A stretch of 64,000 nt of DNA from Chloroflexota bacterium. GTDB lineage: Bacteria > Chloroflexota > Anaerolineae > Aggregatilineales > J027. Under the pieces are notes generated by a model. It searched no databases. It saw nothing but the letters and a program-made list of their open reading frames with translations, and was not told where the DNA came from. Both the position numbers and the translations under genes were made by a program. The DNA is taken from the NCBI GenBank assembly GCA_013112715.1, contig JABFGB010000028.1, positions 1 to 64,000 on the forward strand, given 5' to 3'. Positions 1-64,000 of the stretch are shown here, one piece after another (the stretch's first letter is position 1; each line of letters starts with the position of its first letter).

Positions 1-703
1 TCACCTCACTGGACGCAGGTAGGTACTGGGTGGTGAAGGTGGTTTCGGTGCCGTCGCCCCGGAAGGCGGTCAGGGCAATGGGATAATCCGATTCCATAAA
101 GTAGTGACCCAGCAGCCCATCGTCGGGCAAAGCCATTGCTGCCGGGAACAATTGCCCAAAGATGTTACTGCCCACATCGGCGGGGATGTCGAAGTTGTAT
201 TCAATACTCACCTTCTGCTGGAAGGTCGGATTGGTGATCGCCACATCGCCCTTAACGAAGGGGAAAATCCAATGCAGATACTTGGTCTGGGTCGCCCCGC
301 GCAGCATGGCCTCTTGGGTCAGGATAGCGATCATATCCGGCGCATTGACGACAGCCGTATCCAAGCTGTACTGCGGATAACGGCTGTTACTGGTGGCATC
401 CACCGCCGTATTGACGATGGCAACCGCCAAGTCCCGATCCATCAGGTCGCTGGTCAATTTCATCGAATTGATACGACGACGACCATAGGTGCGGTAGCCC
501 ACGTCCTTGTCCCCGGCCTGCCACGTTTGGGTGCCGGGGGTGGCACGATTCATTTCATTGAGGCGACAACCGTCAATGCTCCACGAATGCGAAGTAGAGC
601 CATTGGCGAGGGCTGTGCCTTGTGATCCGGCGGCGTAACCCGCTGAACTCCCGCGTTTGGCGAGAGTTAAGCGATACGAGCCACCGAGCATCAGGTCAGT
701 CAT
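1..703 (-). CDS. Phage tail tube-like protein (partial, C-terminus beyond left edge)
   Basis: The frame is open from an ATG at 703 to the window edge (234 residues, no stop), so the gene is cut by the window and not broken. A weak purine-rich stretch (AGGGAGTAA) precedes the ATG. The translation is rich in Gly, Thr and Ser, with alternating beta-type stretches and a conserved-looking middle segment (YRTYGRRRINSMKLTSDLMD). It is the last visible gene of the late operon, directly downstream of the neck genes, where tailed phages encode the major tail (tube) protein. The role is inferred from position and composition; I do not recognise a family motif. It could instead be another tail structural protein. 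Confidence 0.6.
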   Translation of the reverse strand, partial: MTDLMLGGSYRLTLAKRGSSAGYAAGSQGTALANGSTSHSWSIDGCRLNEMNRATPGTQTWQAGDKDVGYRTYGRRRINSMKLTSDLMDRDLAVAIVNTAVDATSNSRYPQYSLDTAVVNAPDMIAILTQEAMLRGATQTKYLHWIFPFVKGDVAITNPTFQQKVSIEYNFDIPADVGSNIFGQLFPAAMALPDDGLLGHYFMESDYPIALTAFRGDGTETTFTTQYLPASSEV

Positions 704-722
704 GTGAAATTACTCCCTGTCG

Positions 723-1247
723 CTAGGCGCGACTGTTTGTTATGCCATATTTAAAGGTGCAGCCCACCGTCACCAGCACGGCCCAGAATTCGGGATACTT
801 GGGGTCTTTGCTGACCGTCGTGATTTCCGACTCCCGAATGACCACACCGCCACTTAAAAACCCCAAGTCATCCTGCGTGCTGGTGTGTAAACGCGGATGC
901 TCCAAGTAGTAGTTCAAAATCGCCGTCTCGATGTCGGTGCCCTCGATGGGCGTTTCGGATCCCATGCGATTCTCGCCGTCTCGATTCAGCACATACGGCT
1001 TCACAAGGGTGAGCAGCACAAAGTTACGGGTGAATTCAACCATGCCCGCTGACGTTTTGACGGCAAGTTGTTTTTGGGGTTCGACCCATGCCATCGGCAA
1101 CAGTGAGTTGGCGGGTTTCGCCAAGTTCGGCGTGGTCATATAGACCGAATCCACCAACGGATAGAGCGGGTCAGTCCCCAACTGAATCTCACGATTGCAC
1201 AGTTGAAAACGCTCCAAAGCCAGACGGGTAAAGTTGGGCAGACTCAT
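723..1247 (-). CDS. Phage neck/tail-completion protein, hypothetical
   Basis: A 174-residue soluble protein with no cysteine pairs, membrane segment or recognised motif. It overlaps the preceding gene by 4 bases (ATGA) and lies 19 bases before the tail-tube-like gene, so it belongs to the same translationally coupled late block. In siphovirus-type genomes this slot usually holds the tail terminator or a head-tail joining protein. That role is inference from gene order only. Confidence 0.6.
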   Translation of the reverse strand: MSLPNFTRLALERFQLCNREIQLGTDPLYPLVDSVYMTTPNLAKPANSLLPMAWVEPQKQLAVKTSAGMVEFTRNFVLLTLVKPYVLNRDGENRMGSETPIEGTDIETAILNYYLEHPRLHTSTQDDLGFLSGGVVIRESEITTVSKDPKYPEFWAVLVTVGCTFKYGITNSRA

Positions 1248-1768
1248 CGGCGCACCTGTCCTTCAATCAAATACCCGCGCACGGTGCGACCATAGGCCGC
1301 GCCAGCTTGTTTGGCGAGACCCGGCACCTGATCACGCACATAGCGATGCAACTTGGGCCACCCAGTATCAAAGTGGCCGGGCAGTTGCCGATCGGCGATG
1401 ACATACGGCCCGTAGGAGGCGATACGGCGATCAATCGAGACGGACAGTACAAACCCGCGTGCCGAAAGCTGCTCCGGCTGGATGGTCGTGGCCTTGAGCA
1501 GCCTAAAGGTGCGACGATAGGGCACGGCGATGCCCCCCTGTGACACCCGCCACCAGTAGTAACGGCGCTGTTTGGCGGTGGCAAAACGGAATGGGTAACG
1601 CGGCCCATTGGGGGGATAGAAGTCTTTGCTGAGCCGCATGGCGCGAGCCGTCTGCTCATTGATCCCGGTTTTCACTACCGGGTGAGCAAACACCTCCACC
1701 GTGCGCTGGATAACCCGTTCCGCCTGATCAAAATCCGCCTGCACGCCGTTTTGGTTGATCTTCGTCAT
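1244..1768 (-). CDS. Phage neck protein, HK97 gp10-like position, hypothetical
   Basis: A 174-residue basic protein with many Arg, Tyr and Trp residues (for example QRRYYWWRVSQGG). Its start codon overlaps the stop of the upstream gene in an ATGA, and its own end overlaps the next start in the same way. This position between a gp6-like connector and a tail terminator is where many phages carry an HK97 gp10-like protein, and the length is compatible. No diagnostic motif is visible, so only the phage structural assignment is reasonably secure. Confidence 0.6.
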   Translation of the reverse strand: MTKINQNGVQADFDQAERVIQRTVEVFAHPVVKTGINEQTARAMRLSKDFYPPNGPRYPFRFATAKQRRYYWWRVSQGGIAVPYRRTFRLLKATTIQPEQLSARGFVLSVSIDRRIASYGPYVIADRQLPGHFDTGWPKLHRYVRDQVPGLAKQAGAAYGRTVRGYLIEGQVRR

Positions 1769-2244
1769 GGTTCGTCCCAGTCCTGCTCGTCTGTCCGATA
1801 GGTGAAGGCGTCATCCCGTTCCGGATGGCGCACGATCAAAAAAAACGGCTCGTCCTCGCTCTGCGGCTGCTGATCGGGTAGATACTGCTCCCCCCGACGC
1901 AGACGGCTCAAAAAGGCACGATAGTCTTCATGCCATGCCTTAACCGCAGGTGGTAGCTCATTCGGCGTGTACACCTGCGTGTAGAGCTTGTAAGCCGCTT
2001 CCGTCTCGACATACATACGCAGTAGGTTGATGCTGGCCGTCCCGGTCGCAGGCACTGTCGCATACCCTTCCGCCGCTAAGACCCCGTTGATCTCGGCCTC
2101 GACCTGATCAATGGTGGTCGTTGCTTGAGCCAAAGTCGGTTCGGTGTCTGTGCTGAAGGTCGTCACATCGGTGCAGTATTGCAGCCACTTCAGTACGCCA
2201 ATCGGGATATTGGAGACATCCACCTGTGCGTATGCAAATGCCAT
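1765..2244 (-). CDS. Phage head-tail connector-like protein
   Basis: A 159-residue protein whose first two thirds are predicted mostly helical, with an acidic, proline-rich C-terminal tail. Small helical proteins of this size directly after the capsid genes are typically gp6-like connector (adaptor) subunits that dock on the portal ring. Supporting features are the location right after the capsid gene group and the ATGA coupling to the next gene. Family membership was not verified. Confidence 0.55.
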   Translation of the reverse strand: MAFAYAQVDVSNIPIGVLKWLQYCTDVTTFSTDTEPTLAQATTTIDQVEAEINGVLAAEGYATVPATGTASINLLRMYVETEAAYKLYTQVYTPNELPPAVKAWHEDYRAFLSRLRRGEQYLPDQQPQSEDEPFFLIVRHPERDDAFTYRTDEQDWDEP

Positions 2245-2246
2245 TA

Positions 2247-2576
2247 TCAGCCGCCCTTCTTACCCTTTGGCACTTCCGGCAGCTTCTCAAGTTCGCCGGA
2301 TGCGCTCTGCGCGTCCGCAGGTGACACGTTGACCGGATCACCATTGGTAACTTCCGGTGCGCCGTCTTCGCCCATCGTTTCGATGAGGGCCTCGGATGCT
2401 TCCGCTGCCATTTCCGCCATAGACTTGGCAGGCTCACGGCCCTGCCCGCGCAGATAAATCGCGCACGCCCGCTCGTGGGCCACGTCCCAATCGAATTTGC
2501 AGCGGTCACAGAAAAAATGGTCACCGCGACGGGTCACATCGCCCGAATTACAGTTAATGCAGATATACCCTGCCAT
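2247..2576 (-). CDS. Small zinc-ribbon protein in the phage late operon
   Basis: I chose the ATG at 2576 (109 residues) because an AG-rich stretch (GGAGAAAGGG) lies upstream and the protein then opens directly into the zinc ribbon: CINCNSGD followed by CDRCKFDW, a CxxC...CxxC pair within the first 30 residues. The remainder is acidic and low in complexity, with a Lys-rich end (PKGKKGG). An in-frame ATG 60 bases further up is possible but would add residues with no visible function. It sits between the capsid gene and the connector gene. The ribbon suggests nucleic-acid or structural metal binding; the function is unknown. Confidence 0.6.
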   Translation of the reverse strand: MAGYICINCNSGDVTRRGDHFFCDRCKFDWDVAHERACAIYLRGQGREPAKSMAEMAAEASEALIETMGEDGAPEVTNGDPVNVSPADAQSASGELEKLPEVPKGKKGG

Positions 2577-2659
2577 GCCATCAACCCTTTCTCCAAAGTC
2601 CAACCATAAGCCGCCCGGAGACGGCTCTCGTCTCAAACAATCAGGTCAATAACGGCAGA

Positions 2660-3922
2660 TTAGCTCGTGCCGTCACTCCACAAGCAACCCTTCCAGCCGC
2701 CCGTCGCGTTGGTATGCGCACCGCCCGTGACATGCCGCACTTTGTATCCAATGGTGTCATCTTCATAATTGCCGTCCATTGGATTTTGCTCACCACTTCC
2801 GGCGCGAATGGCATTCGGCGCTTGAATAAACACCTGTGGCTCTTCATAGCCCCCAAGGAAGGCGTATTCAACCGCGTGCAGCAGGGTTGGATCAGAAAAC
2901 AGATACCAACTGGTATTGCCGTTGGTGGGGTCAAGAATCGGGATCATCGGGTCAACCACAATCGTCAGTTCACCCGCCAGCACGTTGGTTGTCCCGGCGA
3001 GGGTGACGGTGCCGGCTGTACCCGCTAGATTCAAGACGCCGAGTTCACGGAAGGCCTTGATACGCAAAACCGGAGGTACGACCAGATAGACCGGGGCATT
3101 GTTGAGGGGATTGCCGCCGTCGCCCGTAAAGGCCACGATGGTGTTAAACCCGGTCTCAATCGCTGCAATGGACAGCGCCGCGGTCAACTTGTTGTTCATG
3201 CCAGCGCCACGTGCCGCTTGGAACAGGGTAGCGTTTGCTACATACAGCGAGGAGTGTTGATACATCTCGGTCTGAATGGCATCATTTGCCATCTCTTCAG
3301 GCAAGCTGGCAAAGGCGTCGGTATCATCGTTGATGATCATTTCCCAATTGAGCTTGTACTTCTTGCCGTATTTTTTGACGGCATAGGTCAGGCTGCTTTC
3401 GGAGAGGCTGTCCTGTTTGTAATCCGTACCCGGACGCACTTCACTCAGGCGGCTGCCCCCATGACGGCGCACGCTGCCCACACTGCGGAAATCGCGCACG
3501 AGGCGACGGCGCATAAACCGGCGATAGGTAGGTGAATACCGCGCATAGGCGGTTAACACCAGACGATCCAGTGTGTCACCGAGCAGCACCGGGAAATCCG
3601 CGCTATTCATGGATTCGGTGAACCACTGGCGCAACGATGCACGCCCACTCACGACCCGCTTGTAGCCTGTGGCTACTTCAGCGAGGCGCACGGCATACTT
3701 GGGCGACATAGCGCGGTGGGTGTTCAGCCGTTGGCCTTCACCCGCAAAGATGATGTCGGGGTTAATCTGGTCGCCCTCATAACTCCCCAATTCTTCAAGC
3801 GGCGCGGCTCTGTTGCCTGCCCCTTCTTTGAGTGCCGCAGGCGCTACCCCGGTAGGTTTGACCTCGGCTGCTTTGGATGCCGCCTCGATAATCAGATCGA
3901 GGGCATCAGTCAATTCTGGCAT
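2660..3922 (-). CDS. Phage major capsid protein
   Basis: A 420-residue protein downstream of the protease/scaffold and decoration genes, the canonical place for the major head subunit. After a roughly 75-residue N-terminal arm (a candidate proteolysed delta region) comes a block typical of Mu gpT/HK97-fold capsids, beginning FTESMNSADFP and including a basic stretch and a YGKKYKLNWEMIINDD segment. The C-terminal half is rich in Gly, Ala and beta structure (P-domain-like), ending with WKGCLWSDGTS. Length fits the HK97-fold family. It forms the icosahedral shell. Assignment rests on gene order plus overall sequence character. Confidence 0.85.
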   Translation of the reverse strand: MPELTDALDLIIEAASKAAEVKPTGVAPAALKEGAGNRAAPLEELGSYEGDQINPDIIFAGEGQRLNTHRAMSPKYAVRLAEVATGYKRVVSGRASLRQWFTESMNSADFPVLLGDTLDRLVLTAYARYSPTYRRFMRRRLVRDFRSVGSVRRHGGSRLSEVRPGTDYKQDSLSESSLTYAVKKYGKKYKLNWEMIINDDTDAFASLPEEMANDAIQTEMYQHSSLYVANATLFQAARGAGMNNKLTAALSIAAIETGFNTIVAFTGDGGNPLNNAPVYLVVPPVLRIKAFRELGVLNLAGTAGTVTLAGTTNVLAGELTIVVDPMIPILDPTNGNTSWYLFSDPTLLHAVEYAFLGGYEEPQVFIQAPNAIRAGSGEQNPMDGNYEDDTIGYKVRHVTGGAHTNATGGWKGCLWSDGTS

Positions 3923-3976
3923 AACACATTCTCCTTGAGACTTAGCTAGACGAAACGACTGCGAACAGCCGAGAGA

Positions 3977-4330
3977 TTAGGCGAACATCAGCACTTGGAT
4001 CGTGGCGGTTGCCCCGCTGCCCACCGTCGCCAGTGCATACCCAATCGAGACGCCATTGGTGGCATCCTTGTTGATTTCTGTGCCGTCTTTGTAAAGACGG
4101 TCACCCACCGCCACTGCTGAGTTGCCCCCGGCGTTGGCCCCAGTGACAGCGAGTTCTGCGACAAACGAACCCGGCAGGATGCACGGTGCTTTGTTGGCGC
4201 TGTCGCTCGCTTCCAACAAAAACACGGGCATCTGACTAATCAAAATCACGGAGCCTTTGGTTTGGCTTGCGCCCACCGTCAGTTCCAATCGGACATTGCT
4301 GCCCCGGTCATACTTCACATTGGTTGCCAT
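3977..4330 (-). CDS. Capsid decoration/stabilising protein (DUF2190-like)
   Basis: A 117-residue protein rich in Gly, Ala, Val and Thr. It has an SH3-like or beta-barrel character and a C-terminal stretch (GYALATVGSGATATIQVLM) that matches what I know of DUF2190, a family encoded between protease and capsid genes and thought to act as a head decoration or stabilising protein. It lies between the protease/scaffold and the capsid gene with about 50-base gaps. The family call is from memory of the pattern. Confidence 0.7.
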   Translation of the reverse strand: MATNVKYDRGSNVRLELTVGASQTKGSVILISQMPVFLLEASDSANKAPCILPGSFVAELAVTGANAGGNSAVAVGDRLYKDGTEINKDATNGVSIGYALATVGSGATATIQVLMFA

Positions 4331-4380
4331 GAAAAAAAATCCTTCCTGCTTGGCGTTAAACGAATGATGAACAGCGTGGG

Positions 4381-5616
4381 CTAGTCTAGGTAGCGCCCGC
4401 GCACGGCGATTTTCAATTGGTCGTCCGGCACGAGACCTTTAAAGGCCTCGGTCAAGATCGTCTCGGCGGTTTTGCTTTCCTCAATGGGCAATTGCAGCCC
4501 GGTGACGGCTCCATTGGGAGCAACCTGCGCGAGATAGGTTTTTTCCGCCTCGGCGAGTTTGGTCAGTTCAGCCGTCAACTGCTCAATGGTCTGCTGACTG
4601 CCATGCGTGCCGTAGGCTTCCAGCAGCGGCTTGGCGTTTTCCCGTACCCGCTTTTGACTGGCGGCGGGCAAAGGTGAGTCGCGCAACACGGTTTGCAGTT
4701 TCGCCACCCCTTCATAGGTGCGTGCCTGCCGGAATAATGTGGTGTTTTGTTCGAGCAGCCGTTGGTTGGATTCACGCAGGGCAATGATCTCCGTCGCGGC
4801 GGCGGATTCTTCGACCGGGGTTTCCGGCTCGTCTTCAGCGGGTACTTCACGCACGCTCTCTTGTAAATCCACATACCCACCCGCTGCGCCGACGGTCACG
4901 AGGTCAACGGAGGTATGGGGGTGAGGGATAAAAGACTCGACGACAAACTCACCGTCGGCATTACGTTTGCCCGATCCCGTCGCGTGGATGGACAAGTCGC
5001 CGATGATGCCTTCTTTGATTTTGGTGCGCAGGCCCGTCTCAGCCTCGCTCATGACCACCGGGGCACGCAGGGCCGGGTTGCCGTTTTTGTCCTTGCCGAC
5101 ATAGGCTTGACCCAAACGGCCTACCACATCGCGCACTGAGCGTTCGGGGCGTTGGGTCTCTTCGACGGCGGTGGGGTGATCGGCGAAGATCGGACGACCA
5201 CTGAAGACGGCGATCCCGGATTGCAGGGCGGCACTGGTGTAATGCCGTCCGTTGGTGGATTTACCTTCGACGATAATGACGGCCTCAGTAGGCTTGCCAC
5301 GTGTCGCTTCGATAAAACCGCGAAACGATTCTTCCACCGTACCGTCTTCCGCCGCGACGGGTACATAGTCCAATGTGTAGGATTCCCACTGCTCGCGCGG
5401 GGCAAAGGTCACGCCGCTGTCATCGCTGCTGTACGGCACGCGCCAATACTTGGGATTGGCATAGTCGCCATATTTCACATAGGCGTGATCGGGAAATACA
5501 TCGCAGACATACGACCACACCTCCGGGCTTTCGCCTTGCAGCTGCCGCCATGCCGTGCGCACACGCTCGATGAGGTCATCCAATGACCCGCCGGATTCTT
5601 GAAAATTCACTAACAT
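4381..5616 (-). CDS. Prohead protease fused to scaffold-like C-terminus
   Basis: The start at 5616 is preceded by a strong ribosome-binding site (GGGAGGT, about 5-9 bases upstream), which is better than an in-frame ATG 15 bases further up. Residues about 110-260 resemble a phage maturation protease: VIIVEGKSTNGRHY, an IFADHP segment, an EGIIGDLSIHATG stretch and HPHTSVDLVTVGAAGG. An acidic linker follows, then a long helical C-terminal part (about residues 275-400) of the kind that acts as an internal scaffold. Fusion of protease and scaffold in one reading frame is common in tailed phages. The gene overlaps the minor head gene by 7 bases. Catalytic residues were not assigned with certainty. 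Confidence 0.75.
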   Translation of the reverse strand: MLVNFQESGGSLDDLIERVRTAWRQLQGESPEVWSYVCDVFPDHAYVKYGDYANPKYWRVPYSSDDSGVTFAPREQWESYTLDYVPVAAEDGTVEESFRGFIEATRGKPTEAVIIVEGKSTNGRHYTSAALQSGIAVFSGRPIFADHPTAVEETQRPERSVRDVVGRLGQAYVGKDKNGNPALRAPVVMSEAETGLRTKIKEGIIGDLSIHATGSGKRNADGEFVVESFIPHPHTSVDLVTVGAAGGYVDLQESVREVPAEDEPETPVEESAAATEIIALRESNQRLLEQNTTLFRQARTYEGVAKLQTVLRDSPLPAASQKRVRENAKPLLEAYGTHGSQQTIEQLTAELTKLAEAEKTYLAQVAPNGAVTGLQLPIEESKTAETILTEAFKGLVPDDQLKIAVRGRYLD

Positions 5617-6332
5617 AATTCGACCTCCCACTCTCGGATGTCATAAATGGCGTAGATTTCTTGTGTCACCGGGCGCAGTTCCGGCGACTCCAATAACATC
5701 AAGGCAATACCCTGCGCGATGTCGGCTTCTTGCACGTCCTCACCCATTTCCAGCCGCAGCGGATTCCATGACCGCGCCAAGTCAAGGCAGTCTTCGCAGT
5801 GTTCGGCGGGCGAGAGTTGCCACCAAACCAGTACGGCCACCTGCCGTCCGTCTTCGTCGTATTCATACTGAATCCGCAACCGACACTTACAATTGCCACG
5901 ACAGACGGTTTGGCCGTCACGTGGGTACTGGGGGAGCTGCACCGGAATAGCACTTTTCCAAAAAATCGCCTGCGTACTGCGGGCATACAGTTTGCTGCGC
6001 TCCACCGCAAACGTCAGGGGCTTGCCTTGCAGACTGGCCGCCTCAATGACCCGTGCAAACCGCGCCAAATACTTGTATTGACGGCGCAATTCCGGCCCCA
6101 ACGCCAGATAATCGGAGGGGTTCACCTCCGTCGCAAGGCCACCCTTCCCGGTGACAAATTGCTCCAGCGCCGATCGTCGTAACTCCTCACGCATGGCAAG
6201 CTGCCAGTCTTGTAAGCTGATCTGGCCGTCCACGAGCTGCTGGGTGAGCGCCTCCATACGCTGTTCACTTGCCAGTCGCAGCGCATTGGCATAGCGACGA
6301 CGATCATCGGCGTTTTTCATGGGATCAGGCAT
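5610..6332 (-). CDS. Phage minor head (morphogenesis) protein
   Basis: A 240-residue protein with a helical N-terminal half and a cysteine-rich C-terminal module: CRGNCKCRL about residues 145-153, then HCEDCLDLA about residues 178-186 followed by WNPL. This CxGxCxC...HCxxC arrangement is what I know from Mu gpF-like/SPP1 gp7-like minor head proteins, which are encoded between portal and protease as here. It probably binds a metal. It overlaps the portal gene by 8 bases and the protease gene by 7, consistent with translational coupling. Confidence 0.75.
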   Translation of the reverse strand: MPDPMKNADDRRRYANALRLASEQRMEALTQQLVDGQISLQDWQLAMREELRRSALEQFVTGKGGLATEVNPSDYLALGPELRRQYKYLARFARVIEAASLQGKPLTFAVERSKLYARSTQAIFWKSAIPVQLPQYPRDGQTVCRGNCKCRLRIQYEYDEDGRQVAVLVWWQLSPAEHCEDCLDLARSWNPLRLEMGEDVQEADIAQGIALMLLESPELRPVTQEIYAIYDIREWEVELC

Positions 6333-7998
6333 CCACCGCCTCCAACGAAAGCCCCATCTCTTTTAACAACTCATCCAAGGTAGGCATCTCTTCCCAGTGC
6401 TCCAATGCGGATTTGATTTCGGCTTTGGTGATGCGCTCCACCTTCTCAGCTTCGTTTTTCGCCAGTGGCGTACCTACACCCTCACGCACCGGGGATTCTT
6501 CAGAGGTCGGCGGCGCAGTGGGTTGCGGGGCGGGTAAGTTGGGCATCAGAAAGCCGTCCTGTTTCATTTGTTCAATTAGGGCACCGCTGTCCCTATCCCC
6601 CCCAAAGAGATTGATGGCAACTTCGGCCTTCTTTTCAGGTGGCAACATCTGCTGTCCGGTGGACGCTTCCGCAGTGGCGACTTGAGCCAGCGCACTGGCT
6701 TGCACCGCCACATCTTTTTGTACGATCGGCGGGAAGATCACATCAATCGTTAGATCAGTATTGGCTTGCGGCTCAATCGTCCAGATGGGATACGCCCCGG
6801 ACTGATCCAGTGCGACGACGGCCTGACGACCCAGCGTGCCATGACGAATGCCTTGCAGTACCACAAAGGCCAAAATCTCGTTCAACACATCCATCCAGAA
6901 CTGCTGCCGAAACTCAAAAATTTTCAGCATGGGCAACTCCATCGCCGTCGCAGTGGCAAGATTACCCGTCGAGGGGTCGCCCAAATAATGTTCAAAGACC
7001 CCTGAACCAATCCCGGCCATTTGGCGAAACATGCGCATGTCGTTGTAGGCGTTAGCGGCCATCGTGTCGAACTTCAGTTGTTCGAGATTGGAGGCCTCGT
7101 TTTCAATGAACGTGTTGCCCCCCTGACGGCGCTCGTTGCCGTCCATGTCATATTTCATGCGTGTCTCATAACGCGACCACCGCGCCGCCGCCATCTCAGC
7201 AGCTTGACGATTCCCTTTAATCTTTTGTTTAAAGGCAAAGGTGGACCCGGCCAGCGTGAGCACGGCCCGATCTTGCATGAACCCGGTTAAGGCCTTAATC
7301 CATCGCACGGAGGTGCGTTTGGGAGATAACCCGCGCCCGCCAATCGCGTCGGATACCACTTGCATCACGGCGATTTCAGTGTTTGGGCCTAAGAAATCAG
7401 GGCGGGCCAACTGCCCGCGGGTATCCGCGACGCGGTAATCCAAAAGGGGATAGCGCTCCGTCCGATTTTCCGGCCCGTTGACGTCTGCCAGATAATATTG
7501 TTGGAGCTTCGCATCCCCCTTGGCCGGGATGACTTTGGCGATTTGCGACGGCGGTAGGGTGCGCACCGTGACTTGCCCGGTCAGGGTCGAGGTATAGAAG
7601 GCGAGAAATAATTCCCCCTCCAGTTGCAGTTCTTTGTTTAAATCCCACTGGGCCGCAGCCGTCGTTAAACTCGCCCGATTGTTCGGATGCCGCCAGAACT
7701 TTTGAATCACGGCATCAATGGTTGCGTCTTTGGCCTTCACCGTCACGCCCCGTGAAAAGGTATAGGCATTCTCCAGCTCCACCATGTAGTGCATGGTGGG
7801 ATCGGTTTGGTAGTAGTAACGCACTTCATCGTTGACTTGACGCCGATTCAGCCCGGTGAGCATATCCACACCGCTGCCGCTGCCTAAGGGGAGCCAGCCG
7901 GGTTCGTTGAGTTCCTTGGGCAGACGCTGACCAAGCGCTTCGCTCAAAATTTCCTGATAAATCGTGGGACGGATGGTATCTAAATAAGTGTCGAGCAT
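6325..7998 (-). CDS. Phage portal protein
   Basis: A protein of about 557 residues directly downstream of the large terminase gene. It contains the expected long helical and beta regions, a segment reading FRQMAGIGSGVFEHYLGDPS (typical portal region where the crown or wing meets the stem) and a long Pro/Ser/Glu-rich C-terminal tail. Length fits portal subunits. The dodecameric portal is the DNA entry vertex and terminase docking site. I prefer the ATG at 7998 (MLDTYLDT), two bases after the terminase stop, over the ATG at 8007, because the only purine-rich sequence (TGGA) has suitable spacing to the former. Confidence 0.85.
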   Translation of the reverse strand: MLDTYLDTIRPTIYQEILSEALGQRLPKELNEPGWLPLGSGSGVDMLTGLNRRQVNDEVRYYYQTDPTMHYMVELENAYTFSRGVTVKAKDATIDAVIQKFWRHPNNRASLTTAAAQWDLNKELQLEGELFLAFYTSTLTGQVTVRTLPPSQIAKVIPAKGDAKLQQYYLADVNGPENRTERYPLLDYRVADTRGQLARPDFLGPNTEIAVMQVVSDAIGGRGLSPKRTSVRWIKALTGFMQDRAVLTLAGSTFAFKQKIKGNRQAAEMAAARWSRYETRMKYDMDGNERRQGGNTFIENEASNLEQLKFDTMAANAYNDMRMFRQMAGIGSGVFEHYLGDPSTGNLATATAMELPMLKIFEFRQQFWMDVLNEILAFVVLQGIRHGTLGRQAVVALDQSGAYPIWTIEPQANTDLTIDVIFPPIVQKDVAVQASALAQVATAEASTGQQMLPPEKKAEVAINLFGGDRDSGALIEQMKQDGFLMPNLPAPQPTAPPTSEESPVREGVGTPLAKNEAEKVERITKAEIKSALEHWEEMPTLDELLKEMGLSLEAVDA

Positions 7999-8000
7999 AG

Positions 8001-9551
8001 TCACCATTCCAGTCGGTCATGAAAAGATTCGTAGACGACGGTTTCGCCCGCGCTGGCATCTACAATTTGACTGATTTGATACGCCCCCATGCTCAGGGCG
8101 ACGGCACCGTCAATCTTTTTACTCGCAGCACGCTTGACGATCCGGATCGCCTCACCACTCAGTTCCTCTTTGGCGTCGGCGTTTTGAATGTGCTGACGCA
8201 GTTCGGCATTGCCGGAATGACGCAGACGGCGCTGATTGATGCGGTAGAGTAACTCGGTGTCGGCCTTCAGGCGCTCCGGGCCTTGCCCGAAGGCATAAAA
8301 GGGAATGGTCGTGTAGGTTTTGCTGAGTTGGGTCATGAAGTCATGCAGTTGGTGCATGTCATAAGCGACACAGACCACCCCATAGCGTTGAAACATGGAT
8401 TGCAGGGTAGGCTTGAGAGTTTTTTCATAATCCATCTTGCCGTCTTTGGGCGGCAGGAAAATCCGGGTTTCGAGTTCGATGACCTTGTCTTGGTACATGG
8501 TCACGGCGACGGCAGCCGTACTGTCACTGGAAACCGCCGCGTCTACCCCGATGACCACTGGGAGGCAGAGCAGGGTCTGGCGCTCCTCCGGGGCAATGGC
8601 AAGGCCGTCCCAGAGTTCCATCGGCACAAAAGCGTTTTGACTGCTCACCCACTGATTGAGATGCAGGCGACGGAAGTTAATGGGACGCTCGGACGCTTCT
8701 TGCTGGGTGTAATAGCGTGCGCCCTCTTCCCCTTGTTGCCAAGGCATCCGCCGCGCTTCGACCCCGGTGTCGATGTAAGCGATCAGACCCGATTCCTCAT
8801 GCCCATAGATCGGGTAGTCCGGGTGCAGCTGCACCCCTTCGGCTAACGCGCGATCCCACAGGGTTTGAAGGAGGTTGCTTTCCCCTTCATACCCGGCATA
8901 ACTTTCGACAAAACGGAAACTCAACCACTGCGTCGGCACGGGCTGCATTTCATCAAAAAAGCGCTCTTCTTCTTCATAGGTGTAGCCGTGAAACTCCGTC
9001 CATGTCGTCAGGCATTGGTTGGCGCCGGCCTCGCCTTTGGCATTGACGGGCAGGGGCTTGATAAACGACTTGGTGGGCAGGTAAGTGAGGCGGGTTGCCA
9101 TCACGTCCCATTCATGGGCAAACGGCGAGAGTTCAATGCTCTTACGGGTAATCTCAAAGGCACGCTCTTTAGCCTGTTCCAACTTGTTGCCCAAATGATA
9201 AATTTGTTTGTAGCGGCCCCATGTCTCACAAGCCCACTGCTGCACCAGTGCCGCGATGGTGGTTTTGCCGGATTTTTTGATAGTTGAATACAGCCCGGTC
9301 TGCCACTTGAAGCGTCCATTGTCACGCCGCTCAAAAAACAATTGCAGGACGGCCTGCTGCACGGGTTCAAGCGTGATGGGCCGTCCGGTTTCCTCGACAT
9401 AAAAGCGCTTGGCCGCCCACTCGACAATATCCGGCAACACAAGGGGTGGCGCTTCTTCAACCGGGGCGGCAGATTGCGCCTGCTTATATTGAGAAATCCG
9501 TAACGCGAAGTCGCGGGCGTTAGGCCTAGGGAGTGAGGTTGCTGCCATCAT
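8001..9551 (-). CDS. Terminase large subunit (TerL)
   Basis: The DNA-packaging motor subunit: ATPase plus headful nuclease. The ATPase P-loop is the STIKKSGKTT segment near residue 90, a common TerL variant. An acidic cluster follows at TEFHGYTYEEEERFFDE. The C-terminal RNase-H-like nuclease shows the expected aspartates in VIGVDAAVSSDS, CVAYDMHQ and KKIDGAVALSMG. Length (516 residues) is normal. The start at 9551 has a GAGGAG ribosome-binding site, and the gene overlaps the small-subunit gene by 26 bases. The subfamily resembles the YmfN/Terminase_1-type enzymes. Confidence 0.9.
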   Translation of the reverse strand: MMAATSLPRPNARDFALRISQYKQAQSAAPVEEAPPLVLPDIVEWAAKRFYVEETGRPITLEPVQQAVLQLFFERRDNGRFKWQTGLYSTIKKSGKTTIAALVQQWACETWGRYKQIYHLGNKLEQAKERAFEITRKSIELSPFAHEWDVMATRLTYLPTKSFIKPLPVNAKGEAGANQCLTTWTEFHGYTYEEEERFFDEMQPVPTQWLSFRFVESYAGYEGESNLLQTLWDRALAEGVQLHPDYPIYGHEESGLIAYIDTGVEARRMPWQQGEEGARYYTQQEASERPINFRRLHLNQWVSSQNAFVPMELWDGLAIAPEERQTLLCLPVVIGVDAAVSSDSTAAVAVTMYQDKVIELETRIFLPPKDGKMDYEKTLKPTLQSMFQRYGVVCVAYDMHQLHDFMTQLSKTYTTIPFYAFGQGPERLKADTELLYRINQRRLRHSGNAELRQHIQNADAKEELSGEAIRIVKRAASKKIDGAVALSMGAYQISQIVDASAGETVVYESFHDRLEW

Positions 9552-10170
9552 TGGACATCTCCTCAATCACCCGATCAAACAAGTTGCCGAATTCCTCCGG
9601 CATATACCCTAGATTCATCAGTTGGATCAGGCTTTGCACGGAAAGCACAAACGTACCCGGTGGTAAGCCCTTGCCACCCGTCGTCACATCCAGCCGTCGT
9701 ACCGGCTCCGGTTCAAACTCCAGACGGCTTTGATTGAGGATGGTGTCGAACAGCTTCTGCATTTCTGCGAGCGAGGCCTCTTCGGGTTTGAAACTGGCCG
9801 CCGCCCGGAGTAAGGGATTACTCATGGCTTGGATCAGCTGCTCCCGGTGTTTGGCGGCGTTTTCACGCGCGAGCCGGCGAGCTTCCGCTCGTTCGGCTTC
9901 AATCCGAGCACTTTCCAGCAATTGCTCGTGCCGGTCCCATGCTTCGGCGCGAGCCTTCCACTGCCACTTTTCAGCCGCTGCGTACCAGTGGCGATTGGCT
10001 TGAGCGGGGACTTCCTTTTGCGGCCCTTTACTTCCCTTTGCCGCACGTTCTTCGGCGGTAGACTGACGAAACGCGGCATCCATTGAGCGAGCAACCCCCA
10101 GCAAGCGATACCGTTCAAACCGCACGTACCACTTGGTCGGCTCCCCTTCGCGCTGCAACCACTCGTTCAT
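9526..10170 (-). CDS. Terminase small subunit-like protein
   Basis: A 214-residue protein immediately upstream of TerL. It has an N-terminal region rich in Arg and Trp (ANRHWYAAAEKWQW, a helix-turn-helix-like stretch), a highly charged helical centre (RHEQLLESARIEAERAEARR) likely to oligomerise, and a C-terminal proline-containing segment. This fits small terminase subunits that recognise pac/cos DNA. The start at 10170 gives a 4-base ATGA overlap with the methyltransferase gene. The role is inferred from position and architecture. Confidence 0.65.
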   Translation of the reverse strand: MNEWLQREGEPTKWYVRFERYRLLGVARSMDAAFRQSTAEERAAKGSKGPQKEVPAQANRHWYAAAEKWQWKARAEAWDRHEQLLESARIEAERAEARRLARENAAKHREQLIQAMSNPLLRAAASFKPEEASLAEMQKLFDTILNQSRLEFEPEPVRRLDVTTGGKGLPPGTFVLSVQSLIQLMNLGYMPEEFGNLFDRVIEEMSNDGSNLTP

Positions 10171-11456
10171 GACGCGCCGCCCTCCACCAAACACGGCTGC
10201 AACCCCAACCCCGCCAGCCGTTCCAGTGCCACCGCCACAAAAGCCGGGTTGAGTTCACAGGCATACACAATCCGGCGGGTTTCTTCGCCGGCGACCAATT
10301 GGGAGCCACTACCACTGAACGGCTCGTAACACAGGTCGCCGTAACTGGTGTGTTGACGCATGGGGATGGCAAAGACCTCAGTGGGTTTCTGGGTGGGGTG
10401 ATCACTCGACGTGCCCGGGGCGAGGGTGGGCAACTGCCAAATACTTGATGGGTAATCTTCGGCGACACGCTTGGGCTTGTGGCCTTTAATCCAACCCATG
10501 AAACAGGGTTCGTGTTGCCACATGTACCATGAACGGGTCAGGACGGGGCGGTCTTTGACCCAGATAATCTGTTGATGCACAAACGCGCCAAACTGCTCCC
10601 AGATGCCTTCCAGCAGGGCTTGGCGTTTGGAAGCGTGCCAGCAATACCACGCCGCGTCTTCGGTGATGGCCTCGGCGATGGCGACTTGGATAAAGCCTTC
10701 GTAGAGTGCCTTGCCTTGCGCCGAGTTATCCCAGTCCTGATACTCGTCCGACCAGTCTTTGTTTTTCTTGTCGGCGCGGGGGTCATTCCATTTGTGCGGA
10801 TGGTTGTTGCCGTCGTAATCCACGAGGTACGGTGGATCGGTGGCAAAAAGTACGGCGCGTTGCCCATTCATCAGACGGCGAATGGTGGCGGCATCCGTGC
10901 TGTCCCCACAGATCAGGCGATGCGCCCGGTCGGGCACGGAGAGACTGGGCATCTCCCAGAGTTGACCGGGTTGCACCTGCCACTTCTCGCGCAGCTCGTC
11001 GGCATGGTCAATGTCCGCCCCGGGATCCGTCGCGGCGGGCGCGGGTGGCAGGAGTTTTTCAGCTTCATTTTGGAGATTATTTAACAGTGCCTGTAGGCCT
11101 GCGTCCTCGACATGGATGGATTGGAGCAGGTGGTGTAGGGTTTCCCCGCTGGCCTCCGCCATCGCGCCGATCGGGTCGAGGGTGGCAAGGACGAGGCGCT
11201 CCTCGTCTTCGGTCAAATCCACATCCAAGACCGGGATATCGTCCTCGGCGGCGATGGATTTCCGCAGGTGGCCGTCAATGATGCGCCCCGTTTGTACGTT
11301 ATACAGGGCCGTATCCACCCAGCCGACCTGTGACAAAACACCACGCAATGCCGCTTCTTGGGCGGCGGGGTGTTTACGCCAGTTATCCGGATGGGCTTGT
11401 AGTTCGCTGGCTTTAATGACCCGATAGCCGATGATGCGGTTCTGGATGGCGGTCAT
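10167..11456 (-). CDS. ParB-like domain fused to N4/N6 DNA methyltransferase
   Basis: The first 90 residues or so are a ParB/sulfiredoxin-like domain (HPDNWRKHP, then IIDGHLRKSIA). The C-terminal two thirds are an S-adenosylmethionine-dependent amino-methyltransferase with the catalytic DPPYLVDYDGN motif (about residue 208) before the SAM-binding motif EPFSGSGSQ (about residue 387), which is the beta-class order. DHPTQKPTE before the SAM motif is also typical. Such ParB-MTase fusions are frequent in phages next to terminase genes and are usually orphan methylases. It overlaps both neighbours by 4 bases. The recognition sequence cannot be read from the protein. Confidence 0.88.
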   Translation of the reverse strand: MTAIQNRIIGYRVIKASELQAHPDNWRKHPAAQEAALRGVLSQVGWVDTALYNVQTGRIIDGHLRKSIAAEDDIPVLDVDLTEDEERLVLATLDPIGAMAEASGETLHHLLQSIHVEDAGLQALLNNLQNEAEKLLPPAPAATDPGADIDHADELREKWQVQPGQLWEMPSLSVPDRAHRLICGDSTDAATIRRLMNGQRAVLFATDPPYLVDYDGNNHPHKWNDPRADKKNKDWSDEYQDWDNSAQGKALYEGFIQVAIAEAITEDAAWYCWHASKRQALLEGIWEQFGAFVHQQIIWVKDRPVLTRSWYMWQHEPCFMGWIKGHKPKRVAEDYPSSIWQLPTLAPGTSSDHPTQKPTEVFAIPMRQHTSYGDLCYEPFSGSGSQLVAGEETRRIVYACELNPAFVAVALERLAGLGLQPCLVEGGAS

Positions 11457-12082
11457 AGAGGGTCGTTACCCTCCGGTTTTTTGTTGAGTTCGCCTGCCAC
11501 ACCCGCGCTGGTAAGTTGCGCCACATGATCTAATGATTCGGCGGCTGCCGGGGTGGTATCGGGGGGATGCTGCGTTTCGAGGCGAGCGACCTTTTCCTTT
11601 AACTCGTTGACCTGTGTCTGGAGTTCTTTGACTTCTTGACCCAACGATTCACGCTCTGCCTTAAGTTGCGTGTTTTCTGCCTTCAGTAGTTCATTTTCAA
11701 CTTCTAATTGATCTCCGCGCCGTTCAGCCGCCACCTTTTCATTCTCAACGGCGGTTAATCGAATGCCCATTTGTCGCACGGCCTCATCCATCTGGGCGGC
11801 ATTTTGCGAGACGACGGTCAACTCGTTACGCAGGACGGCTTGAGAGGCAATGGCTTCGGATAGTTTGATATTCAATTCGGCGCGGGCATCCCGCTCGGCG
11901 TTTTTGGCTTTGGCCTCTTCGTCGCGCTCTTCAGCGGTTTTCATCCAGCGGTCAATTGAGTCACCTACCGTCTTTGCCATACCCTTAAAGGTATAAGCCG
12001 CCGCGCCGCCCGCCATTGCAGAAGTCGTGATGATGGCTATAAATCCGAGGATGAGTGCCTGTAACAATTCTGGTTCGCCCAT
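11453..12082 (-). CDS. Single-span membrane protein with long coiled coil
   Basis: About 209 residues from the ATG at 12082 (GGAG just upstream). A hydrophobic segment near residues 7-35 (QALILGFIAIITTSAMAGG) is followed by a highly charged heptad-like region from about residue 45 to 175, rich in Glu, Lys and Leu and lacking proline, which is a textbook coiled coil. The C-terminal 35 residues are flexible. It is the first gene after a terminator-like hairpin and couples by ATGA to the methyltransferase gene, so it may begin the late transcript. No family is recognised. A lysis-associated membrane protein or an anchoring role are possible but unproven. Confidence 0.65.
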   Translation of the reverse strand: MGEPELLQALILGFIAIITTSAMAGGAAAYTFKGMAKTVGDSIDRWMKTAEERDEEAKAKNAERDARAELNIKLSEAIASQAVLRNELTVVSQNAAQMDEAVRQMGIRLTAVENEKVAAERRGDQLEVENELLKAENTQLKAERESLGQEVKELQTQVNELKEKVARLETQHPPDTTPAAAESLDHVAQLTSAGVAGELNKKPEGNDPL

Positions 12083-12174
12083 TCTGCTCCACGCGGGCCA
12101 TGCTATAATCGTCTTTGGCAAGGTGGATGGGCCTAATCATCCACTCTGCCTTGCCCCACAATGGAGCTTTCCCC

Positions 12175-12236
12175 TAAAACAAAAACACCCACCGAACGTG
12201 TGGGAATAAAAAAATCCCGTCACGCCGATGGGTGTG
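12175..12236 (-). terminator. Rho-independent terminator candidate between early and late genes
   Basis: On the minus strand the arms ACACCCA (12229-12235) and TGGGTGT (12185-12191) pair perfectly. An inner GGGA...TCCC pair extends the stem, and TTTTTGTTTT follows directly. It would stop transcription coming from the replication genes before the late operon. Confidence 0.55.
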
Positions 12237-12467
12237 TCAATCCCTATGCAATTTCACTTCTAATAATAGCACACCTGTGTGGAAAAACAAAAGCAGCGCC
12301 GAAATTGCGCCGCCCCGCCGTGTTGGTTATATCCCGTATCAGGCTGCGACGGCCTGACGTGAGGTGGGAGTTTGTCGCTGAGGTGTTGTCTTTCCGACAC
12401 ACGAAAGACTAACGGATAAGATCATTATAACATGCTCACTTGTTCGATTCCACCAACGGCTTTCCAA

Positions 12468-12493
12468 CCAAAAAGCGCCCGGTCAATGGCGCT
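12468..12493 (-). terminator. Short terminator downstream of the tRNA-like element
   Basis: On the minus strand, arms GCGCC (12488-12492) and GGGCGC (12475-12480) enclose a short loop and are followed by five Ts. It lies about 150 bases beyond the tRNA-like element, so a minus-strand small RNA precursor could end here. Confidence 0.45.
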
Positions 12494-12644
12494 TCTGGCA
12501 AATCTACCGTTTGTATGTGGCCTGCCTAAACTTCTGACCGCGCAGGTCTGCCTTTCTGGAACGCTCAAGACTAGGCGCAGCTACCCTCTTGATCCAGCGG
12601 AGGTCGCAACCACGATGGGGGCCTCCACACGTCACCAGCGTATG

Positions 12645-12719
12645 TTCCCAGAGGGAGATTTGAACTCCCGCCCCTCCGTAGCATCTACGGAGTGTGCTTC
12701 GACCTCACACCGTCTGGGC
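12645..12719 (-). tRNA. Degenerate phage tRNA-like element
   Basis: The minus strand folds into a 75-nt cloverleaf. The acceptor arms are GCCCAGA and TCTGGGA, with six of seven pairs and a terminal G-A mismatch, and A at the discriminator. There is a D-arm with stem GTGTG/CACAC and loop AGGTCGAAG. The anticodon stem is TCCGT/ACGGA with a 7-nt loop AGATGCT, followed by a 5-nt variable loop GGGGC. The T-arm is perfect (GGGAG/CTCCC with loop TTCAAAT). The anticodon by position would be ATG (His), but the base before it is G and not the universal U33, so a normal decoding tRNA is doubtful. CCA is not encoded. It is either a decayed phage tRNA or a tRNA mimic. Confidence 0.5.
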
Positions 12720-12816
12720 ATCTTCCATAGGCCGTCCTTTCGCCGAGACTGCCATTAGATAAACAACCTATGGAGAGACCACACTATACCTCTGCCACCA
12801 TATCCGCACAAGGGTT

Positions 12817-13146
12817 CTAGGCTTCGTTTTCATCCGAATCCAACAATGTATTTTCATCAACGGCCTTCATCGCCAACCGCGCCAATTCCTTCAGCGCCTC
12901 AAATGTCTCCTCGCTCATATTGGGGTCACCCAACACATGGATTGCCTGCCCGTCCACCTCCGTATAGAACCCTTGATCGAACGATCCCCAGTGCTCCTCC
13001 AAATCCGCCTTATCCCACGTGAAATCGCAGTCATCACAGTGATACCGCACCTGCGGTTCATCCGGGTCAAGTGGCCCACGCCAGCCCAACTGTGTGGCTT
13101 TCAGTTCTGCCCCGCACACTGGACACTTATTCATCGCCGCTACCAT
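12817..13146 (-). CDS. Phage zinc-ribbon protein, hypothetical
   Basis: The start at 13146 is preceded by GGAGG eight bases away, giving 109 residues. It opens with a CPVCGAEL knuckle, then CDDCDFTW about 30 residues later, forming a CxxC/CxxC zinc ribbon. The remainder is acidic (EEHWGSFDQG) with a helical C-terminus. It overlaps the upstream gene by 20 bases. The ribbon is similar in style to the one at 2247-2576 (a CxxCxFxW pattern). The function is unknown; such proteins often bind nucleic acids or modulate host factors. Confidence 0.6.
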   Translation of the reverse strand: MVAAMNKCPVCGAELKATQLGWRGPLDPDEPQVRYHCDDCDFTWDKADLEEHWGSFDQGFYTEVDGQAIHVLGDPNMSEETFEALKELARLAMKAVDENTLLDSDENEA

Positions 13147-13546
13147 GCTCGTCATCCTCCATGTAGAGCGCATCGTAGGTCATCATCTCCTCGATTGAGT
13201 CATAGGCTTCGCCGTCCAGCCCAAACCATTTCTCGTTGGCCCGTCCACGCTCCTCTTGGCAGAGTGGGCAAATGAGCGAATCGTACAGGTCGCCGTCGCC
13301 GTCCGACATGGCGCCTTCATTCACGAGGCCTGATCCGCACTCTGGACACGTGCTCCATGTGTCGTCATCTAAAGAATATGGCTCGTGGGGATCGCCGTAG
13401 TAGGGGTCTGGCTCGTAATCGCGGTTGTCGTTATCCGCATCCGTCTCCGTCTCATTTGAGTCCCAATCACAATGCTGGCACCGCCAGTAATGCGGCTCAA
13501 CCTCGGTCATTGGCCTACCACAGTTGTAACAAATCTTGTCCATCAT
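13127..13546 (-). CDS. Acidic multi-zinc-ribbon phage protein, hypothetical
   Basis: A 139-residue, strongly acidic protein with four CxxC knuckles: CYNCGRPM and CQHCDWDS near the N-terminus, then CPECGSGL and CPLCQEER. These imply two zinc ribbons separated by an Asp/Glu/Tyr-rich linker. The C-terminus is acidic. It is co-transcribed with the exonuclease and the next zinc-ribbon gene. The acidic character raises the possibility of DNA mimicry, which is inference only; no family is recognised. Confidence 0.6.
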   Translation of the reverse strand: MMDKICYNCGRPMTEVEPHYWRCQHCDWDSNETETDADNDNRDYEPDPYYGDPHEPYSLDDDTWSTCPECGSGLVNEGAMSDGDGDLYDSLICPLCQEERGRANEKWFGLDGEAYDSIEEMMTYDALYMEDDEHGSGDE

Positions 13547-13615
13547 GAACCTCTCCGCCCGTCAGGGCTATCTATTCGGCTTTTACCAAACTCGCTGCCA
13601 TCTCGCGCAGCACTT

Positions 13616-14491
13616 TCAGGTCGCCCGTGCATCCCCCAACGCCGAGTGATCGCCACCCGGTAGAGGCTGCCACCGATACGACTGAAAATAACTCGACCAA
13701 TCCCCGCAATATTGGGCATACCACAGCATGGCACACGACGACTTCTCAAACCCAAACGAGGGGCAGTACCATTCTTGCCGGGTGGCCCGCAGGATAGGAA
13801 GATCAAAATCCTTGTTGTAAACGACCACATGCTTACCGTGCAGCGCGTGATAGAGTGCCGGGTAAATCTCACCGAAGGTCGGCGCGTTCGCCAAATCTTC
13901 GGCGGTGATGCCGTGAATATCTGTTGCCGCGACACCTGAGTCGCCACGCTCCGACAGTCGTTCAGGTCTCAGTGGCTTCACCCGCGAGTTAAATAGCACT
14001 GCCCCGGTGTGGTCAATGACGGCGATTTCCACTGGTTCGGCGTCGTATAACCCAGTCGTCTCCATATCGAGGATGACACAGCCGTTTCGGAGTACGCCTG
14101 CGACTATCTCTGCCACTCTTTGACGGTCACGCGCTGTCTTGATTTCCAACCAACACTCCTCGCATACGCCACTCGACAAATCAGACTTGAAATATTGCAC
14201 CGCGCCGCAGCGGGTACAGGTACGCGCCTTGAGTTCGGCTTCTTTGCGTTTGGCCCGCGCCGCAAGTTGTTTCTCGGTGGGTGGTTTCCGGCGGATACCC
14301 TCATCTGGGGAGAACAGGTGCAGGAAGCCGTCGCCTGTTGAACTTTTCGAGTACCGGACGACGCCACGCAGCGGGCCGGGTTTGTATCCGGCTTTGGAGA
14401 GCTGGCTTTTGGTCACAAAGGGTTCGGGCCAAGGATCCCACGAGTAGATAGGCACGCCGTTGAATTCAGCCATCACACACGCACCTTCCAT
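13616..14491 (-). CDS. DnaQ-like DEDDh 3'-5' exonuclease with zinc ribbon (C-terminal frameshift)
   Basis: Residues about 90-115 carry a zinc ribbon (CTRCGAV...CEECW). The exonuclease domain follows with ExoI motif ILDMETTGL (about residue 140), ExoII-like VVYNKDFDLPIL (about residue 224) and ExoIII HSALGDARAT at the very end, with the catalytic His and Asp in place. The frame stops right after ALGDARAT, but the -1 frame continues for 15 codons (LKVLREMAASLVK...) to a stop at 13572, exactly the usual helical end of this family. One C appears missing in ACCTGA. A start at 14491 has GAGGAA upstream; an alternative at 14473 overlaps the methylase stop. Confidence 0.8.
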   Translation of the reverse strand: MEGACVMAEFNGVPIYSWDPWPEPFVTKSQLSKAGYKPGPLRGVVRYSKSSTGDGFLHLFSPDEGIRRKPPTEKQLAARAKRKEAELKARTCTRCGAVQYFKSDLSSGVCEECWLEIKTARDRQRVAEIVAGVLRNGCVILDMETTGLYDAEPVEIAVIDHTGAVLFNSRVKPLRPERLSERGDSGVAATDIHGITAEDLANAPTFGEIYPALYHALHGKHVVVYNKDFDLPILRATRQEWYCPSFGFEKSSCAMLWYAQYCGDWSSYFQSYRWQPLPGGDHSALGDARAT

Positions 14492-15399
14492 AAAGGTAAT
14501 TCCTCAATCGCGGTGCAGCGCGGCGAGAGCCATAACGATTCCACTGCCTGCCCATTGCCATTCGTCGTTACAGACTTCTCCAGACGTTTCCAATCTGGAT
14601 ATAGCTCTTGGTAGAGGTCGCACTCATAACCACTCAGCGCCACCATGCCTTTGACGCCCCGCAACACCTCAGCCAGCTTGCGGTGATCGTCGTTACTCAT
14701 CTCGCCCACATAGGCAATCCCCGACCAGCGTCCGCGCGTTTCATGGGGATAGGGCGGATCAACGTAAAACAGTGTCGTCGAAGAATCAAAGCGGGGGATG
14801 ACATTTAGTGCATCGTCGTGTTCAATCATCACGTTTTTTAACCGGGCTGCTACGGCATACAGGTTATCCAGTCTCGACCACTCATCCACGATCTTGGAGC
14901 CGCCGCGACTGTTATCGATCTGATACCGCCACCCGGTGTTATAGACACCCTCGGACGGCCCGTAGGACTGCCATACGCGGATATATAACCGCAGCACACG
15001 CTCTAAATTGTCTTCAGCTTTTTCGTAGGCACGCAATTGCATCTCGCGGCTGAACGGTGTGAGTTCGATGGCCCGGGCGAGTTCGCCGGTCCTGTCGCGG
15101 AGGACATCAAAGAAGTTGACCACATCCGAATTGAGGTCATTGATGACTTCATACGCCGACGGTGGTTTACGCAAAAGTACCGAGGCCGCACCGCAGAAGG
15201 GTTCTACGTAGCAGGTGTGCTCTGGAAAATGCTTGATAATCCAAGGGGCCATGCGAAACTTGCCACCGTGATAGCGTAATGCCGGGTTGGTAATTTTGGT
15301 TTTCGTAACGTTTTGGGTGTTACGTTTTTGCTTTTTCCGCTGGCGATAAGCCGCCTGTTTAGCCGCTGGCGAGTCGTGTTTTTTAGGCCTACCCATCAT
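14473..15399 (-). CDS. Dam-type (D12 class) DNA adenine N6-methyltransferase
   Basis: Transfers a methyl group from SAM to adenine in DNA. The D12-class signature is complete: RYHGGKFRMAPW near the start of the domain, the SAM-binding VEPFCGAASVLL, and the catalytic DPPYPHETR. About 35 basic residues precede the domain (GRPKKHDSP and KQKRNTQ), a DNA-binding tail. The start at 15399 overlaps the replication gene's stop (ATGA), with GGGAG upstream. Phages use such orphan methylases for restriction evasion or replication control. The target site cannot be deduced. Confidence 0.85.
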   Translation of the reverse strand: MMGRPKKHDSPAAKQAAYRQRKKQKRNTQNVTKTKITNPALRYHGGKFRMAPWIIKHFPEHTCYVEPFCGAASVLLRKPPSAYEVINDLNSDVVNFFDVLRDRTGELARAIELTPFSREMQLRAYEKAEDNLERVLRLYIRVWQSYGPSEGVYNTGWRYQIDNSRGGSKIVDEWSRLDNLYAVAARLKNVMIEHDDALNVIPRFDSSTTLFYVDPPYPHETRGRWSGIAYVGEMSNDDHRKLAEVLRGVKGMVALSGYECDLYQELYPDWKRLEKSVTTNGNGQAVESLWLSPRCTAIEELPLWKVRV

Positions 15400-16436
15400 G
15401 CACTCTCCCGTGCCCACTCAGGCCACTGCTCACGCGGTACTTCCGCGAACGTGCCATCGGCTTGTTTGCGATACACCCACTGCCCACGAATCTGAATCAT
15501 TGCGCCTGACTCCATGTCGGATAGTTCATCCCACTCTCGCATGGACATCGTTAAGTAGTTCTCTGTACCGGGTATTCCCTCATAGCGTGGTTCTTCCCCG
15601 CGCGATTCCCACCAACCGACAAATAACCCCCACCCACCCACGACGTAATCAATCGAAGGGACAGGGTAAAGGCGTCCGCTTTTGCGATGCAGGTTTTCTT
15701 CCCGGTGATACTCGTTAAATCGCCTGAAATGGGAGGGTTGAATATCGGGAAATTTCGCCAATATGACCCGCAGCCCCCCGGCTAACTTTGCTTTCGTTTT
15801 CTCAGGCGAGCCAGCATAGACCCCGACCAATTTGGCGAAGGCATCGAGAAGGCGTTGCTCTAAATTTAAAACCGGAGTTGAAGTTTTAATTTCTTCTTCT
15901 TCGCCGGCGACGGCTGGCGGGGTGGGGGAAGAAAAAGAATCGGATACCGCTTCGGAGTCTGATTCGGAAGTTGATTCGGTATCTATATCTATAGGCGAGT
16001 GACGATTTTCGTCAGCGGGGGTGTCATTTTTCGTCAGTCGTGACTGACGATTTTCGTCATCCCCCTGACAAATTTCGTCAGTCTCAGTGACGATTTTCGT
16101 CAGGCTGGCAGGGTCAAGGTCGCTAATCGTGTACCACTTACCAGACCCGAATGTTTCGGAATCAATCAGGCCTGCTTTTTCCAGCTTGGACATCACGTCG
16201 CGTAGGGCCTTAACAGATTTGAATATGGGCAGGTATTCATAAAGTTGGGCATAGGTGAAATCCACCCAACGCCGTCCATCCTTCCGAATAGACCCAAATT
16301 CTTTTTTCTTGCTGGTGGAGTCCTGAATCATCCAGCGTAGACGCTCGTATACAATCCCGGCCTCAGCGCCCACCGCGACGGCGATATGAGGATTGCAGTA
16401 GAGCGGTGCGCTCCAATCGAATTTTTTAGCCATCAT
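15396..16436 (-). CDS. Phage replication initiator-like protein with internal iterons
   Basis: A 346-residue protein. Residues about 20-110 look like a winged-helix DNA-binding domain (FTYAQLYEYLP, then a recognition-helix-like KALRDVMSKLEKAGLI and a KWYTISD wing). The middle (about 110-180) is hydrophilic and low in complexity and coincides with the DNA repeat array at 16000-16102. The C-terminal part (about 190-300) contains LEQRLLDAFAKLVGVYAG and a Trp-rich GGWGLFVGWWES patch. Position between ParAB and a methylase, the domain order and the internal iterons parallel lambda O-type initiators. The start at 16436 has AAGGA upstream and a 4-base overlap with the upstream gene. Confidence 0.65.
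   Translation of the reverse strand: MMAKKFDWSAPLYCNPHIAVAVGAEAGIVYERLRWMIQDSTSKKKEFGSIRKDGRRWVDFTYAQLYEYLPIFKSVKALRDVMSKLEKAGLIDSETFGSGKWYTISDLDPASLTKIVTETDEICQGDDENRQSRLTKNDTPADENRHSPIDIDTESTSESDSEAVSDSFSSPTPPAVAGEEEEIKTSTPVLNLEQRLLDAFAKLVGVYAGSPEKTKAKLAGGLRVILAKFPDIQPSHFRRFNEYHREENLHRKSGRLYPVPSIDYVVGGWGLFVGWWESRGEEPRYEGIPGTENYLTMSMREWDELSDMESGAMIQIRGQWVYRKQADGTFAEVPREQWPEWARESA
16000..16102 (+). repeat. Five iteron-like palindromic repeats, candidate phage replication origin
   Basis: Five copies of a 15-bp element start at 16000, 16022, 16045, 16066 and 16088. Copies 1, 3 and 5 are identical (TGACGATTTTCGTCA, itself a 6-bp-arm palindrome); copies 2 and 4 differ at a few central positions. 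Spacings are 22, 23, 21 and 22, about two helical turns, and are not multiples of three, so the repeats are read in two different frames of the host gene. An extra palindrome (CGTCAGTC/GACTGACG, 16032-16049) lies between copies 2 and 3. AT-rich sequence lies beside copy 1 (about 15980-15993). Confidence 0.75.
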
Positions 16437-16906
16437 GCGCCGTCCTTTAGCATCGGCAAAACCTGTGATTCCAAGAACGCCTCGTTCACAGTTTGCCCAC
16501 CGGCACCAATCAGATACGGCAGCAGCGGAATCACCCCCGGCTCGTAGGCAGCGGCGTAGTATTGCGCCTCGAGGCGATTGCGGAGCAAAAAGAGCGCTTG
16601 CGCCAATGCGCGGTCTTTGTTGGTGTCGCTCCGCAGGGGCAGCGCGGCGACGTCAATCCGCGCCGGGATCGTCTGCACGGTGAAGTTGACCGTGAAACCG
16701 TACCGTCGCGGTTCGCCTTCAAAAGTGCCGTCCAAGAAGTAGACCCCCACCGCGCCGAGCTTGCCTAGAATTTCGACGACTTCGCCTTGAAGGACGGAAA
16801 CCTTTTTCTCCGTCCTTCTGCCCGGCACATCGGAGGCCTTGATGTCCTCAAAAAACGGCGGCTTTTCAAATAAAGGCTTGGGTGCATTCGGTATGAACTT
16901 GCCCAT
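16433..16906 (-). CDS. Phage protein, hypothetical (upstream of replication initiator)
   Basis: A 157-residue soluble protein with no recognised motif. The central part is predicted beta-rich (VYFLDGTFEGEPRRYGFTVNF), followed by an Arg/Ala-rich helix (DRALAQALFLLRNRLEAQYYAAAYEP). Its stop overlaps the initiator start, so the two are translationally coupled and probably functionally linked, perhaps in DNA metabolism. An SSB-like or recombination role can be imagined from the beta-rich centre but is not supported by a motif. Confidence 0.55.
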   Translation of the reverse strand: MGKFIPNAPKPLFEKPPFFEDIKASDVPGRRTEKKVSVLQGEVVEILGKLGAVGVYFLDGTFEGEPRRYGFTVNFTVQTIPARIDVAALPLRSDTNKDRALAQALFLLRNRLEAQYYAAAYEPGVIPLLPYLIGAGGQTVNEAFLESQVLPMLKDGA

Positions 16907-16965
16907 ATTTCAATCCTCTCCAAAGGGCCAACCAACCCGGCTGGCCCGTCCTCAATTAAGCGCAA

Positions 16966-19458
16966 CTAGGCGCGTTGCATTCCCTCTTTGAGGGTCTGTT
17001 CGGCTAATCGTGGGTCGTATGGCAAGCCTGTATTCGCCATGACGGTCAGCCGTTCCAGTACCACCTCAGAGACTTTGGTATATAGATCACCTGCTGACTT
17101 AATCGCCTGCCAGATGTTCTCTAGCGTTTCGGGCTGTTGGAGGTATTGGATATTGAGATCAAAACCTTCAAGCTCATGCAGGGCATTGGTAAATCGCGTG
17201 ATGATATTCATCAGTGCGATATAGTTGGTTGTCATCTGGGTTTGTGTACCATTGGACGGCTTGTATTCGCCATTGGGTGGCTTCGACGATGCTTGCGCCA
17301 ACTGCTCAGGGGTGACTTGTGCGGCCTTCTCGAAGTCGCCCGCTTGCCCCTGATACTCAGACCCATCTTCGCCTTGTACCGTGATACTGCCGTCCGAGCT
17401 AAAGCCGACGACCTCTACATACTCCCCGGTCTGGATATCCTTCAGGATGTCCCCAGTGCGAAACGGCACGACGGCCTTGTCTTCAATGATCACCGCCGTG
17501 ATTGGCTCAAAACGGGAGGCAACGTCACTGAATAGATGGCCTTGTGAATTGGTGAGATTCAGTGTCCAGTCGCTACCGTTCCACTGTCCACCATCCAGTA
17601 GCATGTGTTCTCTGGTGGGTTTGTAAACCAGCACGTCGCCTTTGTTGAATGGGCAGGCAGGCACAAAACTAGCGGGTGGCTCGTAGAATTCATTCCCGTA
17701 CTCGGTCACGAGGGTCATCTGCCATGTGCCGTCTTGGAGTTGGCGAACCGCCCTCACGGTGTTAATCCCCGTCGGATTGCGCTTGAGGATGACTCTATCC
17801 CCTACCTTGAACGGGCAGGGTGCAGGGTCGTCATGGATTGGCGTGGGGGTCGCTTCAATGGCTTCTTCAATGACCTCAGCAAAAATCCGTTGTAGCTCAT
17901 CCGCCTTAAACACATGCACGCCGTCGTACAGCAGGACGTTGATGCGCCATTCGTCGTTGACGTATGTGACCCGCTGCACTACACCTTTATCGCCCGTCTC
18001 AAAAACCTCAACATTCTGGCCGACTTGGAAAGGACAATCGGCAGGATTGGTGTCTAGCTCGTCGGGCGCGGGTGGTACGACAATCTCCACATCCGATAAC
18101 AACAGATACTCATCAGGGTCGCTCTCGGTACGCAGCCGCCATTCCACATCCACCCATTCGACGGCGGTGACATAGGTTATCTCACCTGTGGCGATCACCT
18201 TGACCCGCTGGCCGACCCGGACAGGACAGTTATAGGTAGGTTCGGTGCGATGTTCCATTTCCGTCGCGGCGGCCTCTGGACGATGACGGCCCAGCACTTT
18301 GGGTTGGGGGATTTCGATATTCGGGTTCTTGGGTTGTGCCATACCCGGCGCGGCAGACGGCAGTGGGCCACTATGACGTTGTTTGAAACCGTCTAGCCAC
18401 TGCTGCATATCCTCTTCTGTCCAGTTCTGGGCGTCGGCCTGCTCCCAAATAGCGGGGGTGACACTGCCAAGCACATCCTGATACCAGTGATAGCCCTTGT
18501 TGGACTTAAAATCCCGAATGAACTGGAGTTCGCGGTCAGTGCTGATCGTGAAGCGTCTGTCTGCCGCCTTGACGTAATAGCCAAACGTCTTTTGTTCGTC
18601 GGGGGTATTTTCGGGCATGAGGTCAATCTTGAGCCGTGTGGCGACGTTGCGATTGTAGGGCGTGTGCAAAATCATATCGGCGATGAACTTGGCGCGAAAG
18701 ATGACATTCGAGGCGCGGAAACGGGCCAGCTTCTCCTCTTCAGCGGCGATTTGCGCATCAAAGCGTTCCTGTTCTTTGCGTTTGCGTTCCTCTTCAGCGC
18801 GTTGAGTGGCGGCCTGTTGGATATTTTCAACTTCGTACACCCTACCGTCTTTCCCCCAGCGCCGGGTGAGATCGACTGCTAAATATTTAGCAGTCACGAT
18901 TTCTCTGATCCATTCCCCTGCGGTGGGGTCAGTAATCCCTAACTCGGCGGCAATCACGCGATTTGAAGCCAACACACCGTCCTTAGTGTAGTACCCGGCC
19001 ACCAGCAAAATCTCCAACGCGCGGCGCAAGTCGGGCACTTTTAGGTCGAGGCCATGTGCCAGATTGGAACGGGCCGCTTCAATCATGGCGTCCTCACGAG
19101 TGCCTTGCCGGATGACAGCAAAAATCGTGTTGCGACCTTCCAGCTTGTGTGCCTCGATACGATGAAAACCCGCCGCCAAAAGATAGATATTGGCGCTTTG
19201 GGCATCATCGGTTTGCACGCGGTAGAGCGTGATGGGGGGCAGTTCACCGCCGTTTTGGATGACGGCCCGGTACTTGTCTACCGTTGGGCCATCCAAGCCC
19301 TTAGACCGCACCTGTAGGCTCTGGTCAATCGTGATCCGGCTGATCTCGATTTCTTCAGACCGTTCCCCGGTTGCCTTTTTCAGGGCAACCACCGGGTCAA
19401 GCGCAGACTCCGGACGTTCGGGGCGATCCGCTTTTTTCTTAGCGAAGTTCGTAGGCAT
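16966..19458 (-). CDS. Giant ParB-like protein with five Tudor/KOW-like repeats
   Basis: An 830-residue partition-type protein, far longer than ordinary ParB (about 280-340). Residues about 35-130 are a ParB/sulfiredoxin CTPase-type domain, with ARSNLAHGLDL and the GFHRIEAH box (equivalent to GxxRxxA). Residues 130-220 follow as a helical DNA-binding region (VIAAELGITDPTAGEWI), then a charged coiled coil. From about 405 to 735 there are five tandem beta modules that each open with a Pro-Phe/Val-x-x-Gly box, four of them with a preceding Cys: CPVRVGQRVKV, CPFQVGQNVEV, CPFKVGDRVIL, CPFNKGDVLVY, then VPFRTGDILKD. These resemble SH3/Tudor/KOW barrels. The last about 90 residues are helical. Start: GGGAGAG upstream; overlaps parA by 20 bases. 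Confidence 0.75.
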   Translation of the reverse strand: MPTNFAKKKADRPERPESALDPVVALKKATGERSEEIEISRITIDQSLQVRSKGLDGPTVDKYRAVIQNGGELPPITLYRVQTDDAQSANIYLLAAGFHRIEAHKLEGRNTIFAVIRQGTREDAMIEAARSNLAHGLDLKVPDLRRALEILLVAGYYTKDGVLASNRVIAAELGITDPTAGEWIREIVTAKYLAVDLTRRWGKDGRVYEVENIQQAATQRAEEERKRKEQERFDAQIAAEEEKLARFRASNVIFRAKFIADMILHTPYNRNVATRLKIDLMPENTPDEQKTFGYYVKAADRRFTISTDRELQFIRDFKSNKGYHWYQDVLGSVTPAIWEQADAQNWTEEDMQQWLDGFKQRHSGPLPSAAPGMAQPKNPNIEIPQPKVLGRHRPEAAATEMEHRTEPTYNCPVRVGQRVKVIATGEITYVTAVEWVDVEWRLRTESDPDEYLLLSDVEIVVPPAPDELDTNPADCPFQVGQNVEVFETGDKGVVQRVTYVNDEWRINVLLYDGVHVFKADELQRIFAEVIEEAIEATPTPIHDDPAPCPFKVGDRVILKRNPTGINTVRAVRQLQDGTWQMTLVTEYGNEFYEPPASFVPACPFNKGDVLVYKPTREHMLLDGGQWNGSDWTLNLTNSQGHLFSDVASRFEPITAVIIEDKAVVPFRTGDILKDIQTGEYVEVVGFSSDGSITVQGEDGSEYQGQAGDFEKAAQVTPEQLAQASSKPPNGEYKPSNGTQTQMTTNYIALMNIITRFTNALHELEGFDLNIQYLQQPETLENIWQAIKSAGDLYTKVSEVVLERLTVMANTGLPYDPRLAEQTLKEGMQRA

Positions 19459-20278
19459 TGAGAATCTCTCCCATAAAACGTTTCAATAAACGAGTCCCGG
19501 CGAGTGCGGCAGGCTCACCCACCGCATATTTAAAAATGCTTTTCTGTACATCGGCGGCTTGTTTCCAAACCGTACTCTTGGCGATCATGGCATCCTCCCA
19601 AACGAGGGCGGGATACCGAGAGGTCAACTCCTGAAGGCGCTCCTGATCTTCATTGGTGTGCATCTCGGTCATGGTCGGCACAATCCCCAATACTTCGGCG
19701 TGGTGTTCTTCAGCGGCGTCGGCCATGATGCGGTACACCTCACCAATGCCGTCGAGTGACCAGCGGGCCAACTGGGTGGGGATGAGAATCAGGTCAGCCA
19801 TCGCTAGGACGGCGGGGGTAAACAGCGACGCGCTCGGCGGGGTATCAAACAGGACAAAGTGGGCCGAGTCGTTTAAGGGCTTGAGGGCCTTCTTGAGGGC
19901 CGAGATGCTCTTGCCGCGCAAAAACATGTCGACAGCGGCGATAGACGTTTTGGCATACCCCGGCAGTACCCGCAGGCTACCGGGTGGGCCAATCACGGGG
20001 ATATCCGAGGGCAGGTCGAAATCGTACTGTGACGAGTCAACCGTGAGCAGCACGCTTTCGAGTGTTGCATCGTTGCTGAGAAGGTTATAGAGGCCGTCAC
20101 GCGGCTGGCCCTTGCTGTCCAGTAACCCACGCAAGCCCAAAGAGATATTGCCCTGCGGATCGGTGTCCACGATGACGACGTTGTAACCCATCGCTGCAAG
20201 GCCCGTTCCAAATGTGATGGTGAGGGTCGTTTTGCCGACCCCGCCCTTTTGATTCCAAATGTTGATATTGAGTCCCAT
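19439..20278 (-). CDS. parA: ParA-family partition ATPase
   Basis: A deviant Walker A motif NQKGGVGKTT sits at residues about 9-18 from the ATG at 20278, which has AAGGAG immediately upstream; an earlier in-frame ATG lacks a site. Walker A' is VVIVDTDPQGNIS and Walker B is VLFDTPPS. The C-terminal half has the usual ParA helices. The length of 279 residues without an N-terminal helix-turn-helix fits ParA type Ib or Soj-like enzymes. It couples to the ParB-like gene by overlap. It should position and segregate the extrachromosomal form of the phage genome. Confidence 0.9.
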   Translation of the reverse strand: MGLNINIWNQKGGVGKTTLTITFGTGLAAMGYNVVIVDTDPQGNISLGLRGLLDSKGQPRDGLYNLLSNDATLESVLLTVDSSQYDFDLPSDIPVIGPPGSLRVLPGYAKTSIAAVDMFLRGKSISALKKALKPLNDSAHFVLFDTPPSASLFTPAVLAMADLILIPTQLARWSLDGIGEVYRIMADAAEEHHAEVLGIVPTMTEMHTNEDQERLQELTSRYPALVWEDAMIAKSTVWKQAADVQKSIFKYAVGEPAALAGTRLLKRFMGEILNAYELR

Positions 20279-20342
20279 AGGTCTCCTTCTGTACCCGCCC
20301 GTTCCACCCCTATTTATTCGATAAATTTTCAACTACACTTCT

Positions 20343-20405
20343 GGGGTCTGGCTCCACGCTAGACCGGATTCACGGGGCAACCCGTGATTTCCGTCTATAG
20401 ACCCC
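20343..20405. promoter_or_regulatory. Long nested inverted repeat upstream of parA
   Basis: The outer arms are GGGGTC (20343-20348) and GACCCC (20400-20405). A middle pair TAGAC-CGGA/TCCG-TCTA has one extra C on the left. The inner arms are TCACGGG (20370-20376) and CCCGTGA (20381-20387) around a GCAA tetraloop. No T-run follows on either strand, so it is not a typical terminator. A palindrome (ATTTAT-TCG-ATAAAT) lies about 35 bases further toward parA. Candidates are a parS-type centromere, a ParA/ParB operator, or a structured leader. Confidence 0.5.
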
Positions 20406-20406
20406 G

Positions 20407-20649
20407 CTACTCTTTTGGTTTGCGCTCAATCCTCCGCATGATCCGGCGGATGGAAGCTGCTTGCGCCGTTGCTAAATCGTCAATCAATAAATCCATTTCC
20501 TCCATGATGCGCTGATACCGTTCATGGATTTGGGTGTAGTGGACTTCTTGGAGCGGTTGAAGTCCGGTACTAAACGCGGCATGGGCCGCCGTGACGATGG
20601 CCATCAGGCATTCGGTTGCCATCGGGTCGGTAGATTTAGGTACGCTCAC
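20407..20649 (-). CDS. Small helical phage protein, hypothetical
   Basis: An 80-residue protein from a GTG start with a good GGAGG site upstream. It is entirely helical in character, with an acidic centre (MEEMDLLIDDLATAQ) and a basic end (IRRIMRRIERKPKE). It overlaps the upstream gene by 14 bases. It is the last gene before the nested inverted repeat. No family is recognised. Confidence 0.5.
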   Translation of the reverse strand: MSVPKSTDPMATECLMAIVTAAHAAFSTGLQPLQEVHYTQIHERYQRIMEEMDLLIDDLATAQAASIRRIMRRIERKPKE

Positions 20650-20941
20650 TCCATTCCTCCTGCTTTTGGCGTTCCTGTTGGACTTTCAATAGGTACTTTT
20701 CGGCGCGGCTGTACCCGGCCTGCTGCATGACCAGCAGCACCTTACTCATGAAAGCCAGTCGTGCGCGGGGTTGCTGAATCTGCTTCGTCACCTGTTCGGC
20801 CTCCATCAGTGTTTCGTGCAACCGCGTAATCACCGGACTGTAGAGCCGCACGACATCTAGCAGGGCCGTCACGCGCTGCTCATCCGGCAGCTCCCACGCC
20901 GCTGCGACTAACTTGTCGAGGTGTTCAATCGGTTTCAGCAT
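20636..20941 (-). CDS. Small phage early protein, hypothetical
   Basis: 101 residues from the ATG at 20941 (AAAGG elements upstream). All-helical composition, with a basic Gln-rich C-terminus (YLLKVQQERQKQEEW). It lies 4 bases after the preceding stop in a tightly packed early operon. No motif is recognised. Confidence 0.5.
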   Translation of the reverse strand: MLKPIEHLDKLVAAAWELPDEQRVTALLDVVRLYSPVITRLHETLMEAEQVTKQIQQPRARLAFMSKVLLVMQQAGYSRAEKYLLKVQQERQKQEEWSERT

Positions 20942-20945
20942 CGTC

Positions 20946-21308
20946 TTAGGCCGCCCTTTCCTTTGGCGAGATACCTTTCCGAGCCTCAAAAACGCCCGTT
21001 AGTTCGGCGGTTAGGCCGTCTTGGATGTAGGCGGCGACGTATTCCGCCAGATAGAGGTGGCCCTTGACATCCCGATAGGGTTCAAGCCACCGATATTCGT
21101 AGGTGTTGACCCCGGTGCGTTTGACGTGGCGCGTGATACTGCGCTGGATGGTGATGGGGCGTCTATAGCCTATTGGCTCGTCGTACTGGATGAGCAGTTG
21201 CGCCCCGCGTGCCGTCTCGTTTTTGACCAGGATCAAGCCGTCCTCTTTCGCCTCAATCGCAGGGGCGAAGTCGTGAACGGGCAGCGGTTTCGATACTTGG
21301 GTGTTCAT
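20946..21308 (-). CDS. Phage early protein, hypothetical
   Basis: 120 residues starting at the ATG of a TGATG stop-start junction at 21308. A beta-rich centre (LLIQYDEPIGYRRPITIQRSI, then YEYRWLEPYRD) precedes a helical end that includes YLAEYVAAYIQDGLTAEL. No cysteines and no recognised family. Coupled to the zinc-ribbon gene upstream. Confidence 0.5.
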   Translation of the reverse strand: MNTQVSKPLPVHDFAPAIEAKEDGLILVKNETARGAQLLIQYDEPIGYRRPITIQRSITRHVKRTGVNTYEYRWLEPYRDVKGHLYLAEYVAAYIQDGLTAELTGVFEARKGISPKERAA

Positions 21309-21640
21309 CACGCTTTGCCAGTCTTTCGTAGGTAGCGTTCGTCCACTTGAATCAGGCGCGGGCTGCCAACAGGAACGCCCAACTTTTTGCATTTCTTGGC
21401 AGGCATATCCACCCAAATCCAGTCGCCCACTTGGGGGATATAACGCGGCATCAATGGGTCATTAGACCAATTGATATGAATCATTGAACCCTTACCGCAC
21501 AGCCTGCATGTCATCGAAAACGGCGTCACGCCGTCGCGCGAATTCCAGACCAACAGGCGTTTGCCGCAAGTCTGACATTCATAGGTCATCATGCGAAAAG
21601 CCTCCGCGTGCTGATACGCCTGTCTATTGGTCTGAGTCAT
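21308..21640 (-). CDS. Phage early zinc-ribbon protein (first gene of the early operon)
   Basis: 110 residues from the ATG at 21640, which has a strong GGAAGGAG site. It contains CQTCGKRL and CRLCGKGS, a zinc ribbon, then a basic C-terminal part with WIWVDMPAKKCKKLG. As the first gene facing away from the integrase it is well placed to be an early regulator, but no helix-turn-helix is visible. The repressor of lysogeny was not identified in the window. Confidence 0.55.
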   Translation of the reverse strand: MTQTNRQAYQHAEAFRMMTYECQTCGKRLLVWNSRDGVTPFSMTCRLCGKGSMIHINWSNDPLMPRYIPQVGDWIWVDMPAKKCKKLGVPVGSPRLIQVDERYLRKTGKA

Positions 21641-21857
21641 CTGTATCTCCTTCCTTCGGACACGGCCCACTCCCCGGCACCGGATTGGGTGGGGAGCTAG
21701 GGCATTTAGGTTCGTACATATAACCTGCCTTTCTTAGTCGAGAATTAAACGATTGACCTTTTTTTAAATCACAAAAACCTGACATCTCTTACCAAAATTT
21801 CTTGCGGCGTTATACTTGCTACATAGGATTCATCACGTCAAGTAACGGAGCATCTTC

Positions 21858-22808
21858 ATGCAGCTTGAACAGGCGCTGGATGTATTTTTGCGTCAATACA
21901 AACCCTCCACCCGCGTGAATTACGACGGCATTTTGCGTCCACTCATCGAATGGCTCGGCACCACCCGCGACGTTGAGCGCATTACGGCGATAGAGCTTCA
22001 AGAGTGGATTAACAAACTGAACGACCAAGCCACCCGTTTTGAAGGCCACCCCAAACGACCCGCCGCTGAGGGTCAACTTTCCGCCCACACCATTCATGGA
22101 CGCATCAAAACCATGCGGGCGTTTTTTAATTGGCTGGTCAAAATGGATGTGCTGCCGTCGAGCCAAAACCCCGTGCGGAACATCAAACAAAAGACCTTGC
22201 CCCGCCAGATTGCGAGCTCCCGGATTGCGACGGATGAGGAAATACATCTCATCACGATGGCGACTTTTGGCAATGTTCGGGATTACGCCATTGTGCTGTT
22301 CATGCGCGATACGGGCTGCCGGGCGATGGAAGTGGCAGGGTTGCGGCTGGATAAACTCAACCTATCAAATTTGACCGCCGAAGTGTTGGGCAAGGGGAGC
22401 GTTTGGCGTGATGCGTTTTTTGGCGAAGAATGTGCTATGGCGGTTCAACGCTGGCTAACCGGTCGACCTGACTGCACACATGAGTATGTCTTTTCGGCGA
22501 CCCGCAAACCTTATGCGCCCCTCACGCCGCGTGCTGTTTCTGATATGATAGAACGTGCGGCCCTTAAAGCGGGGATTGAGCGGACGATCCACAGTCACCA
22601 CATCCGGCACTGGCGAGCCACCAACCTTGTCCAGCAAAACATTGATGTGCCAACGGCGGCGGCGGCGCTGGGGGATAGTATTCCGGTGTTTGAGGCGCAC
22701 TATCTCCACACCACAAGGGAGCGTGTGCAAGAGGCAGTCCGCCGGACGGCCTATCAATCGAAGTCGTCACCCGCCAAGAACATCATCCGCTTGGATGACG
22801 CGATTTAA
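21858..22808 (+). CDS. Tyrosine recombinase (phage integrase)
   Basis: A 316-residue integrase. The N-terminal SAM-like core-binding domain spans about residues 1-100 (TRVNYDGILRPLIEWL), and the catalytic domain about 120-300. Catalytic residues visible: Arg155 in DTGCRAMEVAGLR, Lys179 in LGKGS, the HHIRH box (His247/Arg250) and the nucleophile Tyr282 in EAHYLHT. The usual LGH motif reads LGD here (Asp273), a noticeable substitution. It faces away from the rest of the prophage and ends 22 bases before the tRNA-Val fragment, the classic int-att arrangement. The start at 21858 lacks a strong ribosome-binding site but has GGAGC about 9 bases upstream. Confidence 0.9.
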   Translation: MQLEQALDVFLRQYKPSTRVNYDGILRPLIEWLGTTRDVERITAIELQEWINKLNDQATRFEGHPKRPAAEGQLSAHTIHGRIKTMRAFFNWLVKMDVLPSSQNPVRNIKQKTLPRQIASSRIATDEEIHLITMATFGNVRDYAIVLFMRDTGCRAMEVAGLRLDKLNLSNLTAEVLGKGSVWRDAFFGEECAMAVQRWLTGRPDCTHEYVFSATRKPYAPLTPRAVSDMIERAALKAGIERTIHSHHIRHWRATNLVQQNIDVPTAAAALGDSIPVFEAHYLHTTRERVQEAVRRTAYQSKSSPAKNIIRLDDAI

Positions 22809-22830
22809 ACAACCCTTTTTTGGAGGCTGG

Positions 22831-22877
22831 CACGGTTCACATCCGTGAGGTCGTGGGTTCGAGTCCCTCGGCACCCA
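22831..22877 (+). other. Right attachment site: 3' half of a tRNA-Val(CAC)
   Basis: The sequence reads as the 3' part of a tRNA. The anticodon stem is CACGG/CCGTG with loop TTCACAT (U33 present, anticodon CAC, valine). A variable loop AGGTC follows, then a T-arm GTGGG-TTCGAGT-CCCTC with one T-T mismatch, acceptor strand GGCACCC and discriminator A, then a T-run. The matching 5' acceptor (GGGTGCC) and D-arm are absent upstream, where the integrase ends. Phages that integrate into tRNA genes leave such a fragment at one end and restore the tRNA at the other, which should lie left of this window. Confidence 0.8.
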
Positions 22878-22917
22878 CACTTTTTTGATACAGGCCCTGT
22901 TTTAGGTATGCAATTGT

Positions 22918-22957
22918 ATCTGTTCACTGACCACACCTCATGAACAGATTTTTTTTT
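22918..22957 (+). terminator. Rho-independent terminator at the prophage-chromosome junction
   Basis: Perfect 9-bp arms ATCTGTTCA (22918-22926) and TGAACAGAT (22941-22949) around a 14-base loop, ending in a run of nine Ts. It terminates integrase transcription or was the original terminator of the tRNA-Val gene. Confidence 0.75.
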
Positions 22958-23325
22958 GTCTAGAACCCGCTCTATCCGGTGATGTTATGCGGTATTGGGA
23001 GTGGGTTTCATTTTCTGGGCCTGCTTCAACTTCCAATATACCCCAAAGTATTTTGCCAATACAGTGATGTCAATCCAATCAATCGGGTCAGCCCGCACCC
23101 ATACCGATACAGGTGCGACAAGCAATTGTAATACTTGTGCAAGTTGGGCCTAGGGGATTTTGGCATATTACGCGAACAACCGGATGAGATTCTTAGTTGG
23201 CGCGTTCCCTTTGTCCTGACCTCACTCGCCTATCAAGCCCTTGCTCAACACCCTTCCGTGTTCATGGCCTACCTTGTCAACGCTCGAACGTGTTTTCGAG
23301 TTCAAGGGAATGTGCTGCCATCTGG
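22958..23325. other. Gap after prophage; only a coding remnant
   Basis: No intact gene. On the minus strand about 22998-23150 an open stretch of roughly 50 codons (including WVRADPIDWIDITVLAKYFG) looks protein-coding in composition and ends in a stop, but has no start and matches nothing I recognise. It may be the C-terminal remnant of a gene cut by rearrangement. Confidence 0.3.
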
Positions 23326-23732
23326 GAACTGCACAGACCGATTACAGAAGGGATGGAGCGAATCTCCGCTGGTGATTTCAATATCAGTGTAGAAGACACT
23401 CTAAGGGTTGAGATTATCACTAGCGATTTGGTGAAAAGTGTGAACCGGGCTGCCCTTGAACTTAAAAGCATGGAAGCTAGGCACCGCTAACCTCGATCCC
23501 GGGATTTGCCCACGCACTGCGAAACGATCAATTGAGTGTTGAGGACAGAAATCACTATCTCGTTATTGTCGAAACCGAGGCCCCGCGCTTCGCAGCGACT
23601 GCCACAAAGTTTGCCCTGACCGCCCTTATTGATAACGGCTCGAATCATGATAGCCTTTTGGCGTTTTTTGCGCTGGTGACAGCATCCGCCATCAGAAAAA
23701 TCAGCGCTTCGACTTCAGGGTGGTCTTTTTAA
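23326..23732 (+). pseudogene. Decayed HAMP histidine kinase fragment
   Basis: In one frame (23326-23490) the translation has a clear HAMP pattern: RPITEGMERISAGDFNISV, then VKSVNRAALELKSMEARHR and a stop. In another frame (about 23532-23732) it continues as HYLVIVETEAPRF, matching the helix after the phospho-accepting His in HAMP-HisKA kinases. The His-box segment itself (usually SHELRTPL or SHEIQSPL) is missing between them, and no ATPase domain follows. The upstream membrane part is also absent. This is a remnant, probably tied to rearrangement near the prophage end. Confidence 0.55.
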
Positions 23733-23808
23733 AGAGCCATTGCCAATCGAAGGGTGTTGTAGACGTTTTCCGAGCCATGCGGGGCATCATTGATGATCAA
23801 GAGTATTT

Positions 23809-25086
23809 TTATACTAGCTTTTCCCCTTTCAGACAGGGATAACCGACTGAGGTGGACCCATTCGACAGTGTTTCGGGTAACAGAGTGGCAGTGACAAGGC
23901 TAGAGGTCAATGTGAGTATACCAACAGCAACCACCGCTGCCTGTAGGGTGAACAGATCAGCTAAAATGCCTCCCAAAAGCGCACCAAAGGCGTAACCGCT
24001 GTCCCGCCAAAGCCGATAGACCCCCAGTGCTGAGGCCCGCCAGAGTGGATTTGCCACATCACTGACCGCCGCCAACAGTGTTGGGTAGACCATGCCAGTA
24101 CCGATGCCCATGATTCCCGCTGCGATAAGCCAACCGACGTAATCGGTGAGCAATGCTAACAGCAAAATACCTGCTGACTGAAGCAATAAACCACCCGTGA
24201 TAAGGGGTTTACGGCCCAGATGGTCACTTAATGAACCGGTCAATAGTTGACTGCTCCCCCAGACCGCTAAATAGACTGCGCCAATGGTCGCGGCTTGTTC
24301 TACCCGCAGGTCTTTTTGTAATGCTAAAAGGGGCAGCAAGCCCCAAATAACGACATCATTCAGGTTGTTGACCAAACCGCCTTGCGAGAGGCTAAAAAAG
24401 GTTTTGTTTTGCCAACTGACCTGCCGGAAAATCTTGCCAAAACCCCAGCTTTCGGATCCTGTGGACGAGTGGACGGCTTCGTGCTGAACATGCCCTATGG
24501 TTTCATGTACCCAAAATAAAGTGATGAGTAACCCACTCACCACAAATACGATCCCCATGTAGAAAGGATACGGGCGTAGGGCGGTTTGGGACGCAATCCA
24601 GCCACTTGCCACTGTCGAGAGTGCCATGGCGAGATACCCAGCGAATTCATTCAGCCCCATCGCTAGGCCACGCCCGGCTTTCCCTACAAGGTCTATTTTC
24701 ATAATGACCGCCGTTGACCAACAGAGGCCTTGATTGATACCCAGCAGCACGTTGGCAAAAACGATCCATTCCCAACGCGGCGCAACTATCACCAGCAATG
24801 GCACGGGTAAGCCAATCAACCACCCTGCAATCAAAAGGGGTTTGCGCCCCCAGCGATCCGCGTTACGTCCGGCAAAGAGGTTGGTGAGCGCCTTCACAAT
24901 ACCAAAGCTGATGATGAACGATAAGGCGACACTCACTGAGGCAAGGTCAAATTCCTCAGCCGCAATCTGAGGCACGAGTGTACGCTCCAAGCCTACCATC
25001 GCCCCCACAAAAGCATTGACCAACACCAGTAGGGCAAATTGTTGCCAGTTGGTCCGCAGTCCAAGCCGGATAGATGGGGTATTCAT
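23809..25086 (-). CDS. MFS transporter
   Basis: A 425-residue membrane protein with about 12 predicted spans. Both halves carry the major-facilitator motif A between spans 2-3 and 8-9: GRNADRWGRKPLL and GSLSDHLGRKPLI. A hydrophilic loop (about residues 200-225) separates the halves. It is the last gene of the ArsR-rhodanese operon, 74 bases after the methyltransferase gene, so it may export or import a compound related to that operon's inducer. The substrate is unknown. The C-terminus is slightly longer than usual. Confidence 0.85.
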   Translation of the reverse strand: MNTPSIRLGLRTNWQQFALLVLVNAFVGAMVGLERTLVPQIAAEEFDLASVSVALSFIISFGIVKALTNLFAGRNADRWGRKPLLIAGWLIGLPVPLLVIVAPRWEWIVFANVLLGINQGLCWSTAVIMKIDLVGKAGRGLAMGLNEFAGYLAMALSTVASGWIASQTALRPYPFYMGIVFVVSGLLITLFWVHETIGHVQHEAVHSSTGSESWGFGKIFRQVSWQNKTFFSLSQGGLVNNLNDVVIWGLLPLLALQKDLRVEQAATIGAVYLAVWGSSQLLTGSLSDHLGRKPLITGGLLLQSAGILLLALLTDYVGWLIAAGIMGIGTGMVYPTLLAAVSDVANPLWRASALGVYRLWRDSGYAFGALLGGILADLFTLQAAVVAVGILTLTSSLVTATLLPETLSNGSTSVGYPCLKGEKLV

Positions 25087-25160
25087 AATGCCTTTCGGAC
25101 GCCAGAATGGGTCTTTTTTATCCTGAACGTTGTAGATTTACTTGGGTTATGTTGAAGGAA

Positions 25161-25736
25161 TTAGCGCCTTGCCATCAGCCCATAATGATAGGGGCAGCAG
25201 GCCTCCAAATTGACCCATTCAATTTGCTGAAAGCCAGCCTCTTCCAGCCACCCTTGACACTGTTCCGGGCGTGGACGGATGGCGAGAGACGGGCCACGTG
25301 GAGTCGGAATGTCGCTGCGCCAGTGCATGACAAAAAGCATTCCTCCTTCGCGCAATACGCGGTGGGTTTCCTGCAACAACCAAACAGGTTGTTCTAGGTG
25401 CAGTAGGTTGAAAATCAGGGCGTGATCTTGGGTACCGCTTTCCAATCCGCTGCCATGGGCGACAAAATCCCGTACCTCGACCCGCACGTTGGACAAGCCG
25501 AGCGCATCGGCCTTCTGTTGGACACGCTCCACCATCAGTGGCTCAATGTCCAATGCCGTGACAACCCCGTGCGTGTGCTGCGCGGCTGGCACGGTGAAAG
25601 TGCCATAACCACACCCAAATTCGACGAGATGTCCCGTTAACCCACTGGCGTTGAAGAGTATTTGCAGGGTGGCATCGGCATCGAAGAAACTCTCCCAATA
25701 AACCTCTTCAGGCATCCCACTTTCACGTACCTTCAT
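25161..25736 (-). CDS. Class I SAM-dependent methyltransferase
   Basis: 191 residues. SAM-binding motif I is VEFGCGYGTF (about residue 38), motif II ALDIEP, and motif IV-like ALIFNLLHLEQP followed by LLQETHRVLREGGMLFV, which is typical of Methyltransf_11/25 enzymes. Length fits a stand-alone domain. It is probably co-transcribed with the metallo-beta-lactamase gene (66-base gap). The arsenite-methylase cysteine pattern is not apparent: only two adjacent cysteines near the C-terminus (EACCPYHYG). The substrate is unknown. Confidence 0.8.
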   Translation of the reverse strand: MKVRESGMPEEVYWESFFDADATLQILFNASGLTGHLVEFGCGYGTFTVPAAQHTHGVVTALDIEPLMVERVQQKADALGLSNVRVEVRDFVAHGSGLESGTQDHALIFNLLHLEQPVWLLQETHRVLREGGMLFVMHWRSDIPTPRGPSLAIRPRPEQCQGWLEEAGFQQIEWVNLEACCPYHYGLMARR

Positions 25737-25802
25737 AGACTGCCCCTGTTCTCTGCCAAGATGCTTTCCGGTTCCCTACCGCCTGTGACTCGCTGGCTCC
25801 TA

Positions 25803-26558
25803 TCATGCGGGTTCACCGATTTGTGCATTAAGGTTCGCCTGTCGGATGGTCGTAAACTCAGCGGGTGCGGGTGTCTGATTCTGCTGCACAAAGGTAACAA
25901 ATGCTTCGCGGTCATGATATTGCAGGGCCGGATTGAACCGCCGTTCAAAGCCAATCGTGGAGCTTGGTTTACCACTCATGGCACGTCCACAAGCGGATCC
26001 AGCAAAGTGGCTGGGATACACCTCTAAGGTATCTTCTAGTTGAAGCAGCTTGTTAAAGACACTGTCATAAAGCTGCTCGGCAAACGTAGTCGTGTGGTTT
26101 TCGCCATGCAAATCCGGGCGACCCACATCGCCTACAAACAAGGTATCCCCCGTCAAGACAAACCAAGGGGTTTCAGTACGTACTTTGTCGCCCACCACGA
26201 GACACACGCTGTCAGGTGAATGACCGGGGGTGTGCAATACTTGGATGTAATCATTGCCCAATTCGATAATATCCCCATCGTGCAGTGGACTGAACGGAAA
26301 GTTGACTTGGGCTGACTCATGTAAATAAAGCCTTGCCCTTGTCTGCGCAGCTAAGACTTGTGCCCCCGACAGATGATCGGCTTGGACATGCGTTTCAAAG
26401 ATTGCCACAATCGGAGAATTCGCTTGTTGAGCAAGGGCAAGGTAATCCTCGATATGCGCACGATGTGGGTCGACGACGGCGAGTTTAGCCTTACCTGTGC
26501 AACCGAAAAGATACGAAGCACAGCCGGTTGGTGGATGAAGAATTTGACGAAAAATCAT
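25803..26558 (-). CDS. Metallo-beta-lactamase fold protein, persulfide dioxygenase (ETHE1/Blh)-like
   Basis: The start at 26558 (GGAG seven bases upstream) gives 251 residues; longer in-frame extensions have no site and run into the preceding gene. The metal-binding motif is THVQADHLSGA (HxHxDH variant with Val-Gln inside), followed by HTPGHSPDSVC, TGDTLFVGDVGRPDL and a late PSHFAGSACG. The GRPDL motif and the short length are characteristic of ETHE1-type persulfide dioxygenases. In BigR-type operons such enzymes detoxify sulfide-derived persulfides. It lies 13 bases after the ArsR-rhodanese gene. One metal His position should be checked. Confidence 0.75.
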   Translation of the reverse strand: MIFRQILHPPTGCASYLFGCTGKAKLAVVDPHRAHIEDYLALAQQANSPIVAIFETHVQADHLSGAQVLAAQTRARLYLHESAQVNFPFSPLHDGDIIELGNDYIQVLHTPGHSPDSVCLVVGDKVRTETPWFVLTGDTLFVGDVGRPDLHGENHTTTFAEQLYDSVFNKLLQLEDTLEVYPSHFAGSACGRAMSGKPSSTIGFERRFNPALQYHDREAFVTFVQQNQTPAPAEFTTIRQANLNAQIGEPA

Positions 26559-26571
26559 GGCAGTCTCCAAT

Positions 26572-27240
26572 TCATTCGTTGGTTTCGGTGGGTAATTGGG
26601 CCAGCAGCCAGTCGGGATACCCCTCTTGCAGCCGTCGTACTTGATAACCATGTGCGCTGAGGAGTTCGACGGCCTCATCCGCAAAAACACAATACGCCCC
26701 GCGACAGTAGGCCACAATTTCTTGCTCTGGGGCGAGTTCACTGAGCCGCTGCTCCAGTTCATCAACTGGAATGGAACGCGCCCTCGGAATGTGTCCCTGA
26801 GCATATTCTGTGCTTGGACGCACATCTAGCACAACCAAATCTGGCTCATGGAGACGGGCGTAAAGCTCATTGAGGGTGACGGGTTCGAGCGACTTACGGT
26901 TCGTAAAGTAACTCTCGACCAAGCGATTGACTTCGGCTAACTGTGCCTCAGCTATGTCACGAATCACTTGAATAAGGCGAAAAATTGATGGGTCGGCAAG
27001 GCGATAGTAGACATGCAATCCTTGTTTGCGAGAACTGATTAAATGGGCCTCCCGCAACCCTTGTAAGTGCTGTGAAGCGTTCCCAATGGTTAGGTTCGCT
27101 TCATGAGCAATGGCTTCAACACTGCGTTCCCCCTGTGCGAGGATGTCCAGTATCTCAATGCGGTGGGGGTTAGCCACCGCCTTAGCGATACGGGCGAACT
27201 GCTCATTCAAAGCCGTTTTGAAATCTCGATGGTTCATCAT
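26572..27240 (-). CDS. ArsR-family regulator fused to a rhodanese domain
   Basis: 222 residues. Residues about 10-95 are a winged helix-turn-helix of the ArsR/SmtB type (VANPHRIEILDIL, then IGNASQHLQGLREAHLI). Residues about 120-215 are a rhodanese domain with the active-site loop CRGAYCVFA, so the catalytic Cys is present. Cysteines at classical metal sites of the HTH part are missing. This fusion is known from sulfur-handling regulators that probably sense sulfane sulfur. It overlaps its own promoter region: the palindromic operator ends about 8 bases before the ATG, consistent with autorepression. Confidence 0.85.
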   Translation of the reverse strand: MMNHRDFKTALNEQFARIAKAVANPHRIEILDILAQGERSVEAIAHEANLTIGNASQHLQGLREAHLISSRKQGLHVYYRLADPSIFRLIQVIRDIAEAQLAEVNRLVESYFTNRKSLEPVTLNELYARLHEPDLVVLDVRPSTEYAQGHIPRARSIPVDELEQRLSELAPEQEIVAYCRGAYCVFADEAVELLSAHGYQVRRLQEGYPDWLLAQLPTETNE

Positions 27241-27247
27241 ATATTCC

Positions 27248-27300
27248 AGTATTCTATAGAATTATAGAATACTATACTGGGAACTAGATGAGTTTGTCAA
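27248..27300 (-). promoter_or_regulatory. Promoter and operator of the ArsR-rhodanese operon
   Basis: On the minus strand a consensus -35 TTGACA (27295-27300) is followed after 18 bases by TATAGT (27271-27276). Overlapping the -10 is a perfect palindrome with 11-bp arms AGTATTCTATA (27248-27258) and TATAGAATACT (27263-27273) around GAAT. The position over the -10 fits repression by the encoded ArsR dimer. Confidence 0.8.
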
Positions 27301-27382
27301 GCCGCCGAGATTACAAGTGTGGGTAATGAGTATTTTTAGTTAATTGAGTCGAGGGTTATGGCTTCATGACCACTTCCCGTCG

Positions 27383-27830
27383 CTATACCGTCATTGGGAG
27401 TTCATCTCGAGGGCGCAGCGTAATTAAGGCTTCAGGCTGTACCTTGTATCCATCGGTGAGTGCTAGATGATACTGTTGGGCAATGGTTGCCAAAATCAAT
27501 TGGGCTTCAACCATCGCAAAACTGTTACCAATACAAACGCGCGGCCCACGACTAAACGGGAGATAGGCCAATTTGGGGAACTGAGGCGTTCTGGTCCGCT
27601 CCACCAGCGTGCATCATGTGCGTGGCATAGGGAATGATGTTTACTTCACTCCCTTTGGCAATACGGTAACCGCCAATGTCCACCGTTTCAACGGCTTGAC
27701 GGCTCATGCTCCACGCCGGAGGATATAACCGCCTCTCTTCTTTTAAGACCATCTCGGTATGCGGTAGGCGTTTGAGGTCGGCCAGCGTAGGCGGGTGGCC
27801 CCGCAGAACGGTATCTGGGTAAATTGTAAG
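27383..27830 (-). pseudogene. Cytochrome P450 C-terminal pseudogene
   Basis: Upstream part (27830 down to about 27620): RGHPPTLADLKRLPHTEMV, then the K-helix ExxR motif in EERRLYPPAW and GGYRIAKGSEVNIIPYATH, ending in a frameshift or deletion. Downstream part (27604 down to 27383) in another frame: KLAYLPFSRGPRVCIGNSFA, the haem-binding loop with the Cys ligand, then the usual C-terminal beta region. The N-terminal 60% of a P450 and the segment between the two parts are missing, so it cannot make a functional enzyme. Confidence 0.75.
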
Positions 27831-28082
27831 AATTATACGTGGCTGTCGAAAAACTCGATGGATGAAGGAATCTCATTGAAATTAAGCCTAATATGCCTAT
27901 AACAATCGTACCCCCCTATCTGTCTCACTGATTTGTTGAGAAAACAAAACGGCGCAAGCTGTACCGCCCAAGAGAGTATGCCTTTTGTTACCGGGTTGTT
28001 GACCCTCAGCAGCCGTCAGCGGTGGGGAGTTTGAGGGGGTGGGGAAAGGCAAAAGCAAAACTCCTACTCTCACACAACCGTC

Positions 28083-28411
28083 CTAACTATAACACATGAT
28101 AATGGATTGGGTAGTCATGCTGACAGTTGCGATTAAGGTGACGGGTGATAAATTACCGAAAAATTGCATTTCCTTCAACTGATGAATGCGTCGGTTAAAG
28201 CGACTAATGCTGATCGGTTTGCTGACATATTTCATCCCGGTCATGACCTGCCCGCCCGTTCTTGGTGATTTCTGAAGTATAAAGCTGTACACACGGTCAT
28301 CGTCACGATCTCCGCATCCTTCACCCCCGCTTGGGGATGGCTACTGTGACCCAAGGCTTGCATTATGCTCTCGGTGATCACGTACACTGTTATAATTACT
28401 TGGTCATTCAT
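28083..28411 (-). pseudogene. IS transposase N-terminal fragment (IS982-like)
   Basis: From an ATG at 28411 one frame reads ITESIMQALGHSSHPQAGV, then KDAEIVTMTVCTALYFRNHQERAGRS and stops. In another frame, starting around 28244, it continues MKYVSKPISISRFNRRIHQLKE. This order (SDAE..., YFxNHxER, PxSxSRFNRRLH) is that of the N-terminus of DDE transposases I associate with IS982-like elements common in Chloroflexota. There is no catalytic region and no terminal repeat. It is a frameshifted remnant. Confidence 0.6.
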
Positions 28412-28587
28412 GAATTATTTGTCCCTTGCTGATGTCCTTGATCAACACCAGTTTGGTTCATATTTCATAAACGACCACTAGCAACTACGGTAATGTATAT
28501 CATGTCGAATTACTCTGTTCGTCAAATACAGTTACCTTATTTAGTGCTGTATCTACGGATGAACTCATATTTTTTGAAGAGCCTGAG

Positions 28588-28809
28588 GTGGCCCAAGAAG
28601 TTGAATTGCTAATTGATGACATAGCGAACCTTTGGTCAGATTATCATGAAGATGCAATTAGGTTGGCAATTCTTCTTGTTGACACTTCGTTTGGGAGTCT
28701 TGAGAGTAAGGCAAATATCATAATTTGGGGGCAAGATATCGTTGACTACTCTGAAAAGAGGATAAACTGGAATATTTTGGTGGGCAATTGGACTATTCAA
28801 CTTGAATAA
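28588..28809 (+). CDS. Small hypothetical protein, possibly 5' truncated
   Basis: 73 residues if started at a GTG at 28588. The frame stays open about 110 bases further upstream without an ATG and reads as plausible protein (including VTLFSAVSTDELIFFEEPEV), so this may be the 3' part of a truncated gene. It is acidic and rich in Ile, Trp and Asp, a character seen in small immunity-type proteins, but no motif supports that. AT-richer than neighbouring chromosomal genes. Confidence 0.35.
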   Translation: MAQEVELLIDDIANLWSDYHEDAIRLAILLVDTSFGSLESKANIIIWGQDIVDYSEKRINWNILVGNWTIQLE

Positions 28810-28815
28810 GGATCA

Positions 28816-30183
28816 TCAAATCTCCGCCAGAATAAGCCGTGCCAGCATAAAATAAATCAACAACCCGGTGGCATCTACCAATGTACTCATCACTGGCCCG
28901 GAAATGACAGTAGGATCAATTTTCATCCGTGCCGCCGTGATAGGCAGCATTACCCCCATGAGATTGGCCCAGATGACGACTACAAATAAAGCCAGAGCGA
29001 GGGTGATTGCCAGATGGGGCGTGTTACCCCATGCCGCTGATAAGCCAAAACTCGCTACTGCCATTAACAAACCTAACCATGCCCCAGTAAAAAATTCTCG
29101 TCCAACTACCCGCCAAGTGTCCTCAAAGCGTACTTCATTCATGGCAACCGCCCGAATCATGGTGGCTGTCATTTGTGAACCAGCGTTCCCGCCAGTTCCA
29201 ATCAACAAAGGGACAAAAAATGAGAGGGCTACGACGGTTTCTAAATCGGTCTGAAAGATTCCCATGATTGATGTGGTGAACTGAGCAGTCAAAAAAAGTA
29301 ACAGCAGCCAGCCGACCCGCTTGCGTACCATTGTCCAAACCGGGGTACTGAAATATGACCCTTCGAGTGGTTGTGAACCCCCAAAGCGTTGGGCATCTTC
29401 CGTAAACTCGTCATTGATAACGTCAATCACATCGTCGTGGGTCACAATGCCCATCAGTTTGCCATTTAGGTCTACCACTGGCACGGCAAAAAAGTCATAT
29501 TGTGACACAACTCGGGCCACTTCTTCCTGATCGGTATCTACCGTAACCGTAATGACCGAAGTTTGCATAAGCTGGGTTAATTGTTCATGGGGTTGAGCGG
29601 TCAATAATTTCCAGATGGGGATAATGCCAACCAATTTGCCTGTGGTGTCTACCACATAAAGGTAGGTCAGTGTTTCTACCGATAAATCAATACTGCGCAG
29701 ATACTCTAGTGTTTGTGCAATCGTCCAATCCTCGACTAATCTGACGATATTGGTTGCCATCAAACGTCCGGCGGTGTCTTCCTCATAGGCCAGTAGTTTT
29801 TCGACTTCATTGGCCTCGTCGGGGGCCATCAAGGCGATAATGGCTTCGGCTTGGTCTTCGTCAATTTCCGACAAGATTTCTGCCGCGTCATCCGAGGGCA
29901 TGACCTCCAATAGATCGGCTAATTTGTCATCGGGCAGAGCTTCGACTAGTTCTTGCAGGGTATCAGTGCGTGCCTCATCCAACACTTCGGCGGCGACATT
30001 CAGATGCAATCTCTCGAATACCTTGAGGCGGTGGTCGTCATCTAACATTTCCAGCAGGTCGGCAATGTCCGCTGGGTGTTCTTGTTTTAGAAATTGATCC
30101 ACCTCGGTGTATTTTTCAGCATCCAATAGCTGAACAAGGTGTTCAAAAGTCTCGGTGAGATCGTAATTTGCTTTAGATGACAT
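28816..30183 (-). CDS. mgtE: Magnesium transporter MgtE
   Basis: 455 residues with the full MgtE layout. The N-terminal acidic helical superhelix (about 1-130; ADLLEMLDDDHRLKVFERL and EIDEDQAEAIIALMAPDEA) is followed by two CBS domains (about 135-255, with TLTYLYVVDTTGKLVGII and VVDLNGKLMGIVTHDDVI). A connecting helix leads to five membrane spans containing LIGTGGNAGSQMTATMIRA, the signature near the Mg2+ pore. The cytosolic part senses Mg2+ and gates the channel. It stands alone; its start has only a weak AGGGT element. Length fits the family. Confidence 0.95.
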   Translation of the reverse strand: MSSKANYDLTETFEHLVQLLDAEKYTEVDQFLKQEHPADIADLLEMLDDDHRLKVFERLHLNVAAEVLDEARTDTLQELVEALPDDKLADLLEVMPSDDAAEILSEIDEDQAEAIIALMAPDEANEVEKLLAYEEDTAGRLMATNIVRLVEDWTIAQTLEYLRSIDLSVETLTYLYVVDTTGKLVGIIPIWKLLTAQPHEQLTQLMQTSVITVTVDTDQEEVARVVSQYDFFAVPVVDLNGKLMGIVTHDDVIDVINDEFTEDAQRFGGSQPLEGSYFSTPVWTMVRKRVGWLLLLFLTAQFTTSIMGIFQTDLETVVALSFFVPLLIGTGGNAGSQMTATMIRAVAMNEVRFEDTWRVVGREFFTGAWLGLLMAVASFGLSAAWGNTPHLAITLALALFVVVIWANLMGVMLPITAARMKIDPTVISGPVMSTLVDATGLLIYFMLARLILAEI

Positions 30184-30220
30184 ACCCTATCCGCCTAATG
30201 GTCAAGTGGTCGAATAAATA

Positions 30221-30249
30221 GGAAGGGCGGTGTGTTGAGCCGCCCTTCC
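30221..30249 (-). terminator. Terminator of the M20 dipeptidase gene
   Basis: On the minus strand perfect 10-bp arms GGAAGGGCGG and CCGCCCTTCC around a 9-base loop, followed by TATTTATT. It lies 39 bases after the dipeptidase stop. Confidence 0.75.
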
Positions 30250-30287
30250 GAAAGCATCCGTTTATAAGGTGTACCACAGATTTGGGC

Positions 30288-31664
30288 CTACTTTTTGTAA
30301 TTGGGCAGCAGGCGATAAAACTCGATGGCGGTTTGCATACCCAAGCGGAACTGTTCCAGTGAGAATTTCTCATTGGGGGCGTGCAGACGGTCATCTGGCA
30401 GGCCAAAACCCATCAAAATGACCGGAATCCCCAATGACTCACGCAGCATCATTACGGCGGGAATCGAGCCGCCCTCCAGTGTAAAAATAGGCGCTTTGCC
30501 AAAGGAGTGCTGATACGCTTCAACTGCCACCTGCATGGCGGGGTCATTGGGGTCTACCACAATTCCCGGCTCCCCACGTTTAAAGGACACTTCACTGCGA
30601 ACGGTGGGGGGGGTATGCGCTGCGACATGTCGTTCAATGGCTGTAAAAACTTTTTGCGGATTTTGGTTTGGCACCAGTCTACAGGTAATTTTGGCAGTGG
30701 CTTTGGCGGGGATAATCGTTTTGCTGCCGTCGCCCGTATAACCCCCGAATAAGCCGTTTACCTCGATAGTAGGACGTGCCCCGGTGCGCTCCTTCAAGGT
30801 GAAATCGGGGTCGCCCCAGATGGCTGGCGCGTTGGTTTCCGCTTTCCACATGGCTTCAGTAAAGGGTACATGCGCGATGCTTTCACGCTCATCAGGGGTC
30901 AGCACCCGCACGTCATCCAAGAAACCGGGGACAGCGATACGGCCCTGTGCATCATGCAGCGATGCCACAATCCGGCTGATGGCATGGGTTGGATTATCCA
31001 CCGTTCCGCCATACGCGCCCGAATGCAGGTCGTGGTCTGGCCCAGTGACATAAATTTCGAGTTCGACCAACCCGCGCAGCCCATACACAATCGTCGGCGT
31101 TCCCGGTGCGATCATGCCAGAGTCGGACACCAGCCCCACATCAGCCTTGAGCATCTCCACATGGGATTGAATAAAAGGCCGCAGATGAATCGAGCCGACT
31201 TCTTCTTCACCTTCCAACATAATTTTGAGGTTGACCGGGAATGTCCCCGTCGTTTTCATGACCGACTCAAAGGCTTTGAGGTGGATAAACACCTGCCCTT
31301 TGTCATCTGCTGTGCCTCGGCCATAAATCTTGTCATCCATAATGACGGGCTGGAAAGGTTCAGTGTGCCACCCATCTTTTAACTCGGCAGGCTGCACATC
31401 ATAATGCCCATATAAAATGGCCGTTGGGGCGCTGCTGCCTGCGCCAAGCCACTCCGCATAGACCACCGGATGGCCTTCAGTATCTATCACCTCGGCGCGG
31501 GTCATGCCGAGACTTAGACAATGCGAGGCAGCCCATTCAGCGGCTTTGCGTATATCCGCTTTGTGTTGCGGTTGGGCGCTGATACTCGGAATTCGCAAAA
31601 ATTCGGTCAGTTCGCGCAGAAACTTATCCTGATTTTCGAGTGCATATTCAAATGGCGTCGTCAT
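30288..31664 (-). CDS. M20-family dipeptidase (CNDP/DapE-like)
   Basis: 458 residues, the usual length of M20 dipeptidases with an inserted dimerisation domain. Metal-binding and catalytic motifs: LYGHYDVQP (His and catalytic Asp), GRGTADDKGQ (bridging Asp), EGEEEVGS (catalytic Glu and ligand Glu), DSGMIAPG (ligand Asp) and a C-terminal segment ending HAPNEKFSLE (ligand His). The central lid domain carries DHDLHSGAYGG. It hydrolyses dipeptides or acyl-amino acids in the cytoplasm with two divalent cations. It is monocistronic with its own terminator. Confidence 0.92.
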   Translation of the reverse strand: MTTPFEYALENQDKFLRELTEFLRIPSISAQPQHKADIRKAAEWAASHCLSLGMTRAEVIDTEGHPVVYAEWLGAGSSAPTAILYGHYDVQPAELKDGWHTEPFQPVIMDDKIYGRGTADDKGQVFIHLKAFESVMKTTGTFPVNLKIMLEGEEEVGSIHLRPFIQSHVEMLKADVGLVSDSGMIAPGTPTIVYGLRGLVELEIYVTGPDHDLHSGAYGGTVDNPTHAISRIVASLHDAQGRIAVPGFLDDVRVLTPDERESIAHVPFTEAMWKAETNAPAIWGDPDFTLKERTGARPTIEVNGLFGGYTGDGSKTIIPAKATAKITCRLVPNQNPQKVFTAIERHVAAHTPPTVRSEVSFKRGEPGIVVDPNDPAMQVAVEAYQHSFGKAPIFTLEGGSIPAVMMLRESLGIPVILMGFGLPDDRLHAPNEKFSLEQFRLGMQTAIEFYRLLPNYKK

Positions 31665-31725
31665 AAACTCTACTTTCTGTTGTTAGGTCATCGCAGAAAT
31701 TCACTCATTCTGCTCCTAAATAGGA

Positions 31726-32742
31726 TTAAACGTTGAACCCTTCTAATGATTTTTGCCACATTTCCTGTCGTTCGCCGGACACATAGGGGAAATAATAAGC
31801 AATGCGATCCAGTAACCCCGTATAGCGTTCTTTGACCTTATGGGGCAGCTCGTCATATGTCCCGATCACGGCACATTTTTCTAACATGGCATCGCTGATT
31901 TTTTCGTGCATTTCCATCCAGCGGCCCGTGCGTGACATCGTGTTCAATTCCTCATGCAAATCACCCCAACCATGATGATCCATGACGGTGCGATAGGTCG
32001 GTGTGCTGGCATAAAACGCGATTTGGCTCTTGACCATCGCTTTCTGATTTTCGATTTCTTCGGTGTCCTTGCCCGTTACGACGAAAATGGCACAGGTGAG
32101 GGCGATATCGCTGCGACTGCGGCCTGTTTTCTGTGCCCCGATTTCGACATTCGGAATAACCATATCGCGCAGGTAGTCGGCAGTGTGGAAAGGATGCACA
32201 TGGAAACCCTGACAGAGTTCTCCTGCCAATTGGCACAGATAGGTATTGACCCCTGCGATGTAAATCGGAATGTCGGCGTGTTCAATCGCACGCGGTTGGA
32301 AAAACGGGGTCATCAAGGTGTGTTGATAAAATTCGCCCCGATAATTCAGGGGAGTATTGTGCTGCCAGCAGTCCCAAATGGCTCGCATTGCCAAAATATA
32401 ATCACGCAGACGGGGGCCGGGGCTATCCCAGACGGTACTAAAGCGTTTGGTGATGTGCGGCTTGACCTGTGTCCCTAAACCCAAAATAAAACGTCCCTTG
32501 CTTTGTGCCGCCAAATCCCACGCAGTATGGGCCATAATCATTGGGCTGCGCGGAAAAGCGACGGCGATGGCAGTACCGAGTTCAATTTTTTGGGTGGTAT
32601 AAGCGGCTAGGGACAGCGGAAAAAAAGGATTATACATGGTTTCAGATGTCCAAATCCCATCAAAGCCCATTCCCTCTAGCTCTTTGGCAGTTTCGGGCAC
32701 GGTATTCAGATCATCCGGCATGATCGTGACATCAAATTTCAT
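31726..32742 (-). CDS. F420-type LLM-class oxidoreductase
   Basis: 338 residues with a luciferase-like monooxygenase TIM barrel. Motifs include GFDGIWTSET, IELGTAIAVAFPRSP, GRFILGLGTQVKPHI and IPIYIAGVN. The overall pattern matches the TIGR03617-type F420-dependent group (family recalled from memory), in which deazaflavin F420 replaces FMN. The substrate is unknown. It is divergent from the HAD phosphatase gene. Confidence 0.85.
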   Translation of the reverse strand: MKFDVTIMPDDLNTVPETAKELEGMGFDGIWTSETMYNPFFPLSLAAYTTQKIELGTAIAVAFPRSPMIMAHTAWDLAAQSKGRFILGLGTQVKPHITKRFSTVWDSPGPRLRDYILAMRAIWDCWQHNTPLNYRGEFYQHTLMTPFFQPRAIEHADIPIYIAGVNTYLCQLAGELCQGFHVHPFHTADYLRDMVIPNVEIGAQKTGRSRSDIALTCAIFVVTGKDTEEIENQKAMVKSQIAFYASTPTYRTVMDHHGWGDLHEELNTMSRTGRWMEMHEKISDAMLEKCAVIGTYDELPHKVKERYTGLLDRIAYYFPYVSGERQEMWQKSLEGFNV

Positions 32743-32782
32743 ATAAGTTTTTCTCGCAATCTGTATTTTTTAACAAGCCCAC

Positions 32783-32809
32783 TTGATTATAACAACAGAC
32801 CGCTATAAT
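32783..32809 (+). promoter_or_regulatory. Promoter of the HAD phosphatase gene
   Basis: TTGATT (32783-32788) and a consensus TATAAT (32804-32809), with a short 15-base spacer. The ATG lies 40 bases downstream of the -10. Confidence 0.45.
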
Positions 32810-32848
32810 CATCAGCGGTTTATCTTAACGGATTCGAGAGGCATCCCT

Positions 32849-33637
32849 ATGATTGATTTTTCGTACATTCGCGGCGTCATTCTGGATATGGATGGGGTCA
32901 TCTGGCGCGGCAGTGAAACTTTGCCCGGGGTGCCAGATTTTTTTAGATGGTTGGATGCGTATAGTATCCCCTATGTGTTTGCCACCAATAACAGCACCCG
33001 CACCCCTGAGATGTATGCCGAACGCATCAGTGGCTTGGGGGTCAAGGTTGAAATCCACCAGATTATCACCTCACCATTGGTGACGGCCCGCTTCCTGCGT
33101 GACCAATATCCCAACGCTACGAAAGCCTTTGTCGTAGGCCAAGAGGGGATTTATGCTGCACTGCAAGGGGTGGGGTTAGACATTGTGGGGGACGATGAGC
33201 AGGCCAATTTTGTGGTGGTGGGGCTGGATCGAACCCTGACCTATGCCAAATTACAGGCGGCGTGTTATCAGATTCAACGGGGGGCGTTGTTTATCGGCAC
33301 CAATGGCGATGTTACTCTGCCCGAACCCGATGGTTATATCCCCGGCGCAGGCAGCATCTTGGCCCTTTTGCAGACGGCGACCAAGCAACCCCCTTTGATT
33401 ATGGGCAAGCCCGAAAAGCCAATGTTTGAATATGCCCTCAGTGTGTTGGGGACTGCCCCCGCCGCGACGTTGATGGTTGGGGATCGGGTCGAGACCGATA
33501 TATGGGGAGCAAAACGCGCCGGGTTGTCCAGCGCGTTAGTGTTAAGTGGGGTCACTGATGCCGGGGATTTCGGCGAATATCAGCCTGATGGCATTTATCA
33601 AGATTTGGTTGACCTGCAAAATCACTGGTTGCCCTAA
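32849..33637 (+). CDS. HAD-superfamily phosphatase, class IIA (NagD-like)
   Basis: 262 residues from the ATG at 32849 (AGAGG upstream). Motif I is LDMDGVIWRG with both Asp residues. Motif II is FATNNSTRTPEMY, the typical NagD-type N-N-S/T. Lys-containing motif III is at MGKPEKPMFE, and motif IV is MVGDRVETDIWGAKRAG. The C2A cap lies between motifs II and III. It acts on small phosphorylated metabolites such as sugar or nucleotide phosphates. It ends with a 4-base tail overlap with the bactofilin gene. Confidence 0.9.
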   Translation: MIDFSYIRGVILDMDGVIWRGSETLPGVPDFFRWLDAYSIPYVFATNNSTRTPEMYAERISGLGVKVEIHQIITSPLVTARFLRDQYPNATKAFVVGQEGIYAALQGVGLDIVGDDEQANFVVVGLDRTLTYAKLQAACYQIQRGALFIGTNGDVTLPEPDGYIPGAGSILALLQTATKQPPLIMGKPEKPMFEYALSVLGTAPAATLMVGDRVETDIWGAKRAGLSSALVLSGVTDAGDFGEYQPDGIYQDLVDLQNHWLP

Positions 33638-34332
33638 TCTTCTTTGACCGTTTCGCCTACGACGACTTCAATATCGTCGTCATCTTTATCGGTTTTGTCG
33701 GTTTTGTCGGCTTTGCGCTTTTTAGGCTCTTTCACCTCATCTTCGACTTTTTCCTCTGTCGCCATCACTGGTTCGGTTGGGGATTCGTCAACGACCTGTG
33801 TCTCCGCTACCGTCTGAATTTCCGGTTTTTCGTCCTTTACGTCAGGTGGCGTACCGGGTTCGGGCAGTGAGGCGGGTTCAAAACTCTGGATCGAGGCGTC
33901 ATGCCGCACCATCGTGATCTTGCCGTCAATAAAAGCGCCTTCCTCAGTCGTGATGGCAGTGGCGTGGATGTCGCCCCATACACGGCTGGTTTTCAGCAGT
34001 TGGACTTTGTTGCCAGACACATTACCGCGCACCGCTCCGGCGATGACCACATTCCGGGCATTGATGTCGGCGGTGACTTTGCCCGTTTCGCCAACCAAGA
34101 CATTGCCTTCAATTTCCAGTGTCCCCTCAAACGTGCCATCCAACCGCACATTCGCCTGACTGCGGAGTTCACCGCGCAGGGTTGAATTGGCTCCCAAGAC
34201 TGTCTCAAAACCGACGGGTTGGCGGGGTGTGCCAGCCGATGGGGTGCTTGGCGTGGATGAAGCCGCAGGTGTTGGGGTCTGCGGAGATGGTTCTTGTGGG
34301 GTGTTTCGGCGTCCACCAGTAAAAAAGGACAT
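33634..34332 (-). CDS. Bactofilin (polymer-forming cytoskeletal protein)
   Basis: 232 residues. A disordered Pro/Ser/Thr-rich N-terminus (about 1-40) precedes a right-handed beta-helix core (about 42-140) with short hydrophobic/Gly periodicity ([43 protein letters not shown]). A long acidic then Lys/Asp-rich tail (about 150-232) has repeated [12 protein letters not shown]. Bactofilins self-assemble into filaments that scaffold envelope synthesis or cell shape. The tail is longer and more charged than in typical bactofilins. Confidence 0.9.
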
Positions 34333-34423
34333 GCTTGCGCCTCCTTGCCTTTACATTACTTCGAATGATACCCAGCCCAAGCCATTTCTGCTAATTATAT
34401 TACGTCAAAATTTCAAGTTCGGA

Positions 34424-34452
34424 TTGCAGCGACGGCCTGCCCTCCGTTATAC
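34424..34452 (+). promoter_or_regulatory. Promoter of the ruvB operon
   Basis: TTGCAG (34424-34429), a 17-base spacer and TTATAC (34447-34452), 25 bases before the ruvB ATG. Confidence 0.55.
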
Positions 34453-34477
34453 TACACCTGTTCTAAAGGAAAACGCT

Positions 34478-35515
34478 ATGACCCATGATGATCGCCCAAT
34501 AGATGGCAAACGGCAGTCTGATGATTCAGTCAAATTAGATTATGCCCTGCGCCCCCGCAGCCTGAATGAGTATATCGGTCAGGAGCGTGTGATTGAAAAC
34601 TTGAAAGTCTTGATTGAGGCCGCCAAATCACGTAAAGAAGCCCTCGATCATGTGCTGTTTTACGGCCCGCCCGGTCTGGGAAAAACGACCCTCGCTAATG
34701 TGCTGGCGAATGAAATGGGGGCAAATCTCAAAACCACCGCTGGCCCTGCGATTGAACGCACAGGCGACCTCGCGGCAATTTTGACCCATCAACGTGCCTC
34801 GGATGTGTTATTTATTGACGAAATCCACCGTTTGGGCCGTCCGGTTGAGGAAGTCCTCTATTCCGCGATGGAAGATTTCGTTCTAGATATTGTCATCGGC
34901 AAAGGGCCTGCCGCCAAAAATGTCCGTCTTAAGCTGCCGCGTTTTACGGTAGTAGGGGCGACGACCCGCCTTGCTTTGTTGACCGCTCCCCTGCGTGATC
35001 GGTTTGGGGCGGTGTTCCGCATGGATTTTTACAGCATGGCGGCGATGGAAATGATTATCGAACGGGCTGCCGACAAATTGAAGATTGAGGCCAAGCCGGA
35101 AGGTGTTTCCGAAATCGCCCAACGTTCACGGGGGACGCCGCGTGTGGCCCTGCGATTATTGCGCCGCGTGCGCGATTATGCACAGGTGCGCGGAGCAGGT
35201 ATCATCTCCCAAGAAATAGCCGATGAATGTCTCAGTGGTTTGTTGGAGATTGACCCGCTTGGCTTGGATGATATTGACCGCCGTGTGCTGTTGACGATTA
35301 TCAAAAATTTCAATGGCGGCCCGGTCGGGTTGGAGACCATCGCCGCGTCTATCAGTGAAGAAGGTGATACGATTGAAGATGTGATTGAGCCGTTTTTGCT
35401 CCAACTGGGCTTTTTGGAGCGCACTCAACGCGGACGAGTGGCTACCCGCCGCGCCTATGAGCATCTTGGCATTGTGGACAATCGGCCTACTATTCAGCAA
35501 CCGCCATTGTTTTAA
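34478..35515 (+). CDS. ruvB: Holliday junction branch migration helicase RuvB
   Basis: 345 residues from the ATG at 34478 (AAGGA upstream; a much longer in-frame extension overlaps the bactofilin gene antisense and is unlikely). Signature segments: [14 protein letters not shown], Walker [10 protein letters not shown], Walker [10 protein letters not shown], sensor 1 GATTR and arginine-finger region APLRDRFG. The C-terminal winged helix includes [15 protein letters not shown]. With RuvA it drives branch migration. It starts an operon with DUF2905 and queA, a common bacterial order. Confidence 0.97.
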
Positions 35516-35526
35516 GCGAAAGGGTC

Positions 35527-35772
35527 ATGCAAATGGAACTCGCGTCGGTTGGAAAGCTGTTAATTGTTTTGGGTGTGGGGGCGGTGTTGATTGGCGGCCT
35601 CTTTTTACTCTTTAGCCGCATCCCCGGCCTTCGCAATTTGGGCCATCTCCCCGGTGATGTACGGGTGCAGGGCCAAAATTTTGCCTGCTTTTTCCCAGTG
35701 GTCAGCATGATTTTGCTCAGTATCATCCTGACGATTGTTTTGAATGTGATTGTGCGCTTATTCAACCGTTAG
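35527..35772 (+). CDS. DUF2905 small membrane protein
   Basis: 81 residues with two hydrophobic spans (GKLLIVLGVGAVLIGGLFLLF and a C-terminal MILLSIILTIVLNVIV). Between them is the family motif, here RIPGLRNLGHLPGDVRV (usually GxLPGDI). DUF2905 is often encoded beside ruvB, as here. The function is unknown. AAAGGG precedes the start; an in-frame ATG two codons later is also possible. Confidence 0.9.
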   Translation: MQMELASVGKLLIVLGVGAVLIGGLFLLFSRIPGLRNLGHLPGDVRVQGQNFACFFPVVSMILLSIILTIVLNVIVRLFNR

Positions 35773-35778
35773 AGGGTT

Positions 35779-36888
35779 ATGAAACTCACCGATTTTGATT
35801 ATCCCCTGCCGCCGGAACGCATTGCCCAACATCCTGCCGAACCGCGAGATTCATCTCGTCTACTTGTGCTGCATCGGGACACAGGCCAGTGCGACCACCG
35901 CATTTTCCGCGATTTGCCGGAATATTTGCGACCCAATGATGTACTGGTGCTGAATCAGACGCGCGTCATTCCGGCCCGCCTGCACGCCATTAAAGCCCAG
36001 ACAGGTGGGGCAGTCGAAATTTTGCTGCTGCGCCAACTCGAAAATGAAGGGCGACGATGGGAGGCATTAGTCGGTGGGCGGCGGGTGACGCCTGAAGTGG
36101 TATTGAAACTGAACCACGATGGTCAGGAATTAACCGCACAGGTGGTTGGCGAGGAAGATGGCCCAAAACGGATTGTCGAATTTTCCGAACCCGTCCACCC
36201 CTACCTGAATAAATTAGGCGAGATGCCGCTGCCGCCCTACATTACCGCGCCATTGGACGACCCCGAACGTTATCAGACGGTGTATGCTCGCCGTGAAGGG
36301 TCGGCGGCTGCACCTACTGCTGGCCTGCATTTTACAGGGGACTTGCTGTTCAAAATTCAGGAAATGGGTGTCAAACTGGCCTACTGCACCTTGCATATCG
36401 GCCTTGACACATTTGCCCCGGTCAAAGAGGAAAACGTCGCCGACCACAAAATTCACCGCGAATATGCCGAACTCAACCCCGACAATGCCCGTATCATCAA
36501 CGAGGCCAAATTAGCGGGAGGCCGGATTATCCCAGTAGGCACAACCAGCGCCCGTACCCTCGAAACCGCCGCGATTCGTTCCGCCGCGTTTGGCTCAGAG
36601 ATGAACGACCCCGACAGTATCCAGAATACGCTAAATAACCTTGCCGAAAATGTCTGCCCGTGGCGTCCGGTGATCGCCATTCAGGAGGAAACCGACCTGT
36701 TCATCACCCCCGGTTATCGTTTTAGGGCGGTTGATGCGATGGTGACGAATTTTCATCTGCCCAAATCTACCCTACTGATGATGATTAGCGCGTTGGTGGG
36801 GCGGGAAAAATTGTTGGCGACGTATCAAGAGGCGATTGCGATGGAGTATCGGTTTTTCAGCTTCGGGGACGCGATGTTGATTGTGTAG
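35779..36888 (+). CDS. queA: S-adenosylmethionine:tRNA ribosyltransferase-isomerase QueA
   Basis: 369 residues. It transfers and isomerises the ribose of SAM onto preQ1 at tRNA position 34 to make epoxyqueuosine. Family features: YPLPPERIAQHPAEPRDSSRL at the start, LVLNQTRVIPARL, RREGSAAAPTAGLHFT and HIGLDTFAPV. The C-terminal NFHLPKSTLLMMISALVG is also typical. It is the third gene of the ruvB operon, 6 bases after DUF2905. Confidence 0.97.
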   Translation: MKLTDFDYPLPPERIAQHPAEPRDSSRLLVLHRDTGQCDHRIFRDLPEYLRPNDVLVLNQTRVIPARLHAIKAQTGGAVEILLLRQLENEGRRWEALVGGRRVTPEVVLKLNHDGQELTAQVVGEEDGPKRIVEFSEPVHPYLNKLGEMPLPPYITAPLDDPERYQTVYARREGSAAAPTAGLHFTGDLLFKIQEMGVKLAYCTLHIGLDTFAPVKEENVADHKIHREYAELNPDNARIINEAKLAGGRIIPVGTTSARTLETAAIRSAAFGSEMNDPDSIQNTLNNLAENVCPWRPVIAIQEETDLFITPGYRFRAVDAMVTNFHLPKSTLLMMISALVGREKLLATYQEAIAMEYRFFSFGDAMLIV

Positions 36889-36922
36889 CATCATGATTTT
36901 CTTGGTTCATCTAATGCCATTT

Positions 36923-37318
36923 TTAGTCACTCAAAAATTCACCCCAAGTGTTGATGAATTTCATCGTGAGTTCTTGGTTTGCTGATAAGGATTCGAGAAA
37001 TTCACGAGCAAGGTCGAGAGATTGGGGTGTGTTTATCTGGAATAGGCAAGCGATAGCAAAATGAGAAACTGTATAAATGCCTATCAGTGGGGAAGTCATA
37101 TTTTCCTCATACCCTGCAATCAATCTGAGTTTGTGGGTTATTTCATTTAGCTGTTCCTCACTGAGATTATGAGGAAATTTCTTCAGTTTCTTCCCCAGTG
37201 CGCGTATTGCATGTGCTCTCAAAAAAATACTAGAGGAATCCAAAAAGCCGAGAACGTCTGGTATTGATGTTTCATCATCGTATATTTTCTTGAGCAATTT
37301 TTTAATATTCTCACCCAT
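36923..37318 (-). CDS. Small helical-repeat protein, hypothetical
   Basis: 131 residues, predicted all-helical with HEAT-like pattern (SSSIFLRAHAIRALGKKL, HFAIACLFQINTP). It is AT-richer than the flanking housekeeping genes and lies convergent to queA and divergent to ftcD, so it looks like a small inserted gene. In context it could be an immunity-type or adaptor protein; no evidence fixes this. Confidence 0.55.
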   Translation of the reverse strand: MGENIKKLLKKIYDDETSIPDVLGFLDSSSIFLRAHAIRALGKKLKKFPHNLSEEQLNEITHKLRLIAGYEENMTSPLIGIYTVSHFAIACLFQINTPQSLDLAREFLESLSANQELTMKFINTWGEFLSD

Positions 37319-37412
37319 ATGCTTCGTCCATTTCCAAACATAGTGAGGCCACCCTGCTATTATTATAGCTGGTCCAAAAACCGCCGTTTGCTATACGTCA
37401 GCCACGCAAAAG

Positions 37413-37442
37413 TTGGTCGGTGTAAGCCTATTTCTGTATAAT
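37413..37442 (+). promoter_or_regulatory. Promoter of ftcD
   Basis: TTGGTC (37413-37418), an 18-base spacer and consensus TATAAT (37437-37442), 43 bases before the ATG. Confidence 0.6.
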
Positions 37443-37484
37443 TTGCCGCGTTTTTGGGAACAAATACCACAGTTAGGGGGTGGC

Positions 37485-39080
37485 ATGAGACCGTTAGTAG
37501 AGTGCGTGCCAAATTTTAGTGAGGGGCGACGACCAGAGGTAGTGGAGGCTATCCTTCAGGCGATGAAACGCGCCGGGGCCGTCCATATTTTGGATGTCAG
37601 CAGCGACGCCGACCATAACCGCACCGTTGTTACGATGGTGGGCCTGCCCGATGAAATTGAGCGGGTCATGTTTGTGGGTATCCGCACCGCGTCGGAATTG
37701 ATTGATTTGGATTTCCATTCAGGCGAACATCCGCGTTTTGGGGCAACCGATGTTGTGCCGTTTATCCCGATTCGGGATGTCTCGATGGATGAATGTATTC
37801 AGATGGCGAAACGCTTGGGCAAGCGGGTAGGTGAGGAACTCAATATCCCCGTCTATCTTTACGAAAGCGCCGCGACCCGACCCGATCGGGAAAATTTAGC
37901 TCATATTCGCAAAGTCAAATTTCAATATGAACAGCTAAAAACCGCCATTGGCTCTGACCCGCGCTACGTACCAGATTTTGGGCCAGCCGCTGTTGGATCA
38001 GCCGGGGCGACGATTATTGGCGCTCGTCCGCCGTTGATTGCCTTTAATGTCTATCTGACCACCGGGGATGTTGAAATCGCCAAAAAAATCTCACTTGCCA
38101 TTCGGGAATCCGGTGGTGGTTTGGCCTTTGTCAAAGCCAATGGGTTCTTGGTGGATGGCAAAGCACAGGTCAGCATGAACCTGACCAATTATGAAAAGAC
38201 CCCCATCTTCCGTGTGGTTGAGATGATCCGTCGGGAGGCCCAACGCTACGGGGTTGGGATTCTATCGAGTGAATTGGTTGGCCTTGCCCCCGAAGCGGCC
38301 CTGATTGATAGTGCTCGCTGGTATCTGCAATTGGATGGTTTTAAACCCGACCAGTTGTTGGAAACTAAGATTTCAATGGCAGAACAAGTGCCTGCTCCGT
38401 TTGCGTATGAAGAACCGCCTGTGCCGGAAGATTCGACAGCGAATTACGCGGTGGTCACGATTCCCCAAAGCCGTCGTCCCTCAGATTTTGTTGAAGCGGT
38501 AGCGGCGGCGAATGCAACCCCCGGCGGTGGGGCGGTGGCGGCATTAGCAGCATCTTTGGCAGCGGCCCTCTCCGAAATGGTGGCGGGTCTCACCATTGGC
38601 AAGAAGAAATACGCCGAAGTCGAAACCGAGATGCAGGCGATTGTCAAAGCGGGGCAGGAATTACGCGAACGCTTGTTGGATGATGTGGTGAATGATGTCA
38701 GTGCCTTCGATGCCCTGATGTCGGCCTTCCGCGTGCCAAAAGATGACCCCCAACGGGCTGCCCTGATTCAAGAGCGCACACGCGGGGCGATTGATGTGCC
38801 GCTGCGGGTCTGTCGTATGGCCTTTGAAACCCTGCAATTAGTCGAACGGGTGGCTGCATTGGGCAATACCAACGCGGCGACGGATGCGGCAGTTGGGGCA
38901 CATATGGCCATGGCGGCGCTCGAAGGTGCGGCATTGAATGTGCGGGTGAACCTGCTAGGATTGGAAGACGTGGAATTGGCGGCTCATTTGCGCGGCGAAG
39001 TCAACCAGCTTTTGGAGCAGGCCCGTGCTATCCACGCCCAGACCATTCAAGCGGCTGTGACCCGTGTTGGATTGATTTAA
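37485..39080 (+). CDS. ftcD: Bifunctional glutamate formimidoyltransferase / formimidoyl-THF cyclodeaminase
   Basis: 531 residues from the ATG at 37485 (AGGGGG upstream). The N-terminal about 310 residues are formiminotransferase (LVECVPNFSEGRRPEVVEAI, DADHNRTVVTMVG, HPRFGATDVVPFIP). After a linker the C-terminal domain (about 340-530) is cyclodeaminase (FVEAVAAANATPGGGAVAAL and an all-helical remainder). It couples histidine breakdown to the folate C1 pool. The fused form is known from animals and several bacterial lineages, and length fits. Neighbouring hut genes are not seen. Confidence 0.93.
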   Translation: MRPLVECVPNFSEGRRPEVVEAILQAMKRAGAVHILDVSSDADHNRTVVTMVGLPDEIERVMFVGIRTASELIDLDFHSGEHPRFGATDVVPFIPIRDVSMDECIQMAKRLGKRVGEELNIPVYLYESAATRPDRENLAHIRKVKFQYEQLKTAIGSDPRYVPDFGPAAVGSAGATIIGARPPLIAFNVYLTTGDVEIAKKISLAIRESGGGLAFVKANGFLVDGKAQVSMNLTNYEKTPIFRVVEMIRREAQRYGVGILSSELVGLAPEAALIDSARWYLQLDGFKPDQLLETKISMAEQVPAPFAYEEPPVPEDSTANYAVVTIPQSRRPSDFVEAVAAANATPGGGAVAALAASLAAALSEMVAGLTIGKKKYAEVETEMQAIVKAGQELRERLLDDVVNDVSAFDALMSAFRVPKDDPQRAALIQERTRGAIDVPLRVCRMAFETLQLVERVAALGNTNAATDAAVGAHMAMAALEGAALNVRVNLLGLEDVELAAHLRGEVNQLLEQARAIHAQTIQAAVTRVGLI

Positions 39081-39093
39081 ACAAGGATTTTGT

Positions 39094-40260
39094 GTGGGGA
39101 TGTTCAAAAGTCGGACGTTTCATCGCGGGTTAAGTTTGACATTGTTAGTGCTGGCGATGGCTTATATAGGATATGCGTTAAGTGGGTGCAGTTCATCCGA
39201 TAATGGAACACAAGCACCCCCGGTGGAAGCAACTCAAAATTCTTTGGCGACGGCGATTGCATTGCAGGCCGCAGCGACTGCCCAACCGACTGCCACATGG
39301 TATGTCGTTGGGGGTGATAAACCAAGCGCCACACCAACTGCATCCCCTAGCCCGACGACCCAACCGACTTCTGAATTTTCCCCCACACCCTCGGCGACGG
39401 CGACCCTGCCCGCCACCTTTGACCCGAATGAGGCGGCCTCTAGCTCAGGGATTGCCACCGCGATTGCAATGGCCCGAACCATTACAGGCGATCATTTTTG
39501 GCTGTCGCGGCCCTTCTTCACCGAAAGCGGCGTGATTGATTACGCTGAACGCATCTATGATTATGGCTCAACCAATGTGGGTCAATTGCGGCCTCACTAT
39601 GGGATAGATTTTGTAAATCCCTTTGGCACGCGGGTTTTGGCAGCGGGTGATGGGGTGGTGTTTTTCGCTGGGGATGATTTTGACCAAAAACGCTTCGGCC
39701 CGACCTCGAATTTTTATGGCAACACGGTTGTCATTCAACACACTCATCTTGATGAAAAAGGGCAGCCTTTTATCTACTACACCCTGTATGGGCATCTTTC
39801 GGCTGTCCATGTCGTGACGGGGCAATCCATTCGGCGTTTTGACCCCATTGGGCAGGTGGGGCAGTCGGGGGTGGCGATTGGGCCACATCTGCATTTGGAA
39901 GTGCGTATCGGCGACCCTTACAGCTACGGCTCAACCTATAACCCGCAGTTATGGATTGAACCTTTTCCCAGCTATGGTGTGTTGGCGGGACGGGTGACAG
40001 CGGAAGATGGCACTCTGCTTTCTGAAGTCGAAATCAGGGCCGAGTCGCTTACCAGTGGGGTGATTTATCGCGCGTATACATATGCCGACACCGACCCAAT
40101 CCTCAATGGCGACCCCTATTTGCGGGAAAACTGGGTAATGGGGGATTTGGAAGCAGGTATGTATGATGTAAAGGTGGCCTATCTGGGTCGAATTGTCTAT
40201 CAAGCCCAAGTTGCCGTCATTGCGGGTACAACAGGCTTTTTGCCCATCATCGTAGATTGA
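39094..40260 (+). CDS. Secreted M23-family metallopeptidase-like lipoprotein
   Basis: 388 residues from a GTG at 39094 (ATG two codons later). An N-terminal span is followed by lipobox LSGC near residue 31, so it is probably lipid-anchored outside. A Pro/Thr/Ser-rich linker (about 35-115) leads to an M23 (LytM) domain: HYGIDFVNPFGTRVLAAGDG with the first His and Asp ligands, YGHLSAVHVVTGQ, and GPHLHLEVR with the HxH. A C-terminal about 100-residue beta domain (VLAGRVTAEDGTLLSEVEIRA) resembles a carboxypeptidase-regulatory-like fold. A role in peptidoglycan remodelling is likely. Confidence 0.85.
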   Translation: MGMFKSRTFHRGLSLTLLVLAMAYIGYALSGCSSSDNGTQAPPVEATQNSLATAIALQAAATAQPTATWYVVGGDKPSATPTASPSPTTQPTSEFSPTPSATATLPATFDPNEAASSSGIATAIAMARTITGDHFWLSRPFFTESGVIDYAERIYDYGSTNVGQLRPHYGIDFVNPFGTRVLAAGDGVVFFAGDDFDQKRFGPTSNFYGNTVVIQHTHLDEKGQPFIYYTLYGHLSAVHVVTGQSIRRFDPIGQVGQSGVAIGPHLHLEVRIGDPYSYGSTYNPQLWIEPFPSYGVLAGRVTAEDGTLLSEVEIRAESLTSGVIYRAYTYADTDPILNGDPYLRENWVMGDLEAGMYDVKVAYLGRIVYQAQVAVIAGTTGFLPIIVD

Positions 40261-40286
40261 CCAGTGGTTGATTTCTCTGGAACGAT

Positions 40287-40315
40287 TTGTTAACGTCCGT
40301 TGTAATTACTATAAA
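40287..40315 (+). promoter_or_regulatory. Promoter of the secreted protein gene
   Basis: TTGTTA (40287-40292), a 17-base spacer and TATAAA (40310-40315), 35 bases before the ATG at 40350. Confidence 0.55.
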
Positions 40316-40349
40316 TAACGGGGGCGAATTTGTTCAGGGAGAGAATACC

Positions 40350-41489
40350 ATGCCTGCTAAACGATGGTGGTTAGTCGTATACCTGCTTTTTGTTATTAGT
40401 TTTACGCAACCCACGCCATTCAGTTATGCCCAAGCACCGGAATCCAAAACATTTACTTCCTGTGATGGTCGGTTGAGTTTTGACTATCCCGCTGAATGGT
40501 TTGTTCAAGCAACACAGACCATAGTCCCCGATTTTGCATCAGTTGATGGCTCTAGTGAAAGCCTACCTGCCGTTCGTTGGTATTATCCCGAAGAAGATTT
40601 TTTAGGTGAAAATTGGACAACTCCCGGCTATTTCGATTTTAGTGCTTCCATGCAATTTCCCTTCAGTATGGATGATGATCGCCCAACGCCCTTTGAACAA
40701 CTCTCAAATATTGTGACTTTTGGAGGGGGCAATCCCCGGACATATGGCACACCGATTGAAATGACCATCCAAGACTGGTTAGCCGCTCGTCAGGATTATG
40801 TGGGCACGAATGATAGCCTAGCCATCGTTGGATTCCAGATGATTATTGCTATCTCCGATGAATATGATTTGATTATCCATGCCGAAGCCGATGCCAACCA
40901 AATGACAGCTTTGGAGGACGTACTTCAATTATTTTTGGATACCCTCGTTTATAACGACGATGACCCAAACACTCCATCGGAAGGATGGTTTCTCTATTTT
41001 ACGGATACCTGTGCTTTTCGTTTCTTCTATCCGCAAAATTGGGTTTTGAGTGAAGCCGCCTCCAACAAAATCTTGCTGTTCAATTCCCAAGATGCCGCTG
41101 ATAAAAGAATACGCCGCCGCCCATTGGATTCGGATGAACTCGAAATAACGATTGTCCCACCTGCTGAAATTGCCGATTATTTCTATGGTACTTTAGAACT
41201 GACCCAAGCTGCGCCTGAAGAAATATTGTCGGCCTATGTTCAACTTGAGGAGCTACCTGCCGAATTTCCAGTGCAGGTGACAATAGGCGAGTGGGAAGTC
41301 TTGCGGGCGGAGATGCCCAGTGGATTTATTCTGCTGTTTGAATTTGGCGAAGGGCAGTATGCGATTTTTGCAGCACGCAGCGGCAGCGGTGGGTTTAGTG
41401 AATTTGAGACAGCCATTATGCAGGTTGCCGAGTCGCTGCGTTATGAGCCGTCTCAAGAAACGCTAGAGGAGTCTACTCAAATGCCCTAA
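40350..41489 (+). CDS. Secreted protein with two PsbP-like domains, hypothetical
   Basis: 379 residues from the ATG at 40350 (GGGAGAG upstream). A signal peptide (about 1-27, ending SYAQA) is followed by two similar modules. One begins CDGRLSFDYPAEWFV (about residue 38) and the other DTCAFRFFYPQNWVLS (about residue 220). Each has a Cys just before an F-x-Y-P-x-W pattern typical of PsbP/Mog1-like folds. The protein is acidic and lacks a membrane anchor. The function is unknown. Its end overlaps the convergent amidohydrolase gene by 17 bases. Confidence 0.65.
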   Translation: MPAKRWWLVVYLLFVISFTQPTPFSYAQAPESKTFTSCDGRLSFDYPAEWFVQATQTIVPDFASVDGSSESLPAVRWYYPEEDFLGENWTTPGYFDFSASMQFPFSMDDDRPTPFEQLSNIVTFGGGNPRTYGTPIEMTIQDWLAARQDYVGTNDSLAIVGFQMIIAISDEYDLIIHAEADANQMTALEDVLQLFLDTLVYNDDDPNTPSEGWFLYFTDTCAFRFFYPQNWVLSEAASNKILLFNSQDAADKRIRRRPLDSDELEITIVPPAEIADYFYGTLELTQAAPEEILSAYVQLEELPAEFPVQVTIGEWEVLRAEMPSGFILLFEFGEGQYAIFAARSGSGGFSEFETAIMQVAESLRYEPSQETLEESTQMP

Positions 41490-43083
41490 AGCGCCACTCC
41501 CCGCCGACCATTGTTCCCACTACCTGCACCGACAGAATTTCGGCGTGGGGGATGTTGAATAAATCGCGGTCAAGCATCACCATATCGGCCAAATAACCGG
41601 GGGCAAGCATCCCCAAGCGATTTTCCATATACGCGGCATACGCTGGTCCCTGTGTGAACCCAACGAGGGTTTCATGCAGGGTCAGGCGTTCTTCGGGATA
41701 CCATCCCTGCGGCCCCGGTGAGCCATCAGCACGTTGACGGGTGACAGCGGCATGGATTCCACGCCAAGGGTTTAAATCTTCAACGGGAGCGTCCGAGCCG
41801 AATGCCAAGACCGCCCCGGCGTTTAGTTGCTTGCGGATAGCGTAACTGTAGGCGGCACGTTTGCCCCAATATAAATCGGCCATTTCCAAATCCGACGTGG
41901 CGTGAATCGGCTGCATCGAGGCGATCAAATTCAATTGGGCTAGGCGACCTACATCGCTTGGATGGATAATCTGCACATGCTCAATCCGGTGACGCAGTTG
42001 GGAACGCGGTGTACTACGATCCGCTTCTTCACCGCGCACGGTTTCAAAAACATCCAACACGTCATGTACGGCTTTGTCGCCAATCGCATGAATCGAGGTA
42101 TGCACGCCCTGTTCGCTGGCCCGACTGACCAAGCTGTAGATTTCTTCCTTGTCGGTCACGCAGATGCCATAATTATCCGGTTCATTTTCGTAGGGTTCAA
42201 TCATCAGGGCGGTGCGCGGCCCTAATGCGCCATCCGCAAAAATTTTCAGACCGCCGATCCGAATCCAATCGTCGCCAAAGCCACTGCGTATCCCTAATTC
42301 ATGCGCGTGTTCAATCCATGCCACATTCACTTGCTTGACAACCCGCATTCCCAATTGGCCGCGCTCGCGCACCATTTGCAGGGCGATCATGCAGGAGGGG
42401 TCATCATAATCATGGAAACTCGTCAATCCCTGTCGCAGCGCATGGGCTTGGGCATCCGCCATGTAATCGGCTAACTTTTCGGGGGTGGGACCGGTGATAT
42501 GGTCGGAGACTAGATGCAGGGCACTGTCTTCCAATAACATCCCGGCAGGCGAACCATCCGGCAGGCGCACAATCGTCCCGCCAAAGGGGTCATTGGTGCC
42601 AGCATGGATATTTGCCAATTTGAGGGCTAGGCTGTTGACCCATGCCCCGTGTCCGCTGCGTTCGCCTAAATAGACTGGATGCTGTGTTGTAATGGCGTCT
42701 AGCTCGCTGGCGAGGGGGTAATCCGTTTCGTGCCACGTATCCAATCGCCAACCACGCCCGATAATCCATTCGCCGGGTGGGGCAGTGCGTGCCCGTTCCG
42801 CAACCATCGCTAAACATTGCGCCTTGCTAGGTACATCCATCAAATTCAGATTGCGTCGTGCCTTGCTATACCCCTCCCAGTGCAAATGGGCATCGGTCAG
42901 ACCGGGGATAATCACGCGCCCCCCCGCATTATCTTGCCGGGTATTGGGACCAGCCAAGCGCCGAATGCTGTCATCATCCCCTACCGCGACGATGCGTTCT
43001 CCGATGATCGCTAGTGCCGTTACAATGGGTTGGGTAGGATTCAGGGTATGGATTTTGGCGTTGTAGACAATTCGATCAATCAT
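41473..43083 (-). CDS. YtcJ-like metal-dependent amidohydrolase (Amidohydro_3)
   Basis: 536 residues. The metal-site motif GLTDAHLHWEGY lies near residue 60. Later motifs include SFHDYDD, ADGALGPRTALM, HTSIHAIGDKAVHDVLD and RIEHVQIIHP, with the C-terminal FGSDAPVEDLNPWRGI and YLADMVMLDRDLF. This order matches the YtcJ-like subgroup of the amidohydrolase superfamily. The substrate is probably an amide or N-formyl compound and is not determinable here. Possibly co-transcribed with the upstream hypothetical gene. Confidence 0.88.
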   Translation of the reverse strand: MIDRIVYNAKIHTLNPTQPIVTALAIIGERIVAVGDDDSIRRLAGPNTRQDNAGGRVIIPGLTDAHLHWEGYSKARRNLNLMDVPSKAQCLAMVAERARTAPPGEWIIGRGWRLDTWHETDYPLASELDAITTQHPVYLGERSGHGAWVNSLALKLANIHAGTNDPFGGTIVRLPDGSPAGMLLEDSALHLVSDHITGPTPEKLADYMADAQAHALRQGLTSFHDYDDPSCMIALQMVRERGQLGMRVVKQVNVAWIEHAHELGIRSGFGDDWIRIGGLKIFADGALGPRTALMIEPYENEPDNYGICVTDKEEIYSLVSRASEQGVHTSIHAIGDKAVHDVLDVFETVRGEEADRSTPRSQLRHRIEHVQIIHPSDVGRLAQLNLIASMQPIHATSDLEMADLYWGKRAAYSYAIRKQLNAGAVLAFGSDAPVEDLNPWRGIHAAVTRQRADGSPGPQGWYPEERLTLHETLVGFTQGPAYAAYMENRLGMLAPGYLADMVMLDRDLFNIPHAEILSVQVVGTMVGGEWRFRAFE

Positions 43084-43094
43084 GAAAACCCTTC

Positions 43095-44087
43095 TTATAG
43101 GGAAGAAATGGATTTCGCCACACGCAAATGACCGGGGAAGTTCGGCAGATAATTAATCAGCGACTCGTATTTCCCATCGGCAAACTCATTCAAATAACGG
43201 CGCAGCACGCTTACCAAACCGGGAATGATTTTGACGCCCTTTGCTTTATCTTGCATCAAAATGAAGGCTTTGGCTTCCTGTGGATTGACGGCCTGCTCCA
43301 AAAAGAGGGCCACCGCGCCGATGACAAACAATTCGGTAAATTGATCGCCCCACGTCACATATTTTTCTTTGAATTCATCGGTGACGGGCAGGGGTTTTTG
43401 GGCCGCCGCCGCGACACGATCCGCGTTTTGCCGCAGATAGGACAACATCAGCAGGCGGGCATAGTCGCCAAGCGCGTGGGTATACAGATGACCTGCGTCC
43501 TCATCAAAGGGCCAAGGGGCGTTGTCTCCCCATGCGATACGCGGCGGGGTGATACTCATGAGTTCGCCGCCGATCCGTACCCCTACAGACCGGGTGCTGG
43601 GGTAGGAGACGTTGGCGACAAATACTAACTGCTCCACGACCTCCCCCACGAACGGTTGCAAGAAGGTGTAAAAATTTACCTTCGAGATCAATTTTTCGGC
43701 TTCAGAACGGGCTTTTTGCCAAGCCTCGTCTTCCTCTTTCCACCACGCCTCCAATTCGGCGACCTGATAGAAATTTTTCAACTGCTCATTCCATTTGGGT
43801 GGAACCCAACGCGGCGCATAGGGGTCTTCCATTTCGGGCCATGTCAGCTTGAGGGCATAGGTATACAGCGCTTCTAGGGGGGCGCCTTTATCGAGCAGCA
43901 CTTGAGTCGCTTCGATGGCGGGATGATGTTTATGCCGTTCAATCCGTTTAGTGGTGTTACGGGCATGAGCGTGGGCGCGATGGCGCTGCATTTGTTGTTC
44001 GCGTTCGGGCCATTTGGTGGCAGCCAGCACCGCCGACATCAGCCGAACACGATCATCCACGCGAATATGAACTGGGCGTTGAGCCAT
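43095..44087 (-). CDS. Hypothetical protein
   Basis: 330 residues, soluble. The N-terminus is basic and His/Arg-rich (REQQMQRHRAHAHARNTTKRIERHKHH), with the character of a metal- or nucleic-acid-binding stretch. A Trp-rich helical part follows (PRWVPPKWNEQLKNFYQ), then a mixed alpha/beta domain with WPFDEDAGHLYTHALGDYARLL. An HxxxH-like LYTHALGDY segment invites comparison with metal-dependent hydrolases, but no confident family assignment is possible. It lies 11 bases upstream of the amidohydrolase gene, so the two probably form an operon. Confidence 0.6.
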   Translation of the reverse strand: MAQRPVHIRVDDRVRLMSAVLAATKWPEREQQMQRHRAHAHARNTTKRIERHKHHPAIEATQVLLDKGAPLEALYTYALKLTWPEMEDPYAPRWVPPKWNEQLKNFYQVAELEAWWKEEDEAWQKARSEAEKLISKVNFYTFLQPFVGEVVEQLVFVANVSYPSTRSVGVRIGGELMSITPPRIAWGDNAPWPFDEDAGHLYTHALGDYARLLMLSYLRQNADRVAAAAQKPLPVTDEFKEKYVTWGDQFTELFVIGAVALFLEQAVNPQEAKAFILMQDKAKGVKIIPGLVSVLRRYLNEFADGKYESLINYLPNFPGHLRVAKSISSL

Positions 44088-44200
44088 GATTGCCTGCCTG
44101 CGAAAAACTAAGAAAACAAATAATGAAAGATAACACTGTTATTGTATAGCACCGATAGAAGGGGAGCAAAATTCGGTTGATATTCTGGTGAAACACGGAG

Positions 44201-44953
44201 TTAAGCCATGCTCTCGCCACCGTCCACAAAAATCGCCTGCCCGGTTATATAGGAAGCGGCGTCTGAACAGAGGAACAAAATCACGCTGGCGACCTCTTCG
44301 GGTTTCCCTAAACGATTTTGCGGGATACGGCCTAAGTTTTCGGCGTTGAGATATTCATCTTCGCTGTCAATATTGGCAGGGCAGACGGCATTAATTCGTA
44401 TCCCCGACGTGGCAAAAAATCGGGCGGCCTCTTTGGTAAAACCAATCACCCCGGCTTTGCTGGCAGCATAGGCGGCACTATCGGCGCGTGGCAGGGCGAT
44501 TCCCGCGGTACTGGCGAGATTAACCATCACTCCACCGCCTTCTTCCGCCATAACCCGTCCGGCAAGTTGGGTGATAAAAAACGTGCCGTTGAGATTGATG
44601 TCCAGCACCCGCCGCCAATCCCATTCATCTAATTTCATCAACGAGGCTTTTTTCTCGACCCCCGCCGCATTAACCACTATATCAATCCGTCCGTAGGCGT
44701 CGCGCATGGCCTCAATCAATGACCCCGCCGCCAGTTTGTTGGCGACATCCGCACACCAATCCGATGCTGTCCCACCCATCGCCCGAATTTCTTCCGCGAC
44801 CCTTGCGGCATTGTCGGGATTGATGTCATTCACAAACACCGATGCCCCTGATTGCGCCAACGCCATCGCAGTAGCCCGACCAATGCCCATGCCTGCGCCA
44901 GTCACCAACGCGGCGCGGCCTGTGAAATCTACGCTAAATTTTCCTAGTGTCAT
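44201..44953 (-). CDS. Short-chain dehydrogenase/reductase
   Basis: 250 residues, classical SDR length. Cofactor motif [10 protein letters not shown], Asp in FVNDINPDN (NAD-preferring position), NAAG motif, and catalytic Tyr-x-x-x-Lys in SAYAASKAG with a Ser upstream. It ends with [13 protein letters not shown], which is typical. The substrate is unknown. It overlaps the upstream small gene by 4 bases. Confidence 0.92.
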
Positions 44954-45324
44954 GCTTGCTCTAATTGTTTTAAGGCGGTTTCTAATGAAAGTGTATCGAG
45001 TGTAACGGGGAACGGCCCTTGCTCCAAATCTTCGCCGCGATTGGCAGCCGCAATGACCGTCAGCATCCGTCTGGGAATGCGTAATTGGTCGTCCTCACTG
45101 TAGCGGTCAAAATTGACAGGCATCTCTCGATAATCAACGCCATTGGGTAAAGCTGTGCCATAAAACATTTCCTCAAACTGCTTTTGATAGGGAACACCGA
45201 AGTCAAACCGTAATAAATCTGGGCCTTTCTCATATTTTTGGGTGAAGCAGTGAAACGGGGTAGTATGAGAACCTTTCGGGTCAAAGGAAGCGAAAGGGAC
45301 GTTTATGGGGCGCTGGTTACCCAT
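44950..45324 (-). CDS. Small hypothetical protein coupled to the SDR
   Basis: 124 residues ending in an ATGA overlap with the SDR start, so probably translated together. The sequence is moderately hydrophilic and contains [30 protein letters not shown], then [34 protein letters not shown], which looks like a helical partner domain. No family is recognised. The 5' flank is degenerate, so loss of an N-terminal part cannot be excluded. Confidence 0.5.
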
Positions 45325-45778
45325 TCCAAGTGGCTTACGGGTAGAGCAAATTCGAGCAAATGCCGAAGAATGTCACCCTAAGCCCAATGCCCTCAGTGTC
45401 AAGAAGTCTCGCCGCGGATCTATCTTGTTTTGATTGGCAAACGTCTTGGCAATTGCAGAGACGGCGCTTTTTTTGTCCCGATCCAAGGTACCCCCAGTAG
45501 ATGTTCGCCGAGCAACTTCCAGAAGTAGTCACACCATGCGAGCGACGGACGCGGCGATTTTTGCACGTTCAACAACAAATTGGCTTGCTGTACGGGGAAT
45601 GGCGGGACATCGGCTAACCCAGTTCTGTGAAACGACAGGTCTTTTTCTCGCAGTTTTTATCCCATAAAAAGACAGCGCAAACGAATAGACGTATTTACCC
45701 AATGCGACGTAAAGCCCCTGCCTTTGGCATGGGGAGCGTCACCCTGCTTTCCCTTTGGGCCTATTTCATCGCGGGATA
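45325..45778. other. Intergenic gap without recognised gene
   Basis: About 450 bases before the peptide-transporter promoter. Frames on both strands are interrupted and none has a plausible start with family resemblance. Codon-like stretches suggest decayed coding sequence, but I cannot name it. Confidence 0.35.
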
Positions 45779-45808
45779 TTGAGAAATCATGCGGCTTTGC
45801 GGTATGAT
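45779..45808 (+). promoter_or_regulatory. Promoter of the peptide ABC transporter operon
   Basis: TTGAGA (45779-45784), an 18-base spacer and TATGAT (45803-45808), about 43 bases before the SBP start. Confidence 0.6.
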
Positions 45809-45850
45809 AATAGTGGGTTTGTGGATGCTAACTTCAACAGGGGAAGGAAC

Positions 45851-47458
45851 ATGAAAAATCATTCAGTATTTTTGATTGTTTTGTTATGCACAGTATTAGC
45901 CTCTGGAATTTCATCTCAAGTTGTTTTGCCTGCCACTGCGCAAGAAGAAAAACCCCAAATTATCATCGCCTACGACGGCGACATTGATCACATTGAGTTG
46001 ATGCAATTCCGTAGTGTCGCCGCTTATGATGCCACTGCCAACCTCTACGAGCCGTTAATCACCCAGACCGTAGTAGCCAATGACAGTGGAGAACTGGTTG
46101 GGCAAGCCGAGTTTGAAGGAGCAATTGCCGAAAGTTGGGAAGTCTCGGAAGATGGTACTGTTTTTACCTTCCATTTACGCCAAGACGCCAAATTTGCCGA
46201 TGGCACACCTATCACCGCGAATGATTATAAGTACACGTTTGACCGCGCCATCACTGGGCCGGGATATTTGGCTCTGTTGACGCCCTTCATGGCGATTGAC
46301 ACTGCCGACCAAATCCAAGTTATTGATGACTACACTTTACAAATTACCACCAACCGCCCTGCTGCGCTGACCGAAACCATTCTTGGGTTCCAAGTTTTCG
46401 GGGCCATCAGCCAAGCGACAGCTTCGGCAAATGCCACCGAGGAAGACCCTTGGGCCGAGCAATATTTCCATCAAAATTCCAATTCGAGCGGGCCATATGT
46501 CATTACTGAATGGAATCAAGGTGTGGAATATGTCTTTGAACCCAATCCCAATTATTGGCGTGGGCCAGAGTTTTTCCAAAATTCCGCAACGATTTTCCGC
46601 GTCGTGCCAGAGGCCTCCACACGTGAGCAATTGCTCCGCGCCGGGGACGTGGATGTGGCATTGGGGATTCCATTTAGCAGCCTTGATGCTTTGAAGCAGG
46701 ACTCCAATATTGCCATTCATGCCATCCCAACCACCCGTATCTACCACCTCGGCATGAACAATAATGTCGCGCCGTTTGACGACGTGCGGGTACGCCAAGC
46801 GGTCTCGATGGCCGTTCCCTATGACGCGATTATTGAAAATGTATTGGCGGGCTATGGACAGCAGCCGAAGAGTCCAGTTTCAGTCGGGATGGAAGGGTAT
46901 ACCGATGAGTATTGGAGCTATGACGATGGCGACCTTGAGGCAGCACGGGCCTTGCTAGAAACGGCAGGCTATGGCGATGGCTTTGAAATTGATCTGACCG
47001 TCCCACAGGAAGATCAAGGTCGGGTGGATGCCGCGACGTGGATTCAGGCCGGGTTAGCCGAAATTGGCATTACCGTGAATATCAATGCTGTGCCAACCGC
47101 CCAGTTTTCTGAACTGCTCTATAGTCATGAACTGCCCTTCTTTATTGAGCAGTGGTATTCATGGGGCAATGACCCGTTCTACCAATTGACCTTTAACCTC
47201 AAATGCGATGCGTTCCCGAACTACGTCAATTATTGCAATCCTGAAGTGGATGCCCTGATTGACGCCGGAACGTTTAGCCGTGATCCGCAAGAACGGGCCG
47301 ACCTGATCCGCCGCGCCCAACAAATCATTGTGGAAGAAGCACCTTGGGCGTTCCTCTATCAACCCGATTTGATTATTGCAACTCGTTCCAATGTGACTGG
47401 GTTGGCTCTATTTAACGACCTAACCCTCCGTTACGCCTATCTGGGCAAAACTGAGTAA
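45851..47458 (+). CDS. Family-5 peptide ABC transporter substrate-binding protein
   Basis: 535 residues. A signal peptide of about 35 residues (MKNHSVFLIVLLC, with TAQ near the cut) is followed by a mature SBP_bac_5 protein. Family-type segments include AESWEVSEDGTVFTFHLRQ, FADGTPITANDYKYTFDRA and VFEPNPNYWRG. ARALLETAGYGDGF and YQPDLIIATRSNVTG near the end are also typical. It should bind oligopeptides or similar solutes outside the membrane. There is no clear lipobox. It is highly similar to the orphan SBP at 55788-57398 (for example both contain AYDGDIDHIELMQFRS). First gene of a five-component transport operon. Confidence 0.93.
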   Translation: MKNHSVFLIVLLCTVLASGISSQVVLPATAQEEKPQIIIAYDGDIDHIELMQFRSVAAYDATANLYEPLITQTVVANDSGELVGQAEFEGAIAESWEVSEDGTVFTFHLRQDAKFADGTPITANDYKYTFDRAITGPGYLALLTPFMAIDTADQIQVIDDYTLQITTNRPAALTETILGFQVFGAISQATASANATEEDPWAEQYFHQNSNSSGPYVITEWNQGVEYVFEPNPNYWRGPEFFQNSATIFRVVPEASTREQLLRAGDVDVALGIPFSSLDALKQDSNIAIHAIPTTRIYHLGMNNNVAPFDDVRVRQAVSMAVPYDAIIENVLAGYGQQPKSPVSVGMEGYTDEYWSYDDGDLEAARALLETAGYGDGFEIDLTVPQEDQGRVDAATWIQAGLAEIGITVNINAVPTAQFSELLYSHELPFFIEQWYSWGNDPFYQLTFNLKCDAFPNYVNYCNPEVDALIDAGTFSRDPQERADLIRRAQQIIVEEAPWAFLYQPDLIIATRSNVTGLALFNDLTLRYAYLGKTE

Positions 47459-47464
47459 GTTCAC

Positions 47465-48559
47465 TTGACCACTACACCGGATACCGGAGCGACGGACCAG
47501 TCCCCGTCGCTCTGGTTGAGCTTTTGGGCAATTCTTCGCTCCAATCCACTTTTTCGCTATTTGCTCCGCCGTTTGGGATTGGCGGTGCTGGCGCTGGTTG
47601 GAGTCATAGGGGTTGCCTTTTTTTTGACCAGTGTGCTACCGGGAAATCCAGCGGTGGTACGGGCCGGGCCTTTGGCAAATGAGGAACGTATCGAAAGATA
47701 TGAAAGGGAAATGGGGCTGGATCGGCCACTGGTTGTCCAATTCGCCGATTATGTAGTGCATCTCGCGCAGGGCGACTTGGGCGAAAGTTGGTCGAGCCGT
47801 CAGCCTGCCCAAGATGAATTAAGAGCGCGTATCCCCGCTACGGTTGAGCTAGGAATTGTGGCTTTTGGGTTGACATTGGCGATCAGCCTGCCGCTTGGCA
47901 TTTTGGCGGCGGTTTATCAGGGAACTATTATTGACTGGGTGATTCGGCTTTTTGCCACCTTTGGAGCGTCGGTTGCTCTGTTTTGGCTGGCGTTGATCGG
48001 CATCCACCTTTTTTATTATGAATGGGATATTGCCCCGCCCCCACTAGATCGCTTGACGATCGGCACTGAAGAGCCGCCCAGTGTGACGGGCCTTTTTACG
48101 ATTGACAGTCTATTGGCCGGTGATATAAAGACCTGCCGTGATGCCCTCAACCATCTATGGCTGCCCGCTATGACCTTAGCCCTTGTGGTCAGCGCCCCTA
48201 TGACCAAAATGATCCGGTCTGCTATGTTAGAAACCCTCGATAAAGATTTTATCCGCACGGCTCGGGCGGTCGGGCTGCCACCGCGCACCATCATTCTGGT
48301 AGATGCCCTCCGCAGTGCCTTTATTCCGGTACTAACCACCTCCGGTATCGTCTTTGGGTATCTCGTGGCAGGCAATGTCATTGTGGAACGTGTTTTTTCA
48401 TGGGCGGGAGTTGGGCAATATGTCTGGCAAGCGTTGGACGCCAATAATCTGAATGCAGTACGTGGTTTTATTTTGCTTATCGCCGTGGTTTATATCGTGC
48501 TCAATCTCGTGATTGATTTACTGTATAGTCTGCTTGATCCACGTATTCGGCTCAATTAA
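47465..48559 (+). CDS. Peptide ABC transporter permease (DppB-like)
   Basis: 364 residues with about six membrane spans, the first near residues 37-57 (LGLAVLALVGVIGVAFFLTS). Family motifs: LGLDRPLVVQFADY-like MGLDRPLVVQF, GDLGESW, RIPATVELG, and the EAA-type cytoplasmic loop DKDFIRTARAVGLPPRTIILVDALRSA. The apparent start is a TTG at 47465, six bases after the SBP stop, with no strong ribosome-binding site, so the exact start is uncertain. Confidence 0.9.
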   Translation: MTTTPDTGATDQSPSLWLSFWAILRSNPLFRYLLRRLGLAVLALVGVIGVAFFLTSVLPGNPAVVRAGPLANEERIERYEREMGLDRPLVVQFADYVVHLAQGDLGESWSSRQPAQDELRARIPATVELGIVAFGLTLAISLPLGILAAVYQGTIIDWVIRLFATFGASVALFWLALIGIHLFYYEWDIAPPPLDRLTIGTEEPPSVTGLFTIDSLLAGDIKTCRDALNHLWLPAMTLALVVSAPMTKMIRSAMLETLDKDFIRTARAVGLPPRTIILVDALRSAFIPVLTTSGIVFGYLVAGNVIVERVFSWAGVGQYVWQALDANNLNAVRGFILLIAVVYIVLNLVIDLLYSLLDPRIRLN

Positions 48560-49369
48560 ATGTTGCACTTGCTGCTGCGTCATTTCACTTTACTTTTGGG
48601 AAGTACCCTCCTGATCGGGTTTATCGGGGTGGCATGGATCGGCCCGACCCAGATGAAATATGAACCAGAGAAAGTCTCACGCAACACCTATGAAAGACCC
48701 TCCAAAGACTACCCCTTTGGGACGGATAAATTTGGACGAGATATTCAGACCCGGGTGGTTCACGCGACTCAACTAGACTTGCGGATTGCCTTTACAGTAG
48801 CCCTCATCTCTTTTGCGGTTGGGTCGGTCATCGGCGCAATTGTGGGCTATTATGGTGACTGGCTCGATGCCATTGTGATGCGCGGGGTTGACGTTCTGTT
48901 TGCTTTTCCCTCGTTTCTTTTGGCAATGGTCATTACTGGCGTGTTGGGCGACAGCGAACGAAACGTCATTACGGCGGTGACTATCGCCTATATCCCCTAT
49001 TTTGTACGGCTCACACGGGGGCAAATGTTAACCGTTCGCACCCTACCCTATGCCGATGCCGCCATTAGTATCGGCAATCCGAGTTGGCGGGTGGCGCTGA
49101 TTCATTTGTTGCCCAATACACTCGCTCCATCATTAGTCCAAATGTCTATGGTGGCGGGGTGGGCGATCTTGGACACGGCAGGTTTGGCATTTCTGGGCTT
49201 GGGCATTACATCGCCAACCGCCGAATGGGGCGTTATGATTTCTGAGGGAGCACAACGCATTACCACCGGGGAGTGGTGGATGTGGCTCTATCCCGGTGCG
49301 GCGTTGGTCTTGGCGGCCTTTGCTTTTAACCTTATTGGCGATGGCCTACGTAATCTCTTGCAGCAGTAG
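48560..49369 (+). CDS. Peptide ABC transporter permease (DppC-like)
   Basis: 269 residues starting on the base after the previous stop. Motifs of the second oligopeptide permease: YPFGTDKFGRDIQTRVVH (the GTDxxGRD motif), FAFPSFLLAMVI, and the EAA loop YADAAISIGNPSWRVALIHLLPN. AEWGVMISEGAQ and WWMWLYPGAALVLAAFAFNLIGD are also typical. It pairs with the DppB-like permease to form the channel. Confidence 0.92.
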   Translation: MLHLLLRHFTLLLGSTLLIGFIGVAWIGPTQMKYEPEKVSRNTYERPSKDYPFGTDKFGRDIQTRVVHATQLDLRIAFTVALISFAVGSVIGAIVGYYGDWLDAIVMRGVDVLFAFPSFLLAMVITGVLGDSERNVITAVTIAYIPYFVRLTRGQMLTVRTLPYADAAISIGNPSWRVALIHLLPNTLAPSLVQMSMVAGWAILDTAGLAFLGLGITSPTAEWGVMISEGAQRITTGEWWMWLYPGAALVLAAFAFNLIGDGLRNLLQQ

Positions 49370-49375
49370 GGGCAG

Positions 49376-50197
49376 ATGGATATGACCGAGCCGCTACTTG
49401 CTCTCGAAAATTTATCCGTGACGATCACTGATAATCGAGGTCAATCCAAGCCCATTTTACAAGGCGTCTCGTTTGAGATTTATCCGAATGAGGTCATGGG
49501 GCTGGTTGGAGAAAGTGGCTCTGGTAAATCCATGACCGCTCTCGCCATTATGGGACTGCTGCCCCGCCGAGCCAAGCCTCAGAGTGGGCATATTTGGTTT
49601 AATGGGCACGATTTACTCACCCTCTCCAAACGTGAATGGTATGCAGTGCGTGGGTCACAGCTTGCGATGATTTTTCAGAATCCACGCGCCGCCCTGAATC
49701 CCCTTATGCGGGTGGGTCAACAAGTGGCGCGGGTGGTCAGGCTTCATCAATCACTCAAAAAACGTGCCGCCTATGAAAAAGCGCTGGATTTGTTGCAGCA
49801 GGTTGGTATCCCCGATAGCCAAACACGGGCACGGGCTTATCCACATCAACTTAGTGGAGGCATGGCCCAACGGGTGCTGATTGCCATGATGCTGGCGTGC
49901 CAACCGCGCTTATTGATTGCCGATGAGCCAACCACTGGGTTGGACGTGACCATTCAGGCCCAAATTTTTGAGTTGATTAAAACCATTCAGGCTGAATTTG
50001 GAACCACGCTATTGTTGATTACCCATGATTTGGGGGTGGTGAGCGAGGTCTGTCAGCGGGTGGCGGTCATGCAAGACGGCAAAATTCAAGAAGTAGCGAC
50101 CGTCGGGGAGCTTTTTGCCCATCCCCAGCACCCCTATACCCAGCATCTCATGAATACCCTTTTGCGTGTAGACCGTCCAACAAATAGTAGGGCCTAA
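49376..50197 (+). CDS. Peptide ABC transporter ATP-binding protein (DppD-like)
   Basis: 273 residues. Walker [11 protein letters not shown]-loop [17 protein letters not shown] signature [15 protein letters not shown], Walker [13 protein letters not shown] and H-loop ITHDLGVV. The C-terminal [13 protein letters not shown] is the oligopeptide-family hallmark. The usual 4Fe-4S-type cysteine tail of DppD is absent here. AGGGGCAG precedes the start. Confidence 0.93.
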
Positions 50198-50200
50198 GCG

Positions 50201-51160
50201 ATGACCGAACCCATCCTCCGCGTTGAACATCTCGTCAAACACTTTCGGGAAGGGCGGCACACGATTCATGCGGTGAATGATGTCAGTTTTGAAGTCTATC
50301 CGGGCGAGGCAGTCGCCGTGGTCGGGGAAAGTGGCAGCGGAAAATCCACCATGGCGCGGTGCATCATCCGACTAGAAAGGCCCACCGCAGGCCGAATTGT
50401 ATTTAATGGCGAAGACATTACCCATCATTCAGCCCGACAAATGCGCCCAGCGCGTCGGATGCTGCAAATGGTATTTCAGGATACCCACGAATCGCTCAAC
50501 CCGCTTTTTTCCGTCCGCCGTATCCTGCGCGAACCCCTTATTTTACATGGCCTGAATCACGATAAAACACAGATACTTGGGGCGCTTGAAAAAGTCAAAC
50601 TCGACCAAAACCATCTGGGCCGCCGTCCACATCAATTAAGTGGGGGACAAAAACAACGGGTGGGTATGGCGCGGGCCATGATTACCCGCCCGCAATTTGT
50701 GGTGCTCGACGAACCCACCGCCTCATTGGATATGTCGCTGCGGCTGCAAACCCTGAATTTGTTGCGCGAATTGCAGCGCGAATTGAACATGGCCTACCTG
50801 TTTATCTCCCATGACCTGAGCACCGTGCGCCATTTATGTGACCGAGTGTTGGTGATGTATCTAGGGCGAATTGTCGAGGCGGGTCGGGTCGAAGATGTTT
50901 TTGACCACCCCCGCCATGTTTATACGCAGGCGCTCCTTTCCGCCATTCCTATACCTGATCCGACTATTCAACGCCAGCGGTTGTTATTGTCGGGCGAAAC
51001 CCCAAGTACAAGGCAGTTAAAACCGGGCTGTGGTCTGCAAGATCGCTGTCCCCATGTCTCCGCCGAGTGCCGTGTGCCCATCCCTTTTTATAAAGTGAGC
51101 GATGGGCATGTCGCGGCCTGTCGTCTGGCAAAACCCCCTATCATTGAGGAGAAGTTATGA
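50201..51160 (+). CDS. Peptide ABC transporter ATP-binding protein (DppF-like)
   Basis: 319 residues. Walker [12 protein letters not shown]-loop MVFQDTHESLNPLF, signature LSGGQKQRVGMARAM, Walker B FVVLDEPTASLD and H-loop ISHDLST. It ends with a cysteine-containing tail (CGLQDRCPHVSAEC...C, about residues 275-310) as in Opp/DppF proteins that carry the oligopeptide/dipeptide C-terminal extension. Confidence 0.93.
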   Translation: MTEPILRVEHLVKHFREGRHTIHAVNDVSFEVYPGEAVAVVGESGSGKSTMARCIIRLERPTAGRIVFNGEDITHHSARQMRPARRMLQMVFQDTHESLNPLFSVRRILREPLILHGLNHDKTQILGALEKVKLDQNHLGRRPHQLSGGQKQRVGMARAMITRPQFVVLDEPTASLDMSLRLQTLNLLRELQRELNMAYLFISHDLSTVRHLCDRVLVMYLGRIVEAGRVEDVFDHPRHVYTQALLSAIPIPDPTIQRQRLLLSGETPSTRQLKPGCGLQDRCPHVSAECRVPIPFYKVSDGHVAACRLAKPPIIEEKL

Positions 51161-51921
51161 CCAATTCACAACCTTTGTTCGGCAAGACGGCCCTTATTAC
51201 AGGTGCATCGCGCAATCTAGGCGCGGTCACGGCGCTGACCCTTGCGGCACACGGCGCGAGTGTCGTGGTGCATTATCAAAAATCCGTAGAGGCGGCCCAA
51301 GCAGTGGCAGATGCAGCAGCGGCCTATGGATCACCCGCTTACCTTGTCAAAGGCGACCTTGCCGATAGCAAGGCCGTGCGAGGGATGGTGGAAAATGCGC
51401 TTGAACAGTTGGGCAGGCCGATTGATATTTTGGTCAACAACGCTGGGCCATTTAATGCCGACCCATTTGCGTTATTGGCCGAAGCCGAATGGGATAGGGT
51501 ACTGAATGTTAATCTAAAGGCGGCCTATCTGACGACCCAACTGGTTGTGCCGGGTATGCGGGCCAATGGGTGGGGACGTATTATTAATGTTTCAGCGGGG
51601 TCGGCCTATATTCGTAATCATGGCATTTACGGATTGGCAAAAAACGCCTTGATTACTTTAACCGAGGCATTGGCGTTGGAATTGGGGCCAGAAATTACGG
51701 TGAATGCCGTCGCCCCCGGTCAAATTGCGGAAAGTGGGCCAGATATTAGTGCCATAGACCCCACATTTGTGGATCGGGCGATTGCCCATTCTCCCGGTGG
51801 ACGCCTCCCAACCCGTCAAGAGGTTGCTAATCTCATCAGTTGGTTATGCAGCCCGATGGCGGACATGATTACTGGCGAGACCATCCCCGTTGATGCAGGG
51901 TGGCGGTTTAATCGGTTTTAG
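51157..51921 (+). CDS. Short-chain dehydrogenase/reductase at the end of the transport operon
   Basis: 254 residues with TGASRNLGAVTA cofactor motif, NNAG, a Ser in VSAGSAYI, the catalytic pair in YGLAKNA, and an ITGETIPVDAGW end. A 4-base overlap with the ATPase gene places it in the transport operon, so it may act on the imported substrate or a derived metabolite. The Arg after the cofactor Ser suggests NADP use, which is not certain. Its end overlaps the convergent response-regulator gene by 4 bases. Confidence 0.9.
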   Translation: MTNSQPLFGKTALITGASRNLGAVTALTLAAHGASVVVHYQKSVEAAQAVADAAAAYGSPAYLVKGDLADSKAVRGMVENALEQLGRPIDILVNNAGPFNADPFALLAEAEWDRVLNVNLKAAYLTTQLVVPGMRANGWGRIINVSAGSAYIRNHGIYGLAKNALITLTEALALELGPEITVNAVAPGQIAESGPDISAIDPTFVDRAIAHSPGGRLPTRQEVANLISWLCSPMADMITGETIPVDAGWRFNRF

Positions 51922-52304
51922 CCCACTTCCCAGACCGCCTGATTATTCAAAATGCGGTGTAACTGATCGGCAAAGCGATTGCTGTTTAGCGGCTTGCCAA
52001 GAAAGCTGTGAAAGCCGAGTTTGCGGGCTACGTTGATTTCACTGATGTGGACGGTGTAGGCCACAATTGGCACAGCGCTGGCTCTGGGGTCAGACATGAG
52101 ATATTCAAACACTTCATAGCCCGTCGCGTCTGGCATCTCAAGATCGAGGAAAATGATGCTGATTTGCGGCAGATGACCCAGTTCATCCCCGATGGTGCTT
52201 AGATCAATGACGATAGTTGAACTGACATTTTCAGCGGCCAGTAAACTTGCCAAGACCTCCGCATTATAGGGATTATCTTCGATGATGAGGGCATGGTTGC
52301 TCAT
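51918..52304 (-). CDS. Stand-alone receiver domain protein (third in the operon)
   Basis: 128 residues, a receiver domain only. Acidic pocket LIIEDN, phospho-acceptor Asp in IIFLDLEMP, Thr in VAYTVHI, and the conserved Lys in LGKPL. After the domain comes a short tail HRILNNQAVWEVG similar to those of its two upstream siblings. No output domain, so it must signal by protein contact or phosphotransfer. Last of four genes starting with the sensor kinase at 55701. Confidence 0.9.
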   Translation of the reverse strand: MSNHALIIEDNPYNAEVLASLLAAENVSSTIVIDLSTIGDELGHLPQISIIFLDLEMPDATGYEVFEYLMSDPRASAVPIVAYTVHISEINVARKLGFHSFLGKPLNSNRFADQLHRILNNQAVWEVG

Positions 52305-52326
52305 AAAAGACTCGTCCTTCCGATGG

Positions 52327-52740
52327 TTATGACAAATTATCCCAATTCCAATCCGCTTGGCCTTCTAACACCGCCAATATCTGTCGTTCAAATATGCCAA
52401 GTCGGACAGGCTTACTGATAAATGCAGCAAAACCTTTGCGCCGTGTCTTGGGCAGTTCAGTGGCCGGGTCAGCGGCTGTCACCGCCACAATTGGAATATT
52501 GGAAAAACTAGCGTCTTGCCGAATATGATCAAATATATCATACCCTGTGACCCCATTGGGAAACATCAAATCGAGGAGAATCAAATCAATCGGCATAAAC
52601 GCATTAAGGCGTTGTATAGTATCCTGCCCCCAACGTTCATAACCTGTATGTGCCCCTTGCTGCTGCAAAATTGTTGCCATAATCGCATAGTTGTTGACAT
52701 TATCCTCAACAATAAATATGCGCTTGTCATTCAGTAACAT
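52327..52740 (-). CDS. Stand-alone receiver domain protein (second in the operon)
   Basis: 137 residues from the ATG at 52740 (GGATGG upstream). Acidic pair IFIVEDN, phospho-acceptor Asp in LILLDLMFP, Thr in VAVTAADP, Lys in ISKPV. It ends LEGQADWNWDNLS. No output domain. The MFPNG insert after the Asp is slightly longer than in its siblings. Confidence 0.9.
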   Translation of the reverse strand: MLLNDKRIFIVEDNVNNYAIMATILQQQGAHTGYERWGQDTIQRLNAFMPIDLILLDLMFPNGVTGYDIFDHIRQDASFSNIPIVAVTAADPATELPKTRRKGFAAFISKPVRLGIFERQILAVLEGQADWNWDNLS

Positions 52741-52775
52741 GGACGACCATCCTTTGTTTTGTAGTCTCTGTCCAA

Positions 52776-53219
52776 CTAACTGATGTGCCATACCTGTTCG
52801 CCATTGAGAATGCGGTGCAAAAGGTCGGGGAAATCCCGCTGGCTGATGGGTTTGGCAATGACGCCATCAAAACCTGCACTGCGGAGCTTGCGCACTTCAT
52901 CGCTCATCACACTGGCGGTCAAGGCTATGATTTTGACTGCCCGATATTCTTCATGTTGGCGAATCAACTCCAATAACTGAAACCCATTCATCGGCAACAT
53001 ATGAATATCCAGCAAAAAGAGCTCGGGTTTATAGGGTAGGCTGGCGAGGCGCTCTTCAAAACGATCACTTGCTTCCATCAGCATGAGCCGTTCGAAGCCC
53101 AATACCTCCGTCACGATTATTTTCATGACCTCACGGCTTAACATATCATCCTCGACATATAGGATGGCTGGATTAGAAGCCACTTTTCCAGCAGATTCGA
53201 GGTTTTGATCCGCACTCAT
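52776..53219 (-). CDS. Stand-alone receiver domain protein (first in the operon)
   Basis: 147 residues from the ATG at 53219 (AGTAGG upstream). An N-terminal extension of about 20 residues precedes the receiver: LYVEDD, phospho-acceptor Asp in LFLLDIHMLP, Thr in IALTAS, Lys in IAKPIS. The tail HRILNGEQVWHIS resembles that of the last receiver. It starts 10 bases after the kinase stop. Confidence 0.9.
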   Translation of the reverse strand: MSADQNLESAGKVASNPAILYVEDDMLSREVMKIIVTEVLGFERLMLMEASDRFEERLASLPYKPELFLLDIHMLPMNGFQLLELIRQHEEYRAVKIIALTASVMSDEVRKLRSAGFDGVIAKPISQRDFPDLLHRILNGEQVWHIS

Positions 53220-53229
53220 GTTATACCTA

Positions 53230-55701
53230 CTAGACTGTTTCAAGGCTCTTGGCTAATGCTTCGGAGTAAATCGGGAGTCGCACATAGAAGGTGGAGCCTT
53301 TTCCTAAAATACTCTCCATCCAAAGTTCACCCCCATGTGCTTCGGCAAGCCGTTTGGCGATGGGTAAACCAAGCCCTGTCCCACTATGTTTTTGTAACCC
53401 GGCCTGTGTCTGACGGAAGGACTGGAAGATCAATTCATGGTCACTTGGCGCAATGCCCGGCCCAGTATCTATGACCTTGAATAGAATATTGTCATTCTCA
53501 CGGTGGGCTTTAATCGTAACGCTCCCCTCATCCGTAAATTTGGCGGCATTAGAAACCAAATTGACCAAAATCTGCCGGATCCTTCGTTTGTCGCCTAAAA
53601 TCAGGGGCATTTCAGGATCAACGTCTACCACTAATTGGACTTGCTTTTCCGCCGCTAGGCTTTCGGCCATATCAATAACGGTTTTCAATTCGCGGTTCAG
53701 ATCAACCGAATCTTCAACAAAAAGCTCCATCATCCCGGACTCAATCTTGGTGATGTCCAAAATGTCATTGATAAGACTCAACAAGTGTTCACCGCTCACA
53801 ATAGATTTTTTAAGGGCATCCACCTGACGTTCATTGACAGGGCCATATAAACCTGACGCCACAAATTGCGTAAAATTAAGAATGGCATTCAACGGGGTGC
53901 GCAATTCATGGCTCATACTTGCCATAAATTGGCTCTTCATCGTATCCAATGTGCTTAGTTCTTTTGCAACTCGCACTTGTTCGGCATAGAGGTAGGCATT
54001 TTGCACTGCAACGGCTAGTTGACCAGCAAGGGTCGTCATCACGCGGGTATCGTCCTCGGCAAAGCGATTGAGTTTGATGGACTGGAGGTCTAGGACTCCC
54101 ACCAATGTACTTCCCACGATCATAGGGATAGCGGCTTCGGAGGATGTGTTGGGCAAGACCGGATTAAAGAAATGTTCGGGTGCTTGCGAAACATCATTTA
54201 CCACCACTGCTTCCCGCTTGCGGGCGGCTTGAGGAACCAAGCCTATTGCATCCAGATCAAAAGCCTTACCAGCTTTTTTCATCTGCTGGCCGGCCTCGCC
54301 CGAACCTGCCGCTAGGCGTAGGAGTTTATCCGAAGTGTCATATAGAAAAACGGAAACATGATAGAGGCCAAAATCTTGACAGGCACGCTCGACAAATTGC
54401 GGCAGAAGTTCATCGAGATCGAGAATCGTAGTGGTTTGACGGGCAACATCAGCGGCAATTTGAAGGTCACGAGTGCGTGCCTCAACGCGCACTTCAAGGC
54501 TGTTGATTAACTCTCGGAGTTGGTTCGTCATGCTGTTGAAGGACTCAGCTAGTTTGCCAATTTCATCGTCGCGCTCAACCTTTGCATGAAGCGAAAGATT
54601 GCCCCCCGCGATCTGTATGGCGGTGTTGGATAGATTGGAAATGGGCCTCGAAATCGTGCGCATGAATAACAGCCCTGCCCCAATAGCAATGAGAGCAGCG
54701 ACGAGAGCCGTTCCAACGTTCACAGCAAGGGAAACAAAAGTGGGGGTGAGTGCCTCGGATTGCGTGCGTTCGGCCAATAACACCACTTGGAGTTCAGGAA
54801 TCCAGATATGAGTTCCAAAAACATTTTCCCCGCGATAATCGGTATAGGAAGTGACCTCATCTTGTTGATCCGCAAGGGACGCCTTTGTACCGTCGGTGGT
54901 GACTTTGGTTTCGCCAATGGGATAGCCAGCAAAGCGCGATTCGGTCAGCAGGGCAAAATTTTTATCTACGAGATACGTTTGTCCGGTGTTCCCCAAGCCT
55001 GCCCGTTCCGCCATAATTTTATTGAGTTCGGTCGGGCTTACCCGTGCTCCAAGAACAGCGATCAGCCCATCACCGTCAAAGACGGGTTGAAACAGAAGGA
55101 TGTTGATGCGTTGTTCATCACTCAAATATTCCACTGGTTCGATGGAACGCTCGCTTAACCCCTTTTGAAAATAGGTCGAATCGCTATAGGTCATGCCCTC
55201 TTCATGATCACTGGTGGAAACGAGGACTTTTCCTTGTAGGTCGGTGATGAAAAGTTCCTCAAAACGTGGATTCCTTGCCAGAGAATCTTCAAAAATTGAG
55301 CGCAGCCGTGTGGTCGAATCTTCGCGGAGGCGTTCGGAACCAGCATCAGGGAGTACAAAAGGGATAAGTGATAATGACCGCTCATTCACTTCACTCGCTA
55401 AACCGTCTTGTAAAGACAGCACCCATGTCTTGAGTTGGGCTTCTTTGAGCGTGCCTACCGACTGCAATTGGTCAATGGATTGTTGACGACCACTTTGCAC
55501 ACTCAAGATGGTGGAAACAATGGTGATTGCAATAGCCGGCAGTAACCCAACCAATACAAACATGGTTAGCAATCTGGCCCGAATTGTTTTAAGGTGAAAT
55601 ACCTTATGAGGTTTGGTTGAAGGCGGAAATGGCGGCGTTTGATTGGACTCTAAAGATTGCTTACGAGGGCGGCTGGGTAATGTAATGTCTCTGTCTGCCA
55701 T
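53230..55701 (-). CDS. dCache-HAMP-GAF sensor histidine kinase
   Basis: About 823 residues from the ATG at 55701. A first span near residue 45-65 (MFVLVGLLPAIAITIVSTIL) is followed by an extracellular double-Cache sensor (about 70-320, with VLVSTSDHEEG and GYPIGETKV) and a second span (about 325-350). HAMP (ISRPISNLSNTAIQIAGGN), a GAF domain (about 430-580) and HisKA with the phospho-acceptor His in ASMSHELRTPLNAILNF come next. The HATPase part carries NLVSNAAKF, DTGPGIAP and GTGLGLPIAKRL. It is complete and should sense an external small molecule. Operon with three receivers. Confidence 0.93.
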   Translation of the reverse strand: MADRDITLPSRPRKQSLESNQTPPFPPSTKPHKVFHLKTIRARLLTMFVLVGLLPAIAITIVSTILSVQSGRQQSIDQLQSVGTLKEAQLKTWVLSLQDGLASEVNERSLSLIPFVLPDAGSERLREDSTTRLRSIFEDSLARNPRFEELFITDLQGKVLVSTSDHEEGMTYSDSTYFQKGLSERSIEPVEYLSDEQRINILLFQPVFDGDGLIAVLGARVSPTELNKIMAERAGLGNTGQTYLVDKNFALLTESRFAGYPIGETKVTTDGTKASLADQQDEVTSYTDYRGENVFGTHIWIPELQVVLLAERTQSEALTPTFVSLAVNVGTALVAALIAIGAGLLFMRTISRPISNLSNTAIQIAGGNLSLHAKVERDDEIGKLAESFNSMTNQLRELINSLEVRVEARTRDLQIAADVARQTTTILDLDELLPQFVERACQDFGLYHVSVFLYDTSDKLLRLAAGSGEAGQQMKKAGKAFDLDAIGLVPQAARKREAVVVNDVSQAPEHFFNPVLPNTSSEAAIPMIVGSTLVGVLDLQSIKLNRFAEDDTRVMTTLAGQLAVAVQNAYLYAEQVRVAKELSTLDTMKSQFMASMSHELRTPLNAILNFTQFVASGLYGPVNERQVDALKKSIVSGEHLLSLINDILDITKIESGMMELFVEDSVDLNRELKTVIDMAESLAAEKQVQLVVDVDPEMPLILGDKRRIRQILVNLVSNAAKFTDEGSVTIKAHRENDNILFKVIDTGPGIAPSDHELIFQSFRQTQAGLQKHSGTGLGLPIAKRLAEAHGGELWMESILGKGSTFYVRLPIYSEALAKSLETV

Positions 55702-55754
55702 TGGTGAATCTTCCCTTTTCCCGGACAACTCCAGACAGCCATTTATCTAAACAA

Positions 55755-55779
55755 AAGGCAGGCTTTTGTCTCCTGCCTT
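55755..55779 (-). terminator. Terminator of the orphan SBP gene
   Basis: On the minus strand perfect 8-bp arms AAGGCAGG and CCTGCCTT around 9 bases, followed by TTGTTT. It lies just after the SBP stop and before the kinase gene, so the two are separate transcripts. Confidence 0.7.
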
Positions 55780-55787
55780 ATGACAAG

Positions 55788-57398
55788 TTATTCCGTTATC
55801 CCAAGATAGGCATAACGAAGCGTTAGGTCATTAAAAATCGCAATCCCAGTAACATTTGCACGGGTCACAAATACCCTATCTGGTTGATATAGATAGGCCC
55901 AAGGCGCTTCTTCCACAATGATTTCTTGGGCACGGCGAATCAGGTCGGCCCGTTCTTCAGCATCACGACTAAAGGTTCCTGCCTCAATCAGGGCATCTAC
56001 TTCTTCATTACAGTAGTTAACATAATTCGTCACCGCCCCACATTTAAGATTAAAGGTCAGTTGGAAGAAGGGATCATTACCCCACGAATACCATTGCTCA
56101 ATGAAGAAGGGGAGTTCATGGCTGAAAAGCAGTTCTGAGAATTCAGCGGTGGAAACGGCATTGATATTGACCGTGATGCCAAGCCGCTCAAGACCCACTT
56201 TGATCCACTCCGCAGCATCCAAGCGTGTTTGATCTTCCTCTGGCACCGTCAGATCAACCACAAACCCATTACCATAGCCTGCCGTTTCTAGCAAGGCCCG
56301 TGCTTCTTCAAGGTCGGCATCCCCATACGTCCAAAATTCGTCGGTATAGCCTTCCATGCCAATCGAAACCGGGCTTTTTGGCTGCTGTCCGTAACCGTAC
56401 AACACATTTTCAATCATGGCGTTATAGGGAATTGCCATTGAAATCGCTTGACGTACTCGTGCATCATCAAAAGGTGCTATGGCGTTATTCATGCCGAGGT
56501 GATAAATACGCCCACTGGGAATTGCATGTACCGCAAGATTTGGATCCTCCAATAAGTCGCCCAAATCACTGAAAGGGATACCAAGCGCAATATCCACTTC
56601 GCCCGCTTGCAGCATTGCTTCACGGGTTTCAGCGTCTGGTACGACCTTAAACACAACCCCCGCATTTTGGAAAAACGTCTCACCTCGCCAATAATTGGGA
56701 TTGGGTTCAAAAACATACTCCTCACCCTGCTCCCAGTGAGTGATCTGATACGGGCCACTGGAATTGGCGTTTTGATGAAAATATTGCTCGGCCCAAGGGT
56801 CGTCACTCGTGGCATGTTCTGAGGCCGTCGCTTCACTGATGGCCCCGAAAATTTGGAAGGTGAGAATCGTCTCAGTTAATGCAGCGGGTTCATTGGTACT
56901 AATTTGCAGCGTGTAATCATCAAGGACTTGTATTTGGTCAGCCGAGTCAATCGCCATAAACGGGATCAACAGACCCAAATAGCCCGGCCCTGTAATGGCG
57001 CGGTCAAACGTATATTTGAAGTCATGGGCGGTGATCGGAGTACCATCCGCGAATTTGGCCTCTCGACGCAAATAGAAGGTGAAAGTTGTTCCATCTTCTG
57101 AGATCTCATATCGCTCGGCAAGGCTGCCTTCTACCTCATCCAAGCCAACAATTTCACCACGCGGATTGGTAAAGGTTACTTGTGTTAGCAATGGTTCATA
57201 GAGATTAGCAGTGGCTTCATAAGCGGAAATGCTCCTGAACTGCATAAGCTCGATATGGTCTATGTCGCCATCATAGGCAATCCGGATAACAGGTTTTTCT
57301 GCTTGGGCGATTGTGTGGAATTTGGGGTTGATAGATTGACTGATGAGCAGGGTTAAAACAAGCAATAAAATTGCCAAAACAGCAACAACTCGTTTCAT
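55788..57398 (-). CDS. Orphan family-5 substrate-binding protein
   Basis: 536 residues from the ATG at 57398 (GGAGGG seven bases upstream). A signal peptide of about 30 residues is followed by the same SBP_bac_5 domain as the gene at 45851-47458, with near-identical stretches across the whole length (ADGTPITAHDFKYTFDRAITGPGYL, FEPNPNYWRG, YGQQPKSPVS, EQWYSWGNDPFFQLTFNLKC). The two are recent paralogues. This copy has no permease or ATPase genes beside it and ends with its own terminator before the sensor kinase gene. It may share the nearby transporter or act in sensing. Confidence 0.93.
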   Translation of the reverse strand: MKRVVAVLAILLLVLTLLISQSINPKFHTIAQAEKPVIRIAYDGDIDHIELMQFRSISAYEATANLYEPLLTQVTFTNPRGEIVGLDEVEGSLAERYEISEDGTTFTFYLRREAKFADGTPITAHDFKYTFDRAITGPGYLGLLIPFMAIDSADQIQVLDDYTLQISTNEPAALTETILTFQIFGAISEATASEHATSDDPWAEQYFHQNANSSGPYQITHWEQGEEYVFEPNPNYWRGETFFQNAGVVFKVVPDAETREAMLQAGEVDIALGIPFSDLGDLLEDPNLAVHAIPSGRIYHLGMNNAIAPFDDARVRQAISMAIPYNAMIENVLYGYGQQPKSPVSIGMEGYTDEFWTYGDADLEEARALLETAGYGNGFVVDLTVPEEDQTRLDAAEWIKVGLERLGITVNINAVSTAEFSELLFSHELPFFIEQWYSWGNDPFFQLTFNLKCGAVTNYVNYCNEEVDALIEAGTFSRDAEERADLIRRAQEIIVEEAPWAYLYQPDRVFVTRANVTGIAIFNDLTLRYAYLGITE

Positions 57399-57413
57399 TA
57401 CCATTCCCTCCAA

Positions 57414-58426
57414 TGGTAGGGGTTTATATATAGCTAAATAAACCCGATATTTGAGTTCAAGCTATTAATTCAGAACTGCGAAAAATGATGTGGTTGGATT
57501 TGATCAATGCTCCCACTCGTAGATTAACTTGCTTTTTCCCCTTCGTCAAAAAACTGATGTTGACACTTAGGGCAATCACATCAAGATTATTCAGGGCTTT
57601 TATGAACGTATGCAATAGTTGATAATGGTGACATTTTGACTGATAGCGTTGACGCCACCCACCCCGCCCGCGAAGAGGGCTTAAGATAGACATATGATTC
57701 CCCCTCAGCCGTTTACGGGGTAGGGGGTGGGGTTAGTCTTCATCAATTAATACGGAATTCGGGTGAAGCGTAGCTGTATCGCCCCAACAATAGGTTTAAC
57801 CCCATTGTTCCAAAGACCCATGCATTACCCGAATTTCGTATAAGAGACCATAGGAAAGAGCTTTCGCAAACAGTTCTGCCCACCGTAAAACACTCTATTC
57901 AAACCCCTCCTCGCTTGCGGGGAGGAGTTTCGGTTCCTACCATTGTCACGGCTAAACCTAGCCGAGAACTAAACGACCAGCACCGATGTCTTGCTCCTCA
58001 CCTACCAATTGCGTCGTAATACCTACCGACGTTGAAGACTGACTGCCGACTGACTTGTGTTGAGGCTAGTGTTCATAGCGGGTTTAGCCTTGCTGCACTA
58101 GCTTTCTTCTTCGTTCGGTAGTTTCAAATGGTAGTTTCTCCAAACATGAGGATGTGCCATTCTTAGCTGCTTGAACCACCCTCACGATTCATCTTTGCCT
58201 TTGTTCGGTTGACCGCCCGTAACGCGAACCCTACTTTGAGCCTAGTAAATTCACGGCTTTGTTTAGTGATCTGCCTCACTGTACGCTATTTTTGCCTCTC
58301 CGAAACTATCATGGCTTTCAATTCTTCATGAATTTTTCGTCTAGCAATGACTTTCGAATGTTCGTTCCTAGAGACTTCTTAACACGGCTTTAATAAGGCG
58401 TAAACGTCATCTGTTAGCTTAGGCAT
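57414..58426. other. Long non-coding gap before the archaellum cluster
   Basis: About 1 kb with no supported gene. One minus-strand frame (57693-57457) is open for 78 codons but lacks a ribosome-binding site and family resemblance. The region holds a CCCCCT/AGGGGG hairpin near 57694-57719, a small inverted-repeat element (57747-57843), and otherwise no feature I can name. The AT-content rises toward the archaellin leader. Confidence 0.45.
57747..57843. repeat. MITE-like element with terminal inverted repeats
   Basis: Arms TACGGAATTCGGGT (57751-57764) and ACCCGAATTTCGTA (57827-57840) are inverted repeats matching at 13 of 14 bases, extended by TTA/TAA on the outside, with about 60 bases between. 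A smaller CAACAAT...ATTGTT pairing lies inside. Size and symmetry suggest a miniature non-autonomous element or a large stable hairpin. Confidence 0.4.
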
Positions 58427-58455
58427 CTACGGGAAACCCGTAGGAATTCTACGGG
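58427..58455 (+). promoter_or_regulatory. Structured leader upstream of archaellin with alternative pairings
   Basis: CTACGGG (58427-58433) pairs with CCCGTAG (58437-58443) over a 3-base loop. A second copy CTACGGG (58449-58455) can pair with the same CCCGTAG, so two mutually exclusive hairpins are possible. A further GATTTTC/GAAAATC pair flanks the region just before the ribosome-binding site. No consensus promoter is obvious. Confidence 0.35.
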
Positions 58456-58565
58456 GACTTAATTCAAAATTACGGGAATGCACGAATTCATCTATGAAGC
58501 ATAAACATCTAAACTGATTTTCAGACAAACGGAAAACGAAAATCTAATTCGAGGGAGTATCTCAA

Positions 58566-59123
58566 ATGTCAAAGAATATGAAGAATGAACGTGGTCAGTC
58601 TGCTCTAGAAACCGCCATTATCCTGATTGCCTTCGTGGTGGTCGCCTCAGTGTTTGCCTTCGCCATTCTGTCTTCCGGCAGCAAATCCACTGAAAAAGGC
58701 CAATCCGCCATTAACGCTGGTTTGGAAGGTGTGCAATCGTCCATGACCGTCAAGGGCACTGTTATCGCCGAAGGCACTGCTGGTAACGTGGATGATGTCG
58801 TCTTCACATTAGCACTGGTTTCGGGTGGTGATCCGGTAGATTTGACCGCTACTGCTGGCAATAACACCGTCGTGATTGGTTATCGTGATGAAGCCCAACT
58901 GGTGAATGAAGTGACTTGGACCGTCGAATGGATCGGCGCGAATGATGGTGACGAACTGCTCGAAGACGGCGAATTGGCAGAAATCACGGTTGATCTCGCC
59001 ACGCTGTCCCCCCGCCTACAGGCCAGCACTGCCTTCACCATCGAAGTCAAGCCACCCAAAGGCGCGGTCATCAATGTCACCCGCACCACCCCCGCCGCGA
59101 TTGAAGCCGTTATGGAACTGTAA
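58566..59123 (+). CDS. arlB: Archaellin (ArlB/FlaB-like archaellum filament subunit)
   Basis: 185 residues, GAGGGAG upstream. The N-terminus is a class III signal peptide: short basic leader MSKNMKNERG, predicted cut after Gly10, then QSALETAIILIAFVVVASV with Glu at +5. This strongly resembles archaellins of methanogens such as Methanomicrobiales (LEAAIVLIAFVVVAAVF pattern). After the hydrophobic N-terminal helix comes a beta-rich outer domain (about 60-185), acidic and lysine-poor. It would be processed by an ArlK/PilD-type peptidase and polymerised into the filament. It is followed by a strong hairpin and a terminator, suggesting a separate, highly expressed transcript. Confidence 0.9.
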   Translation: MSKNMKNERGQSALETAIILIAFVVVASVFAFAILSSGSKSTEKGQSAINAGLEGVQSSMTVKGTVIAEGTAGNVDDVVFTLALVSGGDPVDLTATAGNNTVVIGYRDEAQLVNEVTWTVEWIGANDGDELLEDGELAEITVDLATLSPRLQASTAFTIEVKPPKGAVINVTRTTPAAIEAVMEL

Positions 59124-59173
59124 ACCAAGTATCAATCGAAGTAATGGTATGAGTTGAGACTGTATAGGAATCG

Positions 59174-59203
59174 GATCGGGTGGGGCAGCAGTTCCACCCG
59201 ATC
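59174..59203 (+). terminator. Perfect hairpin after archaellin (stabiliser or partial terminator)
   Basis: Perfect 10-bp arms GATCGGGTGG and CCACCCGATC with a 10-base loop, but no T-run. It probably protects the archaellin mRNA 3' end or slows polymerase ahead of the real terminator at 59311-59353. Confidence 0.5.
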
Positions 59204-59246
59204 TCTGGGATAGACGTTATCAGGCACTTACACAATCACATAACTA

Positions 59247-59353
59247 GGCACGGCCAGCCCATTAATTTCATTCGAAGGTCTTATACGCTCCTTTTTTGAG
59301 CCGCTAAGACATCGCCCTACCCCACTTGGCCGTGCCGGTGGGGCGATTTTTTT
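59247..59353 (+). terminator. Terminator with overlapping anti-terminator-like pairing
   Basis: ATCGCCC (59311-59317) pairs with GGGCGAT (59341-59347), or CCCCAC (59320-59325) with GTGGGG (59338-59343), followed by seven Ts: a rho-independent terminator. Its loop contains TGGCCGTGCC (59327-59336), which is a perfect 10-bp partner of GGCACGGCCA at 59247-59256. The two structures compete or form a pseudoknot, so read-through into the archaellum machinery genes could be regulated. Confidence 0.6.
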
Positions 59354-59420
59354 AAGCACATAGTTAAAAAATAAGAAAAACGGCAACATACGCAATGTAG
59401 TGGTTCGGGGAGAGAAGATC

Positions 59421-60245
59421 ATGAATCTGGAGCAACGAGTGACGATGCTGGAGGAAGAAGTTCAACTTCTTAAGAACCAGATACAAACTACGCTTCTCGC
59501 AATACAAGAACAAATTCTCAGCAATACTTATCCTAACCTACGTGGTGAAGGCAGCGAAGCCGCACAGTTGATTGAGCATGTACCGGAAGGGTCGGTGAAT
59601 TCGCAGGCAGCTAAGGGTGTCGATAGTCTCCGAGGGGTTAATCGGGTTAGTTTTGAAAGCGCCGATCAGCCTAGTGTCGAGACACCTGTTGTCGGCAAAC
59701 CCGCCAGTACCCCGGCGTCAGCCAGTCCATCCCCTAAGCTCCTTGAATCTGAAGCATCATTGACGAGTAGGCAGACAGCCGAGATTGATTGGGCCAGCCT
59801 CAACAAAATGGACGAGTGGATTTGTCGCAAAATTGACAAAATCGGTATCCACCGTACCCACCGATTAATTGAGTTCTATGCCGAGACCAAGCGGTTTAGT
59901 GAGAATGTGACCAAAACGTTACTGCAATTGATCGCGCTGTATGAGGAAGACGTTGATCCGGCAGAGGAAGAACGCCATCGCAACCAACCCTTTAACCTCG
60001 ACGACACTGTTACGAGTTTTGATCCACCCATCCGCACTTACTATGCTGAATCCGATATGTCATCGGTACACGAGAATCGTGAAATATCGGCCCGCCGCCA
60101 ACCTGATCCTGAATCTGATTTCAGTGGTAATGGCAGCACTGGTCACACCGACCCCGACCAACCCGATGCGCCGCGTAAGATGATCTTGAAACTCATTGCT
60201 GGCCTCCAAAACGCCGGCATGGATTGGAAACACCCCAATGGATAA
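59421..60245 (+). CDS. ArlD/E (FlaD/E)-like archaellum accessory protein
   Basis: 274 residues from the ATG at 59421 (GGGAGAG upstream). It has an N-terminal coiled coil (MNLEQRVTMLEEEVQLLKNQ), then a flexible Pro/Ser/Ala-rich linker. A conserved-looking helical domain (about 130-185) follows, with WASLNKMDEWICRKIDKIGIHRTHRLIEFYAET, which resembles the FlaD/FlaE domain found in the archaeal switch complex. A variable C-terminal region ends WKHPNG. In archaea ArlCDE links chemotaxis (CheF/CheY) to the motor. The domain match is from pattern memory. Overlaps the next gene by 8 bases. Confidence 0.65.
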   Translation: MNLEQRVTMLEEEVQLLKNQIQTTLLAIQEQILSNTYPNLRGEGSEAAQLIEHVPEGSVNSQAAKGVDSLRGVNRVSFESADQPSVETPVVGKPASTPASASPSPKLLESEASLTSRQTAEIDWASLNKMDEWICRKIDKIGIHRTHRLIEFYAETKRFSENVTKTLLQLIALYEEDVDPAEEERHRNQPFNLDDTVTSFDPPIRTYYAESDMSSVHENREISARRQPDPESDFSGNGSTGHTDPDQPDAPRKMILKLIAGLQNAGMDWKHPNG

Positions 60246-60750
60246 GGCAATTACAACCGCCCTCTTGATTGTGATTAGCATGGTCATGGCGCTGATGCTG
60301 TTTAATGTCGCCTATCCTGCCGTGATTGAAGGCGGCGACTCCATGCGAAATATGGCAAATCGGGCCGAACAGGAAATGAAAAGTGATGTGACGATCATCC
60401 ACAGCGCCGCCGAACTCGATCATACGGGTTGGTGGCAGGACACCAATGGCAATGGTGATTTTGAGGTGTTTGTGTGGGTGAAAAATACAGGTTCGCTGCG
60501 CATCACTGGCTTGGAATATCTGGACATCTTTTTTGGGCCAGACGGCGCGTTTACCCGGATTCCGAGCCAAACCAATGCCAATGGAAGCTATCCGTATTGG
60601 ACGGCGACTGTGGAAAGTGGCACCGATTGGACACCATCTGCGACTTTACGCATCTCTATTCATTATGAGTTTCCGCTGACAACGGGCCACTATTTTATCA
60701 AGGTCACTACGCCCAATGGCGTTAGCGACGATGATTTTATGGGGATTTGA
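60238..60750 (+). CDS. ArlG/ArlF-like archaellum stator component
   Basis: 170 residues. It begins directly with a hydrophobic pilin-like helix (ITTALLIVISMVMALMLFNV), preceded by only a few residues, without a cleavable class III leader. A beta-sandwich-like outer part follows (about 50-165; VFVWVKNTGSLRITGLEYLDIFFG, then ISIHYEFPLTTGHYFIKV and TTPNGVSDD). This one-span plus beta domain plan is typical of ArlF and ArlG, the periplasmic-side stator pieces. Which of the two it is cannot be decided. It overlaps the previous gene by 8 bases and is 3 bases from the next. Confidence 0.7.
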   Translation: MDKAITTALLIVISMVMALMLFNVAYPAVIEGGDSMRNMANRAEQEMKSDVTIIHSAAELDHTGWWQDTNGNGDFEVFVWVKNTGSLRITGLEYLDIFFGPDGAFTRIPSQTNANGSYPYWTATVESGTDWTPSATLRISIHYEFPLTTGHYFIKVTTPNGVSDDDFMGI

Positions 60751-60753
60751 GTC

Positions 60754-61872
60754 ATGGACTCGATATTGGCGGCATTTTTCGTGATGTTCTTGATGGTCTT
60801 TGGCGTGCTAACGCTGACGGATGAATTTGTCAACACCCAGACCACTGTTCAAGAAGCGTGGCAGGTGATGGATGAACGCCGCGACGATCAGGTCGGTACA
60901 CAGTTGGTCGGGCTTGAGGCACACACTAATGACAATGGCGCACTTATTCTCTTGACCCTTCGCAACACAGGCATGGTCAAACTATCCGACTTTGCGAGGT
61001 GGGATGTGTTTATCCAATATATGGACGATGTTGAACCATCAGGGTATCACATTGACCACCTACCGTATACTCCCAACGACCCCACCATCGAAGGGTGGCT
61101 AATTAATGAAATAACCCTCGATGACGGACAACCGGAGGCGTTCGACCTGAATATCCTTAACCCCGGCGAATCCGCCACTATGCGATTGCGACTTGTACCC
61201 CCAATTGGGCCGGGTCGAGCCGCGATGATCCGGATTGCCATGCCCAACGGCGTCAGCACTTCCTATACGTTTGCTCGCAGTGCTCTACCTGTCCTCGATA
61301 CCAACAGCGGTATGATCCTTGCCAGTGCTGGGACTGCCACCCTATCGAATGCCATTCTTGCCGCTAGTGACCCCGATAACGAAGCGATGGATTTGATCTA
61401 TGCGGTGACACTACCCCCGGTACAAGGGAATCTCAATTTGTCGGCCTTTACACAGGACGATATTAACCAAAACCGCGTCACCTATACTCACACGGGCAGC
61501 GGCCATGATGATTTTCAAGTGACCCTGACCGATGGTGAAAATGTGGTTGGTCCATTCATCGTCTCTATCACCATTAACGAACCCCCGAAGGTTGTCTCGA
61601 ATGGCGGTATGACCTTGAGCACTGGTACGAGCGCCCCGATTACTACCTTAGCCACAAGCGACCCCGACACCCCTCTCGCCGAGCTCATCTACACCGTAAC
61701 CACTTTACCCTCACAAGGTACACTCAGCCACATGACCTTTTCGCAGGCCGATTTGGATGGTGGGCTTGTCATCTATACCAATGTCGGGGGCAGTAGCGAT
61801 TCCTTTCAATTCTCGGTCACGGATGGAGTTACGACGCTCGACCCTTTGACCTTTAACATTACGGTGAATTAG
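60754..61872 (+). CDS. ArlF/ArlG-like protein with two CSPG/cadherin-type repeats
   Basis: 372 residues. An N-terminal span (about 4-24) and a beta-sandwich region (about 45-175; LEAHTNDNGALILLTLRNTG, RIAMPNGVSTSYTF) match the preceding gene's plan. It is then extended by two about 90-residue modules (about 185-275 and 280-372). Each carries a TLSN/LSTG start, SDPDTP or SDPDNE, LIYAVTLPPVQG or LIYTVTTLPSQG, and FTQDDINQNRVTYTH or FSQADLDGGLVIYTN. These are the hallmarks of CSPG (cadherin-3 type) repeats, which are extracellular. Archaeal ArlF has no such tail (archaeal ArlF is about half this length). The protein would project into the envelope. Confidence 0.8.
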   Translation: MDSILAAFFVMFLMVFGVLTLTDEFVNTQTTVQEAWQVMDERRDDQVGTQLVGLEAHTNDNGALILLTLRNTGMVKLSDFARWDVFIQYMDDVEPSGYHIDHLPYTPNDPTIEGWLINEITLDDGQPEAFDLNILNPGESATMRLRLVPPIGPGRAAMIRIAMPNGVSTSYTFARSALPVLDTNSGMILASAGTATLSNAILAASDPDNEAMDLIYAVTLPPVQGNLNLSAFTQDDINQNRVTYTHTGSGHDDFQVTLTDGENVVGPFIVSITINEPPKVVSNGGMTLSTGTSAPITTLATSDPDTPLAELIYTVTTLPSQGTLSHMTFSQADLDGGLVIYTNVGGSSDSFQFSVTDGVTTLDPLTFNITVN

Positions 61873-61883
61873 GAGCGAGAACC

Positions 61884-62591
61884 ATGTTAGCAGCGCAATC
61901 TGAAGGCCGAAAAATTATCTCCTCTGGTAACACCGAGCTAGATGCCAAAATGGGTGGTGGCATTCCGCTGGGTTCGCTGATTCTGGTTGAAGGTGCATCC
62001 GGCGCGGGTAAATCCGTTCTTTCCCAGCAAATTATGTGGGGGGCGCTCCAAGATAGCTATCTGGTGACCCTATTCACCAGCGAAAACACAGTGCGCAGCC
62101 TGATGGCTCAGATGCAAAGTATTAATTTGGACATCCTCGATTATTTGCTACTCGGCAAATTTAGGATGCACCCGATGGCGTTGGCCCGTCTCGGTTCTTC
62201 AGCCCCGGACAAGCTGCTGCGTGTACTGAAAGGCATCCGGGGTCGTGACCTTATTGTGATTGATTCCTTTACCGCCGCCATCTCACATGCCGCCACCAGT
62301 GTCCAAATTGTCAGCTTCTTTGAGCAATGCAAGCGCCTGTGTGGAGAAGGGGTCACCATCATGATAACCCTGCATCCCGACGCCGCCGATCATGAATTGA
62401 TGAACCCACTGCGTTCGATGTGTGATGCCCATTTGCAGTTGCGTGCCGAACAAGATGGTCAGCGCTTGGTCAAGACCCTCCAAGTCGCCAAAGTGCGCGG
62501 GGCATCCAGTAGCACCGGCGCGATTGTTGGCTTCGACGTTGAGCCGGGTTGGGGGATGCGTGTCATCCCAATTAGCAAGGCCAGAGGATAG
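61884..62591 (+). CDS. arlH: Archaellum motor ATP-binding protein ArlH (FlaH)
   Basis: 235 residues of the KaiC/RecA-like fold. GGGIPLGSLILVEGASGAGKS holds Walker A (about residues 36-43), and DLIVIDSFTAAIS is Walker B. The degenerate C-terminal segment includes KVRGASSSTGAIVGFDVEPGWGM. Length matches archaeal ArlH (about 230). ArlH binds ATP without strong hydrolysis and docks on ArlI as part of the motor. It follows the ArlF-like gene by 11 bases and precedes arlI by 6, the standard H-I order. Confidence 0.93.
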   Translation: MLAAQSEGRKIISSGNTELDAKMGGGIPLGSLILVEGASGAGKSVLSQQIMWGALQDSYLVTLFTSENTVRSLMAQMQSINLDILDYLLLGKFRMHPMALARLGSSAPDKLLRVLKGIRGRDLIVIDSFTAAISHAATSVQIVSFFEQCKRLCGEGVTIMITLHPDAADHELMNPLRSMCDAHLQLRAEQDGQRLVKTLQVAKVRGASSSTGAIVGFDVEPGWGMRVIPISKARG

Positions 62592-62597
62592 GTTGAC

Positions 62598-64000
62598 ATG
62601 GCACAGACAGTTCTGCCTTTTACTCCGGTAGCCGCCAGCAACGAACAAGGCAATGCCCTATTCGCCAGCCTGCCCGCCAATTTTCAGGAGGCGTGTCAGG
62701 CGTCGGATTTCTTGTTTGAATATGTGCGCCGTCTACCCATTGAGGAAATTGGCGTCCCATCCTTCTATCCCAAACCTGCCCGCAGTTTGGGGGGACTAGA
62801 TTATAAGAACTTGATCTATCCGATCAAAGAGGGTCTGTTTGTACATATTTACCCGGATAAGGTGGGGGCACGCGACCATCATGTTGCCATCGAACCCACC
62901 CTTGTCGTGGATATCGAAAATCTTTTGCCGCAGCTAGAGACAAAATTACTTGCCTATGCCGAAAAAATCGGGGCGATTGACGACAAGGAAGAGAAAAAAG
63001 CCTATCTGAACAAATTGGTGGATAACCTCTGTGTCGTAACCCCCAAGCCCGTCAATAATGGGCGCAAGGGAGATAAGATTCAGGTGACCCCGGCGGAACT
63101 GCGGGCCATCAAATACCGTGTCATTCGGGATAAGGTCGGCCTCGGCCTATTACAGCCCCTACTGCTTGACCCGTACATTGAGGACATTAGTTGCAGTGGC
63201 GTCGGCCATATCTTCATTGAACACAAGATATTTAAGAGTGTGCAATCTTCGATCAGCTTTCCTACCCATGATGCGGTGGATGAATTCGCCGTATGGTTGG
63301 GGGAATGGATCAAAAACCCCGTTACTGTGCGTAACCCGTTAGTGGACGCCGTGCTGCCTGATGGTTCGCGTATCAATATCGTCTATGGTCAGGAAATTTC
63401 CAAGCGTGGCAGCAATTTCACCATCCGTAAATTTAGCGGCACACCCACTAGCGCCCTTGAATTGGTGGATTTTGGCACGCTCAACTATATGATGCTCGGT
63501 TACCTGTCGTTGATGTTGGAAGAGGGCATGAATATGTTTGTGGTCGGGGCGACGGCCTCCGGCAAAACAACACTGCTTAACGCCATCACGACTTTTATGA
63601 AACCCGACGCCAAAATTGTGACCATCGAGGATACGCCCGAAGTCTATGTGCCTCATGCCAACTGGGTACAGGAAATGACCCGACACGGCGCAGGTGACAA
63701 AGGCGGCAGCAACGTTGGCATGTTTGAACTGCTCAAAGCCGCACTCCGTCAGCGTCCTGACCGCATCATCGTCGGCGAAATCCGTAGTATCGAGGCGGTG
63801 GTCGCCTTCCAAGCCATGCAGACAGGGCACGGCGTTATGTCCACCTTCCATGCCGACTCTGTTGAGAAACTGATTCAGCGTCTCACCGGAGACCCAATCA
63901 ACATCCCTAAGACCTATATTGACAACCTCAATCTGGTTGCCATTCAGGGGGCTGTACGTTTGGCGGACGGGAAATCGGCTCGCCGCGTGAAGAGTATCAA
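62598..64000 (+). CDS. arlI: Archaellum motor/assembly ATPase ArlI (partial, C-terminus beyond right edge)
   Basis: 467 residues are visible with no stop, so the gene runs off the window. A type II/IV secretion superfamily ATPase: a 300-residue N-terminal region (with LLDPYIEDISCSG and NIVYGQEISKRGSNFTIRKF), Walker A VVGATASGKTT (about residue 313-323), an Asp-box TIEDTPE, and Walker B RIIVGEIRS. The His box is TGHGVMSTFHADSVEKLIQRL. The N-terminal DISCSG and IRKF motifs are shared with archaeal ArlI/GspE-2 ATPases. It powers filament assembly and rotation. The expected next gene is the membrane platform ArlJ. Confidence 0.93.
   Translation, partial: MAQTVLPFTPVAASNEQGNALFASLPANFQEACQASDFLFEYVRRLPIEEIGVPSFYPKPARSLGGLDYKNLIYPIKEGLFVHIYPDKVGARDHHVAIEPTLVVDIENLLPQLETKLLAYAEKIGAIDDKEEKKAYLNKLVDNLCVVTPKPVNNGRKGDKIQVTPAELRAIKYRVIRDKVGLGLLQPLLLDPYIEDISCSGVGHIFIEHKIFKSVQSSISFPTHDAVDEFAVWLGEWIKNPVTVRNPLVDAVLPDGSRINIVYGQEISKRGSNFTIRKFSGTPTSALELVDFGTLNYMMLGYLSLMLEEGMNMFVVGATASGKTTLLNAITTFMKPDAKIVTIEDTPEVYVPHANWVQEMTRHGAGDKGGSNVGMFELLKAALRQRPDRIIVGEIRSIEAVVAFQAMQTGHGVMSTFHADSVEKLIQRLTGDPINIPKTYIDNLNLVAIQGAVRLADGKSARRVKSI

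Follow-up and report, generated by a model that had tools for sequence, protein, structure and literature searches.

An ArlF Stator Protein Carrying Tandem CSPG/Cadherin_3 Modules in an Archaellum Operon of the Anaerolineae

The ArlF Protein and Its Operon

The window analyzed here, a stretch of 64,000 nucleotides, contains a tight row of genes comprising arlB, an arlCDE-like gene, arlG, arlF, arlH, and arlI (Table 1), i.e. an archaellum operon of Chloroflexota, class Anaerolineae. An ORF of 372 amino acids with an ATG start occupied exactly the arlF position. It was separated by 4 nt from the stop codon of arlG and by 12 nt from arlH. The start of arlG was moved from TTG at 60196 to an ATG shared with its homologues, which begin with MDKAI or MDKVI. 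ArlH lacks a receiver domain in the order to which the window belongs. In the genome, arlI is followed on the same strand by arlJ, pilD, pilN, and a pilO-like gene.

Table 1. Features of the arl operon in the window, and receiver-ArlH fusions in other loci of the class
Feature	Position	Strand	Evidence
arlB, archaellin with class III signal peptide	58566..59123	+	Pfam Arch_flagellin 3e-25; NCBIfam TIGR02537
arlCDE-like gene	59421..60245	+	Pfam Arch_fla_DE 0.0024, under cut-off; synteny
arlG, partner stator protein	60238..60750	+	NCBIfam ArlG 1e-7 versus ArlF 4e-5
arlF, stator protein with C-terminal CSPG/Cadherin_3 tail, 372 aa	60754..61872	+	Pfam, profile search, structure model
arlF N-terminal helix, aa 1-48, membrane anchor	60754..60897	+	Helix 2-48 in model
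arlF Ig-like beta-sandwich, aa 49-178	60898..61287	+	FlaF Z 18.1, FlaG Z 14.2; profile E=7.4e-13 to FlaF
arlF CSPG/Cadherin_3 module 1, aa 179-274	61288..61575	+	Pfam; CSPG4 fragment Z 11.1
arlF CSPG/Cadherin_3 module 2, aa 275-372	61576..61869	+	Pfam; end-to-end alignment with module 1
arlH, KaiC-like	61884..62591	+	Pfam, NCBIfam
arlI, ATPase, continues past the window	62598..64000	+	NCBIfam NF058587 4e-157
Receiver-ArlH fusion	L042:9163-10233		Pfam
Receiver-ArlH fusion	L044:10122-11189		Pfam
Receiver-ArlH fusion	L036:8052-9125		Pfam

The preliminary description had taken the protein for an ArlF/G-like stator component, and its identity could be narrowed to ArlF. Against the curated NCBIfam and Pfam ArlF cut-offs, it scored 14.5 of 110 bits and 19.0 of 28.4 bits, respectively, both below threshold; none of the searched Thermoplasmatota or Thermoproteota genomes reached the NCBIfam cut-off either, which leaves this threshold without discriminating power in the present case. 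The match to Pfam FlaF_Ig-like (residues 61-140) remained under its cut-off, and that to NCBIfam ArlF (residues 6-78) was weak. A profile built from the ArlF of the window and the ArlFs of relatives from named genomes was searched against PDB sequences. It retrieved Sulfolobus FlaF with an E-value of 7.4e-13 (profile positions 27-170) and FlaG with only 2e-4. An AlphaFold2 model calculated from the alignment of relatives had a mean pLDDT of 94.8 and a pTM of 0.73. Residues 47-175 of this model superimposed on FlaF from S. acidocaldarius with a Z-score of 18.1 (rmsd 1.5, 114 residues, 26% identity), and FlaG was less close (Z 14.2). No class III signal peptide was found by eye: the protein begins with MDSILAAFF, and a K/R-G motif is missing ahead of helix 2-48. 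Because the preceding gene encodes ArlG, the protein is ArlF specifically. Residues 1-178 are a genuine ArlF, the archaellum stator cap. Foldseek also listed many cadherins, S-layer proteins, and Ig proteins, which superposed poorly over multi-domain stretches; no kinship was drawn from them.

The remaining residues, 179-372, form a tandem of two CSPG/Cadherin_3 modules. Pfam Cadherin_3 (PF16184) matched two stretches in this region (E=2.6e-41, 140 bits versus a cut-off of 25.5), overlapped by a Big_9 match. The tail part of the profile retrieved CSPG4 from the PDB (4.2e-11), and residues 180-276 of the model superimposed on the CSPG4 fragment 7n8x_B with a Z-score of 11.1 (rmsd 1.9, 97 residues). 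The two CSPG/cadherin-type repeats noted at the outset were thus confirmed, with a size nearer 97 residues than the 90 first estimated. The tail begins exactly at the end point of short ArlFs. The modules can be aligned with each other over their whole length, and DxD and DG positions are kept in both. Their most conserved positions resemble those of the fold, and the two modules of one protein resemble each other no more closely than modules from different proteins do. The tail is very acidic and nearly free of lysine and arginine (1-8 K/R per tail, constant across the order). In the genome of the window, both Cadherin_3 matches are these two modules. Of the wall- or protein-binding repeats suggested previously, the wall-binding kind was not borne out by Pfam, as searching the tail at E-values of up to 1 gave no match to a peptidoglycan- or wall-binding domain (LysM, SH3b, and the like).

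Distribution and Conservation of the Tail

With arlH as the anchor, the arlF region was read in the order of the window, in other orders of the class, in other classes, and in 80 named genome contigs including archaea. Of the 23 arl loci of the order that could be read, 22 had the tail. Twenty of these carried two modules (in L014 the core is cut by the contig end and in L034 the gene is split over two frames), two carried a single module (L016 and L035), and one genome of the same order, L027, had no tail, with the neighboring arl genes in place. Residues beyond the ArlF domain amounted to 194-210 for two modules and 98 for one, as compared with 0-9 in the ArlFs encoded at roughly three dozen arl loci from other Chloroflexota and at about 28 from archaea of the named collection (Thermoplasmata contig L138 excepted). 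A CSPG tail was seen in none of these other Chloroflexota or archaeal loci. The arrangement is not due to chance, since 21 further genomes show an architecture of this kind. The notion that other orders encode the tail in a gene of its own was rejected: ORFs between arlF and arlH encode receiver-domain proteins or unassigned short proteins there, and no such module occurred in any locus outside the order.

In a tree of ArlI, the order formed a single clade (support 100/99). All short forms of other lineages fell outside this clade, and the reduced forms were nested inside it. The simplest history would be a single gain, in which ArlF was fused once to CSPG/Cadherin_3 modules in the ancestor of this Anaerolineae order, followed by later losses.

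The tail was conserved as well as or better than the Ig core, with a mean pairwise identity of 44% versus 35%. For the closest pair, dN/dS was about 0.15-0.3 in core and tail; other pairs were partly saturated. The tail is kept under purifying selection. This already disfavors neutral accretion, i.e. the chance capture of a CSPG segment that is merely tolerated. One genome without a tail and two with a single module would fit such an origin, but its retention by 22 of 23 loci from several families of the order, in register with the end of ArlF, makes it highly improbable.

Within the order, Cadherin_3 was found in 22 of 24 genomes with arl genes and in 1 of 130 genomes without (Fisher p=3e-23, with no correction for kinship), and 42 of the 45 matches sat on ArlF. 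The module is almost exclusive to ArlF in this order. Homotypic binding between the tail and further cellular proteins with CSPG repeats was considered and is unlikely, as these genomes encode hardly any such proteins.

Several neighbors of the arl loci were recorded as well. Genes for PilN and PilO-like proteins, often together with pilD, lie 3' of arlJ in almost every arl locus of the order whose flank is long enough, and in many further loci of the class; a published count gives 34 of 244 (PMC13319060). Those at L013:6702-8536 lie outside the window (68701-70535 in its numbering), and genes of this type take the same place in most of the loci L016-L054. The C-termini of the PilO-like proteins differ by lineage, with LysM domains in L050 and L054, a weak laminin-G-like match in L021 and L023, and no Pfam assignment in the rest. 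Directly after arlJ, many loci of the order encode a short membrane protein (L013:3742-4302 and equivalents) with a conserved C-terminal LLSSVF and no Pfam match. In L036-L049, from several other families of the class, ArlH carries a fused response-regulator receiver domain at its N-terminus (Pfam 1e-14 to 1e-17), and chemotaxis genes of the CheA and CheB types lie directly 5' of arlH-I-J in L042, L044, and L046. Chloroflexota reportedly lack the known CheF adaptor (PMC12488501), which makes the receiver-ArlH fusion a candidate chemotaxis link.

C-termini of Archaeal ArlFs

Archaeal genomes were surveyed for Halobacteriota, Thermoplasmatota, and Thermoproteota. The ArlF model matched in 153 of 295, 95 of 243, and 43 of 250 genomes, respectively. 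The statement that archaeal ArlF is short does not hold throughout, as some ArlFs from Thermoplasmatota and Halobacteriota carry other C-terminal modules. No archaeal ArlF with a CSPG tail was found; with the CSPG matches in the window protein confirmed, neither of the two refuting outcomes named in the preliminary description occurred.

Among the fetched cases from Thermoplasmatota, ArlFs of about 355-400 residues with a propeller-like repeat tail were found in L138-L143, followed by arlG and, where the flank shows it, arlH. The tail of L138 matched designed six-bladed propellers (Pizza6) in the PDB with 1e-6 and showed a periodicity of 42 residues (p about 0.002); the tails of L139-L143 were assigned as propeller-like by alignment to L138. 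A profile of the six propeller-type ArlFs gave no match in the PDB, and a single-sequence model of L138 was unusable (pLDDT 37). The ArlF of L144, also from Thermoplasmatota, carries three PKD domains (1.8e-49) and is followed by arlG, with no downstream arlH within the fetched piece. The adjoining ArlG (L144:2605-3654, 349 residues) is itself composed of about three Ig-like units.

Long ArlF frames in Halobacteriota resulted from N-terminal over-reading in the fetched cases, except for L150 and L152, in which the Ig domain is duplicated (a G916 frame of similar length was left out). In Thermoproteota, no C-terminal tail was detected on an arl-locus ArlF. Three candidates (L156:2681-3751, L159:2358-3434, and L168:1636-2709) were rejected as stand-alone ArlF-like proteins with an insertion of about 140 residues inside the Ig domain, their flanks being free of arl genes as far as fetched, and four others (L157, L158, L163, and L164) matched over an N-terminal segment only and were left uncounted. 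A contig filed as Candidatus Fermentibacteria (L073) has arl genes very near those of the Methanosarcinales contigs L066 and L071 and is probably a mis-binned archaeal contig.

The propeller and PKD folds are unrelated to that of the CSPG tail; therefore, these tails represent independent fusions. The presence of different modules at the same end of archaeal ArlF suggests that modules contacting the envelope have a general slot at the ArlF C-terminus. As a tentative generalization, which we rate at slightly less than even odds, it may serve as a modular docking port to which separate lineages (the Anaerolineae order, Thermoplasmatota with an NHL-like propeller or with PKD domains, and Halobacteriota with a duplicated Ig domain) fused different extracellular modules, adapting one rotary stator to a variety of envelopes, some of which lack an archaeal S-layer.

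Proposed Role of the Tail and Comparison with Known Systems

The current view of archaeal ArlF is that it caps ArlG filaments and binds the S-layer, a contact that swimming requires (PMC13319060, PMC8667602, PMC12024892). How the stator is anchored in the Chloroflexota envelope, which lacks an archaeal S-layer, has been called unknown (PMC13319060, following PMC12488501). A 2025 paper compared ArlF of three Thermoplasmatales without an S-layer with that of S-layer species and reported no distinct motif (PMC12448462).

We propose that the ArlF with its CSPG tail acts as an envelope-contacting stator anchor and assign this reading a probability of roughly 55%. The ArlG filament and its ArlF cap would cross a periplasm-like space, and the acidic beta-sandwich tail would continue outward from the cap. 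There it may contact a protein or glycan of the envelope, much as archaeal ArlF contacts the S-layer, and such a contact would keep the stator from turning with the rotor. The tail is most simply seen as an envelope-contacting or reach-extending module because it is clade-specific, conserved, and located on the very subunit that touches the envelope. That it extends or re-targets the stator anchor is plausible.

Some points argue against this reading. Binding to peptidoglycan or the wall is not known for CSPG modules, and L027 as well as the other archaellated Chloroflexota do without the tail. All other archaellated lineages of the phylum that were examined have a plain ArlF of about 170 residues, including a Litorilinea-like genome (L050, 6.0 Mb; 174 residues) that encodes an archaellin and a PilO with LysM. 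Accordingly, the earlier view of the tail as a general adaptation of the archaellum to a bacterial envelope did not hold. The PilN and PilO-like proteins encoded beside these loci could provide the anchor instead, as has been proposed for PilN/PilO-LysM in L. aerophila (PMC13319060).

The modules might also be a passive spacer that merely lengthens ArlF toward a farther layer and has no specific binding of its own. A module number varying between two, one, and none would agree with this, as would the lack of any extra likeness between modules of one protein and the fold-related look of the top-conserved positions. A spacer at the far C-terminus, however, gains reach only if its tip touches something, and both a conservation at least equal to that of the Ig core and the constant, near-total lack of K/R across the order speak against it. 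We regard a mere spacer as unlikely.

In other contexts, repeats of the CSPG/cadherin type are characteristic of adhesive surface proteins. The tail might accordingly be an adhesion or surface-sensing module, or bind the archaellum filament or other appendages, with PilN/PilO as the load-bearing anchor; PilN and PilO homologues do adjoin arl loci across the class, some PilO with LysM. On the other hand, the modules are fused to the stator cap, which in archaea is the very subunit in touch with the envelope, and tail-bearing genomes hardly ever have Cadherin_3 on another protein. This reading appears still less probable than a spacer, and the envelope-contacting anchor remains our preferred reading.

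The ArlF family and the CSPG/Cadherin_3 module are both known. As already supposed in the preliminary description, their fusion was not found described in openly searchable papers (subscription papers and supplements lay outside this scope), and among papers on archaella with cadherin or PKD, no title or abstract concerned such a fusion. Tailed ArlFs are specific, removable parts for testing stator anchoring in bacteria and archaea. They also show how a rotary motor transferred between domains of life may be refitted via domain fusion on one subunit.

ArlF/FlaF of S. acidocaldarius (PDB 4p94, 5tug, and 6pbk) shares with the protein described here the helix, the Ig-like sandwich, and the operon place between arlG and arlH. 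It ends with the Ig domain, whereas the ArlF of the window adds about 194 residues of CSPG modules. The short ArlFs of other Chloroflexota, e.g. that of L050, have a homologous core and the same operon order; L050 differs in that its ArlF has no tail and its PilO-like protein contains LysM domains. With the CSPG/NG2 repeats (PF16184; CSPG4 structures 7ml7 and 7n8x), the tail has the fold, the sequence signature, and the tandem arrangement in common. In metazoan receptors or bacterial adhesins, those repeats are strung together in long arrays, whereas one or two copies are present on a bacterial motor protein in this order. The ArlFs of L138-L144 from Thermoplasmatota likewise combine an ArlF core with a module at the same C-terminal position, but they are archaeal and their tail folds are unrelated.
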